Below, piece by piece: positions 1 to 64,000 of a DNA stretch of 64,000 nt (its first letter is position 1; each line of letters opens with the position of its first letter). The DNA comes from Colwellia demingiae (GTDB taxonomy: Bacteria; Pseudomonadota; Gammaproteobacteria; Enterobacterales; Alteromonadaceae), in the NCBI RefSeq assembly GCF_007954275.1, contig NZ_VOLT01000002.1, forward strand, positions 62,001 through 126,000. The letters run 5' to 3'. The translations under genes were made by a program, and so were the position numbers. A model generated the notes under the pieces. It saw only the letters and a list, made by a program, of their open reading frames with translations, made no database searches and had not been told where the DNA came from.

Positions 1-1116
1 CTCAGATAGTAAATTGCGGATTTCTTGTTTTTCAACGATCAAAGGTGTTAGTTGAGCCAGCATAGCAACATCAATTTCAGATAAATGTAATGAGAAATCA
101 TTTGCTTTTTTCGCTAACATAACCGTAAATTGTTGTGGTTGCGTATCATTAAGTCGTAATGCTAACGGTGTACTATAGAGTATCAAGCTTCGATCGGCTT
201 TACCTTTGACAAGTAATAACTGCCCTTGCTCTAATGTTAATGTTTGTTTTTTATTCTCAAACTGCCACTGCATGCTGCTATCGGAAAAATCAACTTTTAA
301 ACGGTCAATATCACTGTTATTGATATATAACCAAGCAGAAAAATTAATATCCGTTTTGGTTTTGTCATCATCAAGCACTAAAACATCATCTAACCAAGGC
401 GTTATATCTATCTGGTTTGCTTGTAAGTACATTTTCCCAGCGAGTGCACTGCCTTTATTCCCTTGTAGGTCTAGTTTCAAGTGCAAGTTATTTGAGCTCA
501 AGCCGTTGAGTACCACACTGCCTTCTGCTTGATGGCGCTCACCTGTATTTAACCAACGTAGCTGGTTTAATCTTATAGTGCGTGTAATTGACTCATTACG
601 CACTGTGATTTGACTATCACGTATAGAAAATCGCTTTATGCTGTTTAAAAAAAGATCGCTAATAACTTCAATATCATCAGCTTCATTATCATTTTTCGGT
701 TTATTTGAGGTATCTTCATCCTCTTTACCTATCCACAACTTTTCCGAGACATTGACTATTGCACCAGAAAGAATAAGGTTTTTTGAAATCAGACTTCGTT
801 CGGTGAGTGTTCTCCAAAAATCAACTTGCATTTCAAGTTGCTCGATAAATACAGAAGCTCTTTCTGTCTTAAGCACTTGAACATCACCAATAATCAAGAT
901 GGGTCCAGACCTTTGCCAGGTCATACTTAATGTACCGATAACGATATTGGTTTGAGATATTTCGTTTAAATAATTTTGTAGGGGAAGTTTATAATTATGG
1001 ACATAAGGTAAAAACAAACGAAAAGCACTAATGACTACCGCTAACAACACTAACAAAATAGCAATTGATTTATAAAGGCGGTTTAGCCAACGGTTTGAAG
1101 TACTTACAATGCTCAT
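1..1116 (-). CDS. yhdP: YhdP family AsmA-like envelope protein, N-terminal part (cut by window edge)
   Basis: The frame is open from an ATG at 1116 to the window edge, 372 codons. It starts with a short cytoplasmic segment and one transmembrane helix at about residues 17–33, followed by a beta-rich periplasmic sequence. YhdP proteins are very large AsmA-like proteins anchored in the inner membrane. They are thought to form bridges that move phospholipid to the outer membrane, so roughly the last two thirds is missing here. The identification rests on the N-terminal pattern and on position: mreB–mreC–mreD–maf–rng–yhdP is the standard enterobacterial and Alteromonadales order. It starts 50 nt after the rng stop and is probably co-transcribed with it. 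Confidence 0.85.
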   Translation of the reverse strand, partial: MSIVSTSNRWLNRLYKSIAILLVLLAVVISAFRLFLPYVHNYKLPLQNYLNEISQTNIVIGTLSMTWQRSGPILIIGDVQVLKTERASVFIEQLEMQVDFWRTLTERSLISKNLILSGAIVNVSEKLWIGKEDEDTSNKPKNDNEADDIEVISDLFLNSIKRFSIRDSQITVRNESITRTIRLNQLRWLNTGERHQAEGSVVLNGLSSNNLHLKLDLQGNKGSALAGKMYLQANQIDITPWLDDVLVLDDDKTKTDINFSAWLYINNSDIDRLKVDFSDSSMQWQFENKKQTLTLEQGQLLLVKGKADRSLILYSTPLALRLNDTQPQQFTVMLAKKANDFSLHLSEIDVAMLAQLTPLIVEKQEIRNLLSE

Positions 1117-1166
1117 TAAAACTTAGTGTGTCCTATATTTGTTATGATGTGATTACCCAAAGCTAA

Positions 1167-2624
1167 TTACATCATAACAACATCAAATTGTTCTTGATTA
1201 TACATGGGTTCGGCTTGTACTTTAATCAACTTCCCAATAAAAACTTCAACTTCAGCTAAGTTATGGTATTCATCATTAACCAGCGAATTACTCACCGCAG
1301 TTGACGCATAAACGGTAAATTTATCGGCATCATGAGCACGATTGACACGTACTATTTCTCTGAGTACTTCAAAACACACTGTTTCTACTGTTTTTAGATG
1401 ACCACGGCCAGTACAAAGTGGACATTCTCCACACAAAACATGTTCTAAGCTTTCACGTGTTCTTTGTCGTGTCATTTCAACTAATCCAAGCGCTGAAAAA
1501 CCATGAAGACTATATTTAACCTTGTCTTTACTCATTGCCATATCTAGGCTGTGCAATACGCGACGTTTATGATCGTCATTATGCATATCAATGAAATCGA
1601 CAATGATAATGCCACCGAGGTTTCTCAGTCTCAGTTGCCTAGCGATAACTTGTGTTGCTTCAATATTAGTACTAAATATGGTGTCAGCTAAGTTACGATG
1701 CCCAACAAAAGCACCGGTATTTATATCGATGGTAGTCATGGCTTCGGTTTGATCAATGATTAAATAACCGCCCGATTTAAGTTCAATTTTACGATGTAGA
1801 GCTCGCTGAATTTCTCGTTCAACAGAAAACAGATCAAAAATAGGTAACTCACCTGGGTAATATTCTAATAAAGGTGTTAACTCAGGTACAAATTCTTCAG
1901 TAAAAACGGTTAATTCTTGAAAAGTCAGATTAGAGTCAATACGAATACGCTCAAGATTAATACCCACAAAATCTCTTAGCACTCGAAAGGATAAAGAGAG
2001 ATCTTGATAAAGAGGTAAGTTAGTTTGCTTACGCTGTTTACGCGCTAACACCTTATGCCATACTCTACGTAAGAACTCAGCATCATGCTGGAGGTCTAAC
2101 TCATCAGCACCTTCACCCGCAGTACGAACAATAAATCCTTGTTGTTCATCACAATAAGGGGTAACGATATCTTTTAAACGATCTCGCTCTTTAGGATTTT
2201 CAATGCGTAAGGATATACCCGCATGTTGGGAGTGAGGCATTAATACGAGATAACGTGAAGCAATAGTGATATCCGTTGTTAAACGTGCTCCTTTTGAGCC
2301 AAGCGGATCTTTAACCACCTGTACCATGATGTGTTGACCTTCATGTACTAAAGATCGAATGTCAGGTACCTGATCAGTTTCTTCTTTTACAATGAGTTTG
2401 CTATTAATATCAGAAGCATGTAGAAACGCCGCTTTATCAAGATTAATATCAACAAAAGCTGCTTGCATGCCTGGTAAAACACGAATGATTTTACCTAAAT
2501 AGATATTACCAACAATGCCACGTTTTGCTTGTCGCTCTATATGCACTTCTTGCAATGAGCCATTTTCGATCAAAGCAACACGTGTTTCGCTAGGCGTAAC
2601 ATTGATTAATAATTCAGCACTCAT
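1167..2624 (-). CDS. rng: Ribonuclease G
   Basis: RNase G is an endoribonuclease that matures the 5' end of 16S rRNA and degrades some mRNAs. The 485-residue length matches the family (E. coli 489). An S1 RNA-binding domain spans about residues 38–125. The catalytic DNase I-like region holds the metal-binding Asp300 (in DINTGAFVG) and Asp343 (in IVDFIDM), aligned with D303 and D346 of RNase E. The zinc-link CPLC lies at 401–404. The long unstructured C-terminal scaffold of RNase E is absent, which separates RNase G from RNase E. The ATG is preceded by AAGGA at good spacing. It follows maf by 47 nt in the mre–maf–rng–yhdP cluster. Confidence 0.96.
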   Translation of the reverse strand: MSAELLINVTPSETRVALIENGSLQEVHIERQAKRGIVGNIYLGKIIRVLPGMQAAFVDINLDKAAFLHASDINSKLIVKEETDQVPDIRSLVHEGQHIMVQVVKDPLGSKGARLTTDITIASRYLVLMPHSQHAGISLRIENPKERDRLKDIVTPYCDEQQGFIVRTAGEGADELDLQHDAEFLRRVWHKVLARKQRKQTNLPLYQDLSLSFRVLRDFVGINLERIRIDSNLTFQELTVFTEEFVPELTPLLEYYPGELPIFDLFSVEREIQRALHRKIELKSGGYLIIDQTEAMTTIDINTGAFVGHRNLADTIFSTNIEATQVIARQLRLRNLGGIIIVDFIDMHNDDHKRRVLHSLDMAMSKDKVKYSLHGFSALGLVEMTRQRTRESLEHVLCGECPLCTGRGHLKTVETVCFEVLREIVRVNRAHDADKFTVYASTAVSNSLVNDEYHNLAEVEVFIGKLIKVQAEPMYNQEQFDVVMM

Positions 2625-2671
2625 AAATATCCTTTATTTCAAACAGTAGTTCAAAAAATCAGTTGAAAAAA

Positions 2672-3301
2672 TTATTTCGTATGAATACTGCCAACAAAAC
2701 CAGCTGTAGCCAGTAATTGAGCGGTTTCATATAGTGGTAAACCAACAACGGCAGAATAACTACCATTAATGGTTTTAACAAATTGTCCTGCAATCCCTTG
2801 AATGCCGTAACTTCCAGCTTTATCCTGTGGCTCGCCTGTCAACCAGTAGGCTGAAATTTCAGCCTTCGTTAGTGTCTTAAAAACAACTTCAGTGGTAACA
2901 ACTTGACCTTGTACGCCCGCTTGACTCGCAAGCGCAATAGCCGTTAATACTTGATGCTGGTTATCTGATAATAAAGATAAGGTGTTAATGCAGTCTTCTA
3001 TATTATCTGGCTTGCCTAGTATTTCACCATTGAATACCACACTGGTATCTGAACCTAAGACATAACTATTTACTCGTTCTGCTTCCGGTAATAGATCTAG
3101 AACATGTTGAGCTTTCTGTTTTGCTAAGCGTAGTACATAGTCATACGCTCGTTCAGCTTTTTCTACTGTTTCATCGATATCACTTGCCTGAACAGAAAAT
3201 TGATAGCCCAATTGCGCTAATAACTCTTTTCGTCTAGGAGATTGCGAGGCTAATATCAGTTTCTGACTAATACTTGTGGGGTTAACTATTACGTTAGTCA
3301 T
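2672..3301 (-). CDS. maf: Maf/YhdE family nucleoside triphosphate pyrophosphatase
   Basis: This 209-residue protein belongs to the Maf family of house-cleaning enzymes, which hydrolyse dTTP, UTP and modified nucleotides to monophosphates. The family signature LASQSPRRKELL lies near residue 17 and the GSDTSVV segment carries the catalytic Asp. KAGSYGIQG and FVKTINGSYSAVVGLP complete the active site. Its place between mreD and rng makes it the YhdE (dTTPase/UTPase) type rather than the YceF type. The N-terminus is about 12 residues longer than in E. coli; no better start is visible downstream. Confidence 0.93.
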   Translation of the reverse strand: MTNVIVNPTSISQKLILASQSPRRKELLAQLGYQFSVQASDIDETVEKAERAYDYVLRLAKQKAQHVLDLLPEAERVNSYVLGSDTSVVFNGEILGKPDNIEDCINTLSLLSDNQHQVLTAIALASQAGVQGQVVTTEVVFKTLTKAEISAYWLTGEPQDKAGSYGIQGIAGQFVKTINGSYSAVVGLPLYETAQLLATAGFVGSIHTK

Positions 3302-3349
3302 AAAATCTTATTCACTACTGTTATAGCTAGCCCTTGAGAAAGTGTGGAG

Positions 3350-3829
3350 TTATTCAATGCGGAAGTGACGGCGAACACGGCGTAACAACAAAAACACCCA
3401 TGGCCAAAGCACAATAGTAGTTATCACTGGGTATAAATAATTTGGTAGGAATACAACATCGCTTAAGAAACGTTGCAACCAAAAAACAACGAGGTGGTAT
3501 TGCGCTGAGAGCACACCAATAATGAGTGCTTGTTGCCACACTGAGAAATTTCTAATTTTTTGAAAATTGACTACAACAATATAAACAGATAAAGCCATCG
3601 CACAAGCATGAACACCAAGCACGGAGCCGAGTAAAACATCAAGAATAAAGCCCATCACCCACGCGGTAAAAATATTGACTTTATTAGGTAACGCTAAGCA
3701 CCAGTAAACCAAAACAATGAGCACCCAATCAGGGCGAAAAGCGTCAACACTCAATGGCATAGGGGTAATACTTGCCATCAATGCAATCAGCAGAGTTAGT
3801 AAAATAATAAAGCCATTATTGCTAAACAT
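3350..3829 (-). CDS. mreD: Rod shape-determining membrane protein MreD
   Basis: MreD is an integral inner-membrane subunit of the elongasome that links MreC to the RodA/PBP2 wall synthase. The 159-residue sequence is almost entirely hydrophobic, with about five predicted membrane helices (for example 8–24, 32–48, 55–75 and 100–118), as expected for the family. The start ATG overlaps the mreC stop by one base (TAATG), which indicates translational coupling. The charged C-terminus (LLRRVRRHFRIE) is typical. Confidence 0.93.
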   Translation of the reverse strand: MFSNNGFIILLTLLIALMASITPMPLSVDAFRPDWVLIVLVYWCLALPNKVNIFTAWVMGFILDVLLGSVLGVHACAMALSVYIVVVNFQKIRNFSVWQQALIIGVLSAQYHLVVFWLQRFLSDVVFLPNYLYPVITTIVLWPWVFLLLRRVRRHFRIE

Positions 3830-4704
3830 TATGATTTACCTACCACTGTTTTCTTGGTTGTCGATGGAGACTTAGGCTTAACGGGTTCGTCCTTAGAAAG
3901 TAGAAGCATATAACGTAACCGGTCAATTTGAGCGACAGGTTCACTGTAAATAGTCGCAAATTCTCGTGACTCATCGGCACGTACTAAAACAACACGGGAA
4001 ACAGGATAGCCTTCTGGATACTTACCACCTAAGCCTGAAGTGACTAACAAGTCACCTTGTTTCACATCTGCACTATGGGGAACAAAATTATGAATTAGTC
4101 GATCGATTTGGCCACTGCCAGAAGCAATAAGCCTTAAGCCGTTTCGTTGAACACGAACAGGAATAGCATGAGATATATCACTTATTAAAATCACCCGGGA
4201 GCTACTGACTCCCACATGTAATATTTGCCCAACAATCCCTTTTTCATCAAGTACTGGCTGACCTTCATAAACACCATCATTGGCGCCGCGATTAATTACT
4301 ACTTGGTGTGAATATGGGTCGCTATCAACGGACAATATTTCGGCAAACATTTTTTTTATCTCACCACGAACGGGTGACGAAAGTAATGACCGTAATCTTC
4401 CATTTTCTTGACGTACACTACTTAGCTGCATCATTTGTTCATGAAAGAACAGCTCATTTTCTCTAAAGTTTTGATTCTCTTCCATCAACTGCTGACGAAT
4501 AACTATGTTTTCTGAAGCCCAAGTCATCATTTGCTTAGGTGCGTTAGCCATATATTGCAACGGGCTAACTAAGGATTGTAAATAACCACGTGCGGTTTCA
4601 AAACTCGCCATTTTATGGTCGAAAAAAATCAAGGCCACCGAACAGCAAAGCACCAAGATAAGTCGGTGCGCTGGGGATGTGCCTTGATTAAAAATTGGGT
4701 TCAT
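3829..4704 (-). CDS. mreC: Rod shape-determining protein MreC
   Basis: MreC is a periplasmic scaffold of the elongasome that activates PBP2. The 291-residue protein has a single N-terminal membrane helix at about 14–30, a coiled coil at about 70–110 that mediates dimerisation, and the two-lobed beta domain, recognised by INRGANDGVYEGQPV, the GIVGQI motif and GLGGKYPEGYPV. The C-terminal tail is Lys/Pro/Ser-rich. It is separated from mreB by 199 nt, unusually long for this operon; a structured repeat lies in that gap at 4804–4883. MreD follows with a one-base overlap. Confidence 0.95.
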   Translation of the reverse strand: MNPIFNQGTSPAHRLILVLCCSVALIFFDHKMASFETARGYLQSLVSPLQYMANAPKQMMTWASENIVIRQQLMEENQNFRENELFFHEQMMQLSSVRQENGRLRSLLSSPVRGEIKKMFAEILSVDSDPYSHQVVINRGANDGVYEGQPVLDEKGIVGQILHVGVSSSRVILISDISHAIPVRVQRNGLRLIASGSGQIDRLIHNFVPHSADVKQGDLLVTSGLGGKYPEGYPVSRVVLVRADESREFATIYSEPVAQIDRLRYMLLLSKDEPVKPKSPSTTKKTVVGKS

Positions 4705-4803
4705 ATAAAACTACAAGCTTGAGGGATAAGGTTCTGACGCTTTAGAGAGAATATAGTTCAACAAGACAGCACCCTAACTTTCAATCAATAATTTATTCAT
4801 AGC

Positions 4804-4883
4804 CATTTAGTTCAAGTACAAGGAAATCGCACGGAGTTGACGTTAGTCAATGAGTACTATTAACGCCGTAATTGAGCTAAATG
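4804..4883 (-). repeat. Structured intergenic element, copy 1 (between mreB and mreC)
   Basis: A 48-nt core at 4820–4867 matches the core at 34748–34795 in 44 of 48 positions with no gap. The core contains the hairpin TTGAC-GTTA-GTCAA at 4836–4849. It is enclosed by arms CATTTAGTTCAAGTAC (4804–4819) and GTAATTGAGCTAAATG (4868–4883), which pair at 14 of 16 positions. The arms of the second copy have unrelated sequence but also pair. The strand given is that of the flanking mreB and mreC transcript. No known family was recognised; it could be an RNA processing or attenuation element, or a small mobile element. Confidence 0.75.
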
Positions 4884-4903
4884 ACACAGAAGAAAAATTG
4901 ATT

Positions 4904-6256
<1,353 letters not shown>

Positions 6257-9200
6257 TTAACGAGGAATCTCTCGTTGATAAATAATGCGATCATTACCAC
6301 GGTAAATACCAAAGGTTAGAGTCGCAGTTGGGTTATTGGTGAAATCTTCATCATTATTCCAATCATACTGTAACCAAGGTGGTACCTGATATTCAAACTG
6401 TAGACTTCCTTGACGACTTTCACCTGGAGCCGAAAATAATAACGACTGGTATACGCCCTTCACAAAACTCTTATTTTCTACACTGGCATCTGTATTACTG
6501 GGCAATAAACTATCACCCGCATCAAGGTCAACTAATCGGTAGTCCCATAAATTCAGACCACCATCACCAACTTCCCCCGTAGATATTTTTGTGGCTACCT
6601 TTGGAACCTGACAATTCTCTACTTCATTATCAATAAATTTATCGTCAATAAAATGTTGAGTACGCATAGTTACTGGCAAGTTTGATGTTTCAGGACCATA
6701 ACTATTGTCTAACTGCCAACGCCCAAAGCGTATTTCGACACCTTGGGTAAGTACTTTTTCCGTAGAGTCTGGTTCTGTTGATAAATTAATTGCATCAGCA
6801 TCTTCTACTCTAGTCACTAGAAATGGAATTTTTGCCGGAAAAGGGGCAATTTTAGAGTGCTTAGTATGCTCATAAACAAAATCGTCTAAGGCATTAAAAG
6901 TGTAACTGACTACACCCTTTGTCGTTGTCACAACAGGTTCTTCTCCTCTGGTCATTACAGAGCTCAACATAACTTTCTCGCCAGTTACAATTGGCTCTAA
7001 ACGTAGCGTTTCATCATCAGCTACTGGCTTTGTAATATCGATACCTGCTTTAAGCAACTTCATAAAACCTGACTCAGTATAGTTTTGGGTAATACCATCT
7101 TTAAGATTGTATGCGGTTATATGAATAATTGGTGCCAAAAGCTCTTTATAACTAATAGCCCCGACACTCAAGCCGCTTAGCTCTCTAGTTTGTCCTGCGT
7201 ACGTCCAGTCATTGGTAATAGGATCACAACTTGAGTAATGATAGGCATTGAGAGTTCCATGACTTTCAACTGTTTGGGTAAAGTAAGCGGGGGTAAAACG
7301 ACCCACGTTAGTAATCTTACCTAAAATATCTCCGGCACCAAAGTAATCATTACTAGCTAAAGTGCTATTTAATTCAATAATACCTACTTCGTCAAAACTA
7401 TACTGGTTATCAAGTGAGCTAGTACTAGCATTAAAGCTATTACTTTCAATAATGTTTAACACAGGATTATTTCCTGGATTAGGGAGTAATAGATCATTAT
7501 TAATAGTTATTCCTCCTCCCTCAAAGTTCTCAGCCTTAAGGGTATTTTGGTTAAAAACAACAAAATCATCTGGAATACCGTCGGGAACACTACCAGCTCC
7601 CGTTTCATCCTGGCCGTTTATCCATTGCATAGCTGTAGCAGTTAAAGTAAATGATTCTCCTGCTTTTTTAAACGGAGTACCGCCTGTGTCAATTACGCCA
7701 CCAGAACTTTCTGCCAATGCTTTGCTACCATTACTGTCGTTAGAAAAATCTAATTTAATACCGAAAGGACGTTCTACAAAGGCGTTAGAACTCGCACTAA
7801 AATCTTTTATTATTTTACTGCCGTCACTATCTTCTACTTCAACATCTTTTTGTGCGTTAATAATGAATTTTCCTGCATGAGGATAATTCAAGGTAAAAAT
7901 TGCCGTTGAGTCGGTACTGAAGTTTAAATCTTGTGCGGTAGCCGTTTCTGTTAAGTTATAACTATTACCATTATTGCTCAGCGATAAGAGATCTTTACAA
8001 TCACCACCATCACAACTATAAGATAAATTCACCCCAACATCGGTATCATTAGGGAAAGTATTAATGCATGCACCTGTAGTAGTATTAGTTTCTACAGCCC
8101 GTAGCGACAGCGTTGTAGCATTAAAACCCTCGTTAGAGGACTTCCCTGATATTTGCATAGGTATATCACTGAAAATAAAACCACTATCTTTAAAATCAAC
8201 AATACATGGTGTGCTACTAGTTTCCTTACACTCATAGGTTTGATCTAAGCTTAATTCAGCATCCCCTATAGTAGTATAAGAGTAACTTGTTGAGGTGCCA
8301 TTATCCCCTGATACGGTAACCGTTTTATATGGAACATTATTAATTGATAATTGAACATCAACAGCATCTGGATTAACGGTATTACAAGATGCATCAGCAC
8401 AGGCTTTGATGATAATTTGGTCAGCTTCACAAGTTATACCTTGACCATCAAGAGTGTCTATTTCGAAGTGATCAATAACGGGTTTGCTGTCGTTGCATTC
8501 GTAGTATATTTTAGCCGTATTTTTAAGTTTGAGTTCAATCCCCCCAGAAGCCGCACCGGTTAATTCAGCCTCTCCTTCTAATGAAACCTTGAACTGGGAG
8601 TAGACCAATCCCTTGATCTTAGATATTTTTTTAATATGAACCTCTTTGTAGCCATATATTATCAGTTGTTCGACTGCCCCCCCAATATTGACTTTAATAT
8701 TGCCCTCAGGTGAATTCTTATCTCCAAAATCACTATGATCCTTTAAGAAGAGTCGTACCTGCCCTCCACCAACAATATTAATAGTGGTATTGGCAAAAAG
8801 TTGGAGTTTCCCAATATAGTAGTCTCCTGCTACAAGATTTATAGTTGACGTGCCCGTGCTATTTTTATCGCCATCGGTTAGCTTCTCAATCAAATACTGG
8901 TCAAAATTCGAACTAAAATTTAATGTTCCACCATTTTTCATATTAATAGTGCCAAAGTTATTTTCACCACTATCGCCAATTGTCATCGTTGTAGATACAT
9001 TCAGTGTGCTATTTTCAGAACTTGCTAAAAACGCACCTAAATCTAACGTATTTGTTGGTATGCCCGTTGCCGAACAATTAGCAAAACCATTACAGGTTAA
9101 AGAGTTTCCACCTTGAAGCGTTTTTGTTGTCAGAACTCCTGTGGGATCATTGTATATAGTAGGGCTATTTTCACTCTTAATCTTTCCGTTGCTGGCATGG

Positions 9201-10354
9201 GTGGTTGCCCCATTGACAAATACGTTGGCACAATAACCAGTCTCTGGTGGCGTGTTTTCATACACGACGATATTACTATAAAGACTATTGCCCGTTGGGT
9301 TACTATCGTCGTCATTTACAAAAAATAGATATTGAAAATTACCTGTGTAGAATTGTCCAACTGGAATAGTAAAATGGGTTACGCCGCTACCGGAATACAT
9401 ATCAAAGTCGGAAATCCCCCAGTTTTGAGTGCCATGTACCTTAAAAGTCTTATCTTGGCTGATACTTAAATTATCATCAAAACCCAGACCATGAATTTCG
9501 CCTTGAGTTGTACTTTTAAAATCAAATTCGATCACTGTGTCTGTAGTCACAGTGTAAGAAAGATCGATCTTCTGCCAACGATTACCCTCAAGGTATAGAC
9601 TTAAACCTGCGTCTCTAATCTCTACCGTACCTGTCTTATCTTGGCTGCTGCCGCCATAACTGGAAACGTCGTATTCCTGAATGATATTATTTGTGGACAC
9701 CTGTAGCTTACTAGAGACAACCGTATATTCCACAACCAGTAACGGTGCACTACCAGACTCACCATCATATGATTCAGCAGTTCGTTGACAACTACTGCTT
9801 GTACAACCGGTACCAGGCTCAACAATTAGTACTAAATTATTATTGGCCGCCCAACCAGTACGGTCTACAATCTCTTGAATAATAGTACTAATATCAGGTG
9901 TTTGATGAAGTTCATTGGTACTATTCCATGCAGAGGGGGTCCAATTAATAGACGCTAACGTTTTTGTTCTCTTACTAATGTCCCTCTTACCATTCTTAAA
10001 TTCTTTAGGGCTATCAGCATCTTCACCGGCTATAATCAGAGTAGTAGTTCCACTATCCCTCTCATCTGTTTCAAACTCAATATAGGCAGAATTGATCGTT
10101 GCCCCTTTTGGGATATCAACACTTTTGAAGCGCATACCTATTATTTGTAAACCACCAGCAAAACTATCATAACTAAATTCGAGATCAGTACTGTTTCGGT
10201 ACATTTTACCATCGCTGATCAGCTCTTCAGCAGCATCATTACTAGAATTTATCCTAACCTGTTCAGTGACGCCGAACGCAGCCGGTGAGAATATGGATAA
10301 AGCCCACAGCAGGAAAACGATGAAATAGTGCAAACTTTTATTTTGAACATTCAT
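6257..10354 (-). CDS. mshQ: MSHA biogenesis protein MshQ, giant multidomain secreted protein
   Basis: This 1365-residue protein closes the MSHA locus beside mreB, the usual place of mshQ. It has an N-terminal signal peptide (about residues 9–28). A first beta-sandwich at about 35–215 resembles DNRLRE/CBM96-type domains (SAYIEFETDE, then TPDISTIIQEIVDRTGW). A second jelly-roll-like region at about 215–370 may bind ligand. A stretch rich in Asn, Thr and Gly at about 370–630 looks like a repetitive beta structure. Beta-rich regions with paired cysteines and the long C-terminal region typical of MshQ/DUF6701 follow. It lacks a prepilin motif. It is probably an exported, pilus-associated or surface protein; its exact job is unknown. 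GAGGAC precedes the ATG. Confidence 0.8.
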   Translation of the reverse strand: MNVQNKSLHYFIVFLLWALSIFSPAAFGVTEQVRINSSNDAAEELISDGKMYRNSTDLEFSYDSFAGGLQIIGMRFKSVDIPKGATINSAYIEFETDERDSGTTTLIIAGEDADSPKEFKNGKRDISKRTKTLASINWTPSAWNSTNELHQTPDISTIIQEIVDRTGWAANNNLVLIVEPGTGCTSSSCQRTAESYDGESGSAPLLVVEYTVVSSKLQVSTNNIIQEYDVSSYGGSSQDKTGTVEIRDAGLSLYLEGNRWQKIDLSYTVTTDTVIEFDFKSTTQGEIHGLGFDDNLSISQDKTFKVHGTQNWGISDFDMYSGSGVTHFTIPVGQFYTGNFQYLFFVNDDDSNPTGNSLYSNIVVYENTPPETGYCANVFVNGATTHASNGKIKSENSPTIYNDPTGVLTTKTLQGGNSLTCNGFANCSATGIPTNTLDLGAFLASSENSTLNVSTTMTIGDSGENNFGTINMKNGGTLNFSSNFDQYLIEKLTDGDKNSTGTSTINLVAGDYYIGKLQLFANTTINIVGGGQVRLFLKDHSDFGDKNSPEGNIKVNIGGAVEQLIIYGYKEVHIKKISKIKGLVYSQFKVSLEGEAELTGAASGGIELKLKNTAKIYYECNDSKPVIDHFEIDTLDGQGITCEADQIIIKACADASCNTVNPDAVDVQLSINNVPYKTVTVSGDNGTSTSYSYTTIGDAELSLDQTYECKETSSTPCIVDFKDSGFIFSDIPMQISGKSSNEGFNATTLSLRAVETNTTTGACINTFPNDTDVGVNLSYSCDGGDCKDLLSLSNNGNSYNLTETATAQDLNFSTDSTAIFTLNYPHAGKFIINAQKDVEVEDSDGSKIIKDFSASSNAFVERPFGIKLDFSNDSNGSKALAESSGGVIDTGGTPFKKAGESFTLTATAMQWINGQDETGAGSVPDGIPDDFVVFNQNTLKAENFEGGGITINNDLLLPNPGNNPVLNIIESNSFNASTSSLDNQYSFDEVGIIELNSTLASNDYFGAGDILGKITNVGRFTPAYFTQTVESHGTLNAYHYSSCDPITNDWTYAGQTRELSGLSVGAISYKELLAPIIHITAYNLKDGITQNYTESGFMKLLKAGIDITKPVADDETLRLEPIVTGEKVMLSSVMTRGEEPVVTTTKGVVSYTFNALDDFVYEHTKHSKIAPFPAKIPFLVTRVEDADAINLSTEPDSTEKVLTQGVEIRFGRWQLDNSYGPETSNLPVTMRTQHFIDDKFIDNEVENCQVPKVATKISTGEVGDGGLNLWDYRLVDLDAGDSLLPSNTDASVENKSFVKGVYQSLLFSAPGESRQGSLQFEYQVPPWLQYDWNNDEDFTNNPTATLTFGIYRGNDRIIYQREIPR

Positions 10355-10694
10355 TAATTATGGGTCCTCATTTTGTCTGCTGCGAGTAAGCTATTGAGAT
10401 TGAACTATGCATCGGCACCTGTTCCGATACAGTTCCACTGCTTATAAAAATCATGTACATAAACCACGCCCTAATAAAGTTAATCTAACTTTGAAAAGTA
10501 AAGTTGGTACTAGAGAGCCACCTTGCGGTTTTGTTATGTGGGATAAATAACACAGAGCTTTATTTTTAGGCAATTGTTGAAAGGGAATACACATATTGGT
10601 GTTGGGGCTATAATTCATATGGCAGATGATAATACAAAGGTAACGCTAAGCACTTATTTTTGCAATATAAAGACTACAAATACTGAATTTTTGA
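10355..10694. other. Gap upstream of mshQ: leader region with a small perfect hairpin
   Basis: Nothing coding is seen. The perfect inverted repeat AAAGTTA-ATC-TAACTTT lies at 10476–10492 without a U-tract, and ATCGG/CCGAT form a short inverted repeat near 10411–10428. Because the upstream PEP-CTERM gene ends in its own terminator, mshQ must be expressed from a promoter in this stretch, but no convincing -35/-10 pair could be chosen. Confidence 0.35.
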
Positions 10695-10722
10695 CAAAAA
10701 AAAGCCCCGTAGTTACGAGGCT
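10695..10722 (-). terminator. Rho-independent terminator of the PEP-CTERM gene
   Basis: Read on the minus strand, AGCCTCGTAACTACGGGGCT folds into a stem of eight pairs with small bulges, followed directly by a run of eight U. It starts about 40 nt after the PEP-CTERM stop codon and separates that gene from mshQ. Confidence 0.85.
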
Positions 10723-10761
10723 CAGTGTCGATTTTATGTAGTCGTTCTTCTGAATATAAGG

Positions 10762-11406
10762 TTAGTTGAATAATCTTTTTTTACTTGCCAAAGCAATTAT
10801 TCCAAATACAAAAATAATTAGTGTTGATGGTTCAGGAACAGGAACTGAAACATTTGATTTTCTTACATAAAAAGTATCATATGTGGTACCTGAAGTTGAT
10901 GAGATATCAGTACGTTGTGATTTTTTATCATCAAGATTCATAGAATTTATGTCTACATCTGGGGCAAACCAGCTCCAAGTACTTTTCATATCTTTATTTA
11001 AGATATCATTATTATTGGTGACTTCATCAAACACGCTATTCCAATGAGAGAAAGCGTGAACATAAGTGTTGTTACTTTTAAATAACGATTCTATTTCTGA
11101 ACCCTCTAATCCTGAAAAAATAGTTAATAGGTCCGGAATGCCATCTTGTCCCGCATAAGCCCAGCCACTATTTTCATAATATGAAGGTGCAAATAACGTA
11201 TTAAAATTGTAGTCTCTATCTGTATACCATCTTTCAGTATTTACTTTTGAAGCCCAAACGACATCGTAATCAACGCCATCATAATTATGAACAATATAAT
11301 CATCGGATGTTAGGGCGTTGCTATTCAACGGGAGTATTGTTGCTTGTGACACACCCATAAATAGAAAACATAGAGTAAAACTTATTTTTGAAAATAACTT
11401 AATCAT
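10762..11406 (-). CDS. PEP-CTERM sorting domain protein inside the MSHA locus
   Basis: The 214-residue protein has a signal peptide (about 1–22) and ends with a PEP-CTERM tail: VPVPEPST, a hydrophobic helix LIIFVFGIIALA, then the basic end SKKRLFN. Proteins of this class are processed by exosortase and are often linked to exopolysaccharide. The central part is rich in Asn, Asp, Ser, Tyr and Trp, and no enzyme motif is recognised. It lies between mshP and mshQ with its own terminator, so it looks like an independent insertion. No exosortase gene is in this window. Function unknown; the sorting tail is clear. Confidence 0.85.
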   Translation of the reverse strand: MIKLFSKISFTLCFLFMGVSQATILPLNSNALTSDDYIVHNYDGVDYDVVWASKVNTERWYTDRDYNFNTLFAPSYYENSGWAYAGQDGIPDLLTIFSGLEGSEIESLFKSNNTYVHAFSHWNSVFDEVTNNNDILNKDMKSTWSWFAPDVDINSMNLDDKKSQRTDISSTSGTTYDTFYVRKSNVSVPVPEPSTLIIFVFGIIALASKKRLFN

Positions 11407-11565
11407 TAAATACCTTAATAATGAAAAAAAACTGTATATCCTAATTAGAATGCAAAAAACGTTCCCATAATTATTTATTGTTTACTTTCATCACATTAAA
11501 AAACTACTGCTTCGGGTAGAATATCTATTGTAAAAAAATCAGACATTGTCTCTCAACAAATAAAA

Positions 11566-12000
11566 CTATAAATTCCTAGCATTAACTTCGATCGTCCTTG
11601 AGGTCACAACACTTGCGACAGTACATTGTCCCGTACTAGTAATAGTATAATAAGTAACATCCTTAAAGAAAATGGAAGTACATTTAACCTCTACGCTACA
11701 ACCCTGTAAGCCATTAATAACAGAAAAGTCCCACTCACTATTATTAGCGGGACAACTTATAGCACTAACAGAGTCACGAGGAAATATTTCACTCAACTTT
11801 CTCTGCGATCCAGTTTGAGCCGCTTGATAAGCCCTAGTGCCTAATACTTCATAAACAATCGTCTCTGCATTAGAGCTGAGCATTCTAACAAGCGCTGTTC
11901 CTAATAAAGTCATGATAACAATAATAAAAAGAGAAAGTGCTAGTGCACTACCCTTTTGCTTATTTAGCATTCCATTTTTTTTTATTGACTTAAGGGACAT
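11566..12000 (-). CDS. mshP: MSHA biogenesis protein MshP (PilX-like minor component)
   Basis: The 144-residue protein has a short basic N-terminus and a hydrophobic segment at about 17–36 (KQKGSALALSLFIIVIM), like PilX/GspK-type minor pilins that lack the Glu5 of canonical prepilins. The tail has cysteine pairs in a beta-rich domain. The start at 12000 overlaps mshO by 11 nt and has AGGTG at good spacing; a later ATG at 11970 has a poorer ribosome site. It is the last gene of the mshC–D–O–P set of minor pseudopilins. Confidence 0.82.
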   Translation of the reverse strand: MSLKSIKKNGMLNKQKGSALALSLFIIVIMTLLGTALVRMLSSNAETIVYEVLGTRAYQAAQTGSQRKLSEIFPRDSVSAISCPANNSEWDFSVINGLQGCSVEVKCTSIFFKDVTYYTITSTGQCTVASVVTSRTIEVNARNL

Positions 12001-12769
12001 TTAGCACCTGTATTTCATTATTAAAGGTGACTTCTTCATTATTTTTTTCAAATAGAAAACGTATTTGTACCATGGCATTACGCTGTAAAGTTGCGGCTAG
12101 AACCTCGAATGGTGGGACAAAGGGTGGTCCTAGGTTATGAATATCCTCCGCCATCAAAGTGCCGTTTCGTGTTAACGTTTCCCCAAACAAACAATACCTA
12201 ACAGTTTCACTTCTATTAGCATTGATAAAATAGATTCTTTGAGTGGGAGAATCTTCTGCAAATCGCACTGATTCATCTAGCGTAATAACCCATTCATTCC
12301 CCACTTCATTAATACTGTCAATCCCATGTATTTTATCATCATTACTTGAGGAAGCTGGGTAAACATCATTAGGCGTTAACGGGTAAACAATTGCGTTCCA
12401 ATTACTACTATTACTATCGAAAGGCTCATCAAATCTAATGACCCTAATTTCATTCGTGTAACTCTCAGGTGCTACTGGTATCTCGGTATAAATAGTGCTT
12501 TCAATAATAGGAGTGAATTCTAAACATTCACCAGAATCTGTGAGCCTTAAGCTATTAGGTAGCGCGTTTCTAATGTCACGATTTAACCGTTCAATAGCAA
12601 AGCGGGCTGATGACACTAGCTGATCTCGAGCGGTTGTTTCAGTATAAATTTGTGTACCAAATTTTATAAAAGTGCTAATTGCCGTCGCTAGTACCCCTAA
12701 AATAATAATAACGGTTATCAATTCAATAAGGGTAAAACCCGAAGCGTTTTTTCTCATTAATGGCTTCAT
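11990..12769 (-). CDS. mshO: MSHA minor pseudopilin MshO
   Basis: This PilW/GspJ-like minor pseudopilin has a leader of 11 residues ending in ASG and then FTLIELITVIIILGVLATAISTF, with Glu at position 5 of the mature protein. The soluble domain of about 200 residues carries two cysteines. The ATG at 12769 shares its A with the mshD stop (TGATG), which supports this start over the TTG one codon upstream. It likely forms part of the pilus tip complex with MshC, MshD and MshP. Confidence 0.85.
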   Translation of the reverse strand: MKPLMRKNASGFTLIELITVIIILGVLATAISTFIKFGTQIYTETTARDQLVSSARFAIERLNRDIRNALPNSLRLTDSGECLEFTPIIESTIYTEIPVAPESYTNEIRVIRFDEPFDSNSSNWNAIVYPLTPNDVYPASSSNDDKIHGIDSINEVGNEWVITLDESVRFAEDSPTQRIYFINANRSETVRYCLFGETLTRNGTLMAEDIHNLGPPFVPPFEVLAATLQRNAMVQIRFLFEKNNEEVTFNNEIQVLNVP

Positions 12770-13332
12770 CAAAAATTAGCCCTATAGGTTGAAAAGCGCA
12801 TTGAAAAATCAGTCGGCGTGGTAATGGTTACGGTAATTAACTTAGCGGTTGATATTGCATCTTCAGATATATCGGTTGGACAACTGCCATCATAGCTAGC
12901 ATCGTTACAAACACTAATTCTCATTGAATAGCCGATATATAAAGGCAATAATTGCTCTTGTGAATTAACAATCTCTCCAGCGTCATAATTCAAATTATTG
13001 TAGTCATCAACATCATTAAAAGTGGATCTAGCCTCACCAATCTCCATTCCCATAGCGGTAGAGCAAGGCAGTGGAGAAGTAGCTTCTCCACATCTACGTA
13101 GCCCACCTGCCATATCTGAGTTTTGATCAAAGGCTTTGTTTTGAATTTCATTCAGCATAGATTGCGCTAATTCTGCCGCTTTTATTTGGTGTAACTGATC
13201 AGCACTTTGCTTTGATAAAGGGTAAATCAGTGTGGTCAATACAGAAAAAGAAATGGCTAATACAACAATACCCACTATTGTTTCGATTAAAGTGAAACCT
13301 TTATGCGGTAAACGAGAGTAACTAAATAGCAT
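12769..13332 (-). CDS. mshD: MSHA minor pseudopilin MshD
   Basis: The protein of 187 residues has a class III-type prepilin leader ending in PHKG, then FTLIETIVGIVVLAISFSVL with Glu5, like PilV/GspI-type minor pseudopilins. The ATG at 13332 has GAGGG eight bases upstream and overlaps mshC by 11 nt; a GTG at 13347 would add five residues and is less likely. Four cysteines lie in the soluble domain. It is translationally coupled to mshO downstream. Confidence 0.83.
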   Translation of the reverse strand: MLFSYSRLPHKGFTLIETIVGIVVLAISFSVLTTLIYPLSKQSADQLHQIKAAELAQSMLNEIQNKAFDQNSDMAGGLRRCGEATSPLPCSTAMGMEIGEARSTFNDVDDYNNLNYDAGEIVNSQEQLLPLYIGYSMRISVCNDASYDGSCPTDISEDAISTAKLITVTITTPTDFSMRFSTYRANF

Positions 13333-13846
13333 GAATATAGCCCTCACTATTTATTTCAATTTCTAATGACGTTTCACCTACCACTGTTAGTATTAATTCA
13401 CATAAGGTATTTATATCGCCACAGCCTGAGGCTACAGGGCGCCCTAACGAAGAAAATGAAAATCGAGATAATCCACCAGAAAGGGTAAAAATGACATTAT
13501 GTTTGTTAACGACAGTGACTGTGGTGGTATCTCCTGCATAGGATGCTGTGCATACCTCAGACGTAAGGGGGTCATTTTCTGTGTTTTGTAAACCTAGGCT
13601 AGAAGGGTTTGTTTCAAGTTGTATCTGTCTACACGTTGTGCCATTAGTTTGCTGCATAGAGCGAAGTTGAATTGCTTTTAACTTAGTAATTAACTCATCA
13701 CGATATGTGTATTCTTCGAAACCATTAGAGGATAAAAATTTTGGCAGCACCGTTATCGCCATTATTGATATTAGAATAACAACAATAATAAGCTCTATTA
13801 AAGTGAAGCCTTTCTGACTTAAATACTTTGTTTTACAAATATTCAT
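13322..13846 (-). CDS. mshC: MSHA minor pseudopilin MshC (GspH/FimT-like)
   Basis: The 174-residue prepilin has a 13-residue leader ending in SQKG, then FTLIELIIVVILISIMAITVLPKF with Glu5. The remainder has the size and layout of GspH/FimT-type minor pseudopilins, which join the initiating tip complex. Two cysteine pairs are visible. It lies 29 nt after the second MshA-like pilin and overlaps mshD. Confidence 0.82.
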   Translation of the reverse strand: MNICKTKYLSQKGFTLIELIIVVILISIMAITVLPKFLSSNGFEEYTYRDELITKLKAIQLRSMQQTNGTTCRQIQLETNPSSLGLQNTENDPLTSEVCTASYAGDTTTVTVVNKHNVIFTLSGGLSRFSFSSLGRPVASGCGDINTLCELILTVVGETSLEIEINSEGYIHAI

Positions 13847-13875
13847 TGAGTATATAAAAGTCCATACAAGTTTAA

Positions 13876-14349
13876 TTAAACACAGGGATTAACTGTTGTT
13901 ATTGGCTTGCTTGTTGGTGTTGCTTGCGTATAAGTTACAATACAATCCTCTGTTTCATCAAAAGGATCTAGGCTCGCTGGGTAAATTAATAATACGGTAT
14001 CTGGGGTGAGCGTAATTAAGAAGTCCTCACTATTTAAATCCAAGAGTTTTTGCCAATCAGATATAACTGGCCGAGGATAACCATAATTAACCTCTAATTC
14101 CGTTCCATCAGTTAATGTAATGGTCGGCTTAGGATTATTTGTTGAAGACAGTTTTTGATTTCCCTTAACAATAGATTTTCCATATACAAGTGCTGAAGCA
14201 CCTTGCATAGCAGCCTGCACACCATACAAAGTTGAAGTTTGAGCATCTGCTTTTAAATTCATGTATTTAGGTGCTGCCGTCACAGCTAAAATACCTAAAA
14301 TAACAATCACTACAACTAACTCAATTAAGGTAAAGCCTTTATTATTCAT
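13876..14349 (-). CDS. Second MshA-like type IV pilin
   Basis: The 157-residue prepilin has a very short leader (MNNKG) followed by [24 protein letters not shown], nearly identical to the N-terminus of MshA at 16302–16769. The C-terminal disulfide region lies between Cys in EDC and Cys in NPCV and encloses TYTQATPTSKPITTV, rich in Thr, Ser and Pro. Such stretches are typical of pilin O-glycosylation sites, and a PglL-like transferase gene lies divergently next to it. It may be an alternative major pilin, or a minor pilin of the MshA type. Confidence 0.82.
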   Translation of the reverse strand: MNNKGFTLIELVVVIVILGILAVTAAPKYMNLKADAQTSTLYGVQAAMQGASALVYGKSIVKGNQKLSSTNNPKPTITLTDGTELEVNYGYPRPVISDWQKLLDLNSEDFLITLTPDTVLLIYPASLDPFDETEDCIVTYTQATPTSKPITTVNPCV

Positions 14350-14449
14350 CGTGCATCTCTTTTGAACTTTAAATGTTTACTAAGCATAAATTGCGAACTA
14401 AGTAACAACAAATTCATCAAACTCATTATCAAAAAATATATCTAATATC

Positions 14450-14479
14450 TTACAACACTTTAGCTATAGATTGTATACT
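14450..14479 (+). promoter_or_regulatory. Probable sigma-70 promoter of the PglL-like gene
   Basis: TTACAA at 14450–14455 and TATACT at 14474–14479 are spaced by 18 bases. A transcript would begin near 14486, about 25 nt before the TTG start at 14511. The pair lies in the 161-nt gap between two divergent genes. Confidence 0.5.
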
Positions 14480-14510
14480 CAATCATCGCATTTTACTGCC
14501 AGTACCCATT

Positions 14511-16205
14511 TTGACTTTATACCCTTATTTTAAATTTTTCCTTGTCCTATATTTTCTTGTTGGAATGCACATTATTTTAGATACACCTGGTGGTGTCGGT
14601 TTATATCTTTCTTACAATGTTATTGCTTGGTTAATTACTTCTATACTCATTGCTCTGGGCCTATGGCAAATTACCCTTAATAAGAAAATTTACTATAGTA
14701 AAATGCTGCTTTGGTTGGCGCTGGGTTGCTTTTGTTTAATCGTACCGATTTTTTACAATTTTGAATTTACCGATCATGCCATTCCACGGGTACTTGCCCT
14801 AGTAGGCGGTTTTCTTTTTCTCTTTTCTCTTTATCAATTTAATCTTTCTAGGCTAGAGGCATTACAATTACTTGTTGTAATCCTTTTAGCAGTAGTTATT
14901 GAAGCATGTTTTGGCTTAGTTCAATTTTTTCTACTCGAAGAAGGTGACTGGGGCGGATACAGAATTGGTATTAGTCGTCCGCACGGGGTGTTTTTACAGC
15001 CCAATGTTATGGCGAGTTTTATGGCTACCGGTTTGGCTATTGCTTTGTTTCTTTCAGTCCAGAAGAAACTATTTAAAAATACATTAGCTATTAAATTCCT
15101 TATTATTATTAGCCTTTTTGTTAGTTCTTTTTTACTTGTTTTATTGCAGTCTCGCACTGGTTTTGTTGCTGCAATTGTTGTGATAGTACTTATTACACCT
15201 TATCTTTACCAAATAAATAAAAAAAAATTAGCTATTAACTTCGTCATCATTACACTAGCAATACTCAGTTCGATCATATGCTTAAATAACTCTAACACTC
15301 CCATTCGCGATGAGGAGAATAATAAAAGAAATATTAGTATTCGTTTTACTTTCTATACCGTGAGTATTGATATGTTCAAAGAAAAACCACTACTTGGCTA
15401 CGGCTATGGTGGTTTTGAACGTAGCTTCATAGATCACTTCAATAAGTATGCTATCAAACACCCTGAAATAGGCAATACCATTACCCGTCTATCTCACCCA
15501 CACAATGAAGTACTTTTCTGGGTGGTTGAAGGCGGTATTGTAGCTTTATTCGCCTTTATTTTTTTAACTATTGGGTATATCACTACTTGGCTTACCCCCC
15601 CCAAGATACAAGGCCTAGCACTATTAGCCTTAATATTCCCGATACTTTTGCATAACCAATTAGAATTTCCTTTTTATAGCTCAGTGAGCCATTGGTTAGT
15701 ATTTTTGATTATGCTTTGGCTGGTCGATATATATGCACTAGCTGAAAATAAAGAGTTTAACTTTATCACTTGTCCACAAACCTTTTTAATACGGTTTTTT
15801 GCGCTGTTCATTCCAGCTATTTTTGTTCCCTTTCTATTAACTTCCCTGCATACCGCCAATATTATGGTTGAACTTGAGAAGAATACCAGCGACTTACAAT
15901 CTTTAGAACGATTAAACGATATTATAAATCCAATAGCATGGCAGAGCCGTTTGGATGCTGCAGTATATGCCCACATCCTTATTAATGGCCTAAACACGCA
16001 AGATGTCCATAAACTAAAAAGCTATCTATCTTGGTCACTCAAACGGATAAAGCATAAACCTAGACCCAGTCTGTACAGAAACAGTTTACTAGTCTTGAGA
16101 GAATTAAATGAAGAAAAGGAATATCAACTATTACTCTCAGAAGCCAAGCGCACCTACCCACAAGAAACTAACTGGCAAGATAGTATTTTATCTGCAGATA
16201 AATAG
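14511..16205 (+). CDS. PglL/Wzy-family O-oligosaccharyltransferase (probable pilin glycosylation ligase)
   Basis: The 564-residue membrane protein has about 11–12 helices and a soluble C-terminal stretch of about 120 residues. Motifs fit the PglL_A/Wzy_C family: GGYRIGISRPHGVFLQPNVM near residue 150 and SRTGFVA near 215. The large periplasmic loop carries GYGYGGFER and ends with RLSHPHNEVLFW, where the conserved His of Wzy/WaaL enzymes sits. These enzymes move lipid-linked glycans to Ser/Thr of pilins. The setting, opposite in strand and flanked by two MshA-type pilins, argues for pilin rather than LPS as substrate. It starts with TTG, without a clear ribosome site; an ATG at 14565 is the alternative. 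Confidence 0.78.
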   Translation: MTLYPYFKFFLVLYFLVGMHIILDTPGGVGLYLSYNVIAWLITSILIALGLWQITLNKKIYYSKMLLWLALGCFCLIVPIFYNFEFTDHAIPRVLALVGGFLFLFSLYQFNLSRLEALQLLVVILLAVVIEACFGLVQFFLLEEGDWGGYRIGISRPHGVFLQPNVMASFMATGLAIALFLSVQKKLFKNTLAIKFLIIISLFVSSFLLVLLQSRTGFVAAIVVIVLITPYLYQINKKKLAINFVIITLAILSSIICLNNSNTPIRDEENNKRNISIRFTFYTVSIDMFKEKPLLGYGYGGFERSFIDHFNKYAIKHPEIGNTITRLSHPHNEVLFWVVEGGIVALFAFIFLTIGYITTWLTPPKIQGLALLALIFPILLHNQLEFPFYSSVSHWLVFLIMLWLVDIYALAENKEFNFITCPQTFLIRFFALFIPAIFVPFLLTSLHTANIMVELEKNTSDLQSLERLNDIINPIAWQSRLDAAVYAHILINGLNTQDVHKLKSYLSWSLKRIKHKPRPSLYRNSLLVLRELNEEKEYQLLLSEAKRTYPQETNWQDSILSADK

Positions 16206-16272
16206 CGCTAAAAATATAGCGCTAACTCGGGGAAAAGTAATAAACATAAAAAAGCCGAGCTTAGCTCGGCTT
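16203..16272. terminator. Bidirectional terminator between the PglL-like gene and mshA
   Basis: The perfect stem AAGCCGAGC-TTA-GCTCGGCTT at 16252–16272 has an A-run on the left and TTAAAATT on the right, so it can end both convergent transcripts. Just before it, at 16203–16210 and 16217–16224, are two copies of the palindrome TAGCGCTA; the first overlaps the last codons of the PglL-like gene. Confidence 0.85.
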
Positions 16273-16301
16273 AAAATTACTTAACTATAGATAGCTAACA
16301 A

Positions 16302-16769
16302 TTAACAGTCGTATGTATTACTTGTTATCACTGGTTTAACATTTTTATCTGTAGCTATATTATAAACTGCTTGGCACTTAGTAGGATCAGTAACACCTTT
16401 ATAACTATATGTTACAGGACCAGTTTCAACCAAATCAAAATCTGCATCACTAGATGATGTATCAATATCCATCAGTAAATCGATCGAAGCTGCATCAGGA
16501 TATGAAAATTTAAACGTAATATTTTGACCTGCAATACTTAAATCGCCATCAACAGTACCTTCAATTAACGCTTTAGCATGCGCCATATCTGCAGCGGAGT
16601 TAAGTGAGCCTTTAACCGCCTGTACCACAGAAGATTTAGCATCACCAGTTAGATCAATAAATTTTGGTGCAGCTGTTACCGCTAAAATACCCAGTATAAC
16701 GATCACTACGACCAATTCAATTAAGGTAAAACCTTTTTGGCTTGCTTTTACATTCATACTATTTTTCAT
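16302..16769 (-). CDS. mshA: MSHA major pilin MshA
   Basis: The 155-residue type IVa pilin has a leader ending in SQKG, then [20 protein letters not shown] with Glu5 for assembly. The following helix reads [20 protein letters not shown], typical of MshA of Vibrio and Shewanella. A C-terminal disulfide loop is formed by Cys in TKCQAVYN and the terminal Cys of NTYDC. It polymerises into the MSHA fibre used for surface attachment. GAGGAAG stands before the ATG. It follows mshB by 60 nt, and the bidirectional terminator downstream lets mshA be the last gene of one transcript. Confidence 0.9.
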
Positions 16770-16829
16770 ACTTCTTCCTCAATTTACGAACGAATTAAAT
16801 TTGATTAGATTTAAATATTTTAGTCAATT

Positions 16830-17519
16830 TTACGGTTGTTTAACATTTATATAAATAATTACAGAGCTATTGGCAGGCTGATAAGTAAAGCTATTACCAA
16901 CACCTGTTAAGGGTGATGGTGCAATGTAAACCCCATCACTGTCACGTGCTAATGTTTCTTTTAAGTGATAATGACACAAAGTAGAAGAGCCACTGCCAGA
17001 AACATTGGCTAAATATCGAAAACTACCATCATCATTAATATCAGTAACGCTACTGGCAAGTAACGGCGGTTGTTGTAATAAACTATTCCATACACTGATA
17101 CAGTCAGCAATAGCCATAGTCTTACCGTTTATACCTGAACCACTATTAGTGCCAGTAATATAACCTGGGCTAATGGTTGGAGAGGTAGTGCGATCTTCAC
17201 TGGTTAAATATACGATAGTTCCGTCATAATTAACCATATTAATACCAGCGGTATCTTTTGGACGAGCTTCGACTTCCCATTGAGCACGAGCTAATGACAC
17301 GCCAGTGGCAAAGCCGCCTGCCATACCTTCTATATTTGCCTGTTTAGCTTGTTCAGTTAAATCGACAAATTTAGGAATAGCAGTTGCCGCCAAAAAGCCT
17401 AAAATTACGACTACAATTACCAGCTCAATTAAGGTAAAACCAGCTTGCTTAGTTGTGTGAACCTTTGCTTGGTCATTACTATTTCGAACAATGCGGCTGT
17501 GAATATTGCTTTGTATCAT
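16830..17519 (-). CDS. mshB: MSHA pilin-like protein MshB
   Basis: The 229-residue prepilin has a long leader of 27 residues ending in KQAG, then FTLIELVIVVVILGFLAATAIPKF with Glu5. The soluble domain is larger than in MshA and has a Cys in IADCISVW and one in SSTLCHYH. MshB always precedes mshA in Vibrio and Shewanella and is thought to be a minor pilin. A 236-nt gap to mshF upstream may hold a promoter for mshB–mshA. Confidence 0.85.
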   Translation of the reverse strand: MIQSNIHSRIVRNSNDQAKVHTTKQAGFTLIELVIVVVILGFLAATAIPKFVDLTEQAKQANIEGMAGGFATGVSLARAQWEVEARPKDTAGINMVNYDGTIVYLTSEDRTTSPTISPGYITGTNSGSGINGKTMAIADCISVWNSLLQQPPLLASSVTDINDDGSFRYLANVSGSGSSTLCHYHLKETLARDSDGVYIAPSPLTGVGNSFTYQPANSSVIIYINVKQP

Positions 17520-17731
17520 GAGATAACCTTGTTATATAAACCTACACTTTAACTTCATCATTCTACGTGTAGGTTTCAAATTCAAATATTAAACTGATCT
17601 AGCCGTGAATATTAACATTATGATTCAGAGCTATCCATATTTCAACGTAGAATAAACGTAATTACTTGTACTAACGCAAAAAATTATTATTTTGACAGGT
17701 ACAAACATTACTTATGTACGATGTAAATTAA

Positions 17732-17787
17732 TTTACCTGTTTTACTTTACCTGTTTTAATTTACCTGTTTTACTTTACCTGTATCAC
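17732..17787. repeat. Four tandem copies of a 14-bp repeat at the 3' end of mshF
   Basis: Units start at 17732, 17746, 17760 and 17774 with consensus TTTACCTGTTTTAC; the first three differ by one base and the fourth (TTTACCTGTATCAC) by two. The array overlaps the stop codon of mshF. As 14 is not a multiple of three, gain or loss of a unit inside the coding part would change the protein's end. Confidence 0.9.
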
Positions 17788-18247
17788 TACGATAATCAAA
17801 AGATTGCCCATTAGCAATACTATAACGACATAAACGCCCGTTTTTAATAGCTTTATTCTTAATTTCGATTGCTATTACTTTTGATTTTACCACGTGTAAT
17901 GGCATGGCTAATGTTTGCTGCCAAATTTGATGGCAAGCCAAGCTAGCATGTTCGTTATCAACCCAGCCCATATTGTTAACGTGAATAAATTCTTTTACTT
18001 TGCTATCTAATCTATTCAGCACCACTGTACTGGGTTGTTTATCCATCAGCCATTGCCCGTGTATCACGTTAACTTTACTAGTAAAGCTTTGTGCTAAGCC
18101 GACAAAGGCGGTATTCGTTATCTTTGCTTGCTGGCTGAAAAAAACATCGATTAACAGCTTCATCATTATAGCAATTATCACGACAACGACTAAAAATTCA
18201 ATAATGGAACGTTGCTTTTTCTCAGAATAGTTAGGTGTTTTTTCCAT
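17756..18247 (-). CDS. mshF: MSHA biogenesis protein MshF
   Basis: The protein of 163 residues has one N-terminal membrane helix (about 14–36; SIIEFLVVVVIIAIMMKLLI) that resembles a pilin helix but lacks the Gly-Phe cleavage site, so it is probably not a prepilin peptidase substrate. The rest is periplasmic. This matches MshF, a poorly understood gene always found between mshG and mshB. The ATG at 18247 lies 11 nt after the mshG stop and is chosen over an upstream start at 18289 that would overlap mshG by 31 nt. The last codons (TGKVKQVN) are made by the 14-bp repeats. Confidence 0.75.
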   Translation of the reverse strand: MEKTPNYSEKKQRSIIEFLVVVVIIAIMMKLLIDVFFSQQAKITNTAFVGLAQSFTSKVNVIHGQWLMDKQPSTVVLNRLDSKVKEFIHVNNMGWVDNEHASLACHQIWQQTLAMPLHVVKSKVIAIEIKNKAIKNGRLCRYSIANGQSFDYRSDTGKVKQVN

Positions 18248-18258
18248 AAGTCTTTCTG

Positions 18259-19485
18259 CTAACCTTGCATAGCCGAGGCCATATCCCACATAGGTGTAAA
18301 AATACCCAGTGCTAACACCAGTACCATAGCTGCAACTACAACTAAGAGTAGCGGCTCAATTCTAGCCGTTAGCGTTGCCAAGTCATAATCAACTTCTCTT
18401 TCATAGTAATCACCCACCTCGGTGAGTAATTCATCAACTCGGCCTGTTTCTTCACCTACAGCCACCATTTGTAATACTAAAGGGGTAAATAAGGCACTGG
18501 CTACAGCAGAACGTAATAGGCTTTCACCACTTTCAATACCTTGACGCATGGAAGAGATCTTTTCCTGCATGTAACTATTATCAACGGCCTCAGCCACTAA
18601 TGTTAACCCGGTGGTCATGGGTACGCCTGCTTTTAACACGATGGCAAAACTATGAGAGAAACGCGCTAATATTGAGCGTTCGATAATGCTACCGATTATG
18701 GGTATTTTTATCTTACGTCTATCCCACTGGTATCGCCCTTTCTTCGTTTTTAGCGACTCTTTAATCATAATTAAAAGCACAAAAATGCCAAGTAACATGA
18801 GGTGCCAATAATTTATAAATAAGTTTGAACTAGCAATAATAAATCGCGTGGCCGGTGGTAACTCAGCCCCTAAACGAGTGAACATATCTGCAAACGTTGG
18901 AATTACAAAAATATTTAGAATAACCAGGGCTGCCGAAATCGCAATGAGTACCATGCTAGGGTAGCGCAATGCCGCTTTAATACGTTTACGGGTATCTAAT
19001 TCACGCTCAAGATAAGTGGTTAGCTTTAAAAAAGCCTGATCTAATTGACCAGTATTTTCGCCCACGTGGACTAATGAAACAAAAAGGTGGTCGAAAATTT
19101 TAGGATGATTATTTAGTGCTGAAGAAAAGGTATAACCACCTTCAAGTTGCTTTCCTATATCCGTTAATGCCTTTTTGAGTGAGGTTGAATTCGCCGATTC
19201 AACCATGCCATTAATCGCCCGCAATATAGGTACACCTGAACGCATTAATGCATACATCTGTCGACAAAAGACGATCAACTCTTCTAATGAAACTCGTCCA
19301 TTATTGAGTAACTCAAAGACGTCAGTACTCGCAGCATTACCACCTGTTTTCGATGCGGTAATAGAAATAGGAGTAATACCCTTTTTAAATAATTTTTCTG
19401 CGGCAACATCTACATTGGCAGCATCGATGCTGTCTTTTACTTGGCTACCGTTGGCATTTCGCCCTGTATATTTAAATGACGCCAT
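18259..19485 (-). CDS. mshG: MSHA inner-membrane platform protein MshG
   Basis: MshG is the PilC/GspF-type platform protein that couples the ATPase MshE to pilin insertion. The 408 residues contain two GspF domains (about 70–193 and 275–395) and three membrane helices near 170–192, 225–245 and 375–398. The motif FCRQMYALMRSGVP and its second-half counterpart FSHSFAIVLKAGVPM are characteristic. It lies 53 nt after mshE. Confidence 0.93.
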   Translation of the reverse strand: MASFKYTGRNANGSQVKDSIDAANVDVAAEKLFKKGITPISITASKTGGNAASTDVFELLNNGRVSLEELIVFCRQMYALMRSGVPILRAINGMVESANSTSLKKALTDIGKQLEGGYTFSSALNNHPKIFDHLFVSLVHVGENTGQLDQAFLKLTTYLERELDTRKRIKAALRYPSMVLIAISAALVILNIFVIPTFADMFTRLGAELPPATRFIIASSNLFINYWHLMLLGIFVLLIMIKESLKTKKGRYQWDRRKIKIPIIGSIIERSILARFSHSFAIVLKAGVPMTTGLTLVAEAVDNSYMQEKISSMRQGIESGESLLRSAVASALFTPLVLQMVAVGEETGRVDELLTEVGDYYEREVDYDLATLTARIEPLLLVVVAAMVLVLALGIFTPMWDMASAMQG

Positions 19486-19538
19486 AAAACTCTCGATGCT
19501 CTAACATACGTTACTTGCTTAAATGTCTATTTAGCTGA

Positions 19539-21251
19539 TTAATTAATATCAATAGTTTCAACTAAACGTAATACTTCTTCGACCGTAGTAACACCTGTTG
19601 CCGCGTAATCGAACGCTGCTTTTGCTAGTGGTGTGAAACTGGGGTTTTCTTTAGATAGTTTAGCAAATAATTCACTATCATTACGCTTTAAAGCAGCCAT
19701 CATGCCTTCATTCATTTCAAGTATTTCAAAAACACCAATTCGACCTTTATAGCCGGAATAGTGGCAGGTTTGGCAACCTTTACCTTGCATAAATTGAGTG
19801 CTTTTCGCCCGCTCGCCAGCTAAATTCGTCAGCCAAAATAGTTCTTGTTCATCCGCTTGATATTCAATAGCACATGAGTCACAAACTCTCCGGACAAGTC
19901 GTTGAGCTATCACAGCGCGCAGTGCACTGCCCACTAAAAATCCAGCGGCGCCCATATCAATCAAGCGTAAAGCACTTGTGATAGCATCGTTGGTATGCAA
20001 TGTAGATAAAACTAGATGACCAGTAATTGCACCTCGCAAGCCAATTTCAACCGTTTCTTGATCACGCATTTCACCAACCATCATAATGTCTGGATCTTGA
20101 CGAAGTGCTGTTCGTAAAACGCTAGAAAAAGTCAAATTAATCTTAGTATTAATCTGTACTTGATTAATTCGAGGTAAGCGATACTCAACAGGATCTTCCA
20201 CTGTGATGATTTTTTTACTGGCTTCATTTAGTTCACTTAAAGCAGCATATAATGTCGTAGTTTTACCACTACCTGTTGGCCCTGTAACCAAAACCATTCC
20301 ATGTGGGCGATGAATTTGTAAACGTATTCGTTTAACAATATCTGCCGGCATCCCTGTTTGCTCTAGTGATAACAGACCCGCAGATTGGTCCAATAATCGC
20401 ATTACAACTGATTCGCCATATTGAACAGGCATAGTAGACATACGAACATCAATGTTATGACCACTAATATCTAAATTGAAACGACCATCTTGTGGAATAC
20501 GCTTTTCTGAAATATCAAGACCCGCCATCAATTTAAGACGTAACACCATGGCAGAAGCTATTTTATTTTCTTTGAGGATTTTTTCTTGTAAGACACCATC
20601 GATACGTTGACGAATACGTAACTGATGTTCTTCTGGTTCAATATGAATATCTGAAGCGCGCATTTGCACTGCATCTTCAAATACTGATTGCAATAACTTA
20701 CCTACGGTAGCATCACCACCTTCATCAAGAAAGGTGGTTGCAAGGTCAAAACTAGATGATTCTTCATATTCTTCTTCTAGTTGACTAGCAAAAGACTCAA
20801 TCTCAGCCGTACGACGGTATAAACTATCGAAAGCATCAAAAATCTGAGACTCCATCACTACCGCAAGCTCAATACGTTTAGGCGATAACATTCGCTCTAA
20901 CTGATCTAAGCCACTTAAATCAGCAGGATCACTCATCCCTAATAATACTGAAGCGCCTCTATCTTCGATAATAAGAGCTCTTAAGCGCCTAGCATGAACT
21001 TCTGGCAGTAAGCTGGCAACAGCAGGTAATATTTTATATTGAGAAATATCCATAAATGGCACATGTAGCTGCTGTGCCAAAAACTCTAATAACTGTCTTT
21101 CAGATAAGTAATTTAGCTCAATTAAGGTATCACCGAGTTTACGACCCGTTTGCTTTTGACTAGATAACGCTTGCATGAGTTGATCATTGGAAATGATATC
21201 TTTATCAACCAATAAGTCACCTAAACGCATATTTAATTTGGGAGCTGCCAT
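19539..21251 (-). CDS. mshE: MSHA pilus extension ATPase MshE
   Basis: This hexameric PilB/GspE-type ATPase drives pilus assembly. The 570 residues have an N-terminal MshEN domain (about 8–65) known in Vibrio to bind c-di-GMP: RLG at 9–11, Leu25, Leu29, Gln32 and, in the second motif, KLG at 38–40, Leu54, Leu58, Gln61. The usual glycines of both motifs are Asp18 and Asn47 here. The ATPase core has Walker A GPTGSGKTTTL, the Asp box, Walker B (DPDIMMVGEMRD) and the His box ([12 protein letters not shown]). A zinc site is formed by CDSC and CQTC. It follows mshN by 8 nt. Confidence 0.94.
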   Translation of the reverse strand: MAAPKLNMRLGDLLVDKDIISNDQLMQALSSQKQTGRKLGDTLIELNYLSERQLLEFLAQQLHVPFMDISQYKILPAVASLLPEVHARRLRALIIEDRGASVLLGMSDPADLSGLDQLERMLSPKRIELAVVMESQIFDAFDSLYRRTAEIESFASQLEEEYEESSSFDLATTFLDEGGDATVGKLLQSVFEDAVQMRASDIHIEPEEHQLRIRQRIDGVLQEKILKENKIASAMVLRLKLMAGLDISEKRIPQDGRFNLDISGHNIDVRMSTMPVQYGESVVMRLLDQSAGLLSLEQTGMPADIVKRIRLQIHRPHGMVLVTGPTGSGKTTTLYAALSELNEASKKIITVEDPVEYRLPRINQVQINTKINLTFSSVLRTALRQDPDIMMVGEMRDQETVEIGLRGAITGHLVLSTLHTNDAITSALRLIDMGAAGFLVGSALRAVIAQRLVRRVCDSCAIEYQADEQELFWLTNLAGERAKSTQFMQGKGCQTCHYSGYKGRIGVFEILEMNEGMMAALKRNDSELFAKLSKENPSFTPLAKAAFDYAATGVTTVEEVLRLVETIDIN

Positions 21252-21259
21252 AATCTGTC

Positions 21260-22450
21260 CTACTGTCCTATTACTTGTAAGCGTTGTTTTACAAAGTTTT
21301 CTGAAGAAACTGATAAATCATTTTTTGTTAATGCTTTTTTATAGGCCATACTGGCCAACTCAAACTGGCTATTTTTATCGTACAAAACAGCTAAACCTAA
21401 TGGCCAACGGCCTATATCCGGTTTCATCACTATTAACATTTTATACGCATCAACGGCTATTTTATTTTCTTGAGCTTGCTGTGCGGTATTTGCCAGCATG
21501 ACTTGGTATTGCTCATCTTTTAATTGAGCAAGAGGCTTTAACGTATTCAACGCCGCCTTGAATTGTCCTTGCTTCAAATGAATGCGTGCTTTCATTTGAC
21601 GTAAGCTGCTGTCTTTACCATCTATGGCAATGCCTTGGGATAACAAATTCACGGCATCTTGATAAGCTTGTCGGCCAAACCATAAAGCAGCCAACTTTTT
21701 ACGCGTTTGACTATCACTTGGCCTGATAATGACCACATCTTCTAGTAGTTTTTCAGCCTTCTCGATTTGCTTAGCCGCTAATGCTTTTTCAGCGAGGGTT
21801 AATTTTTGTTCTGCTAGCTCATCCGCCGACAATTGACGTCGTGATACCGACATTCTATTTACTTTTGGCTCAGGTTTAGATTTGACGATATCAACAACGT
21901 CATGGCTATGGCCTGAGCTATCCCCCGAATGACTATGAGTATCGGCTATAACGTCAGCTTTTTTTGCTGGCGTTACTTGGCTATCGCTATTATTTACCAA
22001 AGGCTTTGCCGCTATTGCTTCTGTAGCTGCCTCAGCACGATTATTCGACAATAATTTTACATCACTTGATTCAATGCTTTGGCCATTTACCGGCACTCTT
22101 TTTTGTTGAACATCAACTTTGGAGACTTGTACGTTTATTGGTGTATTGTGAGCTTTATTTTCGTTGCTGTTTATTTTATTGAACGTATTTACTTGGTTAT
22201 TTTTTGCTGAAACACTTTCAATTACAGTAGCACGATTAGTTATCTGTTCAGCTTTTAAAGCGTTATTTTCACTAATTAATTGCCAAATATAAAAACTAAT
22301 AAAACAGACAGTTAATACACAAATACCGGTAACAACAGCAATTTTAATTGGTGATTGGACAACAGGGGTATTGCCTGACTGTGTAGAGAGGGCATTAGAC
22401 TCAGGACTGCGTTGTTCGAGATCCTTCAACATCTGATTGATAACACTCAT
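21260..22450 (-). CDS. mshN: MSHA biogenesis protein MshN (TPR protein)
   Basis: The 396-residue protein starts with a short conserved segment (MSVINQMLKDLEQR), a membrane helix at about 33–56 and a linker rich in Ser, Asn and Lys with a His-rich patch (HSHSGDSSGHSHD). The C-terminal half (about 210–395) contains tetratricopeptide repeats, as in MshN and PulB-like partners. It probably links the inner-membrane complex to MshL. The start overlaps the mshM stop (ATGA). Confidence 0.88.
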   Translation of the reverse strand: MSVINQMLKDLEQRSPESNALSTQSGNTPVVQSPIKIAVVTGICVLTVCFISFYIWQLISENNALKAEQITNRATVIESVSAKNNQVNTFNKINSNENKAHNTPINVQVSKVDVQQKRVPVNGQSIESSDVKLLSNNRAEAATEAIAAKPLVNNSDSQVTPAKKADVIADTHSHSGDSSGHSHDVVDIVKSKPEPKVNRMSVSRRQLSADELAEQKLTLAEKALAAKQIEKAEKLLEDVVIIRPSDSQTRKKLAALWFGRQAYQDAVNLLSQGIAIDGKDSSLRQMKARIHLKQGQFKAALNTLKPLAQLKDEQYQVMLANTAQQAQENKIAVDAYKMLIVMKPDIGRWPLGLAVLYDKNSQFELASMAYKKALTKNDLSVSSENFVKQRLQVIGQ

Positions 22451-23349
22451 AACTTAGCCACCCAGACATAATAAGCTAGCAACAAAACGCTTACTCCTCC
22501 TAAAAGTGAAAAAGCCAACAAGCTTATTTTTGAGCTTTGTTCGATACTTTCAGTATCCTTTACTGCGGCTTTAAGTAATTTTATCGTCATTTTGTAATGT
22601 CCTTGACCATAAGCAAGCATCAGCATTTTGTGGCACAAAACATTGACTAACCGTGGAACACCTTTGCTAACGCGAGCGATATTTTGGCATATCCTTACAG
22701 GAAAAAGCTCTGCTCCTTTATACCCGGCTACTTGTAATCTATGTTGAATATATTGCTGTACTTCCAGTGCATTCATTGGTCTTAATTTATAAGCAAAAGT
22801 AATACGTTGTCTCAATTGTCTAAATTCTGTTTTGGCTAAACGTACATCAAGCTCTGGCTGTGCAAACAACACTACTTGTAATAACTTACGTGTTTCTGTC
22901 TCTAAATTAGTAAACAGTCTTAATGCTTCTAAGCTATCTTCGGGCAGTGCCTGTGCTTCATCAAGTATCAACACTACCGAATGTCCCTGACTATGTAACT
23001 CTAACAAACGTGTTTGAATGCGCTGAGTAAGTAATTGAACTGACATGCGTTGTGCTTGTTTAACGCCAAGTTCTACAGCAACAGCTCGCCTTAATTCATC
23101 AGGATTTAGATAAGGATTTGGGATGTACGCCGTAACAAAGTGATCAGGTATTTCATTAAGCAGTTTACGACACAATAAGGTCTTACCCGTACCTACTTCA
23201 CCAACAACTTTAATGAACCCTTCCCCTGTTTGCAGTGCTGTTGATAGCACCGCTAACGCTTCATCATGCATAGCCATTGGCAGATAAAAGTTTGTATTAG
23301 GGGTTAAGGTAAAAGGTAACTCGCCTAAGCCAAAATGATATAAGTACAT
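22447..23349 (-). CDS. mshM: MSHA biogenesis AAA ATPase MshM (ExeA-like)
   Basis: The 300-residue protein is an AAA-type ATPase of the ExeA/GspA family, which help place the secretin through the cell wall. Walker A GEVGTGKT lies at 50–57, Walker B VVLILDEAQ near 125 and the sensor region FAQPEL near 162. A C-terminal membrane helix spans about 278–297. It is followed by mshN with an ATGA overlap. Confidence 0.92.
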   Translation of the reverse strand: MYLYHFGLGELPFTLTPNTNFYLPMAMHDEALAVLSTALQTGEGFIKVVGEVGTGKTLLCRKLLNEIPDHFVTAYIPNPYLNPDELRRAVAVELGVKQAQRMSVQLLTQRIQTRLLELHSQGHSVVLILDEAQALPEDSLEALRLFTNLETETRKLLQVVLFAQPELDVRLAKTEFRQLRQRITFAYKLRPMNALEVQQYIQHRLQVAGYKGAELFPVRICQNIARVSKGVPRLVNVLCHKMLMLAYGQGHYKMTIKLLKAAVKDTESIEQSSKISLLAFSLLGGVSVLLLAYYVWVAKL

Positions 23350-23403
23350 AGAAAATCGACTCAGTGAACTAACTAAGCTAAGTAAAACAAAAAAGCCTTA
23401 CGC

Positions 23404-25239
23404 TTATTCGCCATTGCCAGCTGCATTTTGTTCAGCCACTTGGCAAACATCATGTTCTGTTGCATATTCTGCATTCGCACATTGAGTTTGGCACTCTTGT
23501 GTTAGTTTACCCTCATCTGATAACTCACATGCTTCGATCTCTTCTGGAAACCATTTTGTTAACAAGCTTCGTGCATCTTGTAATTGGTTTTTCCAAGTAT
23601 CTTGGCCAACAACAATAGGTTTTAGCATGATAACTAATTCACGTTTTTGTGACTTTTGCGACTTGTTCTTAAATAATTCACCAAGATAAGGGATATCACC
23701 TAATATCGGTGTTTTAGATTCTATATCAATATTATAGGTTTCAATTAAACCACCAATAACGACTACTTCACCTGAATTAGCACGGATAATGGTATCTGAT
23801 TCTCGAACGCTACTTTGTGCAAGAGGCAATATCAGTAGTTCGCTACCAATTTGAATAGTTTTGTTTTGCTCTTCAGTAATAGTCACGGAAGGATGAACAT
23901 GTAAGATAACACTGCCGTCTTTACTAATTTGTGGTGTGACGTCTAATGCGATGCCTGAGAAAAATGGGGTTAATTCAACCTCTGGTGTTGTCGTTGTTGA
24001 AGTGCCTGTCGTTGTCGTGCTAGAAACTTCAGTAACAAAATACTCATCCTCACCTACTTTAATAACCGCTTTTTGGTTATTAGTGGCGGTAATTCGTGGG
24101 CTTGAAAGTACCTGAACATTACCTTGTGTTTGTAAAAGTTCAATAACACCTGAAAAATCACTACCACTGGTTTGTTTACTAAACGCCATGGTATTAACAC
24201 CGCCAATGGTATTTGAAATAACATTACCTACAACATTACCTGTGGTTGAGTAAACAATGTCAGCACTACCTACTTGATCAAGCACTTTGTTCCACTTAAT
24301 CCCCTGTTGAAAATCATCATTAAGGGTCACTTCCATTATTTTTGCTTCAATAATTACTTGGCGATGCAAATGACTTTCAGTAGCTGCTATAAACTTCTTA
24401 ACCGCGGTAAGTTCTTGAGGTAATGCACGCACAGTCACTAAACCTGCTTGTGGTGAAACAATCACCGAACGACCTTCCCCGGTACCAACGAAAGCGGTTA
24501 ATGATTCTTTCAACTCATCCCAGAAATTAGACTCATTTTCGGTATATAAGTTGATACCGCTATTTTGGTTACTTGAGCCATTATTACCATTTTGGCTGTT
24601 ATTCCCACCATTATTACTATTACTGTTATTACCGTTACTACTATTGCCGTTACTACTATTACCACTGTTAGGATCGTTTTCAGAAACGCCACCAGAATTG
24701 ATGGTAGTACTAGATGAACCAAAACGTTTTAGAAATAAGTAATTTAACGCAATCGTCTCAGTACGTATGCCAGGAGGGAAAACTTTGACAATATTGCCTC
24801 GGCGAATAATTTCATAACCATATACATCTTCAACAACAGTTAATGCCTCTGATAACGTAACATTATTCAAGCTTAAAGATATTTGACCAGTTACATCTGG
24901 GTGAATAACTACGTTATAACGTGAGCCTCTAACAATAGCTTGAAAAAAGTCTTTTGCATCAACTTCTGTCGCAGAGACCTCCAAGCGTTTTTCAGCCAAC
25001 ATGCCCTGCTTAGCCTGATCCATGTTGTTTAACATTAGCTCTTGCTGTACTGAATTTGGCACTTGCGTTAACGCTTTCGGTCCATTTAAACGTTTAGTTT
25101 CTTTTATCGCCGCATCTAAATCTTCTTTTAAATCAACAGCATCATTAGGCACTGATTGACAGCCTACTAAGGCAAAGAATAGCGCTGACAAAGCAATGTT
25201 TAATTTTAGTTTTTTCATAGGGGGACTTGTTTTTATCAT
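23404..25239 (-). CDS. mshL: MSHA outer-membrane secretin MshL
   Basis: MshL is the secretin channel of the MSHA pilus. The 611-residue precursor has a lipoprotein signal ending in LVGC (Cys27), a secretin/TonB short N-terminal domain at about 85–140 (IALNYLFLKR nearby) and the secretin core at about 275–540 with VEAKIMEVTLND and VVIGGLIET. Between them, around residues 180–230, lies an insert made almost only of Asn, Ser and Gly. The C-terminal tail has four Cys. The start ATG overlaps mshK's stop; a second ATG at 25218 is possible and has no ribosome site. Confidence 0.92.
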   Translation of the reverse strand: MIKTSPPMKKLKLNIALSALFFALVGCQSVPNDAVDLKEDLDAAIKETKRLNGPKALTQVPNSVQQELMLNNMDQAKQGMLAEKRLEVSATEVDAKDFFQAIVRGSRYNVVIHPDVTGQISLSLNNVTLSEALTVVEDVYGYEIIRRGNIVKVFPPGIRTETIALNYLFLKRFGSSSTTINSGGVSENDPNSGNSSNGNSSNGNNSNSNNGGNNSQNGNNGSSNQNSGINLYTENESNFWDELKESLTAFVGTGEGRSVIVSPQAGLVTVRALPQELTAVKKFIAATESHLHRQVIIEAKIMEVTLNDDFQQGIKWNKVLDQVGSADIVYSTTGNVVGNVISNTIGGVNTMAFSKQTSGSDFSGVIELLQTQGNVQVLSSPRITATNNQKAVIKVGEDEYFVTEVSSTTTTGTSTTTTPEVELTPFFSGIALDVTPQISKDGSVILHVHPSVTITEEQNKTIQIGSELLILPLAQSSVRESDTIIRANSGEVVVIGGLIETYNIDIESKTPILGDIPYLGELFKNKSQKSQKRELVIMLKPIVVGQDTWKNQLQDARSLLTKWFPEEIEACELSDEGKLTQECQTQCANAEYATEHDVCQVAEQNAAGNGE

Positions 25240-25613
25240 TAGTTAGCTACCGTATCTTCTACGATGTTACTTTTAAAACCTTTACTTTTAAAAATGTTAA
25301 TCTTTAATCGTTTGGATTCGCTACGTAAGATCACGCTATGACTGTTAATTGCGGTGATGCGATACTCACCAACATAGTCAAACATTTTATAAATTTTGCC
25401 ATTAATAACCGCTGTATGTATACCATCACCGTGAATAATTGAACTCAATACAAAGCCAGCATCCGGCTTTAACTGGTTATTGCTGCCAGAACCACTAGCA
25501 CCAAATGGACGGGTAGGGTCAACATCGGCAGCGAAGCTTGCCGACGAGGCTAATACTATTACCACCGCAACTAAGCTGGTAGCTAACAATGAATTAAAGT
25601 GAGTTTTAAACAC
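25239..25613 (-). CDS. mshK: MSHA biogenesis protein MshK (PilP/GspC-like)
   Basis: The 124-residue periplasmic protein has a signal sequence (about 9–29) and a domain containing DPTRPFGA and AVINGKIYKMFDYVGEYRI, like MshK and the homology-region fold of GspC/PilP that contacts the secretin. It starts with GTG, preceded by a strong AAGGAG, and overlaps mshJ by 8 nt. mshL follows with a TAATG overlap. Confidence 0.87.
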   Translation of the reverse strand: MFKTHFNSLLATSLVAVVIVLASSASFAADVDPTRPFGASGSGSNNQLKPDAGFVLSSIIHGDGIHTAVINGKIYKMFDYVGEYRITAINSHSVILRSESKRLKINIFKSKGFKSNIVEDTVAN

Positions 25614-26298
25614 CGATAAACTCCTTATTCAATCCTAAGCTATAAATAGTTATGTCGACTTCACTACGTGGATATTCTTTGACTTCGAACCTAAAGTTTT
25701 GCCAAAAAAACTTCCATGATAACTGCTCAAGTTGTTGTAAGTAATTACGTAATTGAAAATATTTACCCGACAATTTAATCTTAATACCATGTTTGTATAA
25801 GTTTAAACCAAGTTGTTCCGCCGCTGGAGCATGCTCTTCTGCATCAGCGTTCGTTTGATCGTCGTTTAGATTTAATAAAGGCTCTGCGCCTATTAATTCA
25901 AAAGAAAGTAACGATACACCTGGCTCTAATTCAAGCAATTTAAGTAAAGCTTCACGCATTTGGCTAGGGCTAATTAAATCTGTCGTTAAAAGTACTAACT
26001 GTTTATCAATGTTGGCTAGTTTAGTTTCAAGCTGAGCAATCTGTTTAACCGTATTTACGTTGGGATCTTGCTGTAATGCTGTTTGATATTCTTTTATAGA
26101 GAAGTTAAGAGTCTGATTAGCTGAGGTTATCGTTCGGCTTTGTTTATCAAATGTGATTATTTCGGCACTTTTATCATCAATAAACAAAGATGAAATAATA
26201 AAAAATATTGCCACTACCCCTGTGAGCAGCAGTAAAAATTGCTCTCGGCTTGTCAGTTGAAGGAATTTATCGCTATAGCTTTTCCATTGCTGTTTCAT
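25606..26298 (-). CDS. mshJ: MSHA biogenesis protein MshJ (PilO/GspM-like)
   Basis: The 230-residue bitopic protein has a membrane helix at about 20–40 (LTSREQFLLLLTGVVAIFFI), a coiled-coil stretch at about 45–100 and a ferredoxin-like periplasmic domain, the layout of PilO and GspM. It should pair with the PilN-like protein encoded just upstream, with which it shares a TAATG junction. Confidence 0.87.
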   Translation of the reverse strand: MKQQWKSYSDKFLQLTSREQFLLLLTGVVAIFFIISSLFIDDKSAEIITFDKQSRTITSANQTLNFSIKEYQTALQQDPNVNTVKQIAQLETKLANIDKQLVLLTTDLISPSQMREALLKLLELEPGVSLLSFELIGAEPLLNLNDDQTNADAEEHAPAAEQLGLNLYKHGIKIKLSGKYFQLRNYLQQLEQLSWKFFWQNFRFEVKEYPRSEVDITIYSLGLNKEFIGV

Positions 26299-26900
26299 TA
26301 GCCTTGATCCCCTGCTGGTAAGGAACTAACAACAAACTCGGTTATATCCTGCTCATTTTTAGCAAGTTTAAACTGGATAAATGCCTTGCCTGATAACAAT
26401 CGAGATTGCTTAAAACCAGCTAACCATGCAGGTACTGCCTGAGGTGTTCGGGCTAGTCCAGTAAAACTCATGTTATTAGCATCAATGCTAATAGTTTGTA
26501 ACCTAATATCTTTATGGTGCATAGCAGACAAGTCATTCATTGCCATGACAAAGCCGCCTGCAAAGGTCTCATTTGAGTCAGTAAGCTTATTTAATAATGC
26601 ATCTTTATGCTGCATCACCAACTTTATTGTATCGAGATCTCTTTTCAATGCTGGAGATATCTGCCTATTTTTCAATTGTGATTCTAACTGCTTAGCAAGT
26701 TTTTGTTTTTGCTGTTGCTCTTTTAACAAACCATCATATGTTGCTGCTGACTGGCTGTAATTTAGTTCAGTCACAACGACCCAAATCAACATAAGTGATA
26801 ACAACCCAAGCCAGACACCTACGACTCTTGGCAGTGTTAACAATGGTTTTTCAGGGAAAAGCTCAGCTTGTAATAAATTAATATTATTCTTAGTTGTCAT
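26298..26900 (-). CDS. mshI2: MSHA biogenesis protein MshI2 (PilN-like)
   Basis: The 200-residue protein begins with NINLLQAELFPEKPLLTL, the conserved segment with which PilN-type proteins dock on the actin-like PilM partner (here MshI). A membrane helix spans about 27–46, followed by a coiled coil (about 60–105) and a periplasmic domain. It overlaps mshI by the ATGA junction. In some relatives this gene is named mshI1 or mshI2. Confidence 0.85.
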   Translation of the reverse strand: MTTKNNINLLQAELFPEKPLLTLPRVVGVWLGLLSLMLIWVVVTELNYSQSAATYDGLLKEQQQKQKLAKQLESQLKNRQISPALKRDLDTIKLVMQHKDALLNKLTDSNETFAGGFVMAMNDLSAMHHKDIRLQTISIDANNMSFTGLARTPQAVPAWLAGFKQSRLLSGKAFIQFKLAKNEQDITEFVVSSLPAGDQG

Positions 26901-27859
26901 GAATTTACCCCAGTTACCACTTCTTCTTTATCGTAAGGGATATTATCTAAACTAGCGCCAATAGCCGCAGCGAATTCTCTATGTTGATGATACGGGCGAG
27001 GTAATTCTAGTAAGCTCACGGGTACAATTGAATTCTCTGCTAACTTTTCAATAAATAAATTTTCTAATTCAATTGGTAGCAGCACCTTAATTGCTTTTAT
27101 CGGTGCTTGTTTTAACTGACGTTCAAAGTAATCGGTAGACCGTTGAATTTCTAGGCCGATATCATCAATAACGGAAAAAGATAATTCTTCTGCTGATTTA
27201 TTGCCAATTTGTGCAAACCCACGTAAACGACGGTGGAAGAATATTTTTTTCTGTTTAATAATTAATAGAACAATTTCTTCATTGGGCTGCTGGCAAACCA
27301 ATAAATTTGCATCATTTTGCGGTGCTAATAAATTAGCGAAAGCAAATTCTTGGGTAGTGATTGCACTTACCTTCACTGTACCTTGTTCTGTAGCTTCCAC
27401 TAATTTTTTTAGTTCATCTAATGATGCACAAACGACATTGATTTTTTCTTTGCCGCCTGCAAGTAGTGGCGCATCATAATAATCTAACACCATATTATTA
27501 GGTGAAATACTAACCAAGTCTTTAATTTGCCATTTCAATGCACTGTTCATTTCACTGTCAGGTAAGCTCGGTTTGTCTATTTGCACTATTTGAGATTGCG
27601 CTTCATTAAGTACTAAGCAAGCATCTCCTTCAAGCTCACAATTGCTATGCAGTTTTTGAATGGCACTGGAAAAATTAGCAGAGTTAGCTTTTTCGCGCTC
27701 AAAGATAACTTTAGCTGCCGTACTTTCATCAATCGCATTATCGGATTTTTGTTGGGGAATTGAGCACAAGGAGACACCCTGATGCTGAAAAGCAATACCA
27801 AGACGCTGATTTGAATTATTTTTTGAAAAAAGTTGGCTAATTTTCGTTAAAAATGACAT
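26897..27859 (-). CDS. mshI: MSHA biogenesis protein MshI (PilM-like actin fold)
   Basis: The 320-residue cytoplasmic protein matches MshI, the PilM/GspL-cytodomain counterpart of the MSHA machine. It has no membrane segment. Recognisable regions are IAFQHQGVSLC near 25, LVLNEAQSQIVQIDKPSLPD and the ALKWQIKDLV segment typical of the family. It is the first gene of the locus; the 258-nt gap upstream holds the palindrome ATCCT-ACGC-AGGAT at 27966–27979 and presumably the promoter. The phosphodiesterase-like gene mshH, often next to mshI, is not present here. Confidence 0.87.
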   Translation of the reverse strand: MSFLTKISQLFSKNNSNQRLGIAFQHQGVSLCSIPQQKSDNAIDESTAAKVIFEREKANSANFSSAIQKLHSNCELEGDACLVLNEAQSQIVQIDKPSLPDSEMNSALKWQIKDLVSISPNNMVLDYYDAPLLAGGKEKINVVCASLDELKKLVEATEQGTVKVSAITTQEFAFANLLAPQNDANLLVCQQPNEEIVLLIIKQKKIFFHRRLRGFAQIGNKSAEELSFSVIDDIGLEIQRSTDYFERQLKQAPIKAIKVLLPIELENLFIEKLAENSIVPVSLLELPRPYHQHREFAAAIGASLDNIPYDKEEVVTGVNS

Positions 27860-28117
27860 TTATCGGCAATATCGCTCAAAGCTAAAATTATTAGCAATAC
27901 TACCCTTTGTTACATATGAAGGGCAAGCATTACTAATGACGATTAACTAAGTTTATTAGTCATTTATCCTACGCAGGATATTATGGATTATTGGTGAATG
28001 TTAGTTTAATAAGTATTTTCTACTAAAATAATGACGAGAAGAAAAGCCAAGTTAAGGTGCTATATCGTTTACAATAGTCTTCAACCTTGTTATCAATTAA
28101 TTTATTACTAAAAAATC

Positions 28118-29077
28118 ATGCATAAGCCATTGTCTATATTGCAAAAATTAGAACACCCTCTCTTTGATAGATATAACCTTGATGTTCGAGTAAAGCGTGA
28201 TGATTTACTCCATAACATCATATCAGGCAATAAATGGCGCAAACTAAAATACAACCTAGAGCAGCTTAAAACTAGCGATTACCAAGGTGCACTAACTTTT
28301 GGTGGTAGTTACTCAAATCATATTCATGCTTTTGCTTACGCATGTAAGCAGCAAAACATCCCCTGCATTGGCGTTATTAGAGGGGAAGCAAACTATGCGA
28401 ATAACTTTACATTGAGTTGGGCCAGGCATTGGGGCATGCAATGTCACTTTGTCGATAGAAAAACATATCGTCGCCGTTTTGAGACAAGCTTTATCGATGA
28501 ACTAAAAACTATTTACCCTAATTACTTTGTTATTCCTGAAGGTGGTAGTAATTCCCTTGCTATTCCAGGCGTAGCAGAGATTTTGACCGAATTAAATAGC
28601 CAAGCAGACTTCGATACTTTAATCACTCCAGTAGGCAGTGGTGGCACACTAGCAGGTCTAATCTCAGGAGATACTGTCGCCAACCAGAAACAGCATAAAA
28701 TTTTGGGGATTGCGGTATTAAAACAAGCGGAATATTTAGTTAATGACATTAAGCACTTACTTACCCATGAAGCTAATAAACATGATAACTGGCAGTTATT
28801 AACCGACTTTCATCGTGGTGGTTATGGCAAGTTCAGCGAGGATGATGTCAAACGAATCATAGCATTCAACCAGCAAACCGGCGTATGCTTTGAACCGGTA
28901 TATTCAGGTAAAATGGTATTAGCTTTGCTTGATTTAATAACGCAAGGCTATTTTCAGCCGCAAGAACGCATTGTTTTATTGCACACCGGTGGATTACAAG
29001 GACTGGGCGGCATGATAGAACAAGATAGGTTAGATGCCAAAGACTGGCCGCCATTACTCAAGGTTAGCAATGCATAA
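28118..29077 (+). CDS. PLP-dependent 1-aminocyclopropane-1-carboxylate deaminase / D-cysteine desulfhydrase family protein
   Basis: The 319-residue enzyme has a type II PLP fold. The PLP lysine lies in SGNKWRKLKYNL near residue 47, a substrate loop in GGSYSNHIHAFAYA, the glycine-rich phosphate cup in PVGSGGTLAGL near 172, and the C-terminal LLHTGGLQGLGG. Members release ammonia and pyruvate or alpha-ketobutyrate from D-cysteine or ACC; the true substrate cannot be told from sequence. It is a lone gene between the msh and gsp loci, divergent from mshI and convergent with gspN. Confidence 0.88.
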   Translation: MHKPLSILQKLEHPLFDRYNLDVRVKRDDLLHNIISGNKWRKLKYNLEQLKTSDYQGALTFGGSYSNHIHAFAYACKQQNIPCIGVIRGEANYANNFTLSWARHWGMQCHFVDRKTYRRRFETSFIDELKTIYPNYFVIPEGGSNSLAIPGVAEILTELNSQADFDTLITPVGSGGTLAGLISGDTVANQKQHKILGIAVLKQAEYLVNDIKHLLTHEANKHDNWQLLTDFHRGGYGKFSEDDVKRIIAFNQQTGVCFEPVYSGKMVLALLDLITQGYFQPQERIVLLHTGGLQGLGGMIEQDRLDAKDWPPLLKVSNA

Positions 29078-29113
29078 ACCTTTACTAACTTTAGTAACGA
29101 CCTATATATTGCT

Positions 29114-29149
29114 ATAAAACTCCAGATAAAACTCCAGATAAAACTAAAG
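29114..29149. repeat. Three tandem copies of a 12-bp unit
   Basis: Units ATAAAACTCCAG, ATAAAACTCCAG and ATAAAACTAAAG follow each other between the convergent stops of the deaminase and gspN. No terminator hairpin was seen in this 73-nt gap. Confidence 0.85.
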
Positions 29150-29150
29150 A

Positions 29151-29906
29151 TTAAAACCTTAGTAAATAGCGACCTTGGTTATCTGGTCGGCCAAGAAAAG
29201 ACAAGGCTGATCTGAGTTGCGAAGGAAACTTAGCACCGGGTTTCAAATACCCTTTCCCTGATACTTTTTGAGTTGCTAAGGCTAAAACGCCATCAAAACT
29301 CAAACCTAAGTTATTCTTAGGAGATACCTTGGCTAACAAATTACCTGCATCGCAACTTATCTCAGCGGCAAACTTACCCAGTTTAATATTTTGTTCTAAA
29401 GCAACCACACCAGCACGCGACCATGAAACATCGCCTTCTGCTTTTGAACATGACAATTGATTACCCGTGACTATAATTACCTCTGATAAAAACAACTCAA
29501 CATTTCCTTGAGCACTAAGAGGAATAGGTAATGGTAATTGCTTTGCAATATCATTAGCTGATATAAAGAGTTCTACCTCAGTTAAAGCAAACTGCTCAGA
29601 AGAAACATTCAGATTAAGTTTTCCTTCAGGACCTGACAACATGGCATCACCAAATGTAACTTGAATGCTTGGAGAAAGGCTAAACAGTGACCAAAAACTC
29701 ACCGTTGTTTTTACTTTTTCAATAGTATTGTTATTTATCGTTACTCTTACAACTTCACCTTGCCAAATGGATCCTGAAACACCTTGCAGTACTATATTCT
29801 TAGGCAATTGAATATTATTAATTACCAACGCTAGCGGAGTATTTGCGACTAAAAATGCGATATAGCTACTTAAAAAAATTGCCGTAAAGGCAAACCACTT
29901 CTTCAT
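29151..29906 (-). CDS. gspN: Type II secretion protein GspN
   Basis: The 251-residue protein has one N-terminal membrane helix (about 5–23) and a beta-rich periplasmic domain with the conserved NIQLPKNIVLQGVSGSIWQG and a C-terminal LSFLGRPDNQGRYLLRF, typical of GspN. GspN is an accessory T2SS component of unclear function, absent from some systems. A 198-nt gap carrying a MITE-like element separates it from gspM, so its transcription may differ from the rest of the operon. Confidence 0.9.
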   Translation of the reverse strand: MKKWFAFTAIFLSSYIAFLVANTPLALVINNIQLPKNIVLQGVSGSIWQGEVVRVTINNNTIEKVKTTVSFWSLFSLSPSIQVTFGDAMLSGPEGKLNLNVSSEQFALTEVELFISANDIAKQLPLPIPLSAQGNVELFLSEVIIVTGNQLSCSKAEGDVSWSRAGVVALEQNIKLGKFAAEISCDAGNLLAKVSPKNNLGLSFDGVLALATQKVSGKGYLKPGAKFPSQLRSALSFLGRPDNQGRYLLRF

Positions 29907-29963
29907 GAAAACTCTCAGTTTTTGCTTTAGCTGTTATTGGCCAAGCTAAGTTGTTGCCATTAC

Positions 29964-30090
29964 GTTATATAAACGCTTTATACTGCTTTATTGATTTCGA
30001 CAATAGAATGACTGTTCTTTTCAATCAATGCCTTGCCTAAAAACGTTTCTAATTCCAGCTGAATCATGCATCTTCATGTGGAACGGGTAT
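29964..30090 (-). repeat. MITE-like element, truncated copy (gspM–gspN gap)
   Basis: Read on the minus strand it begins with TATACCCGTTCCACATGAAG and continues, by eye roughly 80% identical, along the first ~130 nt of the 315-bp element at 47763–48077, including ACGTTTTTAGGCAAGGCATT and TTGTCGAAATCAATAA. The inner part and the other terminal repeat are missing. The outer end lies 14 nt from the gspM stop codon. Confidence 0.8.
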
Positions 30091-30104
30091 AGATATAATA
30101 GCTA

Positions 30105-30575
30105 TTATGTTTTTGTTAAGTGCAAGCGTCGTACTTTAACTTCACCAGCACTATCACCTCGAGTTAAATCAATGGCTTTCACTTGCAAACCTTCATTATT
30201 AGCTAAATGCTCCAGCCAAAAAAGCAATTGGGTAAAAGGTGTACTATCTATCCATACCTGTAAGTCATCCCCTTGAGGCTGCATACGTGTAATGGTTAAT
30301 TTATAAGTTTTTGCACTTCGATTTGCAACACTTGAAATACTACCACTAAGCTTTGATTTACCACCTGAACGCTTAGCTTGCTGATACAAGGCGGTATTTT
30401 CTTGTACCCAAGTTAACAACTCCTGCTGCTTTGCTAACTTTTTGTTAGCCTCAGTTAAACTATTATTTATCGGCTGCCATATCGCGCTATAAAAAATAAA
30501 TATACTAAAAACCAGAGCCATCACTGCAACAAGACGCTGCTCTCTACTGTTTAATTGTTGCCACCATGCTTTCAT
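30105..30575 (-). CDS. gspM: Type II secretion protein GspM
   Basis: The 156-residue inner-membrane protein has a helix at about 18–34 after the family start WWQQLNSREQRLV, a coiled coil and a small ferredoxin-like periplasmic domain. It stabilises GspL and GspE in the T2SS platform. The start ATG overlaps the gspL stop (TAATG). Confidence 0.93.
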   Translation of the reverse strand: MKAWWQQLNSREQRLVAVMALVFSIFIFYSAIWQPINNSLTEANKKLAKQQELLTWVQENTALYQQAKRSGGKSKLSGSISSVANRSAKTYKLTITRMQPQGDDLQVWIDSTPFTQLLFWLEHLANNEGLQVKAIDLTRGDSAGEVKVRRLHLTKT

Positions 30576-31927
30576 TATGATGCTTCCTTATTACTGGTAT
30601 TACTTCGTTGCTTGGCCGACCCTTTTTTGTTATTTGACCTTTTATTCGTTCTTTTATTGCTTCCTTTATTAGTAATGCTAAAAGAGCCCGTGACTTGATC
30701 TCCTTGATTGCTTTGCGAACCTTGCTTAACAAGCAAATCGGCTGTCGCTAACGCAATACTAAACTGTTCAAAAGCCTGATAATCTTTCGCTGTTGCTTGA
30801 ATACGTAATTCTTGTCGCTTACCATCAAACTTTAATGACTCTGGTTTTAATGCGGGCACTTTAGCAAAGGCTGGTTGTAACTTAGCAAGCATAGCTAAAA
30901 ACCCTTGTCTATCACCAACTCCACCAAGTAAGGCTAGCTCTCTGTTCAATTGGGATTTTATTGTTGAAATCCGTACTCGTTTTGTTTTTGGAAAGGCTTT
31001 TTTATAACTGGTGACAATATTGTGTTTAACCTTTTCTTGCTCTGCATTTAGCTGCCATAGTTGCGCACTTTTATGACCTAAATTAAGCAAGAGAGCAAAC
31101 ATCGCAACGCCTGCAACCCATAACCATTGTCGCCCAGTATGACTACGATTTTCTTTAATCTTATATTGGCCTTGCAGTAAATTAAAGTGACTTAATTTAC
31201 TGCCATAATTCGTCGCCATAAGCGCTAAAGGTAATTCTTCAGGCATTGTGCTGACATTACATTGTTCACTATGAGCTAATGGAGAATAAGCCTCTATAAG
31301 GATACTATGAGGCTGCTCAGTATCCTCTGTACTCTCGGATTGCTTAGCAGAAATCTGACATTGTAATTGCCATGCATTGGCGTCTACAGCAAAGCCCTGC
31401 CAAAGTTTTTGACGAACAATCACTTGCTCTTGATTAGTATCACCAAGCGCAATTGCACTCCATCCTCCGGCAGTAATTGGCATAGCCAATACATCAGGCA
31501 AAATAGTGTCAGTTTCAATGTCCGCATCCGCCAACCATGATAACCATAGTTGCATCTGATTATGAGCAACAATAGCGGTAAAACAATTATTTCCCTGTTC
31601 ATCACTCGCTAAATCAGCATAAGCAAAAAATAGCTGTTCAACTTCTTCTGCTAAGTTATCTTCTAACATATACGGGGTTGCTAAGCGCATTGCTCTGGAA
31701 GATTTTGCTGGAACTTTTAACGATTTTAAAAGTACATCACAGCCAGGCACCAATATTTTCACCTGTCGCTTATCAGCTTTACTGTTAAGTTCACTGAGCT
31801 GTTGAGCTCCTTTTAGCTCACCACTGGCGATAATTTCCTGCGTATTGCTGCTAGTTTCAGTCACCACTAACCAATGAACGGTATCGTGTGCTTGACTTCC
31901 TAGACGGATAAATAATGTTTCTGTCAC
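30575..31927 (-). CDS. gspL: Type II secretion protein GspL
   Basis: The 450-residue protein has a cytoplasmic actin-like part (about 1–250, with APYMLEDNLAEEVEQLFFAY) that binds GspE, a membrane helix at about 266–284 and a periplasmic ferredoxin-like domain at about 330–400. After it comes an unusual basic tail of about 45 residues rich in Ser, Asn, Lys and Arg (SNKRTNKRSNNKKGSAKQRS). The gene starts with GTG, sharing its G with the gspK stop TAG. Confidence 0.92.
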   Translation of the reverse strand: MTETLFIRLGSQAHDTVHWLVVTETSSNTQEIIASGELKGAQQLSELNSKADKRQVKILVPGCDVLLKSLKVPAKSSRAMRLATPYMLEDNLAEEVEQLFFAYADLASDEQGNNCFTAIVAHNQMQLWLSWLADADIETDTILPDVLAMPITAGGWSAIALGDTNQEQVIVRQKLWQGFAVDANAWQLQCQISAKQSESTEDTEQPHSILIEAYSPLAHSEQCNVSTMPEELPLALMATNYGSKLSHFNLLQGQYKIKENRSHTGRQWLWVAGVAMFALLLNLGHKSAQLWQLNAEQEKVKHNIVTSYKKAFPKTKRVRISTIKSQLNRELALLGGVGDRQGFLAMLAKLQPAFAKVPALKPESLKFDGKRQELRIQATAKDYQAFEQFSIALATADLLVKQGSQSNQGDQVTGSFSITNKGSNKRTNKRSNNKKGSAKQRSNTSNKEAS

Positions 31928-33045
31928 TAGTTACGCCCTATAGTACGACTAATTACTTGAATTTGTTGTGTATCACTAACTTTCATTATTGAGCTCATAG
32001 AAAAATAGCTATTATTAAAACGAGCACTGGCTTTTAATTTAAAAAACTCACTATCAATAACAAACTGTGCTTTTTGCCACTTTTCCATCTTAACCTTTGT
32101 TAATTCAGGCAGCTTATAGAAATCTGCCAAATCGTCATAACCTGAACTGTCACGAGCACTGAGTATTTCTTGCGCATCTTCTAAGCTTGAATCAAGCAAA
32201 GCCTGCAATAATTCAGGCTTCTCTGCATCAAGTGTATTGATATTTATTAAGTGCTGAGCATTTTGGGGTAGTACACATACATAGGGCGTCAACGCTAAAA
32301 TAACGGCAGGGGTAAAGTGCTCAATTAATCTTAATTCATTAACACTACCTAAATAACTATTCGCTGCAAGATATGGAAACTCACGTGATGCATAGTCATT
32401 ATCTTCTGCACCACCTGAACCCGTTATCACATCATTACTGTCTAACCAATCGGTTAATGCATTCACCATAGCTTCAGCTTCAAAATTGCCAATACCTTCA
32501 ATATTTAAGTTGACGATAAGCCCTTCTAATACAGTTGCTGCTGGCAGCTGTTTATTACTACCTGAACGGCTGCCTGAATTATTTGATGAAGCTGTTGTGC
32601 TTTTCGTCTTACTTTTAGCTGTTGATGAGCCTGCAGCATTGCCTGTTCCATTATCAACAGACTCAGATTTTGTCTTTGCTTTGGGGTGTAAGGCATTTAA
32701 ATTTAAGCAACTTTGCAGATCACTTATTTCACCACTTATTTCACCAAAATCGACAGGGTAATTACTCCCTTCTTCAGCCCAAATTTGTTCCAAATGAGTG
32801 ACATCCTGCTCATCTTTAAACGCTTTAATTAAGACTCTCTTAGTAAACGCCTCTGCGCCCAGTGCATACCAATAGGCTTGCTGGTTAAAACTAATATTGG
32901 TGCTTCGTTGCATCTGTGTTTGCAAACGGGTCGTCATTTGCGCCGCAATAATGGATGCCAGAGCAACAATAAGCATCACGGTAATTAAAGCAACACCTCG
33001 CTGGCCTTTTCTATTGCGGCTACATGATATGAGTTTAATAACCAT
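31927..33045 (-). CDS. gspK: Type II secretion minor pseudopilin GspK
   Basis: GspK caps the pseudopilus tip with GspI and GspJ. The 372-residue protein has a leader of about 17 residues ending in GQRG, then VALITVMLIVALASIIAA; it lacks Glu5, as all GspK do. The large inserted alpha domain contains the SAM-like region. A Ser/Thr/Asn/Lys-rich segment of about 40 residues (near 138–175) is unusual for the family. gspJ lies upstream with a 3-nt gap. Confidence 0.93.
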   Translation of the reverse strand: MVIKLISCSRNRKGQRGVALITVMLIVALASIIAAQMTTRLQTQMQRSTNISFNQQAYWYALGAEAFTKRVLIKAFKDEQDVTHLEQIWAEEGSNYPVDFGEISGEISDLQSCLNLNALHPKAKTKSESVDNGTGNAAGSSTAKSKTKSTTASSNNSGSRSGSNKQLPAATVLEGLIVNLNIEGIGNFEAEAMVNALTDWLDSNDVITGSGGAEDNDYASREFPYLAANSYLGSVNELRLIEHFTPAVILALTPYVCVLPQNAQHLININTLDAEKPELLQALLDSSLEDAQEILSARDSSGYDDLADFYKLPELTKVKMEKWQKAQFVIDSEFFKLKASARFNNSYFSMSSIMKVSDTQQIQVISRTIGRN

Positions 33046-33048
33046 CAG

Positions 33049-33708
33049 CTAAGTCTTGCTCTTATCATCAGCAGCAAGGTCACCTGCCACTAAAAACTGA
33101 CGACGAATTAAACCATAATCCAGCGTTTCAATTTCAATGGCAATCGCTTGAGGCAGGGTTTTTCCTGACCATGCTTTTTGCCACTTGCTGCCGTCATAAA
33201 ATTCAAACGACAAACTAGTTACTTGCGTAATTAAGGGTCTTATTCTTGGTTCCTGTCCAACCACTGCATCAACAAAATTATAATGTAAACGCTCTAGGGT
33301 TTCATCAACCAGTCGATAGGCAACGCTTTGCATATCACCGCGTGGTAACAATAGCCCTGGATTAGTCCAACCATTTCGTACAAAAGCAATAGCCTGCTCA
33401 TCGGCTAAAAAACTATCATCTGAGGTTTGTAAAAAACGACTACTTGGTGCTTCGCCATTAATACGCATTGTACGTTTTGCTATTTGAGTAAAATCACGTT
33501 CCATCAATAAAAATGCACGTTGCAATTCATTTTGTCTTTCACTACGAGCTTTTGAATTTTCATCACCACGTAAAACAGTATCAAAAATAGTAAAACTGGC
33601 CAAACTTACCACTGAAAAGATAGCAATTGCGATCAGTACTTCTAGCAAGGTAAAACCTTGCTGAGCAGATTTATCAAAGGTTTTAGTCTGGTAAGTACCT
33701 TGCTTCAT
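33049..33708 (-). CDS. gspJ: Type II secretion minor pseudopilin GspJ
   Basis: The 219-residue prepilin has an 18-residue leader ending in AQQG, then FTLLEVLIAIAIFSVVSLAS with Glu5. The C-terminal region YYDFVD-like LHYNFVDAVV and ITQVTSLSFEFYDGSKWQ identify GspJ. It belongs to the I–J–K tip complex. Its ATG shares a base with the gspI stop (TGATG). Confidence 0.93.
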   Translation of the reverse strand: MKQGTYQTKTFDKSAQQGFTLLEVLIAIAIFSVVSLASFTIFDTVLRGDENSKARSERQNELQRAFLLMERDFTQIAKRTMRINGEAPSSRFLQTSDDSFLADEQAIAFVRNGWTNPGLLLPRGDMQSVAYRLVDETLERLHYNFVDAVVGQEPRIRPLITQVTSLSFEFYDGSKWQKAWSGKTLPQAIAIEIETLDYGLIRRQFLVAGDLAADDKSKT

Positions 33709-34091
33709 CAGGGTTTATCCTGCGCGAGGTAAGTCTTTAAGCTAGCACTGACTAACTCATCGTCTTCATTTAATCGAACCTGCATATTCACGGCACGTAG
33801 CTCTTTATTCGCTGTTTTAATAACCTTTTGCTGCCAATACCAGGTTCTGCCCGCCATCTCAACTTTGCCTTTACGGTTATTTTTTGGCGGCCAAGTTTTA
33901 TCTAAACTCACTTCAACAAGTTGGTTCGATGCTACCCAAGTAGCAAACATTTGTTCTTCTAGATGACTAATATGACGATAATTATTATCGGCAACACCGA
34001 GAAGAGCTACACCAGCAATAGCAAAAACAGCCATTGCCAACATAACTTCAATAAGGGTAAATCCATGCTGCTTAGTTGAGTTAATTATCAT
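33708..34091 (-). CDS. gspI: Type II secretion minor pseudopilin GspI
   Basis: The protein of 127 residues has a ten-residue leader ending in KQHG, then FTLIEVMLAMAVFAIAGVAL with Glu5, and the GspI marker ATWVASNQLVEV. The ATG at 34091 overlaps gspH by 11 nt; a TTG at 34109 would only add six residues and is less likely. The ribosome site is weak, which suggests coupling to gspH translation. Confidence 0.92.
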   Translation of the reverse strand: MIINSTKQHGFTLIEVMLAMAVFAIAGVALLGVADNNYRHISHLEEQMFATWVASNQLVEVSLDKTWPPKNNRKGKVEMAGRTWYWQQKVIKTANKELRAVNMQVRLNEDDELVSASLKTYLAQDKP

Positions 34092-34701
34092 CAAGCACGG
34101 GCCCCTCAATAGTTAATGGCACACTATATAACCCCGTCACACGATAAGCTAAATCTTCAGCATCTTCGATATAGGCCAGCTCTTGTGTTAAACGGAAAGT
34201 AACACTAAAAGGACTGAGATCTCCGCCAGAGAGAATATACACTTGCGGGATTATTTTTTCCTCTCGCTCTTCTTTTGAAAGCAAAGTGAAGTCGTCTTCA
34301 TCTTTTTCTTTAAAAGTATCAGCATCAAAAAGCATCGGCTCTTCAATAGGTAAGTCATCCAACTCTATGCTGAGCTCTATTTCTTCTGGTACGGTGACAT
34401 TGGCTTGCCAATCTTGTTCTGGAATTTCTGCCCATTTTGTACCGTCATAACCAACAAACTGATAACTATCTTTTTTAACAATCAACCCTAATTCAATATT
34501 ATTGAGCATGCCATACTCAGCAGCCACCTCAAAAATAGCAGCAAAACGAGCACTCTCATGCTTTAACTTATCCTCAGGGTTATTGCCGGAAAAGTTAAAT
34601 TGCACCAAACTGGCCATAAGACCAATCAGCACTACAACCACCATTACCTCAATCAAGGTAAAGCCGCGTTGTTTTATTGTTAATTCCGATAAATATCTCA
34701 T
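34081..34701 (-). CDS. gspH: Type II secretion minor pseudopilin GspH
   Basis: The 206-residue prepilin has a 13-residue leader ending in KQRG, then FTLIEVMVVVVLIGLMASLV with Glu5, and the GspH/FimT domain with EYGMLNNIELGLIV. An acidic insert around residues 115–150 is longer than usual. It is separated from gspG by 130 nt that contain the structured repeat at 34730–34813. Confidence 0.92.
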   Translation of the reverse strand: MRYLSELTIKQRGFTLIEVMVVVVLIGLMASLVQFNFSGNNPEDKLKHESARFAAIFEVAAEYGMLNNIELGLIVKKDSYQFVGYDGTKWAEIPEQDWQANVTVPEEIELSIELDDLPIEEPMLFDADTFKEKDEDDFTLLSKEEREEKIIPQVYILSGGDLSPFSVTFRLTQELAYIEDAEDLAYRVTGLYSVPLTIEGPVLDDN

Positions 34702-34729
34702 AGGATGATCAGTGATGGTTGAACTTGAA

Positions 34730-34813
34730 GCTGTAAGCGTAAATTTAAAGGAAATTGCACGGAGTTGACGTTAGTCAATGAGTACCTTTGACGCCTAAAT
34801 TTAGATTTACAGC
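34730..34813 (-). repeat. Structured intergenic element, copy 2 (between gspG and gspH)
   Basis: The 48-nt core at 34748–34795 agrees with that at 4820–4867 at 44 of 48 positions, and includes the inner hairpin TTGAC-GTTA-GTCAA. Arms GCTGTAAGCGTAAATTTA (34730–34747) and TAAATTTAGATTTACAGC (34796–34813) pair at 15 of 18 positions and share no sequence with the arms of copy 1. It lies in the transcribed spacer of the gsp operon, 29 nt after the gspG codons begin to end and 18 nt into the run-up from gspH's start. Confidence 0.75.
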
Positions 34814-34831
34814 AATAAGATCAGCTATTAC

Positions 34832-35263
34832 TTATTGGAAGTCGCCTAGGTTCCAATTACCTATGTCATCTTCTGTTCCGGCTTCACCATCTGGACCCAC
34901 TGAAAAGACATCCATTTTACCCTGTTCACCTGGATTCAATAAAACATACTCATTGCCCCAAGGATCTTTTGGTAAACGTTTTATATAACCATCTTCAGGA
35001 AAACGACGAGGCTCTGGCTCAATATCAGTTTGATCTACTAATGCTTCCAAACCTTGCTCTGTCGAAGGATAGTCATAATTATCCATTTTATATAAACTTA
35101 AAGACGTTTCTAGCGCAGTAACATCTGATATGGCTTTTTGCATATTAGCGCGTTCTTGGCTACCCATTAAATTAGGCACAACCATACTGGCTAAAATACC
35201 TAAAATAACAATCACCACCATCACTTCTAATAAAGTGAAACCTTGTACTTTTTTCATGTTCAT
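34832..35263 (-). CDS. gspG: Type II secretion major pseudopilin GspG
   Basis: GspG builds the pseudopilus. The 143-residue prepilin has an eight-residue leader ending in VQG, then [20 protein letters not shown] with Glu5. The domain carries YKMDNYDYPSTEQGLEALV and the calcium-binding loop SVGPDGEAGTEDDIGNW, both hallmarks of GspG. AGGAAAG stands before the ATG. It is the most abundant T2SS protein in known systems, which makes the structured spacer that follows it notable. Confidence 0.97.
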   Translation of the reverse strand: MNMKKVQGFTLLEVMVVIVILGILASMVVPNLMGSQERANMQKAISDVTALETSLSLYKMDNYDYPSTEQGLEALVDQTDIEPEPRRFPEDGYIKRLPKDPWGNEYVLLNPGEQGKMDVFSVGPDGEAGTEDDIGNWNLGDFQ

Positions 35264-35319
35264 ATTGCTTTCCTAACGTCTGATAAATATATGATGACAG
35301 CTATGCTGCCGAGAAAACT

Positions 35320-36561
35320 TTAGCCACCCACTAAGCTATTAAGTTGTAGAATTGGTTCTAAAATGGCCATGACAATAAAGAGCACTACTCCCGCCATACA
35401 AACCATCAATGCAGGTTCAAATGCCTTTAATGTAATACTCACTAACGCGTCGAATTCTCTATCTTGATTGTCTGCCGCACGACCTAACATATGTTCTAAT
35501 TGACCACTTTTTTCGCCACTAGCAATCATGTGTAACATCATGGGTGGAAACAACTTAGTTTGCTCCAATGACACACGTAAGCTAGCGCCTTCACGTACTT
35601 TGTCGGTTGATGCTTTCACTTGTTTTTTAATATATAAGTTATCAAGTACTTCACCTGATATTTTCATACTCTCTAACAAGGGTACGGCACTGGCCGTTAA
35701 TATGCTCAATGTACGGGCAAAGCGAGCAGTGTTAATTCCTCGTGCTACTTTACCAATACCAGGTATCTGCAATAAATACTGATGAAATGCCATTTCAAAT
35801 TTGGGTTTTTTCAATAGCTGTGAAAACAACAATACTACTGCTGCAAAGAGTATTACCAGTACTAAGCCATAATCCCGAAGAAAATCACTACTAGCAATTA
35901 AAAACTGGGTAGTACCCGGTAAATTCTCACCCATGTGTTCAAACTGCCCAACAATTTTGGGTACTACAGCTGTTAGCAAAATAGCAATTACGCCAACAGC
36001 AACAACCGTCATGATTATCGGGTAAACAAGTGCCTGAATAAGTTGCGAGCGCATCTGTTGGCGCTTCTCGGTATAATCAGCCAAGCGATTCAGTACTTTA
36101 TCAAGATGACCAGATTTTTCGCCAGCGGCAACCATCGCTCTATATAAGCGATTAAAAACTTTGGGATATTCCGCCATGCTTTCAGATAAACCATAGCCTT
36201 CAGTCACTTTAGTACGAACGCCCATGATCATACTTTTAATGCGATTTTTTTCACATTGCTCTGCAACCGCCATTAACGACTCTTCTAAGGGTAATCCTGA
36301 CTCACTTAAGGTGGCCAGTTGTCGTGTGATAAGCGCTAACTCTGCTGCAGAAACTTTACCGCCGCCGCTTTGGCCAAAACTAGCCGACAACCCCTTTTTT
36401 TCATTAGTTTTTTTGTTGTCAGCTAATGTTGCAGTAACAGAAGTTGGCATTAAACCTTGATCGCGCAACAAACCACGCACTTGTCTAGCCGTATCACCTT
36501 CGATAACGCCTTTTTTATTTTTACCGCGACTATCTACCGCTTGGTATTCAAATGCTGCCAT
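35320..36561 (-). CDS. gspF: Type II secretion platform protein GspF
   Basis: The 413-residue inner-membrane protein has two GspF domains (about 75–195 and 275–400) and three helices (about 173–193, 225–245, 378–398). Signatures are LALITRQLATLSESGLPLEE and FARTLSILTASAVPLLESM. It recruits GspE and GspL and adds pseudopilins. It lies 56 nt upstream of gspG and 69 nt after gspE. Confidence 0.96.
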   Translation of the reverse strand: MAAFEYQAVDSRGKNKKGVIEGDTARQVRGLLRDQGLMPTSVTATLADNKKTNEKKGLSASFGQSGGGKVSAAELALITRQLATLSESGLPLEESLMAVAEQCEKNRIKSMIMGVRTKVTEGYGLSESMAEYPKVFNRLYRAMVAAGEKSGHLDKVLNRLADYTEKRQQMRSQLIQALVYPIIMTVVAVGVIAILLTAVVPKIVGQFEHMGENLPGTTQFLIASSDFLRDYGLVLVILFAAVVLLFSQLLKKPKFEMAFHQYLLQIPGIGKVARGINTARFARTLSILTASAVPLLESMKISGEVLDNLYIKKQVKASTDKVREGASLRVSLEQTKLFPPMMLHMIASGEKSGQLEHMLGRAADNQDREFDALVSITLKAFEPALMVCMAGVVLFIVMAILEPILQLNSLVGG

Positions 36562-36630
36562 AATTACTTATATCAGTTGCTTATGTTAGTTACTTATATT
36601 TAATCTATCGGGTTTACAGTGAATAAGTAT

Positions 36631-38160
36631 TTAATCTTCACGAGTAACCCTTAAGACTTCCTCTAAAGTAGTTTTGCCAAGCATAACTTTATCGAAACCA
36701 TCTTGACGAATACTGGCACTGGAATGTCGTACGTATTTCTCAATAGCTTGTTCACCTTGACCATTATGAATAAGCTCACGCACTTTTTCATCCACAGGTA
36801 ATAATTCATGAATACCCACTCGGCCTCGGTAGCCTTTAAAGCTACATTCAGTACAACCAACAGCCTTATAAATCACTAATGTATTATCTTCAGGTAATGC
36901 TAATAACTGCCTTTCATCTTCATCTGGTAAATGACTTTCACGACAATGTGGGCAGAGTGTACGTACAAGGCGTTGAGCCAAAACGCCCAATAAACTAGAA
37001 GAAAGTAAGAAAGGTTCTACTCCCATATCTTCCATACGCGTTATAGCGCCTGCAGCAGTATTGGTATGTAACGTTGATAAAACTAAATGACCTGTCAAAC
37101 TTGCCTGTACGGCAATTTGTGCGGTTTCTAAATCACGGATTTCACCTACCATGACTACATCTGGATCCTGACGTAAAATGGCACGTAAACCACGCGCAAA
37201 AGTCATGTCCACTTTTGTATTAACTTGGGTTTGTCCTATGCCTTCAATCGCATATTCTATTGGGTCTTCGCAGGTTAAAATGTTGCGTTCTTTCTCATCT
37301 ATCTGAGTTAATCCGGCATAAAGCGTGGTACTTTTACCTGAGCCTGTTGGACCTGTTACTAAGATAATGCCATGAGGCTTTTCGATAAGCGCTGAAAAAT
37401 TGACACGGTTAGTGTCGGTCATACCTAAATGTTTTAAATCTAAACGAGCGGCATTTTTATCTAATAAACGCAATACCACACGCTCGCCATGACCTGTTGG
37501 CATAGTAGAAACACGCACATCAACAGCACGCCCCCCTATACGCAAAGAAATACGACCATCTTGTGGAATACGTTTTTCAGCTATATCAAGCTTTGCCATT
37601 ACTTTAATGCGAGAAACAAGTAAAGATGCGAGTTTACGATTGGGCTTAAGCACTTCTCGCAAAACACCATCAACACGAAAACGTATTTGTAAGGTATTTT
37701 CAAAAGTTTCAATATGGATATCTGAAGCTCTTTCTTTTATTGCTTCGCTGAGCATGGCATTGATCAGCTTAATGATTGGCGCATCGTCTTCATTTTCAAG
37801 TAAATCTTCACTTTCAATGAGTTCGTCGGCAAGCGAGTATAAATCGACTTCATTGCCAATATCTTCCATCATTTGCTGAGCTTCAGAAGAGTCTCTTTGA
37901 TAAGCTTGCGTTAGCAATAATTCGAAAGCTGGCAGCTCTAAGAAATCAAATTCAAAAGATGCTTTGAGTATGCGACGAACTTCTAAAACAATTTCAAAGT
38001 TAACGTCAGCCAAGCAGTGTAAAATATAACCACCGTTTTGTTCATCGGCTGAGATGAGAACACTATGGCGCTTAGCAAAGGCAAAGGGCAACAACCAAGT
38101 GCTACTCACTTGTGCTTGCTCTGCCTTATCAATCGCAGTTACTTCAGCTTCATCGGACAT
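36631..38160 (-). CDS. gspE: Type II secretion ATPase GspE
   Basis: GspE is the hexameric ATPase that powers the pseudopilus. The 509 residues contain an N-terminal GspL-binding domain, Walker [16 protein letters not shown] near 275, the Asp box [10 protein letters not shown], Walker [15 protein letters not shown], the His box [12 protein letters not shown] and a tetracysteine zinc site (CPHC and CTEC). It overlaps the gspD stop by one base (TAATG). Confidence 0.97.
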
Positions 38161-40238
38161 TATTGTTTATCTTCTGTTGATGTTGGCGGTTTAGGTAACT
38201 CTGTACCTTTGTCCTCAAGCTTCTGCTGATACTCATTAAATGACGGTGGTAAGGTTAGGTTATCTTGCCACTGCGGTAAGATTGGCATATTTTCATTACT
38301 CATTAATGACAAACCTTCCTCATGTTTTCGGATTTGATCCGCACGAATATAGTTATACTTAGATTCACTTATTTCTGTCATTAACGCAGAATCTCTAACA
38401 ATAGTGGCACGTAAAAACACCATTAAGTTACGTTTACGTGTGCTGTTGCTGGTTGATTTAAATAAGTGGCCAATTATTGGAATATCACCTAGGATTGGCA
38501 CTTTTTGAACGCTTTCTTGCACATCTTCATCAATTAAACCACCCAGTACTACTGTGTCACCACTTTCAGCCATCACGGTGGTTTTGATTTCTCTTTTGTT
38601 GATTGAGATATCAACACCCGTGGTACCACTGACTGAAGACACTTCTTGCTCAATAACCAATTGAACAGCATTACCTTCATTAACCTGTGGTGTTACACGA
38701 AGCTTAATGCCGACTTCTTGGCGGTCTACGGTTTGAAATGGGTTAGAGTTATTACTGCCCGTTTGAGAGCCCGTAATAATAGGCACTTCTTGACCCACAA
38801 TAAAATAGGCTTCTTCATTGTCTAAGGTAGTAATACTTGGCGTAGCAAGAATATTTGAATTGGTATCACTGCTGACCGCATTAACAATAGCGCCCCAATC
38901 ATTTTTAGCGATACCGAACATCATACCGCTGACATTGCCTAATACTTGTGCAAGGATACTATAATCACCGTCAGTCGAAGGGTTTGTTGTCGTTACAGGG
39001 TTACCATTTGAGTCAATAGTCGTAACGGTATTCCCTGGCTCTCCTTCTGCTGCTTGAACTCCTGCAGCAACCGAAGAAATGCTCGCAGGGCCATTAGTAA
39101 ACTGCGTAAAACCACCTGCTTCGTTATACCACTGAACACCTAAACTAACGCCGTCACTTTCAAACACTTCAACGATAATCGCTTCAACTAATACCTGAGC
39201 ACGACGCACATCTAATTGACGAATTACTGCTTCTAAAGAACGTAACATATCAGGTTGTGCGGTAATTACTAATGCATTGGTTGATTCATGCGCTTCAATA
39301 CTTACATCACGTTTTTTACTAGAACGTGTTTTTGTTTTCGCTGTCGTTGTTTCTGAAGCAATTGAGTCACTAACACCTTGTAGCACCTTAACTAAATCTT
39401 CAGCTTTTGAATACTTAAGGTAATACACGCGGGTATTACCGTTACTTTCTAATTCACTATCTAAACGTTTAACTAAACGTGCTACTCGCTCACGGGCTTT
39501 AACTTCGCCGCTAACAATGACACTGTTAGAACGGTCATCAGCAACAATTTTAGGAATTAAGAAAGTAGGTTGACCTGCTTTACCTCCTCTAGGTTTGTTC
39601 ATCGCCTCGATGATACGTACCATTTCACCCGCTGAAGCATACTTCAGTTTGATAATTTCAACATCTTGATCACCCGCTCTATCAACACGTTCAATAATTT
39701 TTACCAGCCGATTAACGGTTGAAGCGGTACCCGTTAACATAATCACGTTAGCAGGGTCGTAGTTAACTACATTACCACCACCCGCTTGGTCTGATAATTG
39801 TCGTAACAGTGGAACTAATTCACGTACCGTAACATTCTTCACTTCAACAACACGGGTAACCATCTCATCACCGATGATATTACTTTTATTACCTACAACA
39901 GGAATAGCCGCTGTTTTCGCGTCTTTATTACGAATAATTTTGACAATATTATTATCCATTTCAACGGCAGCATAGCCGTAGACTTCAAGGACATTGAGAA
40001 AGAATTGATAGTATTGTTTTTCCGATAACAAATCATAACTACGGACATTGATTTTTCCGCGTACATTGGGATCCACTATCATGGTTTTTTTCAAGTTTTT
40101 ACCAACGATATTTACAAACTCGGTAATTTCAGTGCCCTTAAAATTAGGAGAGTATTGAGCGGCACTTGCTTGACCAACCAAACATAAGCAATTGATGGTT
40201 ATCGCTGTCGTTAGAATGAGTAAAAACTTTTTCATCAT
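38160..40238 (-). CDS. gspD: Type II secretion outer-membrane secretin GspD
   Basis: GspD forms the T2SS exit channel. The 692-residue precursor has a signal peptide (about 1–27), the N0 domain ([20 protein letters not shown]), N1–N3 domains with [15 protein letters not shown] and [10 protein letters not shown], and the secretin core with [10 protein letters not shown] and [12 protein letters not shown]. The final S domain-like tail is present ([14 protein letters not shown]). A Thr/Ser/Lys loop occurs in N3. The gap of 187 nt to gspC holds a MITE-like element. Confidence 0.96.
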
Positions 40239-40350
40239 TATGGGTATCTCTGCTTTATTATTTTATTAGATAATCTTTATTAGAAAATCATTAATCATTA
40301 ATCGATAATTGTATAGCGTAATTGTTACGATTATTAATTCGGTTAACCGA

Positions 40351-40423
40351 TATACCCGCTCCACTTGATTATCATTTGCTCAGGTTTCCTGAAACTAGCA
40401 TCTTCAAGTGGAACGGGTATATA
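40351..40423. repeat. MITE-like element, compact 73-bp copy (gspC–gspD gap)
   Basis: Ends are TATACCCGCTCCACTTG at 40351–40367 and CAAGTGGAACGGGTATA at 40407–40423, inverted repeats with one difference (C/T, G·U-compatible). Between them lies GCTCAGGTTTCCTGAAAC, which also occurs in the 315-bp copy and, inverted, at the window end. It ends 3 nt from the gspC stop codon. Transcribed, it would form a long hairpin inside the gsp mRNA. Confidence 0.85.
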
Positions 40424-40425
40424 TG

Positions 40426-41376
40426 TTAATCTAAACTAATCAGTATTTCAGTCAAATTACCTTGGCGATCGACCAGTAATGAAATATCACGCGCTTTTTT
40501 CATCTCTGCCATCGCTTGCATTGCCTGTGTCGGAGCAATTAAATCAAAACCATTCATTTGAACAGCAACATCACCTGCTTTTAAGCCCGAAAGTTTGAAA
40601 AATTCGGGTTTTTTACCTGGACGAAGTGTGTAACCTATTATATTTCCGTCTCTACGTTTCGGTGAAATTCGTAAATAGTCGCCTATTTTTGCCGGATCTT
40701 TAGAAAATTCAGTGCGCAGATTTTTCGCTGTTTCAGTTAATGCTTTATTATTTCTTTGGTCAACAACACCCAAACCTGAAGATTTTGGTCCTACAGTAGA
40801 TTGAGTTTTTCTTTGGCTTGTTTTATTAACAACTTCTCTTGCTGGCTGACTATAATCAAAGCCATCAAGCATCAAGGTTTCTAATCGACCCGAATGCTTA
40901 ATTATCACGCGGTCTATTAATACTTGTTCAAGATTAGCCCGTGTGCCAATGATGATATCGCCTATGCCATAAGTATCTTGCTGACCTTGATTTTCAATAA
41001 TCGCTGCAGCGATAGATTTATCATCACTTGCGACCAGACCCGTCAATATTAAATTTAGTTGGGTTTCAGGCACATTCGCCATTTCAATTTCAGATGTTTC
41101 ACCACTACTTTCATTATATTGACCAAACAGATTAAGCGATTGAATTTTAGCAACATCAATTGTCTTATTTACTTTATTAGGATTGAGGTTTTTGGCGTTG
41201 CTATTAATTGAAGAGTTTTGACTCGATTGTGTTTGTGATACAAGTGACCAAGTTATTTTTGCGCTTACATAAGCAATATAAACTAATAATAATGCCATCA
41301 CTATTTGCGCAACTCGTCGATGACCAAGTTGAGTGAATAATGATGTGAGCGCTGTCATGTTAGTGGGAAATACCAT
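40426..41376 (-). CDS. gspC: Type II secretion protein GspC
   Basis: The 316-residue protein has a membrane helix at about 21–41, the HR domain around 100–170 (LNLFGQYNESS, then LNLILTGLVASDDKSIAAAI) that binds GspD, and a C-terminal PDZ-like domain (GYTLRPGKKPEFFKLSGLKA, then GDVAVQMNGFDL). It is the first gene of gspC–N. A second ATG at 41358 is possible. The 278-nt region upstream, shared with hslR, should carry divergent promoters. Confidence 0.94.
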   Translation of the reverse strand: MVFPTNMTALTSLFTQLGHRRVAQIVMALLLVYIAYVSAKITWSLVSQTQSSQNSSINSNAKNLNPNKVNKTIDVAKIQSLNLFGQYNESSGETSEIEMANVPETQLNLILTGLVASDDKSIAAAIIENQGQQDTYGIGDIIIGTRANLEQVLIDRVIIKHSGRLETLMLDGFDYSQPAREVVNKTSQRKTQSTVGPKSSGLGVVDQRNNKALTETAKNLRTEFSKDPAKIGDYLRISPKRRDGNIIGYTLRPGKKPEFFKLSGLKAGDVAVQMNGFDLIAPTQAMQAMAEMKKARDISLLVDRQGNLTEILISLD

Positions 41377-41567
41377 AGCTACTTATATTGTTGTTATTTT
41401 AAATAATCTATTCATTTTTAGCCGCAGCCATATGTTAGATTTTTGTTAAGTAAACACGAATGATACTTGACCGCAAGGTTAGCAACAAGCCATAGCCCGA
41501 GTTTTTAAGCTCTTTGAGCAAATTAAATCGTAACTAAATAGTAATTAAGTCGCTTAGGCTAGATAAA

Positions 41568-41590
41568 TATACCCAAGCCAGTTGGGTATA
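41568..41590. repeat. Short perfect inverted repeat TATACCCAA…TTGGGTATA
   Basis: The 9-bp arms flank GCCAG, between the divergent gspC and hslR genes. Its first seven bases equal those of the MITE-like ends (TATACCC), so it may be a solo remnant; it could also be a regulator site or small hairpin in the hslR leader. Confidence 0.6.
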
Positions 41591-41654
41591 CAAGGTTGTA
41601 TTGTTAATTTTCAGACCAATATCTTTCATATAAGTTCCAGCTTTCAGGTTTATT

Positions 41655-42059
41655 ATGTCAACAAGTCAAGATCCTCAAAAAAAGCCAATTCGCTTAGACA
41701 AATGGCTTTGGGCTGCAAGATTCTATCGAACCCGCGCTATTGCTAAACAGATGATTGATGGCGGAAAAATTTTTTATAATGGTCAGCGTACTAAGTCGGG
41801 AAAAGCCGTCTCAATCGGTGATATAATAAAAATCAGACAAGGATTTGAAGAAAAAGAAGTCACCGTTATCGCATTAGCTGACAAACGCAGTGACGCTACT
41901 TTTGCTCAAACCTTATATCAAGAAAGTAAACAAAGTATTGAAACCCGTGATAAAAATGCCCTAGCACGTAAGCAAGGTATTCTCCTTAGCCCTGCTAGTG
42001 TTACTAAACCAGATAAAAAACAACGTAGAAAACTACGTGAATTTAAAGAAAGGATCTAA
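41655..42059 (+). CDS. hslR: Heat shock protein 15 (Hsp15), S4 RNA-binding protein
   Basis: Hsp15 binds stalled 50S subunits that still carry peptidyl-tRNA. The 134-residue protein has an S4 domain at about 12–75 (IRLDKWLWAARFYRTRAIA, then IDGGKIFYNGQ) and a basic tail (KPDKKQRRKLREFKERI). It lies five bases upstream of hslO, the usual E. coli and Shewanella pair, and is divergent from gspC. Confidence 0.95.
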   Translation: MSTSQDPQKKPIRLDKWLWAARFYRTRAIAKQMIDGGKIFYNGQRTKSGKAVSIGDIIKIRQGFEEKEVTVIALADKRSDATFAQTLYQESKQSIETRDKNALARKQGILLSPASVTKPDKKQRRKLREFKERI

Positions 42060-42064
42060 TTGCC

Positions 42065-42937
42065 ATGAGCCAATTCAATGTATTAAATCGCTACTTATTT
42101 ACCGATGCCCATGCCCGTGGTGAACTCGTAAAATTAAGTAGTAGCTTTGAAAGTATTATTAAAAACCATAATTATCCTGTCGGTGTAGAAAAACTACTTG
42201 GTGAGCTACTTTGTGCGACTTGCCTATTAACCGCGACCCTCAAGTTTGAGGGTGATATTACCGTGCAATTGCAAGGTGATGGCCCTGTTGGTTATATGTC
42301 GGTTAGCGGCAACAACAAGCAACAAATGCGTGGCATTGCCAAAATGGCAGAAGAAACGTCAGCTGATACTCTGCAAACGTTAATTGGTAAAGGCACTATG
42401 ATTATCACTATTCGCCCTACTGCTGGCGAAGCCTATCAGGGTGTTGTTGCTTTAGATGAAGAGAGCCTTGCCGATTGTTTAGCGCATTATTTTGATGTTT
42501 CAGAGCAAATACCTACTAAAATTTGGTTGTTTTGTGATACTGAACAGCAATTAGCCGCCGGTGCTTTAGTGCAATTATTACCTGATGGCGACGGAAGTAC
42601 TGAAAACAAAGAACAACAGCAAAGTGACTTTGAACATTTGTGTCAGCTCACTAATACCATTAAAAGTGAAGAAGTCTTTTCATTAGAAGCTGAAGCATTG
42701 CTTTATCGTTTATATCACCAAGAGCAGGTCAATATATTTGAGCCACAAATGGTTAGCTATCTGTGTGGCTGTTCTGCTGATAAATGTTTATCGGCAATAT
42801 CGCAAATTGAACCAAGTGAAATTAAAGCGATATTAGCAGAGCAAGGAAAAATTTCGATGACCTGTGATTACTGTATCACTACTTATGATTTTGATGAACT
42901 AAGCTTAAAAAGTTTCATTTCGAAAGTTAATCATTAA
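42065..42937 (+). CDS. hslO: Redox-regulated chaperone Hsp33
   Basis: Hsp33 is a holdase switched on by oxidation. The 290-residue protein has the N-terminal dimerisation domain, a linker and the C-terminal zinc site with CGC and CDYC (four Cys near 237, 239, 270 and 273). SDFEHLCQLTNTIKSEEVFS and YLCGCSADKC are conserved. It is in an operon with hslR. Confidence 0.96.
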   Translation: MSQFNVLNRYLFTDAHARGELVKLSSSFESIIKNHNYPVGVEKLLGELLCATCLLTATLKFEGDITVQLQGDGPVGYMSVSGNNKQQMRGIAKMAEETSADTLQTLIGKGTMIITIRPTAGEAYQGVVALDEESLADCLAHYFDVSEQIPTKIWLFCDTEQQLAAGALVQLLPDGDGSTENKEQQQSDFEHLCQLTNTIKSEEVFSLEAEALLYRLYHQEQVNIFEPQMVSYLCGCSADKCLSAISQIEPSEIKAILAEQGKISMTCDYCITTYDFDELSLKSFISKVNH

Positions 42938-42979
42938 AAAAAGCACCCTTTTTGTAGCAATAATCAATCAAAACCCGCA

Positions 42980-43019
42980 CTATTAATTATCACTTATTCC
43001 ATAAAGTGATAATTAATAG
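42980..43019. repeat. Perfect 16-bp inverted repeat downstream of hslO
   Basis: CTATTAATTATCACTT at 42980–42995 and AAGTGATAATTAATAG at 43004–43019 are exact reverse complements around ATTCCATA. It has little GC and no T-run, so it is not a classical terminator. It lies 42 nt after the hslO stop and may be an mRNA 3'-end hairpin or a DNA-binding site. Confidence 0.85.
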
Positions 43020-43117
43020 CTAACCAGTCCCTCCCTACACCCCCTTAATTACCTGACTTGATGAATAAAGGAGCGAAATAAACGTAACTTTCATGGTAAC
43101 CATTCATGCTATTTATA

Positions 43118-43131
43118 GTGAAAACTTTCAC
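43118..43131. promoter_or_regulatory. Candidate operator GTGAAA-AC-TTTCAC upstream of pckA
   Basis: The palindrome has six-base arms. A second copy with the same TGAAAACTTTCA core occurs at 43195–43210. The regulator was not identified. Confidence 0.45.
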
Positions 43132-43194
43132 AATAAACTATTTTTTACTTTCGTTTTGTTCGCTATTACCCTAAAATACCCCCAATAATGACAG

Positions 43195-43210
43195 CATGAA
43201 AACTTTCATG
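43195..43210. promoter_or_regulatory. Candidate operator CATGAAA-AC-TTTCATG upstream of pckA
   Basis: The palindrome has seven-base arms and its centre is 78 bp from that of the site at 43118–43131, about 70 bp before the pckA start. The spacing is close to a whole number of helical turns, which would suit cooperative binding or looping. Confidence 0.45.
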
Positions 43211-43271
43211 ACTTGCTTCATTAATCGACTTACTTAAATTAAAATTTGTCATACTTAGGAGTGAATTTGCT

Positions 43272-44882
43272 ATGACCGCCCCGAAAAACTCAATTGATTT
43301 GTCACAATACGGCATCGACGATGTTAACGAAGTTGTTTATAACCCATCGTATGAGTTACTTTTTAGTGAAGAAACTAAAGCTGGCCTTGATGGCTTTGAT
43401 AAAGGCATAGTAACTGAGCTTGGTGCAGTTAATGTAGACACGGGGATATTTACCGGTCGCTCTCCTAAAGATAAGTATATTGTTCGCGATGATGTAACTC
43501 GCGATACAGTGTGGTGGTCTGATCAAGGTAAAAATGATAATAAAGCTATGACTCCTGAAACATGGGATCACTTAAAAGGCTTAGTAACCACACAACTTTC
43601 TGGTCAACGTTTATTTGTTGTTGATACTTATTGTGGTGCTGATGAAGCAACACGCTTAAAAGTACGCTTCATTACTCAAGTAGCTTGGCAGGCACATTTC
43701 GTTAAGAATATGTTCATTCGCCCTACTGATGCAGAGCTTGAAAACTATGAACCTGATTTCGTGGTAATGAATGGCGCGAAAACAGTTAATGATAAATGGG
43801 AAGAGCAAGGTTTAAACTCAGAAAACTTTGTTGCTTTCAACTTAACTGAAAAAATTCAATTGATTGGCGGTACTTGGTACGGCGGCGAGATGAAAAAAGG
43901 TATGTTCTCAATGATGAACTACTACCTTCCATTACAAGGTATTGCTTCAATGCATTGTAGTGCAAACGTTGGTGAAGATGGTGACACTGCTATCTTCTTT
44001 GGTTTGTCTGGCACAGGTAAAACAACACTTTCTACCGATCCTAAACGTCAACTTATCGGTGATGATGAACACGGTTGGGATGACAATGGTGTATTTAACT
44101 TTGAAGGTGGCTGTTACGCTAAAACAATCAACCTAAGTAAAGAAAATGAACCTGATATTTACAATGCCATTCGTCGTGACGCTTTACTAGAAAACGTTAC
44201 TGTTGATGCAAATGGTAAAATCGATTTTGATGATAATTCAAAAACAGAAAACACACGTGTTTCTTACCCAATTCATCATATTGATAACATTGTTAAGCAT
44301 ATTTCACGTGCTGGCCACGCGAAAAAAGTTATTTTCTTAACGGCTGATGCTTTTGGTGTTTTACCACCAGTAGCTAAATTAACTCCAGAGCAAACAGAAT
44401 ATTACTTCCTTTCAGGATTTACGGCTAAATTAGCGGGTACTGAACGTGGTATTACTGAACCAACACCAACTTTCTCAAGTTGTTTTGGTGCGGCTTTCTT
44501 AAGCTTACACCCTACACAATACGCAGAAGTTTTACATAAGCGTATGGATGATGCAGGCGCTGAAGCTTACCTTGTAAATACTGGCTGGAATGGTACTGGC
44601 AAACGAATTTCTATCAAAGCAACACGTGCTATTATCGATGCAATATTAGATGGTTCAATTGATAATGCTGAAACTGAAATCGTTCCGTTTTTCAACTTAG
44701 AAGTACCTAAAGTAATTGATGGTGTTGAAGGTGATATCCTTGATCCTCGCAATACTTATGAAGATGCAAGTATTTGGAATGATAAAGCGGTGGATTTAGC
44801 GAAACGTTTTGTTAATAACTTTGAGAAGTTTACAGATACTGATAACGGTAAAGCACTTGTTGCTGCTGGTCCTCAGTTATAA
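43272..44882 (+). CDS. pckA: Phosphoenolpyruvate carboxykinase (ATP)
   Basis: PckA converts oxaloacetate and ATP to PEP, CO2 and ADP, the first step of gluconeogenesis. The 536-residue length matches the family. Walker A GLSGTGKT lies at 244–251; the metal-binding Asp box is in [11 protein letters not shown], and the PEPCK region in [12 protein letters not shown]. The N-terminal [10 protein letters not shown] substrate loop and the C-terminal [12 protein letters not shown] are intact. The ribosome site TAGGAG is well placed. It ends at a bidirectional terminator shared with envZ. Confidence 0.98.
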
Positions 44883-44894
44883 AGAAATGAGTTC

Positions 44895-44965
44895 AAGGCT
44901 ATTACTGAAATAGCCTTATTCAAGAGACAATAAAGCCAGATGTTAAATTATTAACATCTGGCTTT
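44895..44965. terminator. Tandem hairpins: bidirectional terminator between pckA and envZ
   Basis: The first stem is AAGGCTATT/AATAGCCTT (44895–44917). The second, AAAGCCAGATGTTAA-ATTA-TTAACATCTGGCTTT at 44932–44965, is a perfect 15-bp stem followed by TTATT on the plus strand, and by ATTG on the minus strand. The two genes converge here. Confidence 0.85.
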
Positions 44966-44995
44966 TTATTACCTAAAATTAAGTAAACTGATAAG

Positions 44996-46288
44996 TTATT
45001 TAAACACTAGAGGAAGGTAAACTTTTGCCTGTAAGCCGCCAGATGGCTTGTTAGAGAGCTTAACTTTACCGCCATGAGTATCAACGATACGCTTTATAAT
45101 AGCTAAACCCAGACCGCTGCCTTCTGTTCCTCTAGCAGTGTCCCCTTGAGTAAAAGGTTGAAATAATCGTTCAATATCAGCCTCAGGAATACCTGCACCA
45201 TTATCACTGACAATGAAGAAGGCATAGTCTTTTTCTACTCCCGTGAATACTTCAATTTCATCAGTGGTATAACGAATGGCATTTTGCACTAAATTTGCCA
45301 ACGCGCGTCTAACGGCCACGTGACGTAAAGGGATTTTAGCGCATTCGCCCGGATGAAAAGTTATTACTCTATCAATTGGTGTTTCAACGTTCAGCACTTC
45401 ATCAACTAAAAGGTTTAAATCACCGAGTTCTGCTTTATCTTTTGAGTCATGACGAATGTAATCAATAAATTGATCAATAATATTATTCATATCATCAATA
45501 TCGGTTTCAATACCTTCTTTAAGAAAGTCATCTGACTCATTCATCATTTCACTAGCTAAACGTATACGGGTCAAAGGCGTACGTAAGTCGTGAGAAATAC
45601 CCGCCATTAATAAATTACGATCTTCTTCGAGTTGCTTAATGCCTTTAGACATATGATTAAAGGCTTGCGTTACCGCCATAACCTCTGAGGTACCGCGCTC
45701 AATAAGTGGATCAGGAAAATCACCTCGTCCAACATCTTCTGCCGCTATCTCTAGTGACTTTAACGGTCGATTGAGCTGTCGTACAAAAACCCAACCGCCC
45801 ATAACACTTAATAAACCGATGACAACCATAAAGAATATTAACGGCGAGAAACTTCCTTTCTCCATACCTATTAGCGGAATTTTTACCCAGAGGTGTGGTG
45901 CCTGAGGTGCTCGTATCCAAAAAAGATACTCATCGCCTTGAGAAATTCTCACTTCAGCAGGCCCACCAAGCAATGCGGACATTTGTTCAGAGCGATAAGG
46001 ATATAATCCCGCATTGGCTAAACCAAACTTGTAGGCATCTTCTTCACGATAAACACCAATACCCGTTTCATTATGAAATGCCTTTGCCATTTTCGGGCTT
46101 AACTTGGCATCATTGATATCAATGAAAACAACACGTACCTGTTTAGCCAACAGTTGATTTATTTGTTGCTGGTTTGGCTCAATAACATAGAGCGCAAAAG
46201 AAATGTAGGAAACGATTTGATTGATAAAAAGTAAAAAACCTATCAATAAAACCGTTTGTCCAAAAGCACTGCGTGGCAATATTTTCAT
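44996..46288 (-). CDS. envZ: Osmosensor histidine kinase EnvZ
   Basis: The 430-residue kinase has two membrane helices (about 11–33 and 149–168), a HAMP domain (about 168–220), the H box [13 protein letters not shown] with phospho-accepting His233, the N box [10 protein letters not shown] and the G boxes DNGAGIPE and GSGLGLAI. It phosphorylates OmpR, which lies 23 nt upstream. Confidence 0.95.
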
Positions 46289-46311
46289 ATATATAACTTA
46301 ACTTGAAAGAA

Positions 46312-47034
46312 CTAAGCTGGACTACCATCGGGAACAAAGACATAACCTAAGCCCCAAACCGTTTGTAAATATCTTGGCTTAGCTGGGTCTTCTTCAAGCA
46401 TTCGACGTAACCGAGATACTTGCACATCGATACTACGCTCCAGTGCTGAGTAATCTCTACCACGTGCAAGATTCATCAATTTATCACGGGATAATGGCTC
46501 TCTAGGATGAGTAACTAATGCTTTAAGTACAGCAAATTCACCACTGGTTAAGGGCATGCTTAAATCGTCTTTTTGCATTTCACGGGTCGCTAAATTCAGG
46601 TGGTAACCACCGAAGCTAATAATGTTCTCTTCTAAAGCAGGTGCTCCAGGAGCTTCTTGAGTACGACGACGTAATACGGCTTTAATGCGAGCAAGTAACT
46701 CTCTCGGGTTAAAGGGCTTAGGCATATAATCATCTGCACCTAGCTCTAAACCAATAATACGGTCAACTTCATCACCTTTAGCAGTTAACATTACAATCGG
46801 AATGTTATTGGAGTTTTGACGTAAGCGACGACAAATTGACAAACCATCTTCGCCGGGTAACATTAAATCAAGTACTAATAAATGAAAGTTTTCACGTTCA
46901 AGAAGACGATCCATTTGTTCTGAATTAGCAGCACTTCGAACCGTAAACCCTTGTTCAACCAAATAACGCTCTAATAATGAGCGTAAACGCATATCATCAT
47001 CTACTACTAAAATTTTAGGTGTTTCTTGAGTCAT
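46312..47034 (-). CDS. ompR: Response regulator OmpR
   Basis: The 240-residue protein has a receiver domain with acidic pocket VVDDD, phospho-acceptor Asp56 in LLVLDLMLPGEDG and Lys in MPKPFNPREL, then a winged-helix DNA-binding domain (about 135–235) with RSIDVQVSRLRRMLEED and the YLQTVWGLGYVF end. It regulates porins in response to osmolarity in E. coli. It forms an operon with envZ. Confidence 0.96.
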   Translation of the reverse strand: MTQETPKILVVDDDMRLRSLLERYLVEQGFTVRSAANSEQMDRLLERENFHLLVLDLMLPGEDGLSICRRLRQNSNNIPIVMLTAKGDEVDRIIGLELGADDYMPKPFNPRELLARIKAVLRRRTQEAPGAPALEENIISFGGYHLNLATREMQKDDLSMPLTSGEFAVLKALVTHPREPLSRDKLMNLARGRDYSALERSIDVQVSRLRRMLEEDPAKPRYLQTVWGLGYVFVPDGSPA

Positions 47035-47178
47035 ATGTTATTTCACCTTGCTCGGTTTGTTTTTTATTATAAATATTTACCCGTTACTATAAGTGATATT
47101 GCTTACAATAAGAAACTGGCAAAAGTAAAAGACCCTAAGTATTTGTTACAATTTATGTAATTCTTAACTTAGTGTAGA

Positions 47179-47697
47179 TTATTTTAAATAGTGAATACTT
47201 TGCTCTGTTACACATTGAGTAAAACTTTTCTTGCGCTCACTGTGTGAAAGGGAAGATACCGCTTGTTTAACTAATGTCATCTTTTGATCTCGCTCTGCTT
47301 TCGGTAAATGAGCCAGTTGTTCTTGAAAGCAACCAAATAAACCAAAGTTTAATGCCACATCTGATTGCATAGTATCTTCACCTAAACAGCTTCCAAGCTT
47401 TTCAGCCAAGGTGTTTTTATCCATTCCAGTGATTAAGTAGCTTAACTTATAGTCGACTTTATCGAACTTCCTCTCCTGATTACACATGAAAAACATATCT
47501 GCAACCGCAACAATAGGGATTAATTGTTGATGTTGTTTACTAAAGCGTTTTTTTAACCATTCATTATGAGCCTGCTCATTGGTAGGATTAACATCAACGG
47601 AAGTGCTTGTTGAATTTACCGAATAAAGCCACCATGCTTGGCTGGGTAAAGCGTAACAAGTAAACACGACTAATAACAATTTTAACAGTATTTTCAT
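47179..47697 (-). CDS. Small secreted protein of unknown function with four cysteines
   Basis: The 172-residue protein has a signal peptide cleaved after SQA (about residue 21). The mature part contains four cysteines in MCNQE, GSCLG, FGCFQ and TQCVT, which could form two disulfides, and is mostly helical. No family is recognised. It lies upstream of the ompR promoter region in the same direction, separated by 144 nt from ompR. It could be related to envelope stress, but nothing in the sequence shows this. Confidence 0.7.
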   Translation of the reverse strand: MKILLKLLLVVFTCYALPSQAWWLYSVNSTSTSVDVNPTNEQAHNEWLKKRFSKQHQQLIPIVAVADMFFMCNQERKFDKVDYKLSYLITGMDKNTLAEKLGSCLGEDTMQSDVALNFGLFGCFQEQLAHLPKAERDQKMTLVKQAVSSLSHSERKKSFTQCVTEQSIHYLK

Positions 47698-47762
47698 ATA
47701 ACTAGGCTCTAACAGTAGGATTTATCTCTCTTGATATATTGTGCAACACAGCTAAAACTAAG

Positions 47763-48077
47763 TATATACCCGTTCCACTTGAAGATGCAGAATTCAGCTT
47801 GAATTATAAACGTTTTTAGACAAGGCATTGATTGAAGATAATGGTTATTCCCTTGTCGAAATCAATAACATAGTATAAAACGTTTATAAACCAGCCCGTT
47901 GGGGTAAACTGAGCAAAACATATCCGTCGTTACATTTTTTTTAAGGACGCTACATGGATGTAGCTTATTAGAGAATGCAGGAGCATATTCTCCTGAATGA
48001 CCATTAACAAAAAATGTGCATTGATTATGATCCGCTCAGGTTTCCTGAAACGAGCATCTTCAGGTGGAACGGGTATA
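47763..48077. repeat. MITE-like element, longest copy (about 315 bp)
   Basis: The ends are TATACCCGTTCCACTTGAAG (from 47765) and the inverted CTTCAGGTGGAACGGGTATA (to 48076). The left ~130 nt matches the truncated copy at 29964–30090; the right ~50 nt matches the copies at 40351 and 63951. Inside are two perfect small hairpins, GCTACAT-GG-ATGTAGC near 47949 and CAGGAG-CATATT-CTCCTG near 47980. No transposase is encoded, so it would depend on one elsewhere. It fills most of the 413-nt gap before the thioredoxin gene and ends 33 nt from its ATG. Confidence 0.85.
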
Positions 48078-48110
48078 ATTAACTTATGTTTAAAAAATGT
48101 AGGAAGTAAT

Positions 48111-48587
48111 ATGCCCAACGCACTAAAAACCTTAGCGACTCTATTATTAATAACTTCAGTATTACTGGTCACTTGTAAAAGTGCCTACGCTAATGATCCT
48201 CTCAATGAATTTGAACAAGCGATGGTGCAACATAAAGGTAAAGTTGTTTATGTTGATTTTTGGGCTTCTTGGTGTATTCCTTGTCGTAAGTCTTTTCCAT
48301 GGATGAATACCATGCAAGCAAAACATCAAGACCAAGGGCTTGTCGTGCTGAGCATTAACCTAGATGCAGAGAAAAAATTATCAAAGGAGTTTTTGAAACA
48401 AACACCAGCTAACTTTGCCATTATTTATGATGCAAGAGGAAAGTTAGCGCAAAAGTTTAAATTAAAAGGTATGCCTAGTAGCTACTTATTTGATCGCCAA
48501 GGCAAACTCATTAGTGCCCACACTGGTTTTAATGGTAAAAAGCAACAACTGTATGAACAGGAGATATCAGAAGCATTAGCCCAATAA
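48111..48587 (+). CDS. TlpA/ResA-type periplasmic thioredoxin-like protein
   Basis: The protein of 158 residues has a signal sequence (about 1–27, ending in SAYA) and a thioredoxin fold with VDFWASWCIPC (Cys55 and Cys58) and the cis-Pro motif GMPSS. Such proteins reduce periplasmic disulfides, for instance in cytochrome c maturation. The ATG at 48111 has AGGAAG just before it. An upstream in-frame ATG at 47997 lies in the MITE-like element and would add 38 residues without a signal, so it is rejected. It converges with the PepSY gene. Confidence 0.88.
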   Translation: MPNALKTLATLLLITSVLLVTCKSAYANDPLNEFEQAMVQHKGKVVYVDFWASWCIPCRKSFPWMNTMQAKHQDQGLVVLSINLDAEKKLSKEFLKQTPANFAIIYDARGKLAQKFKLKGMPSSYLFDRQGKLISAHTGFNGKKQQLYEQEISEALAQ

Positions 48588-48659
48588 TAAGTATGCAGAT
48601 TAGAAGGCAGTAATTGAGCTAAGGATAATATTGTCAAACATTACTGCTGTTTTCATAGT

Positions 48660-49442
48660 CTATTTTTTTCGTGTATTTTTGGTGTATTTCACCCAAATGT
48701 AAAGTCCGCTTATTGATAAAACAATCAATAATAAGGCAATAAAATCCATAAAAAACACGCCAACATCGCCCAGAATACGGCCACTATGGCTATCAATAAT
48801 AATGCGTTCTAAAGTGAGAAATTGAGCACGATAAGCCAGTTCAGCCTGTTGTATTATATCGCCAGAAACCTGTTCGGATTGCAGCCATTTGGGTGCCATT
48901 AGTGGTTGAATAACTTGCCAATCAAAAAAGTCGCTGTCAGTTTGATAATACCCCTCTGCACTATCAACTATTACTTGGCCGTTATTAATACTCATTGCTT
49001 TTATCATTTCAGGTACACCTGACTCCGTACCAAGCATATCAACTAACTCACCATTAAGGTTGTATAGTAAAATACTTTGGCGAGTAGCAATAACAAACAC
49101 TTTTTGCTGATTATGTTTCAATAATAACTGACCCACACTAACAATTTTAGCATCGCTTTCAAACAATAAATGGCCCTTAAGCCAGACACTGTTATTAATT
49201 ACCTGAATAGTTTGTTGCTGATAAAAACGAACGTCTTGGGGAACAGAGATACCATAATAATCAAGTAGCAGAGTACTTTTAATGGGTTGATGCGCCAAGG
49301 ATAAACCATTGGTATGGTTAAGGGCGACTCCAGTAACAGATAAAAAAACAATAAAAAACGCAGCAAAAACGCCCAGTTTTCGATGCCACTTTCTAAAGGT
49401 GCGATTTAGTTGTTGAGAGAATGGTTTAACAGTTTTTTTCAT
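48660..49442 (-). CDS. PepSY-associated transmembrane protein
   Basis: The 260-residue protein starts with FRKWHRKLGVFAAFFIVFLS, the hallmark first helix of PepSY_TM proteins with a His-containing WHR motif. Two helices (about 20–43 and 229–252) frame a periplasmic domain of about 185 residues. Such proteins join FMN-binding partners in extracytoplasmic electron transfer or metal reduction. It follows the FMN-binding gene by about 100 nt in the order porin–FMN protein–PepSY. Confidence 0.8.
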   Translation of the reverse strand: MKKTVKPFSQQLNRTFRKWHRKLGVFAAFFIVFLSVTGVALNHTNGLSLAHQPIKSTLLLDYYGISVPQDVRFYQQQTIQVINNSVWLKGHLLFESDAKIVSVGQLLLKHNQQKVFVIATRQSILLYNLNGELVDMLGTESGVPEMIKAMSINNGQVIVDSAEGYYQTDSDFFDWQVIQPLMAPKWLQSEQVSGDIIQQAELAYRAQFLTLERIIIDSHSGRILGDVGVFFMDFIALLLIVLSISGLYIWVKYTKNTRKK

Positions 49443-49544
49443 AAATATGCAGCAACTAAATAAAGGCTTATAATCTTCTAAAGCTAGGAATAAAAAATAA
49501 GTCGTTATTTTGCCTGAGCATGTTCATTTTAGCTAGTATCTGTT

Positions 49545-50057
49545 TTAAAGAGTGACTTTACTATTTAACCACAGAGCAAGTCTGGCGACTTTTGTGGTTG
49601 CTCTAACCGATAAGGTTGCGCCCGTAATGCCATCAATATGCTGACTGAGCGTTTTATCTTTTGTCAGTGTTGCATGCGCAAATTGTTCACTATAAAAATC
49701 ATGACGCACTTCATCGCCTCGGGTTTCTCTAAAAGTAAGCACTTTGAGCTGTTTAATTGCATCTTTATGAATGTGAACGGCAATAGTGATAGGTTTTTCT
49801 TTACCCACTTCATTTAGAATCCAGACGTTATCATTAGCTTCTTGCCAGTAACGAACCCGCATACGACTGTATTTATGACTAAGAATTTCTGCAATAGTTT
49901 TTTTATCTTCCGCACTTAACCACAAGACTTGCACAGCAGGCACTTGCTCATGAAAAATTCCCTTAAGGAACTCCTCAGATGTTTGATATACCCCTTTAGC
50001 CATAACATTCATCGCTAAAACGCAGTATAAAAGTACTAAAAATAAAAACTTTTTCAC
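49545..50057 (-). CDS. Periplasmic FMN-binding domain protein
   Basis: The protein of 170 residues has a signal peptide (MKKFLFLVLLYCVLAMNVMA) and an FMN_bind domain ending with GITGATLSVRATTKVARLAL, where the Thr after GATxS is where FMN is covalently attached in NqrC, RnfG and related proteins. It probably carries electrons outside the cytoplasm. The GTG at 50057 with AAGAG upstream gives the signal peptide; a TTG at 50105 would add 16 residues. It lies between a porin and a PepSY protein. Confidence 0.8.
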   Translation of the reverse strand: MKKFLFLVLLYCVLAMNVMAKGVYQTSEEFLKGIFHEQVPAVQVLWLSAEDKKTIAEILSHKYSRMRVRYWQEANDNVWILNEVGKEKPITIAVHIHKDAIKQLKVLTFRETRGDEVRHDFYSEQFAHATLTKDKTLSQHIDGITGATLSVRATTKVARLALWLNSKVTL

Positions 50058-50147
50058 AAGTTTACTCTTAACTTTTAATAAATTAAAAAGCTCAACACTG
50101 CACAAGACAGCGTTGAGCCACTTAGCTTAACAGTTTATTTATTTGAA

Positions 50148-51326
50148 TTAAAACTGATAGCCAAAGCCTAGGTTGAAGCCTTTTGAGTCTTTAGAACCAC
50201 CTAAGTCCTCATAATCCGCTTTTAACACTACATTTTCATGTAAAAAATAGTTAACACCAACATTTGTTGATTCAACCGTTGTTGAATCGCTATTACCTGC
50301 GTTGTTGTCATATTCTGCATAACGAGCGAAAACGCCTACTTTTTCACTTATTCTATAAGAAGGCTCTACATACCAACCTGTTTGCTCATCACGACCTAAC
50401 GCTTTTGCTTCATCACCATTGATGTCCCAACGCGCGTATAAAGCACGAACGGTGAAATCATTTACTTGATAAACAGCATGCGCTTCAAGTAATGTTGCAT
50501 CTGCAGTATCAATAGGTGTGTCAAAATTATTACCACCCTGAGTAATATCTGTTTGATACTGTACCGTCGCTGCTAGCTCTAAACCAGTAATTGCGGTGTA
50601 TTTCACACGACCAGTATAAGCAAGATTTTCTGCCGTTGCTTTAGCCACTTTTTGACGACCGTTACGAATTTTAAAGTCATCACCAACTTCTAAACCACTA
50701 GTCACTGCACCATCAAGACTTACACCGCCTACTGGCTTATAGTTAAATGATAAACCCGCTTCCCACCATGTAGCAGGAATAATGTTTTTCTCAACACCGT
50801 TACGTTCAACACCATAGAATGTTGGTGGCTCATGCGTTTCATTGATAATGCCTACAGGAATTAAGAACAAACCAACTTTAGAGCTTGTCGCTTCATTAAT
50901 ATCAACTTCAACATAGGCTTGTTCAAGTTCAACTTCCCCTGACTTTCCTTCACCAGCAATAGAATGCTCTAGTTCAAATTCAGAGAAAAAACGTACGCTA
51001 TCAGAAAACTCGTGCCCGAAAAACAATACAAAACGGTGAAAATCTATCTTAGCATCTTGATCTTCATAGTTGTTGTAATGTAACTCACCATAGCCACCAA
51101 TTGTAGTGTAAGCAAACATACTGCCAGAACTTTCAGTAACTACTTCAACTTGATCAGCTGTTGCTTCAAGTTTTTTTTCTGTTTCATTTAAACGTTGTTC
51201 TAGTGACTTTAGAACTTCTTGTTGTTGAGTAATGACTTTACGTAACTCAGTCGTTTCTTCACTAGCAATAGCTGCATTACTCGTAAGCAATGTCGCAATA
51301 ACCGAGGCAATTAATGTTTTTTTCAT
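50148..51326 (-). CDS. Outer-membrane porin with N-terminal coiled coil
   Basis: The 392-residue protein has a signal peptide (about 1–21), a coiled coil at about 22–65 (ITQQQEVLKSLEQRLNETEK) and a beta barrel of about 300 residues ending in a terminal aromatic (FNLGFGYQF), which is the BamA recognition signal. It resembles OprO/OprP-like or uncharacterised Colwellia and Shewanella porins. Its substrate is not evident. It is the first gene of a likely operon with the FMN-binding and PepSY proteins. A half-perfect FNR-type box lies upstream. Confidence 0.82.
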   Translation of the reverse strand: MKKTLIASVIATLLTSNAAIASEETTELRKVITQQQEVLKSLEQRLNETEKKLEATADQVEVVTESSGSMFAYTTIGGYGELHYNNYEDQDAKIDFHRFVLFFGHEFSDSVRFFSEFELEHSIAGEGKSGEVELEQAYVEVDINEATSSKVGLFLIPVGIINETHEPPTFYGVERNGVEKNIIPATWWEAGLSFNYKPVGGVSLDGAVTSGLEVGDDFKIRNGRQKVAKATAENLAYTGRVKYTAITGLELAATVQYQTDITQGGNNFDTPIDTADATLLEAHAVYQVNDFTVRALYARWDINGDEAKALGRDEQTGWYVEPSYRISEKVGVFARYAEYDNNAGNSDSTTVESTNVGVNYFLHENVVLKADYEDLGGSKDSKGFNLGFGYQF

Positions 51327-51446
51327 GTTATTTATCCAGAGAGTTATGTTATTTAATGTGTCTTATATTTATTTTCCGACATTAAACCACAAAACAAACA
51401 AGAATCAATAGCATTTGTATTATTTATTAGATTAAAAAGTTATTTA

Positions 51447-51460
51447 TTGATTCAAATCAG
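51447..51460 (-). promoter_or_regulatory. Candidate FNR/EtrA box upstream of the porin operon
   Basis: TTGATTCAAATCAG matches the consensus TTGAT-N4-ATCAA at nine of ten fixed positions. It is centred about 127 bp before the porin start codon. AT-rich sequence downstream on the minus strand could supply a -10 box. Confidence 0.4.
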
Positions 51461-51492
51461 ATAAATTGTAAGTAAGTATGCTACTAAAACGA

Positions 51493-51527
51493 AAAAACCT
51501 ATTTCAGTTAAACTGAAATAGGTTTTT
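51493..51527 (-). terminator. Rho-independent terminator after mscS
   Basis: A 17-bp perfect stem (AAAAACCTATTTCAGTT and its complement) around a single A, with T-run arms, lies 43 nt after the mscS stop. It may also act on the plus strand, but no gene ends there. Confidence 0.85.
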
Positions 51528-51569
51528 AAATAATACCAATTAAATTAAGTGCTATAAGCGTGCAATTAA

Positions 51570-52397
51570 CTATTTTTGTTGTATATGTACATCACGTTGT
51601 GGAAATGGAATGCTGATACCTGCTTTATCAAATTCAACTTTCACTTTTTCCATCATATCGAAGTAAATGCCCCAGTAATCTTCTGCATTCGCCCAAGGAC
51701 GAACAAATAAATTTACTGAACTTTCACCGTGTTCACCAACCCAAATATCTACGGCTTGGTCTTTAAGTACACGTTCATCGGCTTCAATTATAGTACGTAA
51801 CAGTGCTTTTGCTTTAGCGATATCATCGTCATAACCAATACCAAACACCATATCTACACGACGGGTACCGTTAACATTAATATTGGTCACACAACCATTA
51901 GATAACAAACCATTTGGAATAATAATACGTTGGTTATCGAATGTTTTTAGGATGGTATTAAAAATTTGAATTTCTTCAACACTACCAACATAACCTTGCG
52001 CTTTAATGGCATCGCCATTTTTAAACGGACGGAATAATAAGATTAATACGCCACCAGCGAAGTTAGCTAAACTACCTTGCAATGCTAAACCTATCGCTAA
52101 ACCAGCAGCACCTAAAATAGCAATAAATGACGCGGTTTGAATGCCGAGCATAGAAGCAAGAATTATGATTTGAATCGCTTTTAATAAAGTACCTACAATA
52201 CTTAATAAAAAACGGTGTAAGGTAATTTCTACCTTCTTCTTTTCTAGTCCTTTACCTACTAGGCTAAGCACTCTTTTGATAATAAAGTTACCGACGAAAT
52301 AAACAACGATGGCTAATATAAATTGTACGCCGAATTGCAGTCCCATCTCACCAAGCATTTGCATATAATGTTCTATTTTTTCTATATTGATTTCCAT
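51570..52397 (-). CDS. mscS: Small-conductance mechanosensitive channel, MscS family
   Basis: The 275-residue protein has three membrane helices (about 19–40, 63–85, 92–113), with the pore-lining helix GAAGLAIGLALQGSLANFAGG. The cytoplasmic beta domain has PFKNGDAI and NQRIIIPNGLL. Length equals E. coli MscS (286). It opens on hypo-osmotic shock to release solutes. It is divergent from the DUF748 gene. Confidence 0.93.
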   Translation of the reverse strand: MEINIEKIEHYMQMLGEMGLQFGVQFILAIVVYFVGNFIIKRVLSLVGKGLEKKKVEITLHRFLLSIVGTLLKAIQIIILASMLGIQTASFIAILGAAGLAIGLALQGSLANFAGGVLILLFRPFKNGDAIKAQGYVGSVEEIQIFNTILKTFDNQRIIIPNGLLSNGCVTNINVNGTRRVDMVFGIGYDDDIAKAKALLRTIIEADERVLKDQAVDIWVGEHGESSVNLFVRPWANAEDYWGIYFDMMEKVKVEFDKAGISIPFPQRDVHIQQK

Positions 52398-52571
52398 GAA
52401 AATGATATCCTAAGCCATGTTAAATAATAGTTAACGCTGAAGTTAACCTTTAATTTACAATTGTAAGCTTTCTGCAAAATGGTGTAAATTATATTCCGCT
52501 TTATTTTCAGCCTTCGAGCACAAAATTTCACCATATTAACTATTAAAACCTAACAAGGAACGTCCTTTATT

Positions 52572-55127
52572 ATGGCAACCCTGCTATCTTTTTTTACTCA
52601 CAAATTTTTTAAAATATTACTCGCTTTATACTTGGGCTTATTTTTATGCATTTGGCTGATTTCGTCGCCAGTAGCGAAACACTTTATCAACCCTATTTTA
52701 GCTGAACACCAATTACAGCTATCTGATGACGCGAGTATTCGATTTAATCCCTTTTTAATGCGTATCACCCTAAGTGATATAGACTTATCAAGTACAAAAA
52801 GCAAACAACAAAAGACTGTGTTTGCCTTGAAAGAATTAAAGTTACAAGTGGCTTTATGGCAATTAGCATTTGATAAAATTGTATTGAGTGAATTTTTACT
52901 TACCCAAGGTACATTAAAAATTACGCAGCATGATGACCACTTGATTATTGCTGGCGTAACAATTCCTCCTTCTACGGAAGATGAAGAGCTTACTAACGCG
53001 CAAGTTAACGACCAAGTAAATGAAGAGTCGATTAACAAGCCAACCGCAAGTCTTCCTTATCAGATAGTGTTACCTGATTTTCTCTTAAGCCAATTTACTA
53101 TTGAAATTGAAGTAGCTAGTCAAAAACAACAGACTAAAACTCATTATATAAACATTGAACAACTCGCTTTAAGTCAAATAAAAGCAACCCAAACTAAGCA
53201 AGAAGGTAACTTAGCATTGACCGCTTTAGTTGATGAAACTCATTTGACCTTTACAGCGAATACCCAATTAATATCGGGTAAAGGTGATATCCGCAGTAAC
53301 TTACTTATCAATAATTATCCTATTGAGAAATTAGCACCGTATGTTGAACAACTTACTGAATTAAAAGGCTCTCTTTCTTTTAATAGTCAGCAAACAGTGA
53401 CTATTGCTGAACAAGGTATGAATTTTAAAGTACAAAAAGCTAACTTAAAGTTACAGGATTTATTGTTAGGTTTGGCTGAACAAAATTTTACTCTTCAAAC
53501 CTTGCAACATGATTTTTCTGATGTCGCTATTAACCTACAAGACAACAAAATTACTCACCTAGCAGGTAATAGTAGCATAAAGCTAACTGATGCCCTTCTT
53601 AGCCAGAATGAAAGCAAAGCGACCATTACCGCTTTTAAACAACTTAGTTTAGATGACATCAATTTTGTGTTAGATGATGAGCCCAGTATTGATATCACCG
53701 ATATAGTTTTGGATGAGTTACTTTTTTCTAAAAAAGCCACCTTAGCCGATGCTGTAGCCCAAAAAGCTATGGATAGAATCAATAAACTTTCTGCTGAAGA
53801 TGGACTTGATATCGCTGCTGCTGCAATTGTAAAACTACCACCCGTCATGCAATTAAAACAATTAACGGTAAATAACATACATATCCACGAAAAAAGTGTT
53901 GATATCAATAGTATTATTTTTGACACATTAGTCGGTGAGATTATTGTTAAGGAAAACAAAGATATTGCTAACTTAATTCTGTTGAATGATAAAGCAAGCG
54001 AACAAAAATCTACACAGCCTAATATCACTGAGGAAGTCGCTGCCGTTGAATCAGAAATTAAATCAAAAGAAGCAGAAGCGAACCGTGATGGCTTTGTTTT
54101 TAGCTTCAAAGAGCTTCGTTTTATTAATGAAAATTCTTTTGCTTTTACTGATTTTAGTGTTGACCCTATCTATCAGCGAACGTTATTTCTAGACACCTTA
54201 GATATTGGTGCTTTAAGTAATGGTAAAAAGAAACAGCAAGACCAAACCCCTTATACCCTAGTGGGTCGAAGTAATAAGTACGCCAACTTCAATTTATCTG
54301 GTTATGTGCAACCTTTTTCAGAAGTTGCAACTTATCATATTAAGGGCGATTTTAAAGAGTTTTCATTACCTGCTATTTCTTCGTATCTGAAAGCTTCAAC
54401 GGGTATTGAAGTGAAAACAGGCCAGCTCAATACCGCTTTAGATCTAAGTCTTACTGGTGATGAAGTTGAGGGAAATATAATTGTACTGCTACAAGCGCTA
54501 GAAACAAGCTTAGTTGATAGTGAAGAAGCCGGTAATCTAATTGATCAGGGTGCATTGCCATTAAATATGGCAATGGGCATGCTAAAAGATGGTGATGGTA
54601 ATGTAGAGCTTGATGTCCCGTTAAGTGGGTCTATATCAGATCCAAAATTTGGTTTAAGTAGCATTGTTACTTTAATTACCAAAAAAGCGATTATGTCTGC
54701 AACACAAGATTATTTAATGACCACTTTTGTCCCCTATGCCAATATAGTATCTATTGCGATAACGGCGGGTGAATTTGCCTTAAAGTTACGCTTTGATGAT
54801 TTAGAATACCAAGTAAAGCAAGTTGAGCCAGATGATCACCAAAACGCCTACTTAACTGACTTCATTGCCTTGATGCAAGACAAAGAAGATACCCGTGTAA
54901 CTATTTGCGCTATCAGCACCCCAGCTGATATAGGCTTAAAAGCCGGCGTTTCTGTAGAAGACAAAGCAGATATTAAACAACTACTCGATATTGGCGAGCA
55001 ACGTGAACATGCCTTTAAAGATCATTTAATTGAACAAGGTAAGATTGATTCATCACGTATTTTGTTCTGTAAGCCTCAAATAGACATCAGTGAAGGCGCA
55101 ATACCACGTATTGGAATATCAGTCTAA
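52572..55127 (+). CDS. DUF748 (AsmA-like) envelope protein
   Basis: The 851-residue protein has one N-terminal membrane helix (about 13–33) and a long periplasmic part. It resembles the DUF748 family, distant relatives of AsmA and YhdP, with repeats of beta structure (SFKELRFINENSFAFTDFSV, then YTLVGRSNKYANFNLSGYVQ). The C-terminal 100 residues resemble an OmpA-like fold (RVTICAIST…RILFCKPQID). A good ribosome site, AAGGAACG, precedes the ATG. The role is presumed to be envelope maintenance. Confidence 0.82.
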   Translation: MATLLSFFTHKFFKILLALYLGLFLCIWLISSPVAKHFINPILAEHQLQLSDDASIRFNPFLMRITLSDIDLSSTKSKQQKTVFALKELKLQVALWQLAFDKIVLSEFLLTQGTLKITQHDDHLIIAGVTIPPSTEDEELTNAQVNDQVNEESINKPTASLPYQIVLPDFLLSQFTIEIEVASQKQQTKTHYINIEQLALSQIKATQTKQEGNLALTALVDETHLTFTANTQLISGKGDIRSNLLINNYPIEKLAPYVEQLTELKGSLSFNSQQTVTIAEQGMNFKVQKANLKLQDLLLGLAEQNFTLQTLQHDFSDVAINLQDNKITHLAGNSSIKLTDALLSQNESKATITAFKQLSLDDINFVLDDEPSIDITDIVLDELLFSKKATLADAVAQKAMDRINKLSAEDGLDIAAAAIVKLPPVMQLKQLTVNNIHIHEKSVDINSIIFDTLVGEIIVKENKDIANLILLNDKASEQKSTQPNITEEVAAVESEIKSKEAEANRDGFVFSFKELRFINENSFAFTDFSVDPIYQRTLFLDTLDIGALSNGKKKQQDQTPYTLVGRSNKYANFNLSGYVQPFSEVATYHIKGDFKEFSLPAISSYLKASTGIEVKTGQLNTALDLSLTGDEVEGNIIVLLQALETSLVDSEEAGNLIDQGALPLNMAMGMLKDGDGNVELDVPLSGSISDPKFGLSSIVTLITKKAIMSATQDYLMTTFVPYANIVSIAITAGEFALKLRFDDLEYQVKQVEPDDHQNAYLTDFIALMQDKEDTRVTICAISTPADIGLKAGVSVEDKADIKQLLDIGEQREHAFKDHLIEQGKIDSSRILFCKPQIDISEGAIPRIGISV

Positions 55128-55228
55128 ATTATGGCTATCATTAATCGTTCAATGTAGTAGTATCAGCTAGTTAAAAGTAATTCAATATAGCAATATCAAT
55201 TAGTTAAAAAATATAAGGAGATTTGAAA

Positions 55229-56077
55229 ATGAAAGGGTTTAGTAAGTTTTTTATACCACTATTGTTACCATTACTTTTACATGGTTATGCTTCAGTAGCA
55301 GCAGAAGTAGCAACAACCGACAAAGAAGCAATAACAAAGCAACACGGTAAGTTAGTCTGGGCTGACCTATACACCGGAAATGTAGAGGCTTCACTTAAAT
55401 TTTATCACGATACCTTTGGCTGGACAGTTAAAGCGTTCGCTAAAGAGCAAACCAAATATCATTTACTTTACGATGGTGACCAAGCCATTGCTGGCGTACT
55501 GGCTCGTGATTCAAAGCGTAATAAAACAGATAATGCTTTATGGGTTGGCAGTATAGATACTGATAATGTATCGAGTAGAAGTGAACTAGCCGCTAAAAAC
55601 AATGCCACAATTATATTAGCTCCTCATGACTTTACCCTTTATGGTAAAAGATCGGTTTTAGCTGATCCACAAGGCGGCGTTATTGCCTTGCTTGAGTTAG
55701 ATCTTACTAACAAAAATCATAAAAAAATCAGCAACAATTGGGATTGGGCGCAATTGTTTAGTACCAATACCAAACAAGCTGCTTTGTTTTATCAAGATAC
55801 TTTTGGTTATACTCTAGAGCCAATTAATACCGAAAAAGAAAGCTTCTTTTTAATTCAAGCAGAAATGGTTCAAGCCAGTATTGTAAAGCTGCCCGAATCA
55901 TTTGAGCAAAGAGACCGTTGGGTCAATTTTATTGAAGTTAACAACCTCTCCACTATATTGTCAAAAGCCACAACCAACGGCGCAACTGTCATTTATCAAC
56001 CAACAGGTAGAGGCTTAGCCATCATTTCTGATCCAAATGGCGCATTACTGGGTTTAACACAGCAGGAGAGTGAATAA
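55229..56077 (+). CDS. Secreted two-domain VOC (glyoxalase-like) protein
   Basis: The protein of 282 residues has a signal peptide (about 1–26) and two VOC domains at about 40–155 and 165–280, each with the pattern WADLYTGNVEASLKFYHDTF or WAQLFSTNTKQAALFYQDTF. VOC proteins bind metals and act as dioxygenases, isomerases or binding proteins; the reaction is unknown. The ATG at 55229 has AAGGAG eight bases upstream, better than a TTG at 55223. The stop overlaps the next start (TAATG). Confidence 0.85.
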   Translation: MKGFSKFFIPLLLPLLLHGYASVAAEVATTDKEAITKQHGKLVWADLYTGNVEASLKFYHDTFGWTVKAFAKEQTKYHLLYDGDQAIAGVLARDSKRNKTDNALWVGSIDTDNVSSRSELAAKNNATIILAPHDFTLYGKRSVLADPQGGVIALLELDLTNKNHKKISNNWDWAQLFSTNTKQAALFYQDTFGYTLEPINTEKESFFLIQAEMVQASIVKLPESFEQRDRWVNFIEVNNLSTILSKATTNGATVIYQPTGRGLAIISDPNGALLGLTQQESE

Positions 56078-56304
56078 TGAAACAACTTAAGACCTTATTA
56101 CTTACCTCTACTGTTGTTCTTGGTAGCTTCTTATTAACCGCCTGTGAAAATACCCATGTAAGTGGCTCTATGAGCTATGGTATGGGATATGGTGCTGGTT
56201 ATCCGATGTATTATGGTAATGGTTATCATCGTCATACAAACGTTGTCGTTGTTAAACCCGCTAGAAATAACCGCTCTCGACCTACCAGAGCGAAGAGACG
56301 TTAG
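56077..56304 (+). CDS. Small Gly/Tyr-rich lipoprotein
   Basis: The 75-residue protein has a lipoprotein signal with lipobox LLTAC (Cys23), a Gly/Tyr/Met segment (MSYGMGYGAGYPMYYGNGYH) and a basic tail (NNRSRPTRAKRR). No family is recognised. It is coupled to the VOC gene by a one-base overlap. Confidence 0.75.
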   Translation: MKQLKTLLLTSTVVLGSFLLTACENTHVSGSMSYGMGYGAGYPMYYGNGYHRHTNVVVVKPARNNRSRPTRAKRR

Positions 56305-56355
56305 TCTAAATATATTATTTGATCCATCGCTACGCATGACTGAAGAGAGACACTT

Positions 56356-57129
56356 TTGAAAATAATGACACGCCAAGATAATTTTATTTATCTCACTTTT
56401 GCTTTAATTTTATTATTACTTGGTACGTCGTTAGCTCAACAGTTTTTTGAAGGTTCAGTGCAGCGCTTAGTGCAATCAGCCACTATAGTGACGCTATTAG
56501 TTGCTGTTTGGGGGGTGGATTCAAAAGATTTTGTTCTGCGTAAAACCTTTATTTTCCCCATCGCTATTTTATTCTTTTCTTTTTTTAGTGCTTGGCTTGA
56601 TGATGCTGGCTTCGACCAAGTTTATTTATTGTTGCTATTAAGTTTCTTTATCTCAAGCGCCCTTCGCACGGCTAAACAGGTATTATTTACTGGTGATATT
56701 GATGGTAATAAAATTTTAGGGGCCATTTGTTTATATTTATTAATGGGACTAATTTGGGCGGTACTGTACACCTTAGTACAACTCACCTTCCCTGGATCAT
56801 TTACTAACATCAATAGTAATAATGAATGGTTTACCTTATTCCCTGATTTTATCTATTTTTCCTTTGTTACTATTACGACGTTAGGCTTTGGTGATATTTC
56901 ACCCATTTTACCTATTCCAAGATTTTTAGTATATTTTGAAGCAATAGTTGGACAGTTTTACTTAGCGATATTAGTGGCCAGTTTAGTGGGTTCACATATG
57001 AGTAATTTCGGCGCAAACCATAATCTACCTCAACGTAGTTCACCTCAACATAATTCGAGTAATAATAGTTCACCTAAAAATAAGCTAATAAATAATCCAC
57101 CTAATGAACCACCTAATGCAGGTTCCTAG
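56356..57129 (+). CDS. Two-pore-helix potassium channel-like protein
   Basis: The 257-residue protein has about six membrane helices; the last pair frames the selectivity filter TITTLGFGDISPI, as in Ion_trans_2 channels. The tail is rich in Asn, Ser, Pro and Gln. The start may be TTG at 56356 or ATG at 56365. It lies 51 nt after the small lipoprotein. Confidence 0.82.
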   Translation: MKIMTRQDNFIYLTFALILLLLGTSLAQQFFEGSVQRLVQSATIVTLLVAVWGVDSKDFVLRKTFIFPIAILFFSFFSAWLDDAGFDQVYLLLLLSFFISSALRTAKQVLFTGDIDGNKILGAICLYLLMGLIWAVLYTLVQLTFPGSFTNINSNNEWFTLFPDFIYFSFVTITTLGFGDISPILPIPRFLVYFEAIVGQFYLAILVASLVGSHMSNFGANHNLPQRSSPQHNSSNNSSPKNKLINNPPNEPPNAGS

Positions 57130-57182
57130 TACTAATCCACCAAGTAAACATAATAATAAGTAATTAACGTAAGGAAACTTCC

Positions 57183-58295
57183 ATGAAAAACCAACAAGAG
57201 TTAACCAGTGATCAGGCATTTAACCGCCGGGTTATTGATATCGCCATTAAGCTTGCCGCCATGGCGATGATTATCCTATGGTGTTTTTCTATTATTAGGC
57301 CTTTTATATTAATTACTATTTGGGCTGCCATTTTAGCCGTCGCTTTATATCCTTTACATGAAAAACTTACTGCTGCACTTAAAGGTAATAAAAAACTCGC
57401 TTCAACCATTATTGCCATTGTAGGGATATCAATTATCGCTGTCCCATCAATAAACCTTTCGTCTTCTGCTATAGATTCTGCCCAGCATGTCTACACAGGA
57501 ATTGAAGAAGGTACCTTAAAAATTCCAGCTGCTGACGAAAGCATTAAAGAATGGCCGCTAGTGGGTGAAAAATTGTTCAACTTTTGGCAAGATGCTTCAC
57601 AAGATATCCAAAAAGTTGCAGGGCAATATCCTGAACAATTGAAATCACTTTCAAGCACTTTATTATCAGCAGTAGCTGGTATTGGTGGCGGTATATTACA
57701 GTTTATTGTTTCGTTAATTATTGCGGTAGTGTTTATGGCAAAGTCAGCCCCATTACATCAAGGTTTGAGTAAGTTAATGCGTCGCTTGATGAATGACTTT
57801 GGCGATAGAACAATTAGTACCACTATTGCTACTATTCGCAGTGTCGCTACTGGTGTACTTGGCGTTGCAGTTATTCAATCTCTAATGTCTGGTGTTGGTT
57901 TGATGATTGCTGATATTCCTGGCGCAGGTATCTGGGCAATTGCTGTACTTATATTAGCTATCGCACAATTACCACCTATTCTAATTTTAGGGCCTATTGC
58001 CGCGTATTACTTCTCTGTAGCAGACACCACTCCAGCCATCGCCTTTTTAATCTTTAGTCTTATTGTTAGTGCTAGTGATGCTTTCTTAAAACCGCTCTTT
58101 TTAGGACGCGGTATGAGTATCCCTATGTTAGTCATTTTACTTGGCGCTATTGGCGGCATGTTACTTTCAGGGATTATTGGCTTGTTTGTTGGTGCAGTAG
58201 TATTAGCGTTAGGTTATGAGTTAATGATGGATTGGTTAAGTCATACTCCTGAAAATGAAGAAGTAAATGCTGAAGCTGAGCAAAACGAATCTTAA
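57183..58295 (+). CDS. AI-2E family transporter (YdiK/PerM-like)
   Basis: The 370-residue membrane protein has seven or eight helices and an extracytoplasmic loop around 90–160. Length and layout match YdiK and its PF01594 relatives, with a C-terminal LLGAIGGMLLSGIIGLFVGA motif. The family includes exporters of AI-2 or small ions; the substrate is unknown. It has AAGGAAAC before the ATG and ends at a bidirectional terminator. Confidence 0.85.
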   Translation: MKNQQELTSDQAFNRRVIDIAIKLAAMAMIILWCFSIIRPFILITIWAAILAVALYPLHEKLTAALKGNKKLASTIIAIVGISIIAVPSINLSSSAIDSAQHVYTGIEEGTLKIPAADESIKEWPLVGEKLFNFWQDASQDIQKVAGQYPEQLKSLSSTLLSAVAGIGGGILQFIVSLIIAVVFMAKSAPLHQGLSKLMRRLMNDFGDRTISTTIATIRSVATGVLGVAVIQSLMSGVGLMIADIPGAGIWAIAVLILAIAQLPPILILGPIAAYYFSVADTTPAIAFLIFSLIVSASDAFLKPLFLGRGMSIPMLVILLGAIGGMLLSGIIGLFVGAVVLALGYELMMDWLSHTPENEEVNAEAEQNES

Positions 58296-58356
58296 GTATG
58301 TTATCTCTAAGAGTTTACTCATAAGCTCACGAGATGAATCACGTTATCAGTTAAAT

Positions 58357-58398
58357 AAAAAAGCGACATAACCATTAATAGTTGTGCCGCTTTTTTTT
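58357..58398. terminator. Bidirectional terminator between the AI-2E family gene and the glycosidase gene
   Basis: AAAAAAGCGACATAAC at 58357–58372 pairs with GTTGTGCCGCTTTTTT at 58381–58396, with one G·U and one mismatch around an eight-base loop. T-runs flank both sides, and the genes converge. Confidence 0.8.
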
Positions 58399-58417
58399 AT
58401 TTATTAATGTAAATAAG

Positions 58418-60421
58418 TTACTTTTTTAACGTTACTGGTAGCTTACCTAGCGCCTTCTTTTCATTGAAAACAACCGCCATGCTGGCATTAAACCCTGGGC
58501 TTATACTTTGCTTATTTTCATTTTCATAAATTCTATCGTCAAAGTTTAGCAACACACTATCGGCGAGTTCACTGTACTCATTTATTAAAAAGGGTGAGCC
58601 TTTAGCAATAAGAATTGAGGGTGTTCTTAACTTACGCGCTACTGTTAATTGCTGCTTTAATAACGTTGCGTATGTCAGTTTTTTCTGTTGCTGAGCAGCG
58701 CTACCATAACTTGGCGTTAAATCATCCATTCCGCCTAAATCTACTAAACTTGCGGTTTTAATATCAACAGTAGCAATGACTACATCCGCTTCACTTAGCA
58801 GCAACTCCATTTTTTTATCCGACTCGGTGTTACCGGCGAGGAAGTGACTAATACTAATTTTTTCAACTTCACTTGCTGGCAATATTTTTGCTAATACCTT
58901 ATTGGTCGCATAAGTTAACGCCGCGAGTTCTTGCTCATTTGAGATCACAAAATGTAATCGTTTAATGCCTGCTACAGTAAGAGGTAACAACTGGTTATTT
59001 TTCAATAATGTTATGGCGGCATTGGCAAGCGCTTGCTCAGTATTAATGTGTTTTGTATTGGCAATTAAAGCGTTAGCCGATAACAGTTGTTGTGCTACTG
59101 ATTCATTGGCTACTTCAATATATTGCTGCTTATATCGGTTTAATCTCGCAATAGATTGTTCAAATTCAGTTAACTGATAATCACCCTGCTTTATGCGCGT
59201 TGTTAGGGCTATCGCGACGTCTTTAATAAAGTGATAAAAATTGTCAATATCATTTGGTGTCCGAACCTTAAAAGGCATCACCGCAAGATCTGCACCTGCC
59301 ACAAAGGTTTCAACCACAGCCTCAACGTCAGTAAAAAAGTGAGTTACACCAGCCATATCAAGGGCATCCGTCGCAATAAGGCCATCAAACTCCATTTCTT
59401 CTCTTAACAATGTAGTTAAAATTTTACGGGACATGGTAGCTGGACGAATAAGTTTATCGCCACTTTTACTGACAAATAAACTGTTATCTAGCGTTGGGTA
59501 TTGAATATGAGCCGTCATGATCATGGCTGGCTTAGCGTGCTCAATTGCCCAAGCAAAAGGAGCAAGATCAACCTTATCTATAGTCGCCCTGCCATGATCA
59601 ACGCGTGGTAAACCTAAGTGACTATCAACGTGCGTATCTCCATGACCAGGAAAATGCTTCAATGTCGCCATCACGCCTTGAGCCTGAATAGCTGTTACTG
59701 CGCTAGCACCAAGTTCGGCAACTTGGGCAGCGGACTCACCAAAAGATCGTGTATTAATCACGGGGTTTTCAACATTGGTATTTACGTCAACGACAGGGGC
59801 ATAGTTATTATTGATACCTAAGGCTTTCAGCTCTTTAGCAATAACTGCATTAACTTGTGTAGCAAAGTGAGTACCATGCTCAGGGTAGCTAGCGCCAATG
59901 GCCATATTTCCAGCAAAACCAGTCATTTTAGCAAAACGAGCTACTCGACCACCCTCTTGATCTATTGAGATAATCAAAGGGTTTCCTTGTTCTGACTTTA
60001 CTGCCGCACGCTGAATATCATGGGTTAGCTTAACCACTTGTGCTATCTCTTGCACATTTTCAGCAAACAATACGATACCACCGACATTACTGGTTTTTAT
60101 CATCTGCGCAAGTTCTTCGGGTAGTTCAGTCACTGCTAGTCGGCAATGTTTTGATGTTGGCACACTGGCTTTACCATTTATATCCGAACAAAAGTATCGA
60201 ATATCGAGAGACATTCTTTGGGCTATTTTTCGCTCAAATTGAGTGAATGTTGTAGTACTAGTAGAATTATTGGTCATATTTTTTTCGGTTGCCTGACTTT
60301 GACAAGCGCTAAGCGCAATTGAAACCATGATTATTAGTGCACTTGGCACTAAGTAAGTTCGCTTATTACTCGATAATTTACCGAGGAAAGTACTCGTTAA
60401 GTAGTTCGGTCGATTCTTCAT
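58418..60421 (-). CDS. Glycoside hydrolase family 3 lipoprotein (NagZ-like, C-terminal extension)
   Basis: The protein of 667 residues has a lipoprotein signal ending in LSAC and an N-terminal GH3 TIM barrel with SIDQEGGRVARF and KHFPGHGDTHVDSHLG, the NagZ signature that includes the catalytic His-Asp dyad, plus the nucleophile region ATDALDMAGV. It likely removes beta-linked N-acetylglucosamine. The C-terminal 240 residues form the additional GH3 domain not present in the short cytoplasmic NagZ. ATG at 60421 is chosen over TTG at 60430. elbB lies just upstream on the same strand. Confidence 0.85.
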   Translation of the reverse strand: MKNRPNYLTSTFLGKLSSNKRTYLVPSALIIMVSIALSACQSQATEKNMTNNSTSTTTFTQFERKIAQRMSLDIRYFCSDINGKASVPTSKHCRLAVTELPEELAQMIKTSNVGGIVLFAENVQEIAQVVKLTHDIQRAAVKSEQGNPLIISIDQEGGRVARFAKMTGFAGNMAIGASYPEHGTHFATQVNAVIAKELKALGINNNYAPVVDVNTNVENPVINTRSFGESAAQVAELGASAVTAIQAQGVMATLKHFPGHGDTHVDSHLGLPRVDHGRATIDKVDLAPFAWAIEHAKPAMIMTAHIQYPTLDNSLFVSKSGDKLIRPATMSRKILTTLLREEMEFDGLIATDALDMAGVTHFFTDVEAVVETFVAGADLAVMPFKVRTPNDIDNFYHFIKDVAIALTTRIKQGDYQLTEFEQSIARLNRYKQQYIEVANESVAQQLLSANALIANTKHINTEQALANAAITLLKNNQLLPLTVAGIKRLHFVISNEQELAALTYATNKVLAKILPASEVEKISISHFLAGNTESDKKMELLLSEADVVIATVDIKTASLVDLGGMDDLTPSYGSAAQQQKKLTYATLLKQQLTVARKLRTPSILIAKGSPFLINEYSELADSVLLNFDDRIYENENKQSISPGFNASMAVVFNEKKALGKLPVTLKK

Positions 60422-60433
60422 CAAAGACAAAAC

Positions 60434-61090
60434 CTACTTACTAAAAGCAAGAACATATTTTACTAGTTTATTAATACCTACTGCCACTTCACTGATCGAT
60501 TCAGCAAGCATATAGGCTGGTGTTGTCACTATTTTATGTGCTTCATCAACGACTACGTCTGCAACATCACAATCAATATGCGTTAAACCTTTTGCTGAAA
60601 TTAATTTCGCCGTTGCGTTATCTTTGCCAATAGTTCCTTTTACGCCTGCTGGATAAATCATCGGTAATAAGGCAGGGGCAATACACATAAAACCTGCTGG
60701 TTTTTCTACTTTAGCAAAAGCTTTAGCTGCGGTTAATACCTGTTCGTTAACACTATAATTATCATTGTCTAACGCAAAACTACTTAAGTTCTTTGCTGCG
60801 CCAAAACCACCAACAAAGATGATGGCATCAAATTCTTTTTCATTCAGTTCTATTAAATCTTCTACATCGCCACGACCAATGCGCGCAGCCTCAACAAGTA
60901 CATTGCGGCTTTCATCTTCGCTCACTTCACCCGTAAGATGATTAATAACATGGTGTTGAGCTATATTCGGTGCAAAGCAACGATAAGTAGCACCCTGCTG
61001 TGATATCGCGAGTAATGTAATGACAGCTTCTTGAATTTCACTGCCATCATAGACACCACAGCCGCTTAGAATAACTGCTATATTTTTCAT
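60434..61090 (-). CDS. elbB: Glyoxalase-like ElbB, DJ-1/PfpI fold
   Basis: The 218-residue protein matches E. coli ElbB (217 residues): VILSGCGVYDGSEIQEAV at the start, IFVGGFGAAKNL in the middle and PAGFMCIAPALLP with the nucleophilic Cys. E. coli ElbB has glyoxalase activity and was linked to isoprenoid biosynthesis. It follows the MFS gene by 20 nt and precedes the GH3 gene, on the same strand. Confidence 0.94.
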   Translation of the reverse strand: MKNIAVILSGCGVYDGSEIQEAVITLLAISQQGATYRCFAPNIAQHHVINHLTGEVSEDESRNVLVEAARIGRGDVEDLIELNEKEFDAIIFVGGFGAAKNLSSFALDNDNYSVNEQVLTAAKAFAKVEKPAGFMCIAPALLPMIYPAGVKGTIGKDNATAKLISAKGLTHIDCDVADVVVDEAHKIVTTPAYMLAESISEVAVGINKLVKYVLAFSK

Positions 61091-61110
61091 TTTTAATCCT
61101 TTCTTTTTAA

Positions 61111-62367
61111 CTATTTTTTATTGTTAAACCATATCATTAGCTGACAGCTTAATACTACCAGCACAGCAAAGAACATTAACAAAGCAAACGGCTTCGCACT
61201 ACCATCATAAAAGAACGCTAAAATTGGTCCAGCTAACGCGCATATTCCCCAACGAAGGGTACCAATAACCGCCGTAACTGTCCCTGAATGTGCGGGGAAT
61301 TTAGTTAAAATTAAGGCGTCACTGTTTACTGCTACCATAGAAATACTTCCCATAAGAGGAAAAATAGCCACAACAGTATAAATTAATGGTAATGCCAATA
61401 CATTCACCAACATCAATGCCGTTGCTGCCATCGTTGCTAGCGTTAAACCAAAGCGCAACATCGTCCTTGAGCCTTTACGTACAACAAATCGTGTATTAGT
61501 AAAATGCGCCATCATTAACGCTAAAATATTTAAAGCGAACAATAAGCTAAAAGTATATTCTGATACTTCAAAAATGGTTAAATAGACAAAGGGAATGGCG
61601 GTAATATAAGTAAAAAAAGCCAGTGCTATCATCATTGATGAAATGATATCTAGTCGTGCTTCAGCATTGCTTAATACAATTTTATAGCGCTGTATAAAAC
61701 TCATCTCAATTTTTTTAACCACTGGTCCTTCTGGCAAGGCCACATCACTCGCATTAGGTAAATAGTAGCTGACCAGTACCAGTACAATGAGACTGTAAGC
61801 GGCTAATACATAAAAGATAAGCTGCCAGCTATGTGCCAATAACAGCATGCTGCCTATGCTCGGCGCTATCATAGGCGCTAACATCATGATCATGCTGACA
61901 TACGAAAGCCCTTTCGCAGTATCCTTACCGTAATACTCACGTACTGCACCCGGAACAACGACTGTTGCCGCACTGCTTACAAAAGCTTGAAAGAATCTAA
62001 CGGTAAGAAATTGTTCTATATTACTTACAAAGGGTAATAGTAGACTGGCGATAAAGAATCCTCCTATTCCCAGCAGCACAAGGTTTCGACGAGGGTGTTT
62101 ATCTGCCATAGGACCAAATAATATTAAACCAAGTGCATAACCCAATAAATAAATGCTTAAGCTATTTTGCACCATGCTCATGGGTGTATTTAAATGCTCA
62201 GCTAACGTTGGCATAGCGGGTAAATACATATCTACTGCTAAGGGAGAAACAGCTAATATTGATGCTAATAAAGGTAATAATAACTTTAAAGAAACTTTAA
62301 GCTGCGCTGATGGTGTATTATTGCCCGAGACTTCTTTATCTGATGTTTTTTTGTTTAATGCTGTCAT
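61111..62367 (-). CDS. Bcr/CflA family multidrug efflux MFS transporter
   Basis: The 418-residue transporter has 12 membrane helices. The first has the DHA1 signature AVDMYLPAMPTLAEHL near 44–59, followed by GYALGLILFGPMADKHPRRN (motif A) and the RFFQAFVSSAATVVVPGAVR motif C. It exports drugs or cystine-like compounds; the substrate is unknown. It overlaps the upstream MocR-type regulator gene by ATGA, suggesting control by that regulator. Confidence 0.9.
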   Translation of the reverse strand: MTALNKKTSDKEVSGNNTPSAQLKVSLKLLLPLLASILAVSPLAVDMYLPAMPTLAEHLNTPMSMVQNSLSIYLLGYALGLILFGPMADKHPRRNLVLLGIGGFFIASLLLPFVSNIEQFLTVRFFQAFVSSAATVVVPGAVREYYGKDTAKGLSYVSMIMMLAPMIAPSIGSMLLLAHSWQLIFYVLAAYSLIVLVLVSYYLPNASDVALPEGPVVKKIEMSFIQRYKIVLSNAEARLDIISSMMIALAFFTYITAIPFVYLTIFEVSEYTFSLLFALNILALMMAHFTNTRFVVRKGSRTMLRFGLTLATMAATALMLVNVLALPLIYTVVAIFPLMGSISMVAVNSDALILTKFPAHSGTVTAVIGTLRWGICALAGPILAFFYDGSAKPFALLMFFAVLVVLSCQLMIWFNNKK

Positions 62368-63839
62368 TTCTCTTCCAACAATTGTGCTGCTTTTTGCTTG
62401 CCCGTGTATTCGTATACCAATTGACCTAATACCTTAACGGCCGTTTCAACATCCTCACCCCATTGCACGCCATAACTTACTCGCATGTAATTTTGATACT
62501 TTCCTGATGGAGAAAAAATTGCCCCAGGGGCAAAGCTAACCCCTTGTGCCAATGCCTGTTGAAAAAACTCACCCGTTTTTACATGTGATTGACAACGTAG
62601 CCATAGCACACTGCCCCCTAAAGGTTTTGAAATACAGACTTCTTGTGGGAAATGTTCGGCGATTAACGCCCGCATACGCTCACAGTTATATGTAAGTGTC
62701 TTTCGTAGTACGCAAAGATGGCGATCGTAATCCCCACTCAGTAAGTACTCATTTAAGGTCCATTGCTGCAACATAGGTGTCGAGGCCGATTGTGCCCGCT
62801 TAATACGTTTTGCTTGTTCTTCGAACTTACCTGGTAATAGCCAACCTATGCGGTAGCCAGGTGCCGCTGTTTTGGAAAACGAAGAGCAGGTCATCACTAG
62901 TCCTTTCTCAGAATACAATTGAGCAGGTTTTGGCTTGTTATCGGTAAAATATATTTCGCTATAAACCTCATCTTCAATTAATGGAATATCATGTTGCTCT
63001 AATAGAGAAACCATCGCTTGACGCTGTTCATCCGTTTTCATTGAACCTAATGGGTTATTTATCGCCGTTGAAAACAAACAGGCAGTGATGTCATGCTGAT
63101 TAATAGCCTCAGCTAAATCTTCGACACATACACCGTCTTCTGTACAGGTATAAACTTCAAGTGCTTTCATACCTAATGTTTCAATCAGCTCGATAATTCC
63201 AAAAAAGCACGGTGATTCAATAGCAATAATATCACCGCGTTTCGCTACACATTGCAGGGCAATAGAGAGTGCTTCTTGCGCACCATTAGTGATGACAATA
63301 TCATCAGGATTTATCTCAACACCTTGGTCTTGATAACGAAATGCCAATTGCATGCGTAATTTGGCATCGCCAGTTACTGGGCCATAACTTACCGCCTTTT
63401 CTGAGACCTTACTTAAGACTGAGCGCATTAATCTGGCAAGGGCTTTATCAGGTGGATGTGCTTGAATTGGATTTGAAATACCAAGAGCAACCGTATTAGG
63501 TAAATGCACCGCCGCATGAACTTGTTCAATCATACTGCGACCTTGTACTTCTACAGGAGCGCATTGCGCCCATTTTGCAGGTCTTGGCTTAAGCGTGCGT
63601 GCTTGCATTGCTTGTAAGTAGTAGCCTGATTGTGGCTTTGCACAAACTTGTCCTTGTCGTTCTAATTCAATATAAGCCTGCTTAACCGTTGGTACACTTA
63701 TATCAAACTGGCGACTTAGTTTACGTAAACTAGGGAGTTTATCACCAGGGTGTAACGCACCTATTTTCTTTTGGTGTTCAATAAAATCAATTACTTGTTG
63801 ATATAAATATGCCGAGGAACTTTTATCTAATAATTTCAT
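62364..63839 (-). CDS. MocR-type transcription factor: GntR winged helix fused to a class I aminotransferase domain
   Basis: The 491-residue protein has a GntR-type DNA-binding domain at about 10–75 (GDKLPSLRKLSRQFDISVPT) and a class I aminotransferase-like domain at about 105–475 with the PLP lysine in SSFSKTAAPGYRIGW. MocR proteins sense PLP or amino acids and usually regulate neighbouring genes. Here the transporter gene starts inside the stop codon, so the pair is one unit. The ligand is not known. Confidence 0.9.
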   Translation of the reverse strand: MKLLDKSSSAYLYQQVIDFIEHQKKIGALHPGDKLPSLRKLSRQFDISVPTVKQAYIELERQGQVCAKPQSGYYLQAMQARTLKPRPAKWAQCAPVEVQGRSMIEQVHAAVHLPNTVALGISNPIQAHPPDKALARLMRSVLSKVSEKAVSYGPVTGDAKLRMQLAFRYQDQGVEINPDDIVITNGAQEALSIALQCVAKRGDIIAIESPCFFGIIELIETLGMKALEVYTCTEDGVCVEDLAEAINQHDITACLFSTAINNPLGSMKTDEQRQAMVSLLEQHDIPLIEDEVYSEIYFTDNKPKPAQLYSEKGLVMTCSSFSKTAAPGYRIGWLLPGKFEEQAKRIKRAQSASTPMLQQWTLNEYLLSGDYDRHLCVLRKTLTYNCERMRALIAEHFPQEVCISKPLGGSVLWLRCQSHVKTGEFFQQALAQGVSFAPGAIFSPSGKYQNYMRVSYGVQWGEDVETAVKVLGQLVYEYTGKQKAAQLLEEK

Positions 63840-63950
63840 TTATTTCTCAGAGTAAGCGCCTTGAATACCAACACTAACTGTATAGGTTACATTTTTATAT
63901 TTTTGTATATGTTATTAAATCAAAATATCATTACAATGTCACGCTTATCC

Positions 63951-64000
63951 TATATACCCGCTCCACTTGAAGATGCTCGTTTCAGGAAGTCTGAGCGATG
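63951..64000. repeat. MITE-like element, left part of a copy cut by the window end
   Basis: TATACCCGCTCCACTTGAAG begins at 63953 and continues with ATGCTCGTTTCAGGAAG. It is the reverse complement of the right ends at 40351–40423 and 47763–48077. The rest lies outside. It is about 110 bp upstream of the MocR-type gene's start. Confidence 0.85.

Follow-up and report, generated by a model that had tools for sequence, protein, structure and literature searches.

ERIC repeats are widely used in strain typing and are usually treated as mobile, and their role is unsettled. In E. coli they lie near highly expressed genes. They are described as known from Enterobacteriaceae and Vibrionaceae (PMC10969869), and one account classes ERIC as a MITE (PMC2229807). 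For Yersinia, the published accounts state that ERICs at 3′ ends affect the upstream mRNA via RNase E, with orientation being crucial, and that ERICs are cotranscribed and the upstream RNA is less stable (PMC2229807, PMC10969869). The V. cholerae ERIC is described as about 20 bp shorter, cut at the TIRs and not predicted to fold (PMC2267715).

The window (the whole 64-kb stretch of Colwellia demingiae DNA that was analysed) contains two complete copies of a structured element, one in the mreB-mreC spacer and one in the gspG-gspH spacer (Table 1). The first-pass annotation had described conserved cores between unlike but self-complementary arms. When recomputed, the cores were 48 nt each and identical at 44 of 48 positions, and the arms formed Watson-Crick pairs at 14 of 16 and 15 of 18 positions. 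As that annotation had also stated, both copies lie in transcribed spacers within operons, after mreB and before mreC and after gspG and before gspH, in the same orientation relative to the upstream gene. The arm sequences of the two copies were identical at 5 of 16 and 8 of 16 positions. Folded as RNA, both copies gave z-scores between -3.0 and -4.8 on both strands. Pairing continued outward from the arms first recognised by 16 more columns per side, with 15 pairs in the consensus, about 10 of which form in the mreB copy itself. The unit is a hairpin of about 135 nt with a nearly fixed plan, not of 80 nt, and its pairing spans 122 columns; the 48-nt core is a hairpin in its own right, with two further internal loops. 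We refer to the strand with GGAG..TGA as the “+” strand of the element, and the mRNA at mreB-mreC is its reverse complement. Queried with blastn (E<=1e-3), the mreB-side copy with its flanks matched 18 places in its own genome.

Table 1. Parts of the two complete elements and their neighbouring genes (positions in the window; R1 is the covariance model of the element)
Feature	Position	Strand	Remarks
Complete element, mreB-mreC spacer	4777..4911	+	R1 match, 132.5 bits (G000:C21:66777-66911); 135 model columns; in seed alignment
Helix 1, left strand (outer arm)	4783..4798	+	Pairs with 4889-4904; weakest helix
Helix 1, right strand	4889..4904	+	Base 4904 is the final base of the mreB stop codon
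Helix 2, left strand (arm first recognised)	4804..4819	+	Pairs with 4868-4883
Helix 2, right strand	4868..4883	+	Pairs with 4804-4819
Conserved core, mreB copy	4820..4867	+	Outermost: internal loop AAGG/AACGC
Helix 3, mreB-copy core	4822-4832 with 4854-4864	+
Internal loop GGA/GA, mreB-copy core	between helix 3 and helix 4	+
Helix 4, mreB-copy core	4836-4841 with 4846-4851	+	Capped by tetraloop
mreB, upstream gene	4904..5947	-	Stop codon TAA 4904-4906 abuts hairpin base; NCBIfam
mreC, downstream gene	3829..4704	-	NCBIfam
Second complete element, gspG-gspH spacer	34705..34839	+	R1 match, 123.9 bits (G000:C21:96705-96839); in seed alignment
Conserved core, gspG copy	34748..34795	+
Left arm, gspG copy (helices 1 and 2)	34711..34747	+	Pairs with 34796-34832
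Right arm, gspG copy	34796..34832	+	Terminates on gspG stop codon
gspG, upstream gene	34832..35263	-	Stop codon TAA 34832-34834; NCBIfam
gspH, downstream gene	34081..34701	-	NCBIfam

Forty-seven copies from the genus were folded with 60 nt of flank. Most of them paired well past the arms first recognised and stopped at about the same place, while five (L008, L025, L035, L052, L053) were degenerate or folded otherwise. Alignment A1 consisted of 41 genus copies aligned with MAFFT, from which L008, L047 and L050-L053 were excluded as truncated, altered or near-duplicate. RNAalifold proposed 35 pairs on A1, 27 of which had changed on both sides; with the outer helix written in there were 44 pairs, 36 of them changed on both sides, and 85.6% of cells were paired. 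The covariation score of A1 was 0.414, compared with 0.165 in shuffles (none of 500 reached the observed score) and 0.07-0.15 in slid registers. The plan comprised four helices and three internal loops with nearly fixed spacing. The outer loop has AAG on its left side, the second is AAGG/(A,G)ACGC, and the third, GGA/GA, lies beneath a 6-pair hairpin with a tetraloop.

Alignment A2 consisted of 31 copies from outside the genus, which were found with R1 and aligned to it and are hence biased towards it. In A2, 42 of the 44 pairs had changed on both sides and 90.3% of cells were paired. Four of five measures were higher than in all 500 shuffles, and the remaining one, the number of further pair types, was reached by 20 of 500. 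Helix 1 was the least well paired, with 71% of cells in A1, 69% in the mreB orthologs and 84% outside the genus. Columns 48 and 86, which face each other in the second loop, held A-G in 38 rows, C-A in 23, A-A in nine, T-G in one and a gap in one (72 rows, A1 and A2 together). C-G occurred in none of the 72 (p=1.6e-11 by Fisher's test of the rows with A and C, not a true probability as the rows are related). A Watson-Crick pair is thus avoided at these columns, and from this pattern the second internal loop itself seems to be kept.

Covariation was tested on three sets, namely 41 copies of the genus, 31 of other genera and 32 orthologs at mreB, and all bear out the earlier suggestion that the stems covary around a conserved core. 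Arms that do not pair, or that keep one sequence, would speak against it; copies of this kind were sought, and only a few degenerate ones turned up (for example L008, L035, L052 and L053). The same annotation had offered insertion of a small element into the loops of pre-existing hairpins as an alternative. This was rejected, as the arms of the full copies are of near-fixed length, contain an internal loop themselves and belong to the element. Since the element is placed at the stop codons of dozens of housekeeping genes in Colwellia and some relatives, and the arms hold their pairing while their sequence changes, it looks like a working part of these genes and not like the debris of a mobile repeat.

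R1 matched all 39 Colwellia genomes, with 7-46 copies each and 37 in the genome under study (G000). Across the order, where the search used stricter filters than in the genus and scored 13 candidates per genome, matches were found in 54 of 247 genomes (two of them Colwellia), belonging to 13 of 87 genera and eight family labels (f1, f6, f7, f9, f11, f16, f20, f21). With blastn, the 80-nt mreB copy matched 37 of 37 genus genomes and none of 24 genomes from other genera of the order. A pattern scan of named genomes gave at least 80 loci and, among the matches listed, 26 were not titled Colwellia. R1 matched 22 of these 26, among them loci from Aliivibrio, Vibrio, Photobacterium, Thalassotalea, Pseudocolwellia, Cognaticolwellia, several doubtfully named MAGs or SAGs and, weakly (39 bits), Shewanella. 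Nothing was found by R1 in three Pseudomonas loci and one Modicisalibacter locus of the same 26. In a comparison of the genome under study with a second Colwellia genome, G033, 29 of 33 copies shared at least one flanking gene with a G033 copy; these genomes are close (flanks 82-100% identical), so shared flanks are weak evidence on age. Among the papers listed on Colwellia repeats and on ERIC and MITE in C. psychrerythraea, none was seen to describe the element. The work of Zo in 2011, on ERIC across Gammaproteobacteria, may include it.

Two kinds of compound arrangement were seen. Three loci of family f11 (L124, with purH, L137 and L140) have two inverted copies 53-60 nt apart, and similar inverted pairs are listed in other f11 genomes. 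In three further cases extra sequence is nested in the hairpin apex (L399, the mreB site of G009; G000:C24:128830-129016; G000:C13:288871-289058). The nested sequence in L399 is about 70 nt long, and by eye the extra sequences are partly palindromic. These three cases suggest that another small repeat uses the hairpin as a target.

The genes upstream of 33 copies in the genome under study were classified with NCBIfam and Pfam. They were mreB, gspG, dnaB, infB, dapD, leuC, purH, tgt, an aldolase-II protein, lapB, argS, groES, eno, guaB, purL, prfC, guanine deaminase, carB, guaA, nqrF, both tuf genes, ilvE, thiG, an Fe-S biosynthesis (IscA-like) protein and yajC. An acyl-CoA dehydrogenase and a hemL-like transaminase fell below curated cut-offs, acnB had one model below its cut-off and one above, and four genes (L179, L184, L194, L195) matched no family at the cut-offs used. 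The copies at the two tuf genes (L198, L199) are nearly identical and slightly shorter (L047, L050); gene conversion may have kept them alike. Twenty upstream genes from outside the genus were scanned, and families were found for eno, dnaK (three), queA, secA (two), guaB, purH, sdhB/frdB, gyrB, prs, dnaN, groEL, ilvC and guaB in Aliivibrio, and four of the 20 matched none. Three genes, guaB, purH and eno, have the element in Colwellia and again in other genera, in the case of eno within the same family.

The reference for codon adaptation consisted of groEL and the two tuf genes, the latter being carriers of the element. Leaving out both tuf genes and one gene shorter than 300 nt, 30 of the 33 upstream genes had a median CAI of 0.54, compared with 0.39 for 51 ORFs of the window (p=5e-8); the median of the downstream genes was 0.45 (n=26, p=1.4e-4). 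Judged by family and codon usage, the upstream genes are mostly housekeeping and codon-biased. The first-pass annotation had proposed that the element follows the gene whose product is expected in excess. This held in so far as the upstream genes are codon-biased as a class; within operons, however, upstream CAI exceeded downstream CAI in only 16 of 25 cases, which is not significant (p=0.23).

Gene contexts were read with a simple ORF caller for 66 of the 74 R1 matches in the genome under study and G033, eight partial, insertion-bearing or antisense-echo matches being excluded. Relative to the “+” strand, the neighbours were oriented “--” in 47 cases, “+-” in 10, “++” in nine and “-+” in none, so that 56 of the 66 copies lay between codirectional genes. 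In the genome under study alone, codirectional copies were “--” in 22 cases and “++” in five (binomial p=0.0015). A cruder first count of 82 loci, in which mreB orthologs are over-represented, gave 65 “--”, 12 “++” and five “+-”. The absence of copies between divergent genes (0 of 66) is weak evidence alone, as divergent neighbours are rare in the window (5 of 51 pairs).

Wherever the right-hand gene read in, its stop codon lay at the right base of the hairpin, at offsets of -23 to +5 in 28 of 28 cases in the genome under study and -23 to +8 in 29 of 29 in G033; these are not independent sets, as the genomes are closely related. The commonest offsets, -8 and -12, place the stop within helix 1 or at its end. 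On the opposite side, the gap to the next gene start ranged from 3 to 242 nt (22 “--” copies of the genome under study). Outside the genus the stop lay at -22 to -4 in 24 of 26 copies and at +43 and +62 in the others. Context was read in 11 of the 22 R1-matched loci not titled Colwellia, and the stop was in place in eight, the others being at +11, +11 and +47. In the “++” class the right end lay 6-31 nt ahead of the next called start in six of nine copies, the called ORF began inside the element in the other three, and the upstream stop was 25-208 nt off. The stop-codon and orientation rule matches what De Gregorio reportedly found in 2005 for Yersinia, where stop-overlapping ERICs are said to prefer one orientation.

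The stop-codon address, together with the bias in orientation and the codon bias of the upstream genes, suggests that the element acts on the upstream transcript when translation terminates or afterwards. Our preferred reading is that a dispersed ERIC-related hairpin has become a fixed 3′-end part of many housekeeping transcription units; that it sets mRNA decay, protecting the upstream segment, is held tentatively, a little short of an even call. Starting at the stop codon, the hairpin in the mRNA would refold behind each terminating ribosome and so form a structured 3′ boundary of the upstream coding segment. Such a boundary, as proposed for REP and ERIC hairpins, would most likely decouple the decay of this segment from that of the downstream part by blocking 3′-to-5′ exonucleases and positioning an endonuclease cut. 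We favour protection of the upstream, highly expressed gene over its destabilisation. The ERIC of Yersinia makes it plausible, by analogy, that the element gives the upstream and downstream parts of the mRNA unequal levels. However, several points stand against protection by the mRNA hairpin. In most copies the strand that folds better is not that of the mRNA, which fits poorly with selection for the fold of the mRNA alone, the element is dispensable at mreB-mreC (see below), and the published effect of Yersinia ERICs is destabilisation of upstream RNA, of opposite sign.

That published effect is the basis of an alternative that we consider unlikely, in which terminating ribosomes would melt the base of the hairpin and expose an RNase E site in the arm, so that the upstream segment decays faster. 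It is the model described for 3′-end ERICs in Yersinia (PMC2229807, PMC10969869), and helix 1, where the ribosomes would act, is the helix that pairs least (see above). The agreement of the stop-codon and orientation rule with the reported findings of De Gregorio also speaks for it. A standing destabiliser would nevertheless be odd for codon-biased housekeeping genes, and the arm sequences vary. It is very unlikely that the element acts by a REP-like translational effect, in which terminating ribosomes would stall at a hairpin no more than about 15 nt from the stop codon and the upstream gene would yield less product. The geometry fits, and REP reportedly provides a precedent for ribosome stalling near a stop codon in the work of Liang and Deutscher. 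Against this, the stem in the genus is weakest at its base, and the upstream genes are codon-biased as a class.

Intrinsic terminators are likewise hairpins directly past a stop codon, and they differ by a U-tract. This candidate was rejected: 3 of 50 copies had at least six T among the 10 nt that follow the hairpin, the other 47 having no U-tract, which argues against termination, and no terminator-like site was found at either window copy. The element also differs from terminators in that 56 of 66 copies lie between codirectional genes. The GGAG hairpin had also raised the possibility of a REP/RAYT repeat. REP/BIME and RAYT-linked repeats are short palindromes downstream of genes, with GGAG beside a small hairpin, and the element differs from them in its length of about 135 nt and its three-loop plan. 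Roles in 3′ mRNA protection and in ribosome stalling are known for REP/BIME. This candidate too was set aside, as PF01797 (Y1_Tnp) had no match in the genome under study; among the 39 genus genomes, all of which have the element, a Y1_Tnp/RAYT match was present in 27 and absent from 12.

The mreB 3′ region was extracted from all 39 genus genomes and was readable in 38, L375 being cut by a contig end. R1 matched 33 of the 38 mreB-mreC spacers and had no match in five, and the element is consequently dispensable there. No element was recognised in L382, L392 and L393 and, by eye, there was no hairpin remnant in L382 and L392. L401 (G002) has an internal deletion in which the apex is lost and the two arms face each other across a short loop, and L388 has one arm followed by other sequence. 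Decayed copies occur in G011 and G015 (42 and 47.5 bits). In L367 and L368 (G033, G010) the mreB stop lies about 16 nt further upstream than in the genome under study, and what appears to be a remnant of a longer mreB end follows it.

Of the 33 matched sites, 32 were aligned with MAFFT without fitting to the model, the insertion-bearing L399 being left out. In this alignment 27 of 44 pairs had changed on both sides and 82.9% of cells were paired, while slid registers gave 11-17 pairs and 32-47% of cells. In alignment A5, a model-fitted set of 31 mreB orthologs without L399 and L397, 29 of 44 pairs had changed on both sides and none of 500 shuffles reached any of the five measures. These sequence comparisons suggest that pairing at the orthologous mreB spacer was kept after fixation, the alternative being gene conversion from other copies. 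They bear on the idea, which we regard as rather improbable, of a mobile or selfish repeat without host function, whose fold serves mobility and whose copies are tolerated only at gene ends. Such a repeat would account for the dispersal at 7-46 copies per genome, the absence from some orthologous sites, the decay of some mreB-site copies and the MITE classification of ERIC in the published account. Yet the compensatory changes at one orthologous site in 32 species suggest selection after fixation, barring gene conversion. In addition, the few arm positions shared by the two window copies imply no recent common master, and the stop falls within a range of about 30 nt and not anywhere in the spacer.

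Strand preference was assessed by folding 59 copies as RNA, seven more of the 66 having been removed by a length filter. The “+” strand folded better in 46 of the 59 (p=8e-7), including 31 of 42 copies of the “--” class, in which the mRNA is the “-” strand. It also folded better in 26 of 31 copies from outside the genus and in eight of eight ERICs. Structure inference and covariance-model detection were done on the “+” strand, which biases the model-found sets towards it. Among the mreB orthologs there was no strand preference (19 of 31, p=0.37). By cell count, G.T pairs exceeded A.C on the “+” strand in A1 and A2; the sign test by pair gave p=0.18, 0.23 and 0.85 (A1, A2, A5), and inference on “+” biases this comparison. 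That the same strand folds better in “--” and “++” copies, as if a single-stranded form had been selected, would suit the selfish repeat. The strand result fits neither the protective nor the published destabilising model well. On one reading, mobility depended on a single-stranded form, and sites that have become fixed retain no more than pairing as such. We think it most unlikely that the “+” strand is itself the working molecule, either as an antisense RNA that covers the gene's 3′ end or as protein-bound single-stranded or cruciform DNA. The better fold of this strand, the opposed G.A loop mismatches and the location of most G.T pairs on it are in line with this possibility. Against it stand the bias of inference and detection, the lack of preference at the mreB site, and a promoter scan near the two window copies that gave no more sites than shuffles.

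The first-pass annotation had recognised no named family, and as regards Rfam this remains true. There were no matches at the gathering score in the whole window or in five relatives' loci, and a search of positions 4700-5000 at E<=1 returned only mir-1245, far under its cut-off. Rfam also returned nothing for an E. coli ERIC (L081). The statement does not hold for repeats outside Rfam, since the element is related to ERIC. A putative ERIC consensus of 85 nt was used as a probe. It matched 5,375 of 5,426 complete E. coli genomes and 312 plasmid records, nearly all from enterobacteria among the matches listed. It had no blastn match in the genome under study and matched 1 of 274 genomes in a class-wide sample, being a poor probe. 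Eight real ERICs had the apex CCCCAG-GA-GCTTAC-N4-GTAAGT-GA-CTGGGG or a near variant; outside it lay AAGG and, in most, AACGC. R1 matched one of them end to end (L081 of K-12, E=0.002), and the other eight sources of that search, seven of them ERIC loci, had no match.

In the reverse direction, a covariance model of ERIC (R2) matched 4 of 28 other-genus sources with R1-type copies (L141, L125, L120, L119; E 3e-8 to 8e-5) and none of 21 own-genus sources at E<=10. The matches were in register with the middle of ERIC deleted, and in the best ones CUAAG, AAGGCG, GAGCUU/AAGUGA and AACGCA were aligned. In the genome under study R2 matched the groES-groEL copy (E=0.005). It also found three ERIC-like copies missed by R1 (G000:C11:33547-33674, C24:507064-507191, C25:156107-156247), each with a gene stop at the right end (offsets -3, 0, -4). 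Across the order, R2 found ERIC-like copies in 58 of 247 genomes and 27 of 87 genera, and 15 genomes of family f21 were in both the R1 and R2 lists. R1 and R2 thus cross-match weakly but in register, each link being weak, and from these sequence matches the element is very probably a relative of ERIC that is shortened in the middle. A full-length primary sequence match to the consensus of about 127 nt failed, while the apical and internal-loop motifs were found in the same order and register, on weak scores, and the element is one long, intergenic, multi-copy hairpin. It is therefore filed as a variant and not as ERIC itself.

As a sister element of ERIC, it offers sequence evidence of long-lasting selection on structure at one site. 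Its strict address, the stop codon of housekeeping genes, makes the question of whether ERIC-like repeats act testable at mreB-mreC, gspG-gspH and groES-groEL, and R1 provides a means of annotating a family for which the Rfam searches of the window and of relatives' loci found no model. More speculatively, and with some doubt on our part, ERIC and the element could be branches of one ancient structured 3′-end module of Enterobacterales, Alteromonadales and Vibrionales. This module, a hairpin of almost constant length with three internal loops, would be stop-phased at core genes (guaB, purH, eno, dnaK, secA, groES, tuf) and kept for very long by compensatory evolution. In that case the ERIC of enteric bacteria would have arisen later, as a mobile branch. 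The better folding of its “+” strand would be left over from a mobile form that was single-stranded, and would have disappeared from copies fixed for a long time, such as the one at mreB.

The closest known system is ERIC (IRU, RU-1) of Enterobacteriaceae and Vibrionaceae, a dispersed imperfect palindrome of about 127 nt that, as a mobile MITE, inserts with duplication of a TA target site. Two internal loops of the element recur in real ERICs. Both share the apical GGAG-stem-tetraloop-stem-TGA, with AAGG and AACGC outside the inner stem, and both are intergenic, ERIC being reported as cotranscribed and at gene 3′ ends. The ERIC middle, a CCCCAG/CTGGGG stem and about 12 nt on each side, is absent from the element or replaced by a shorter stem. 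The arms of the element are kept in pairing and not in sequence, whereas the mean column identity of eight ERICs was 85%. The V. cholerae ERIC, as far as its published description goes, is likewise a shortened ERIC of a related family, and R1-type copies occur in Vibrio, Aliivibrio and Photobacterium. Compared by that description, it differs in being unable to fold, while the element keeps its arms and folds.

The position of the stop codon also separates the element from ERIC. In the two Colwellia genomes the stop lay at the hairpin base in 57 of 57 copies with a gene reading in, compared with 2 of 10 such enteric ERICs among 18 inspected. Ten of the 18 came from family f18, which we take to be Enterobacteriaceae; six had a gene reading into the right end, none with its stop there. 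Of the eight named enteric ERICs four had a gene reading in, and in two, from Pantoea (L082) and Rahnella (L084), the stop was in place. The stop-codon rule is much tighter here than in enteric ERICs, though not foreign to them.
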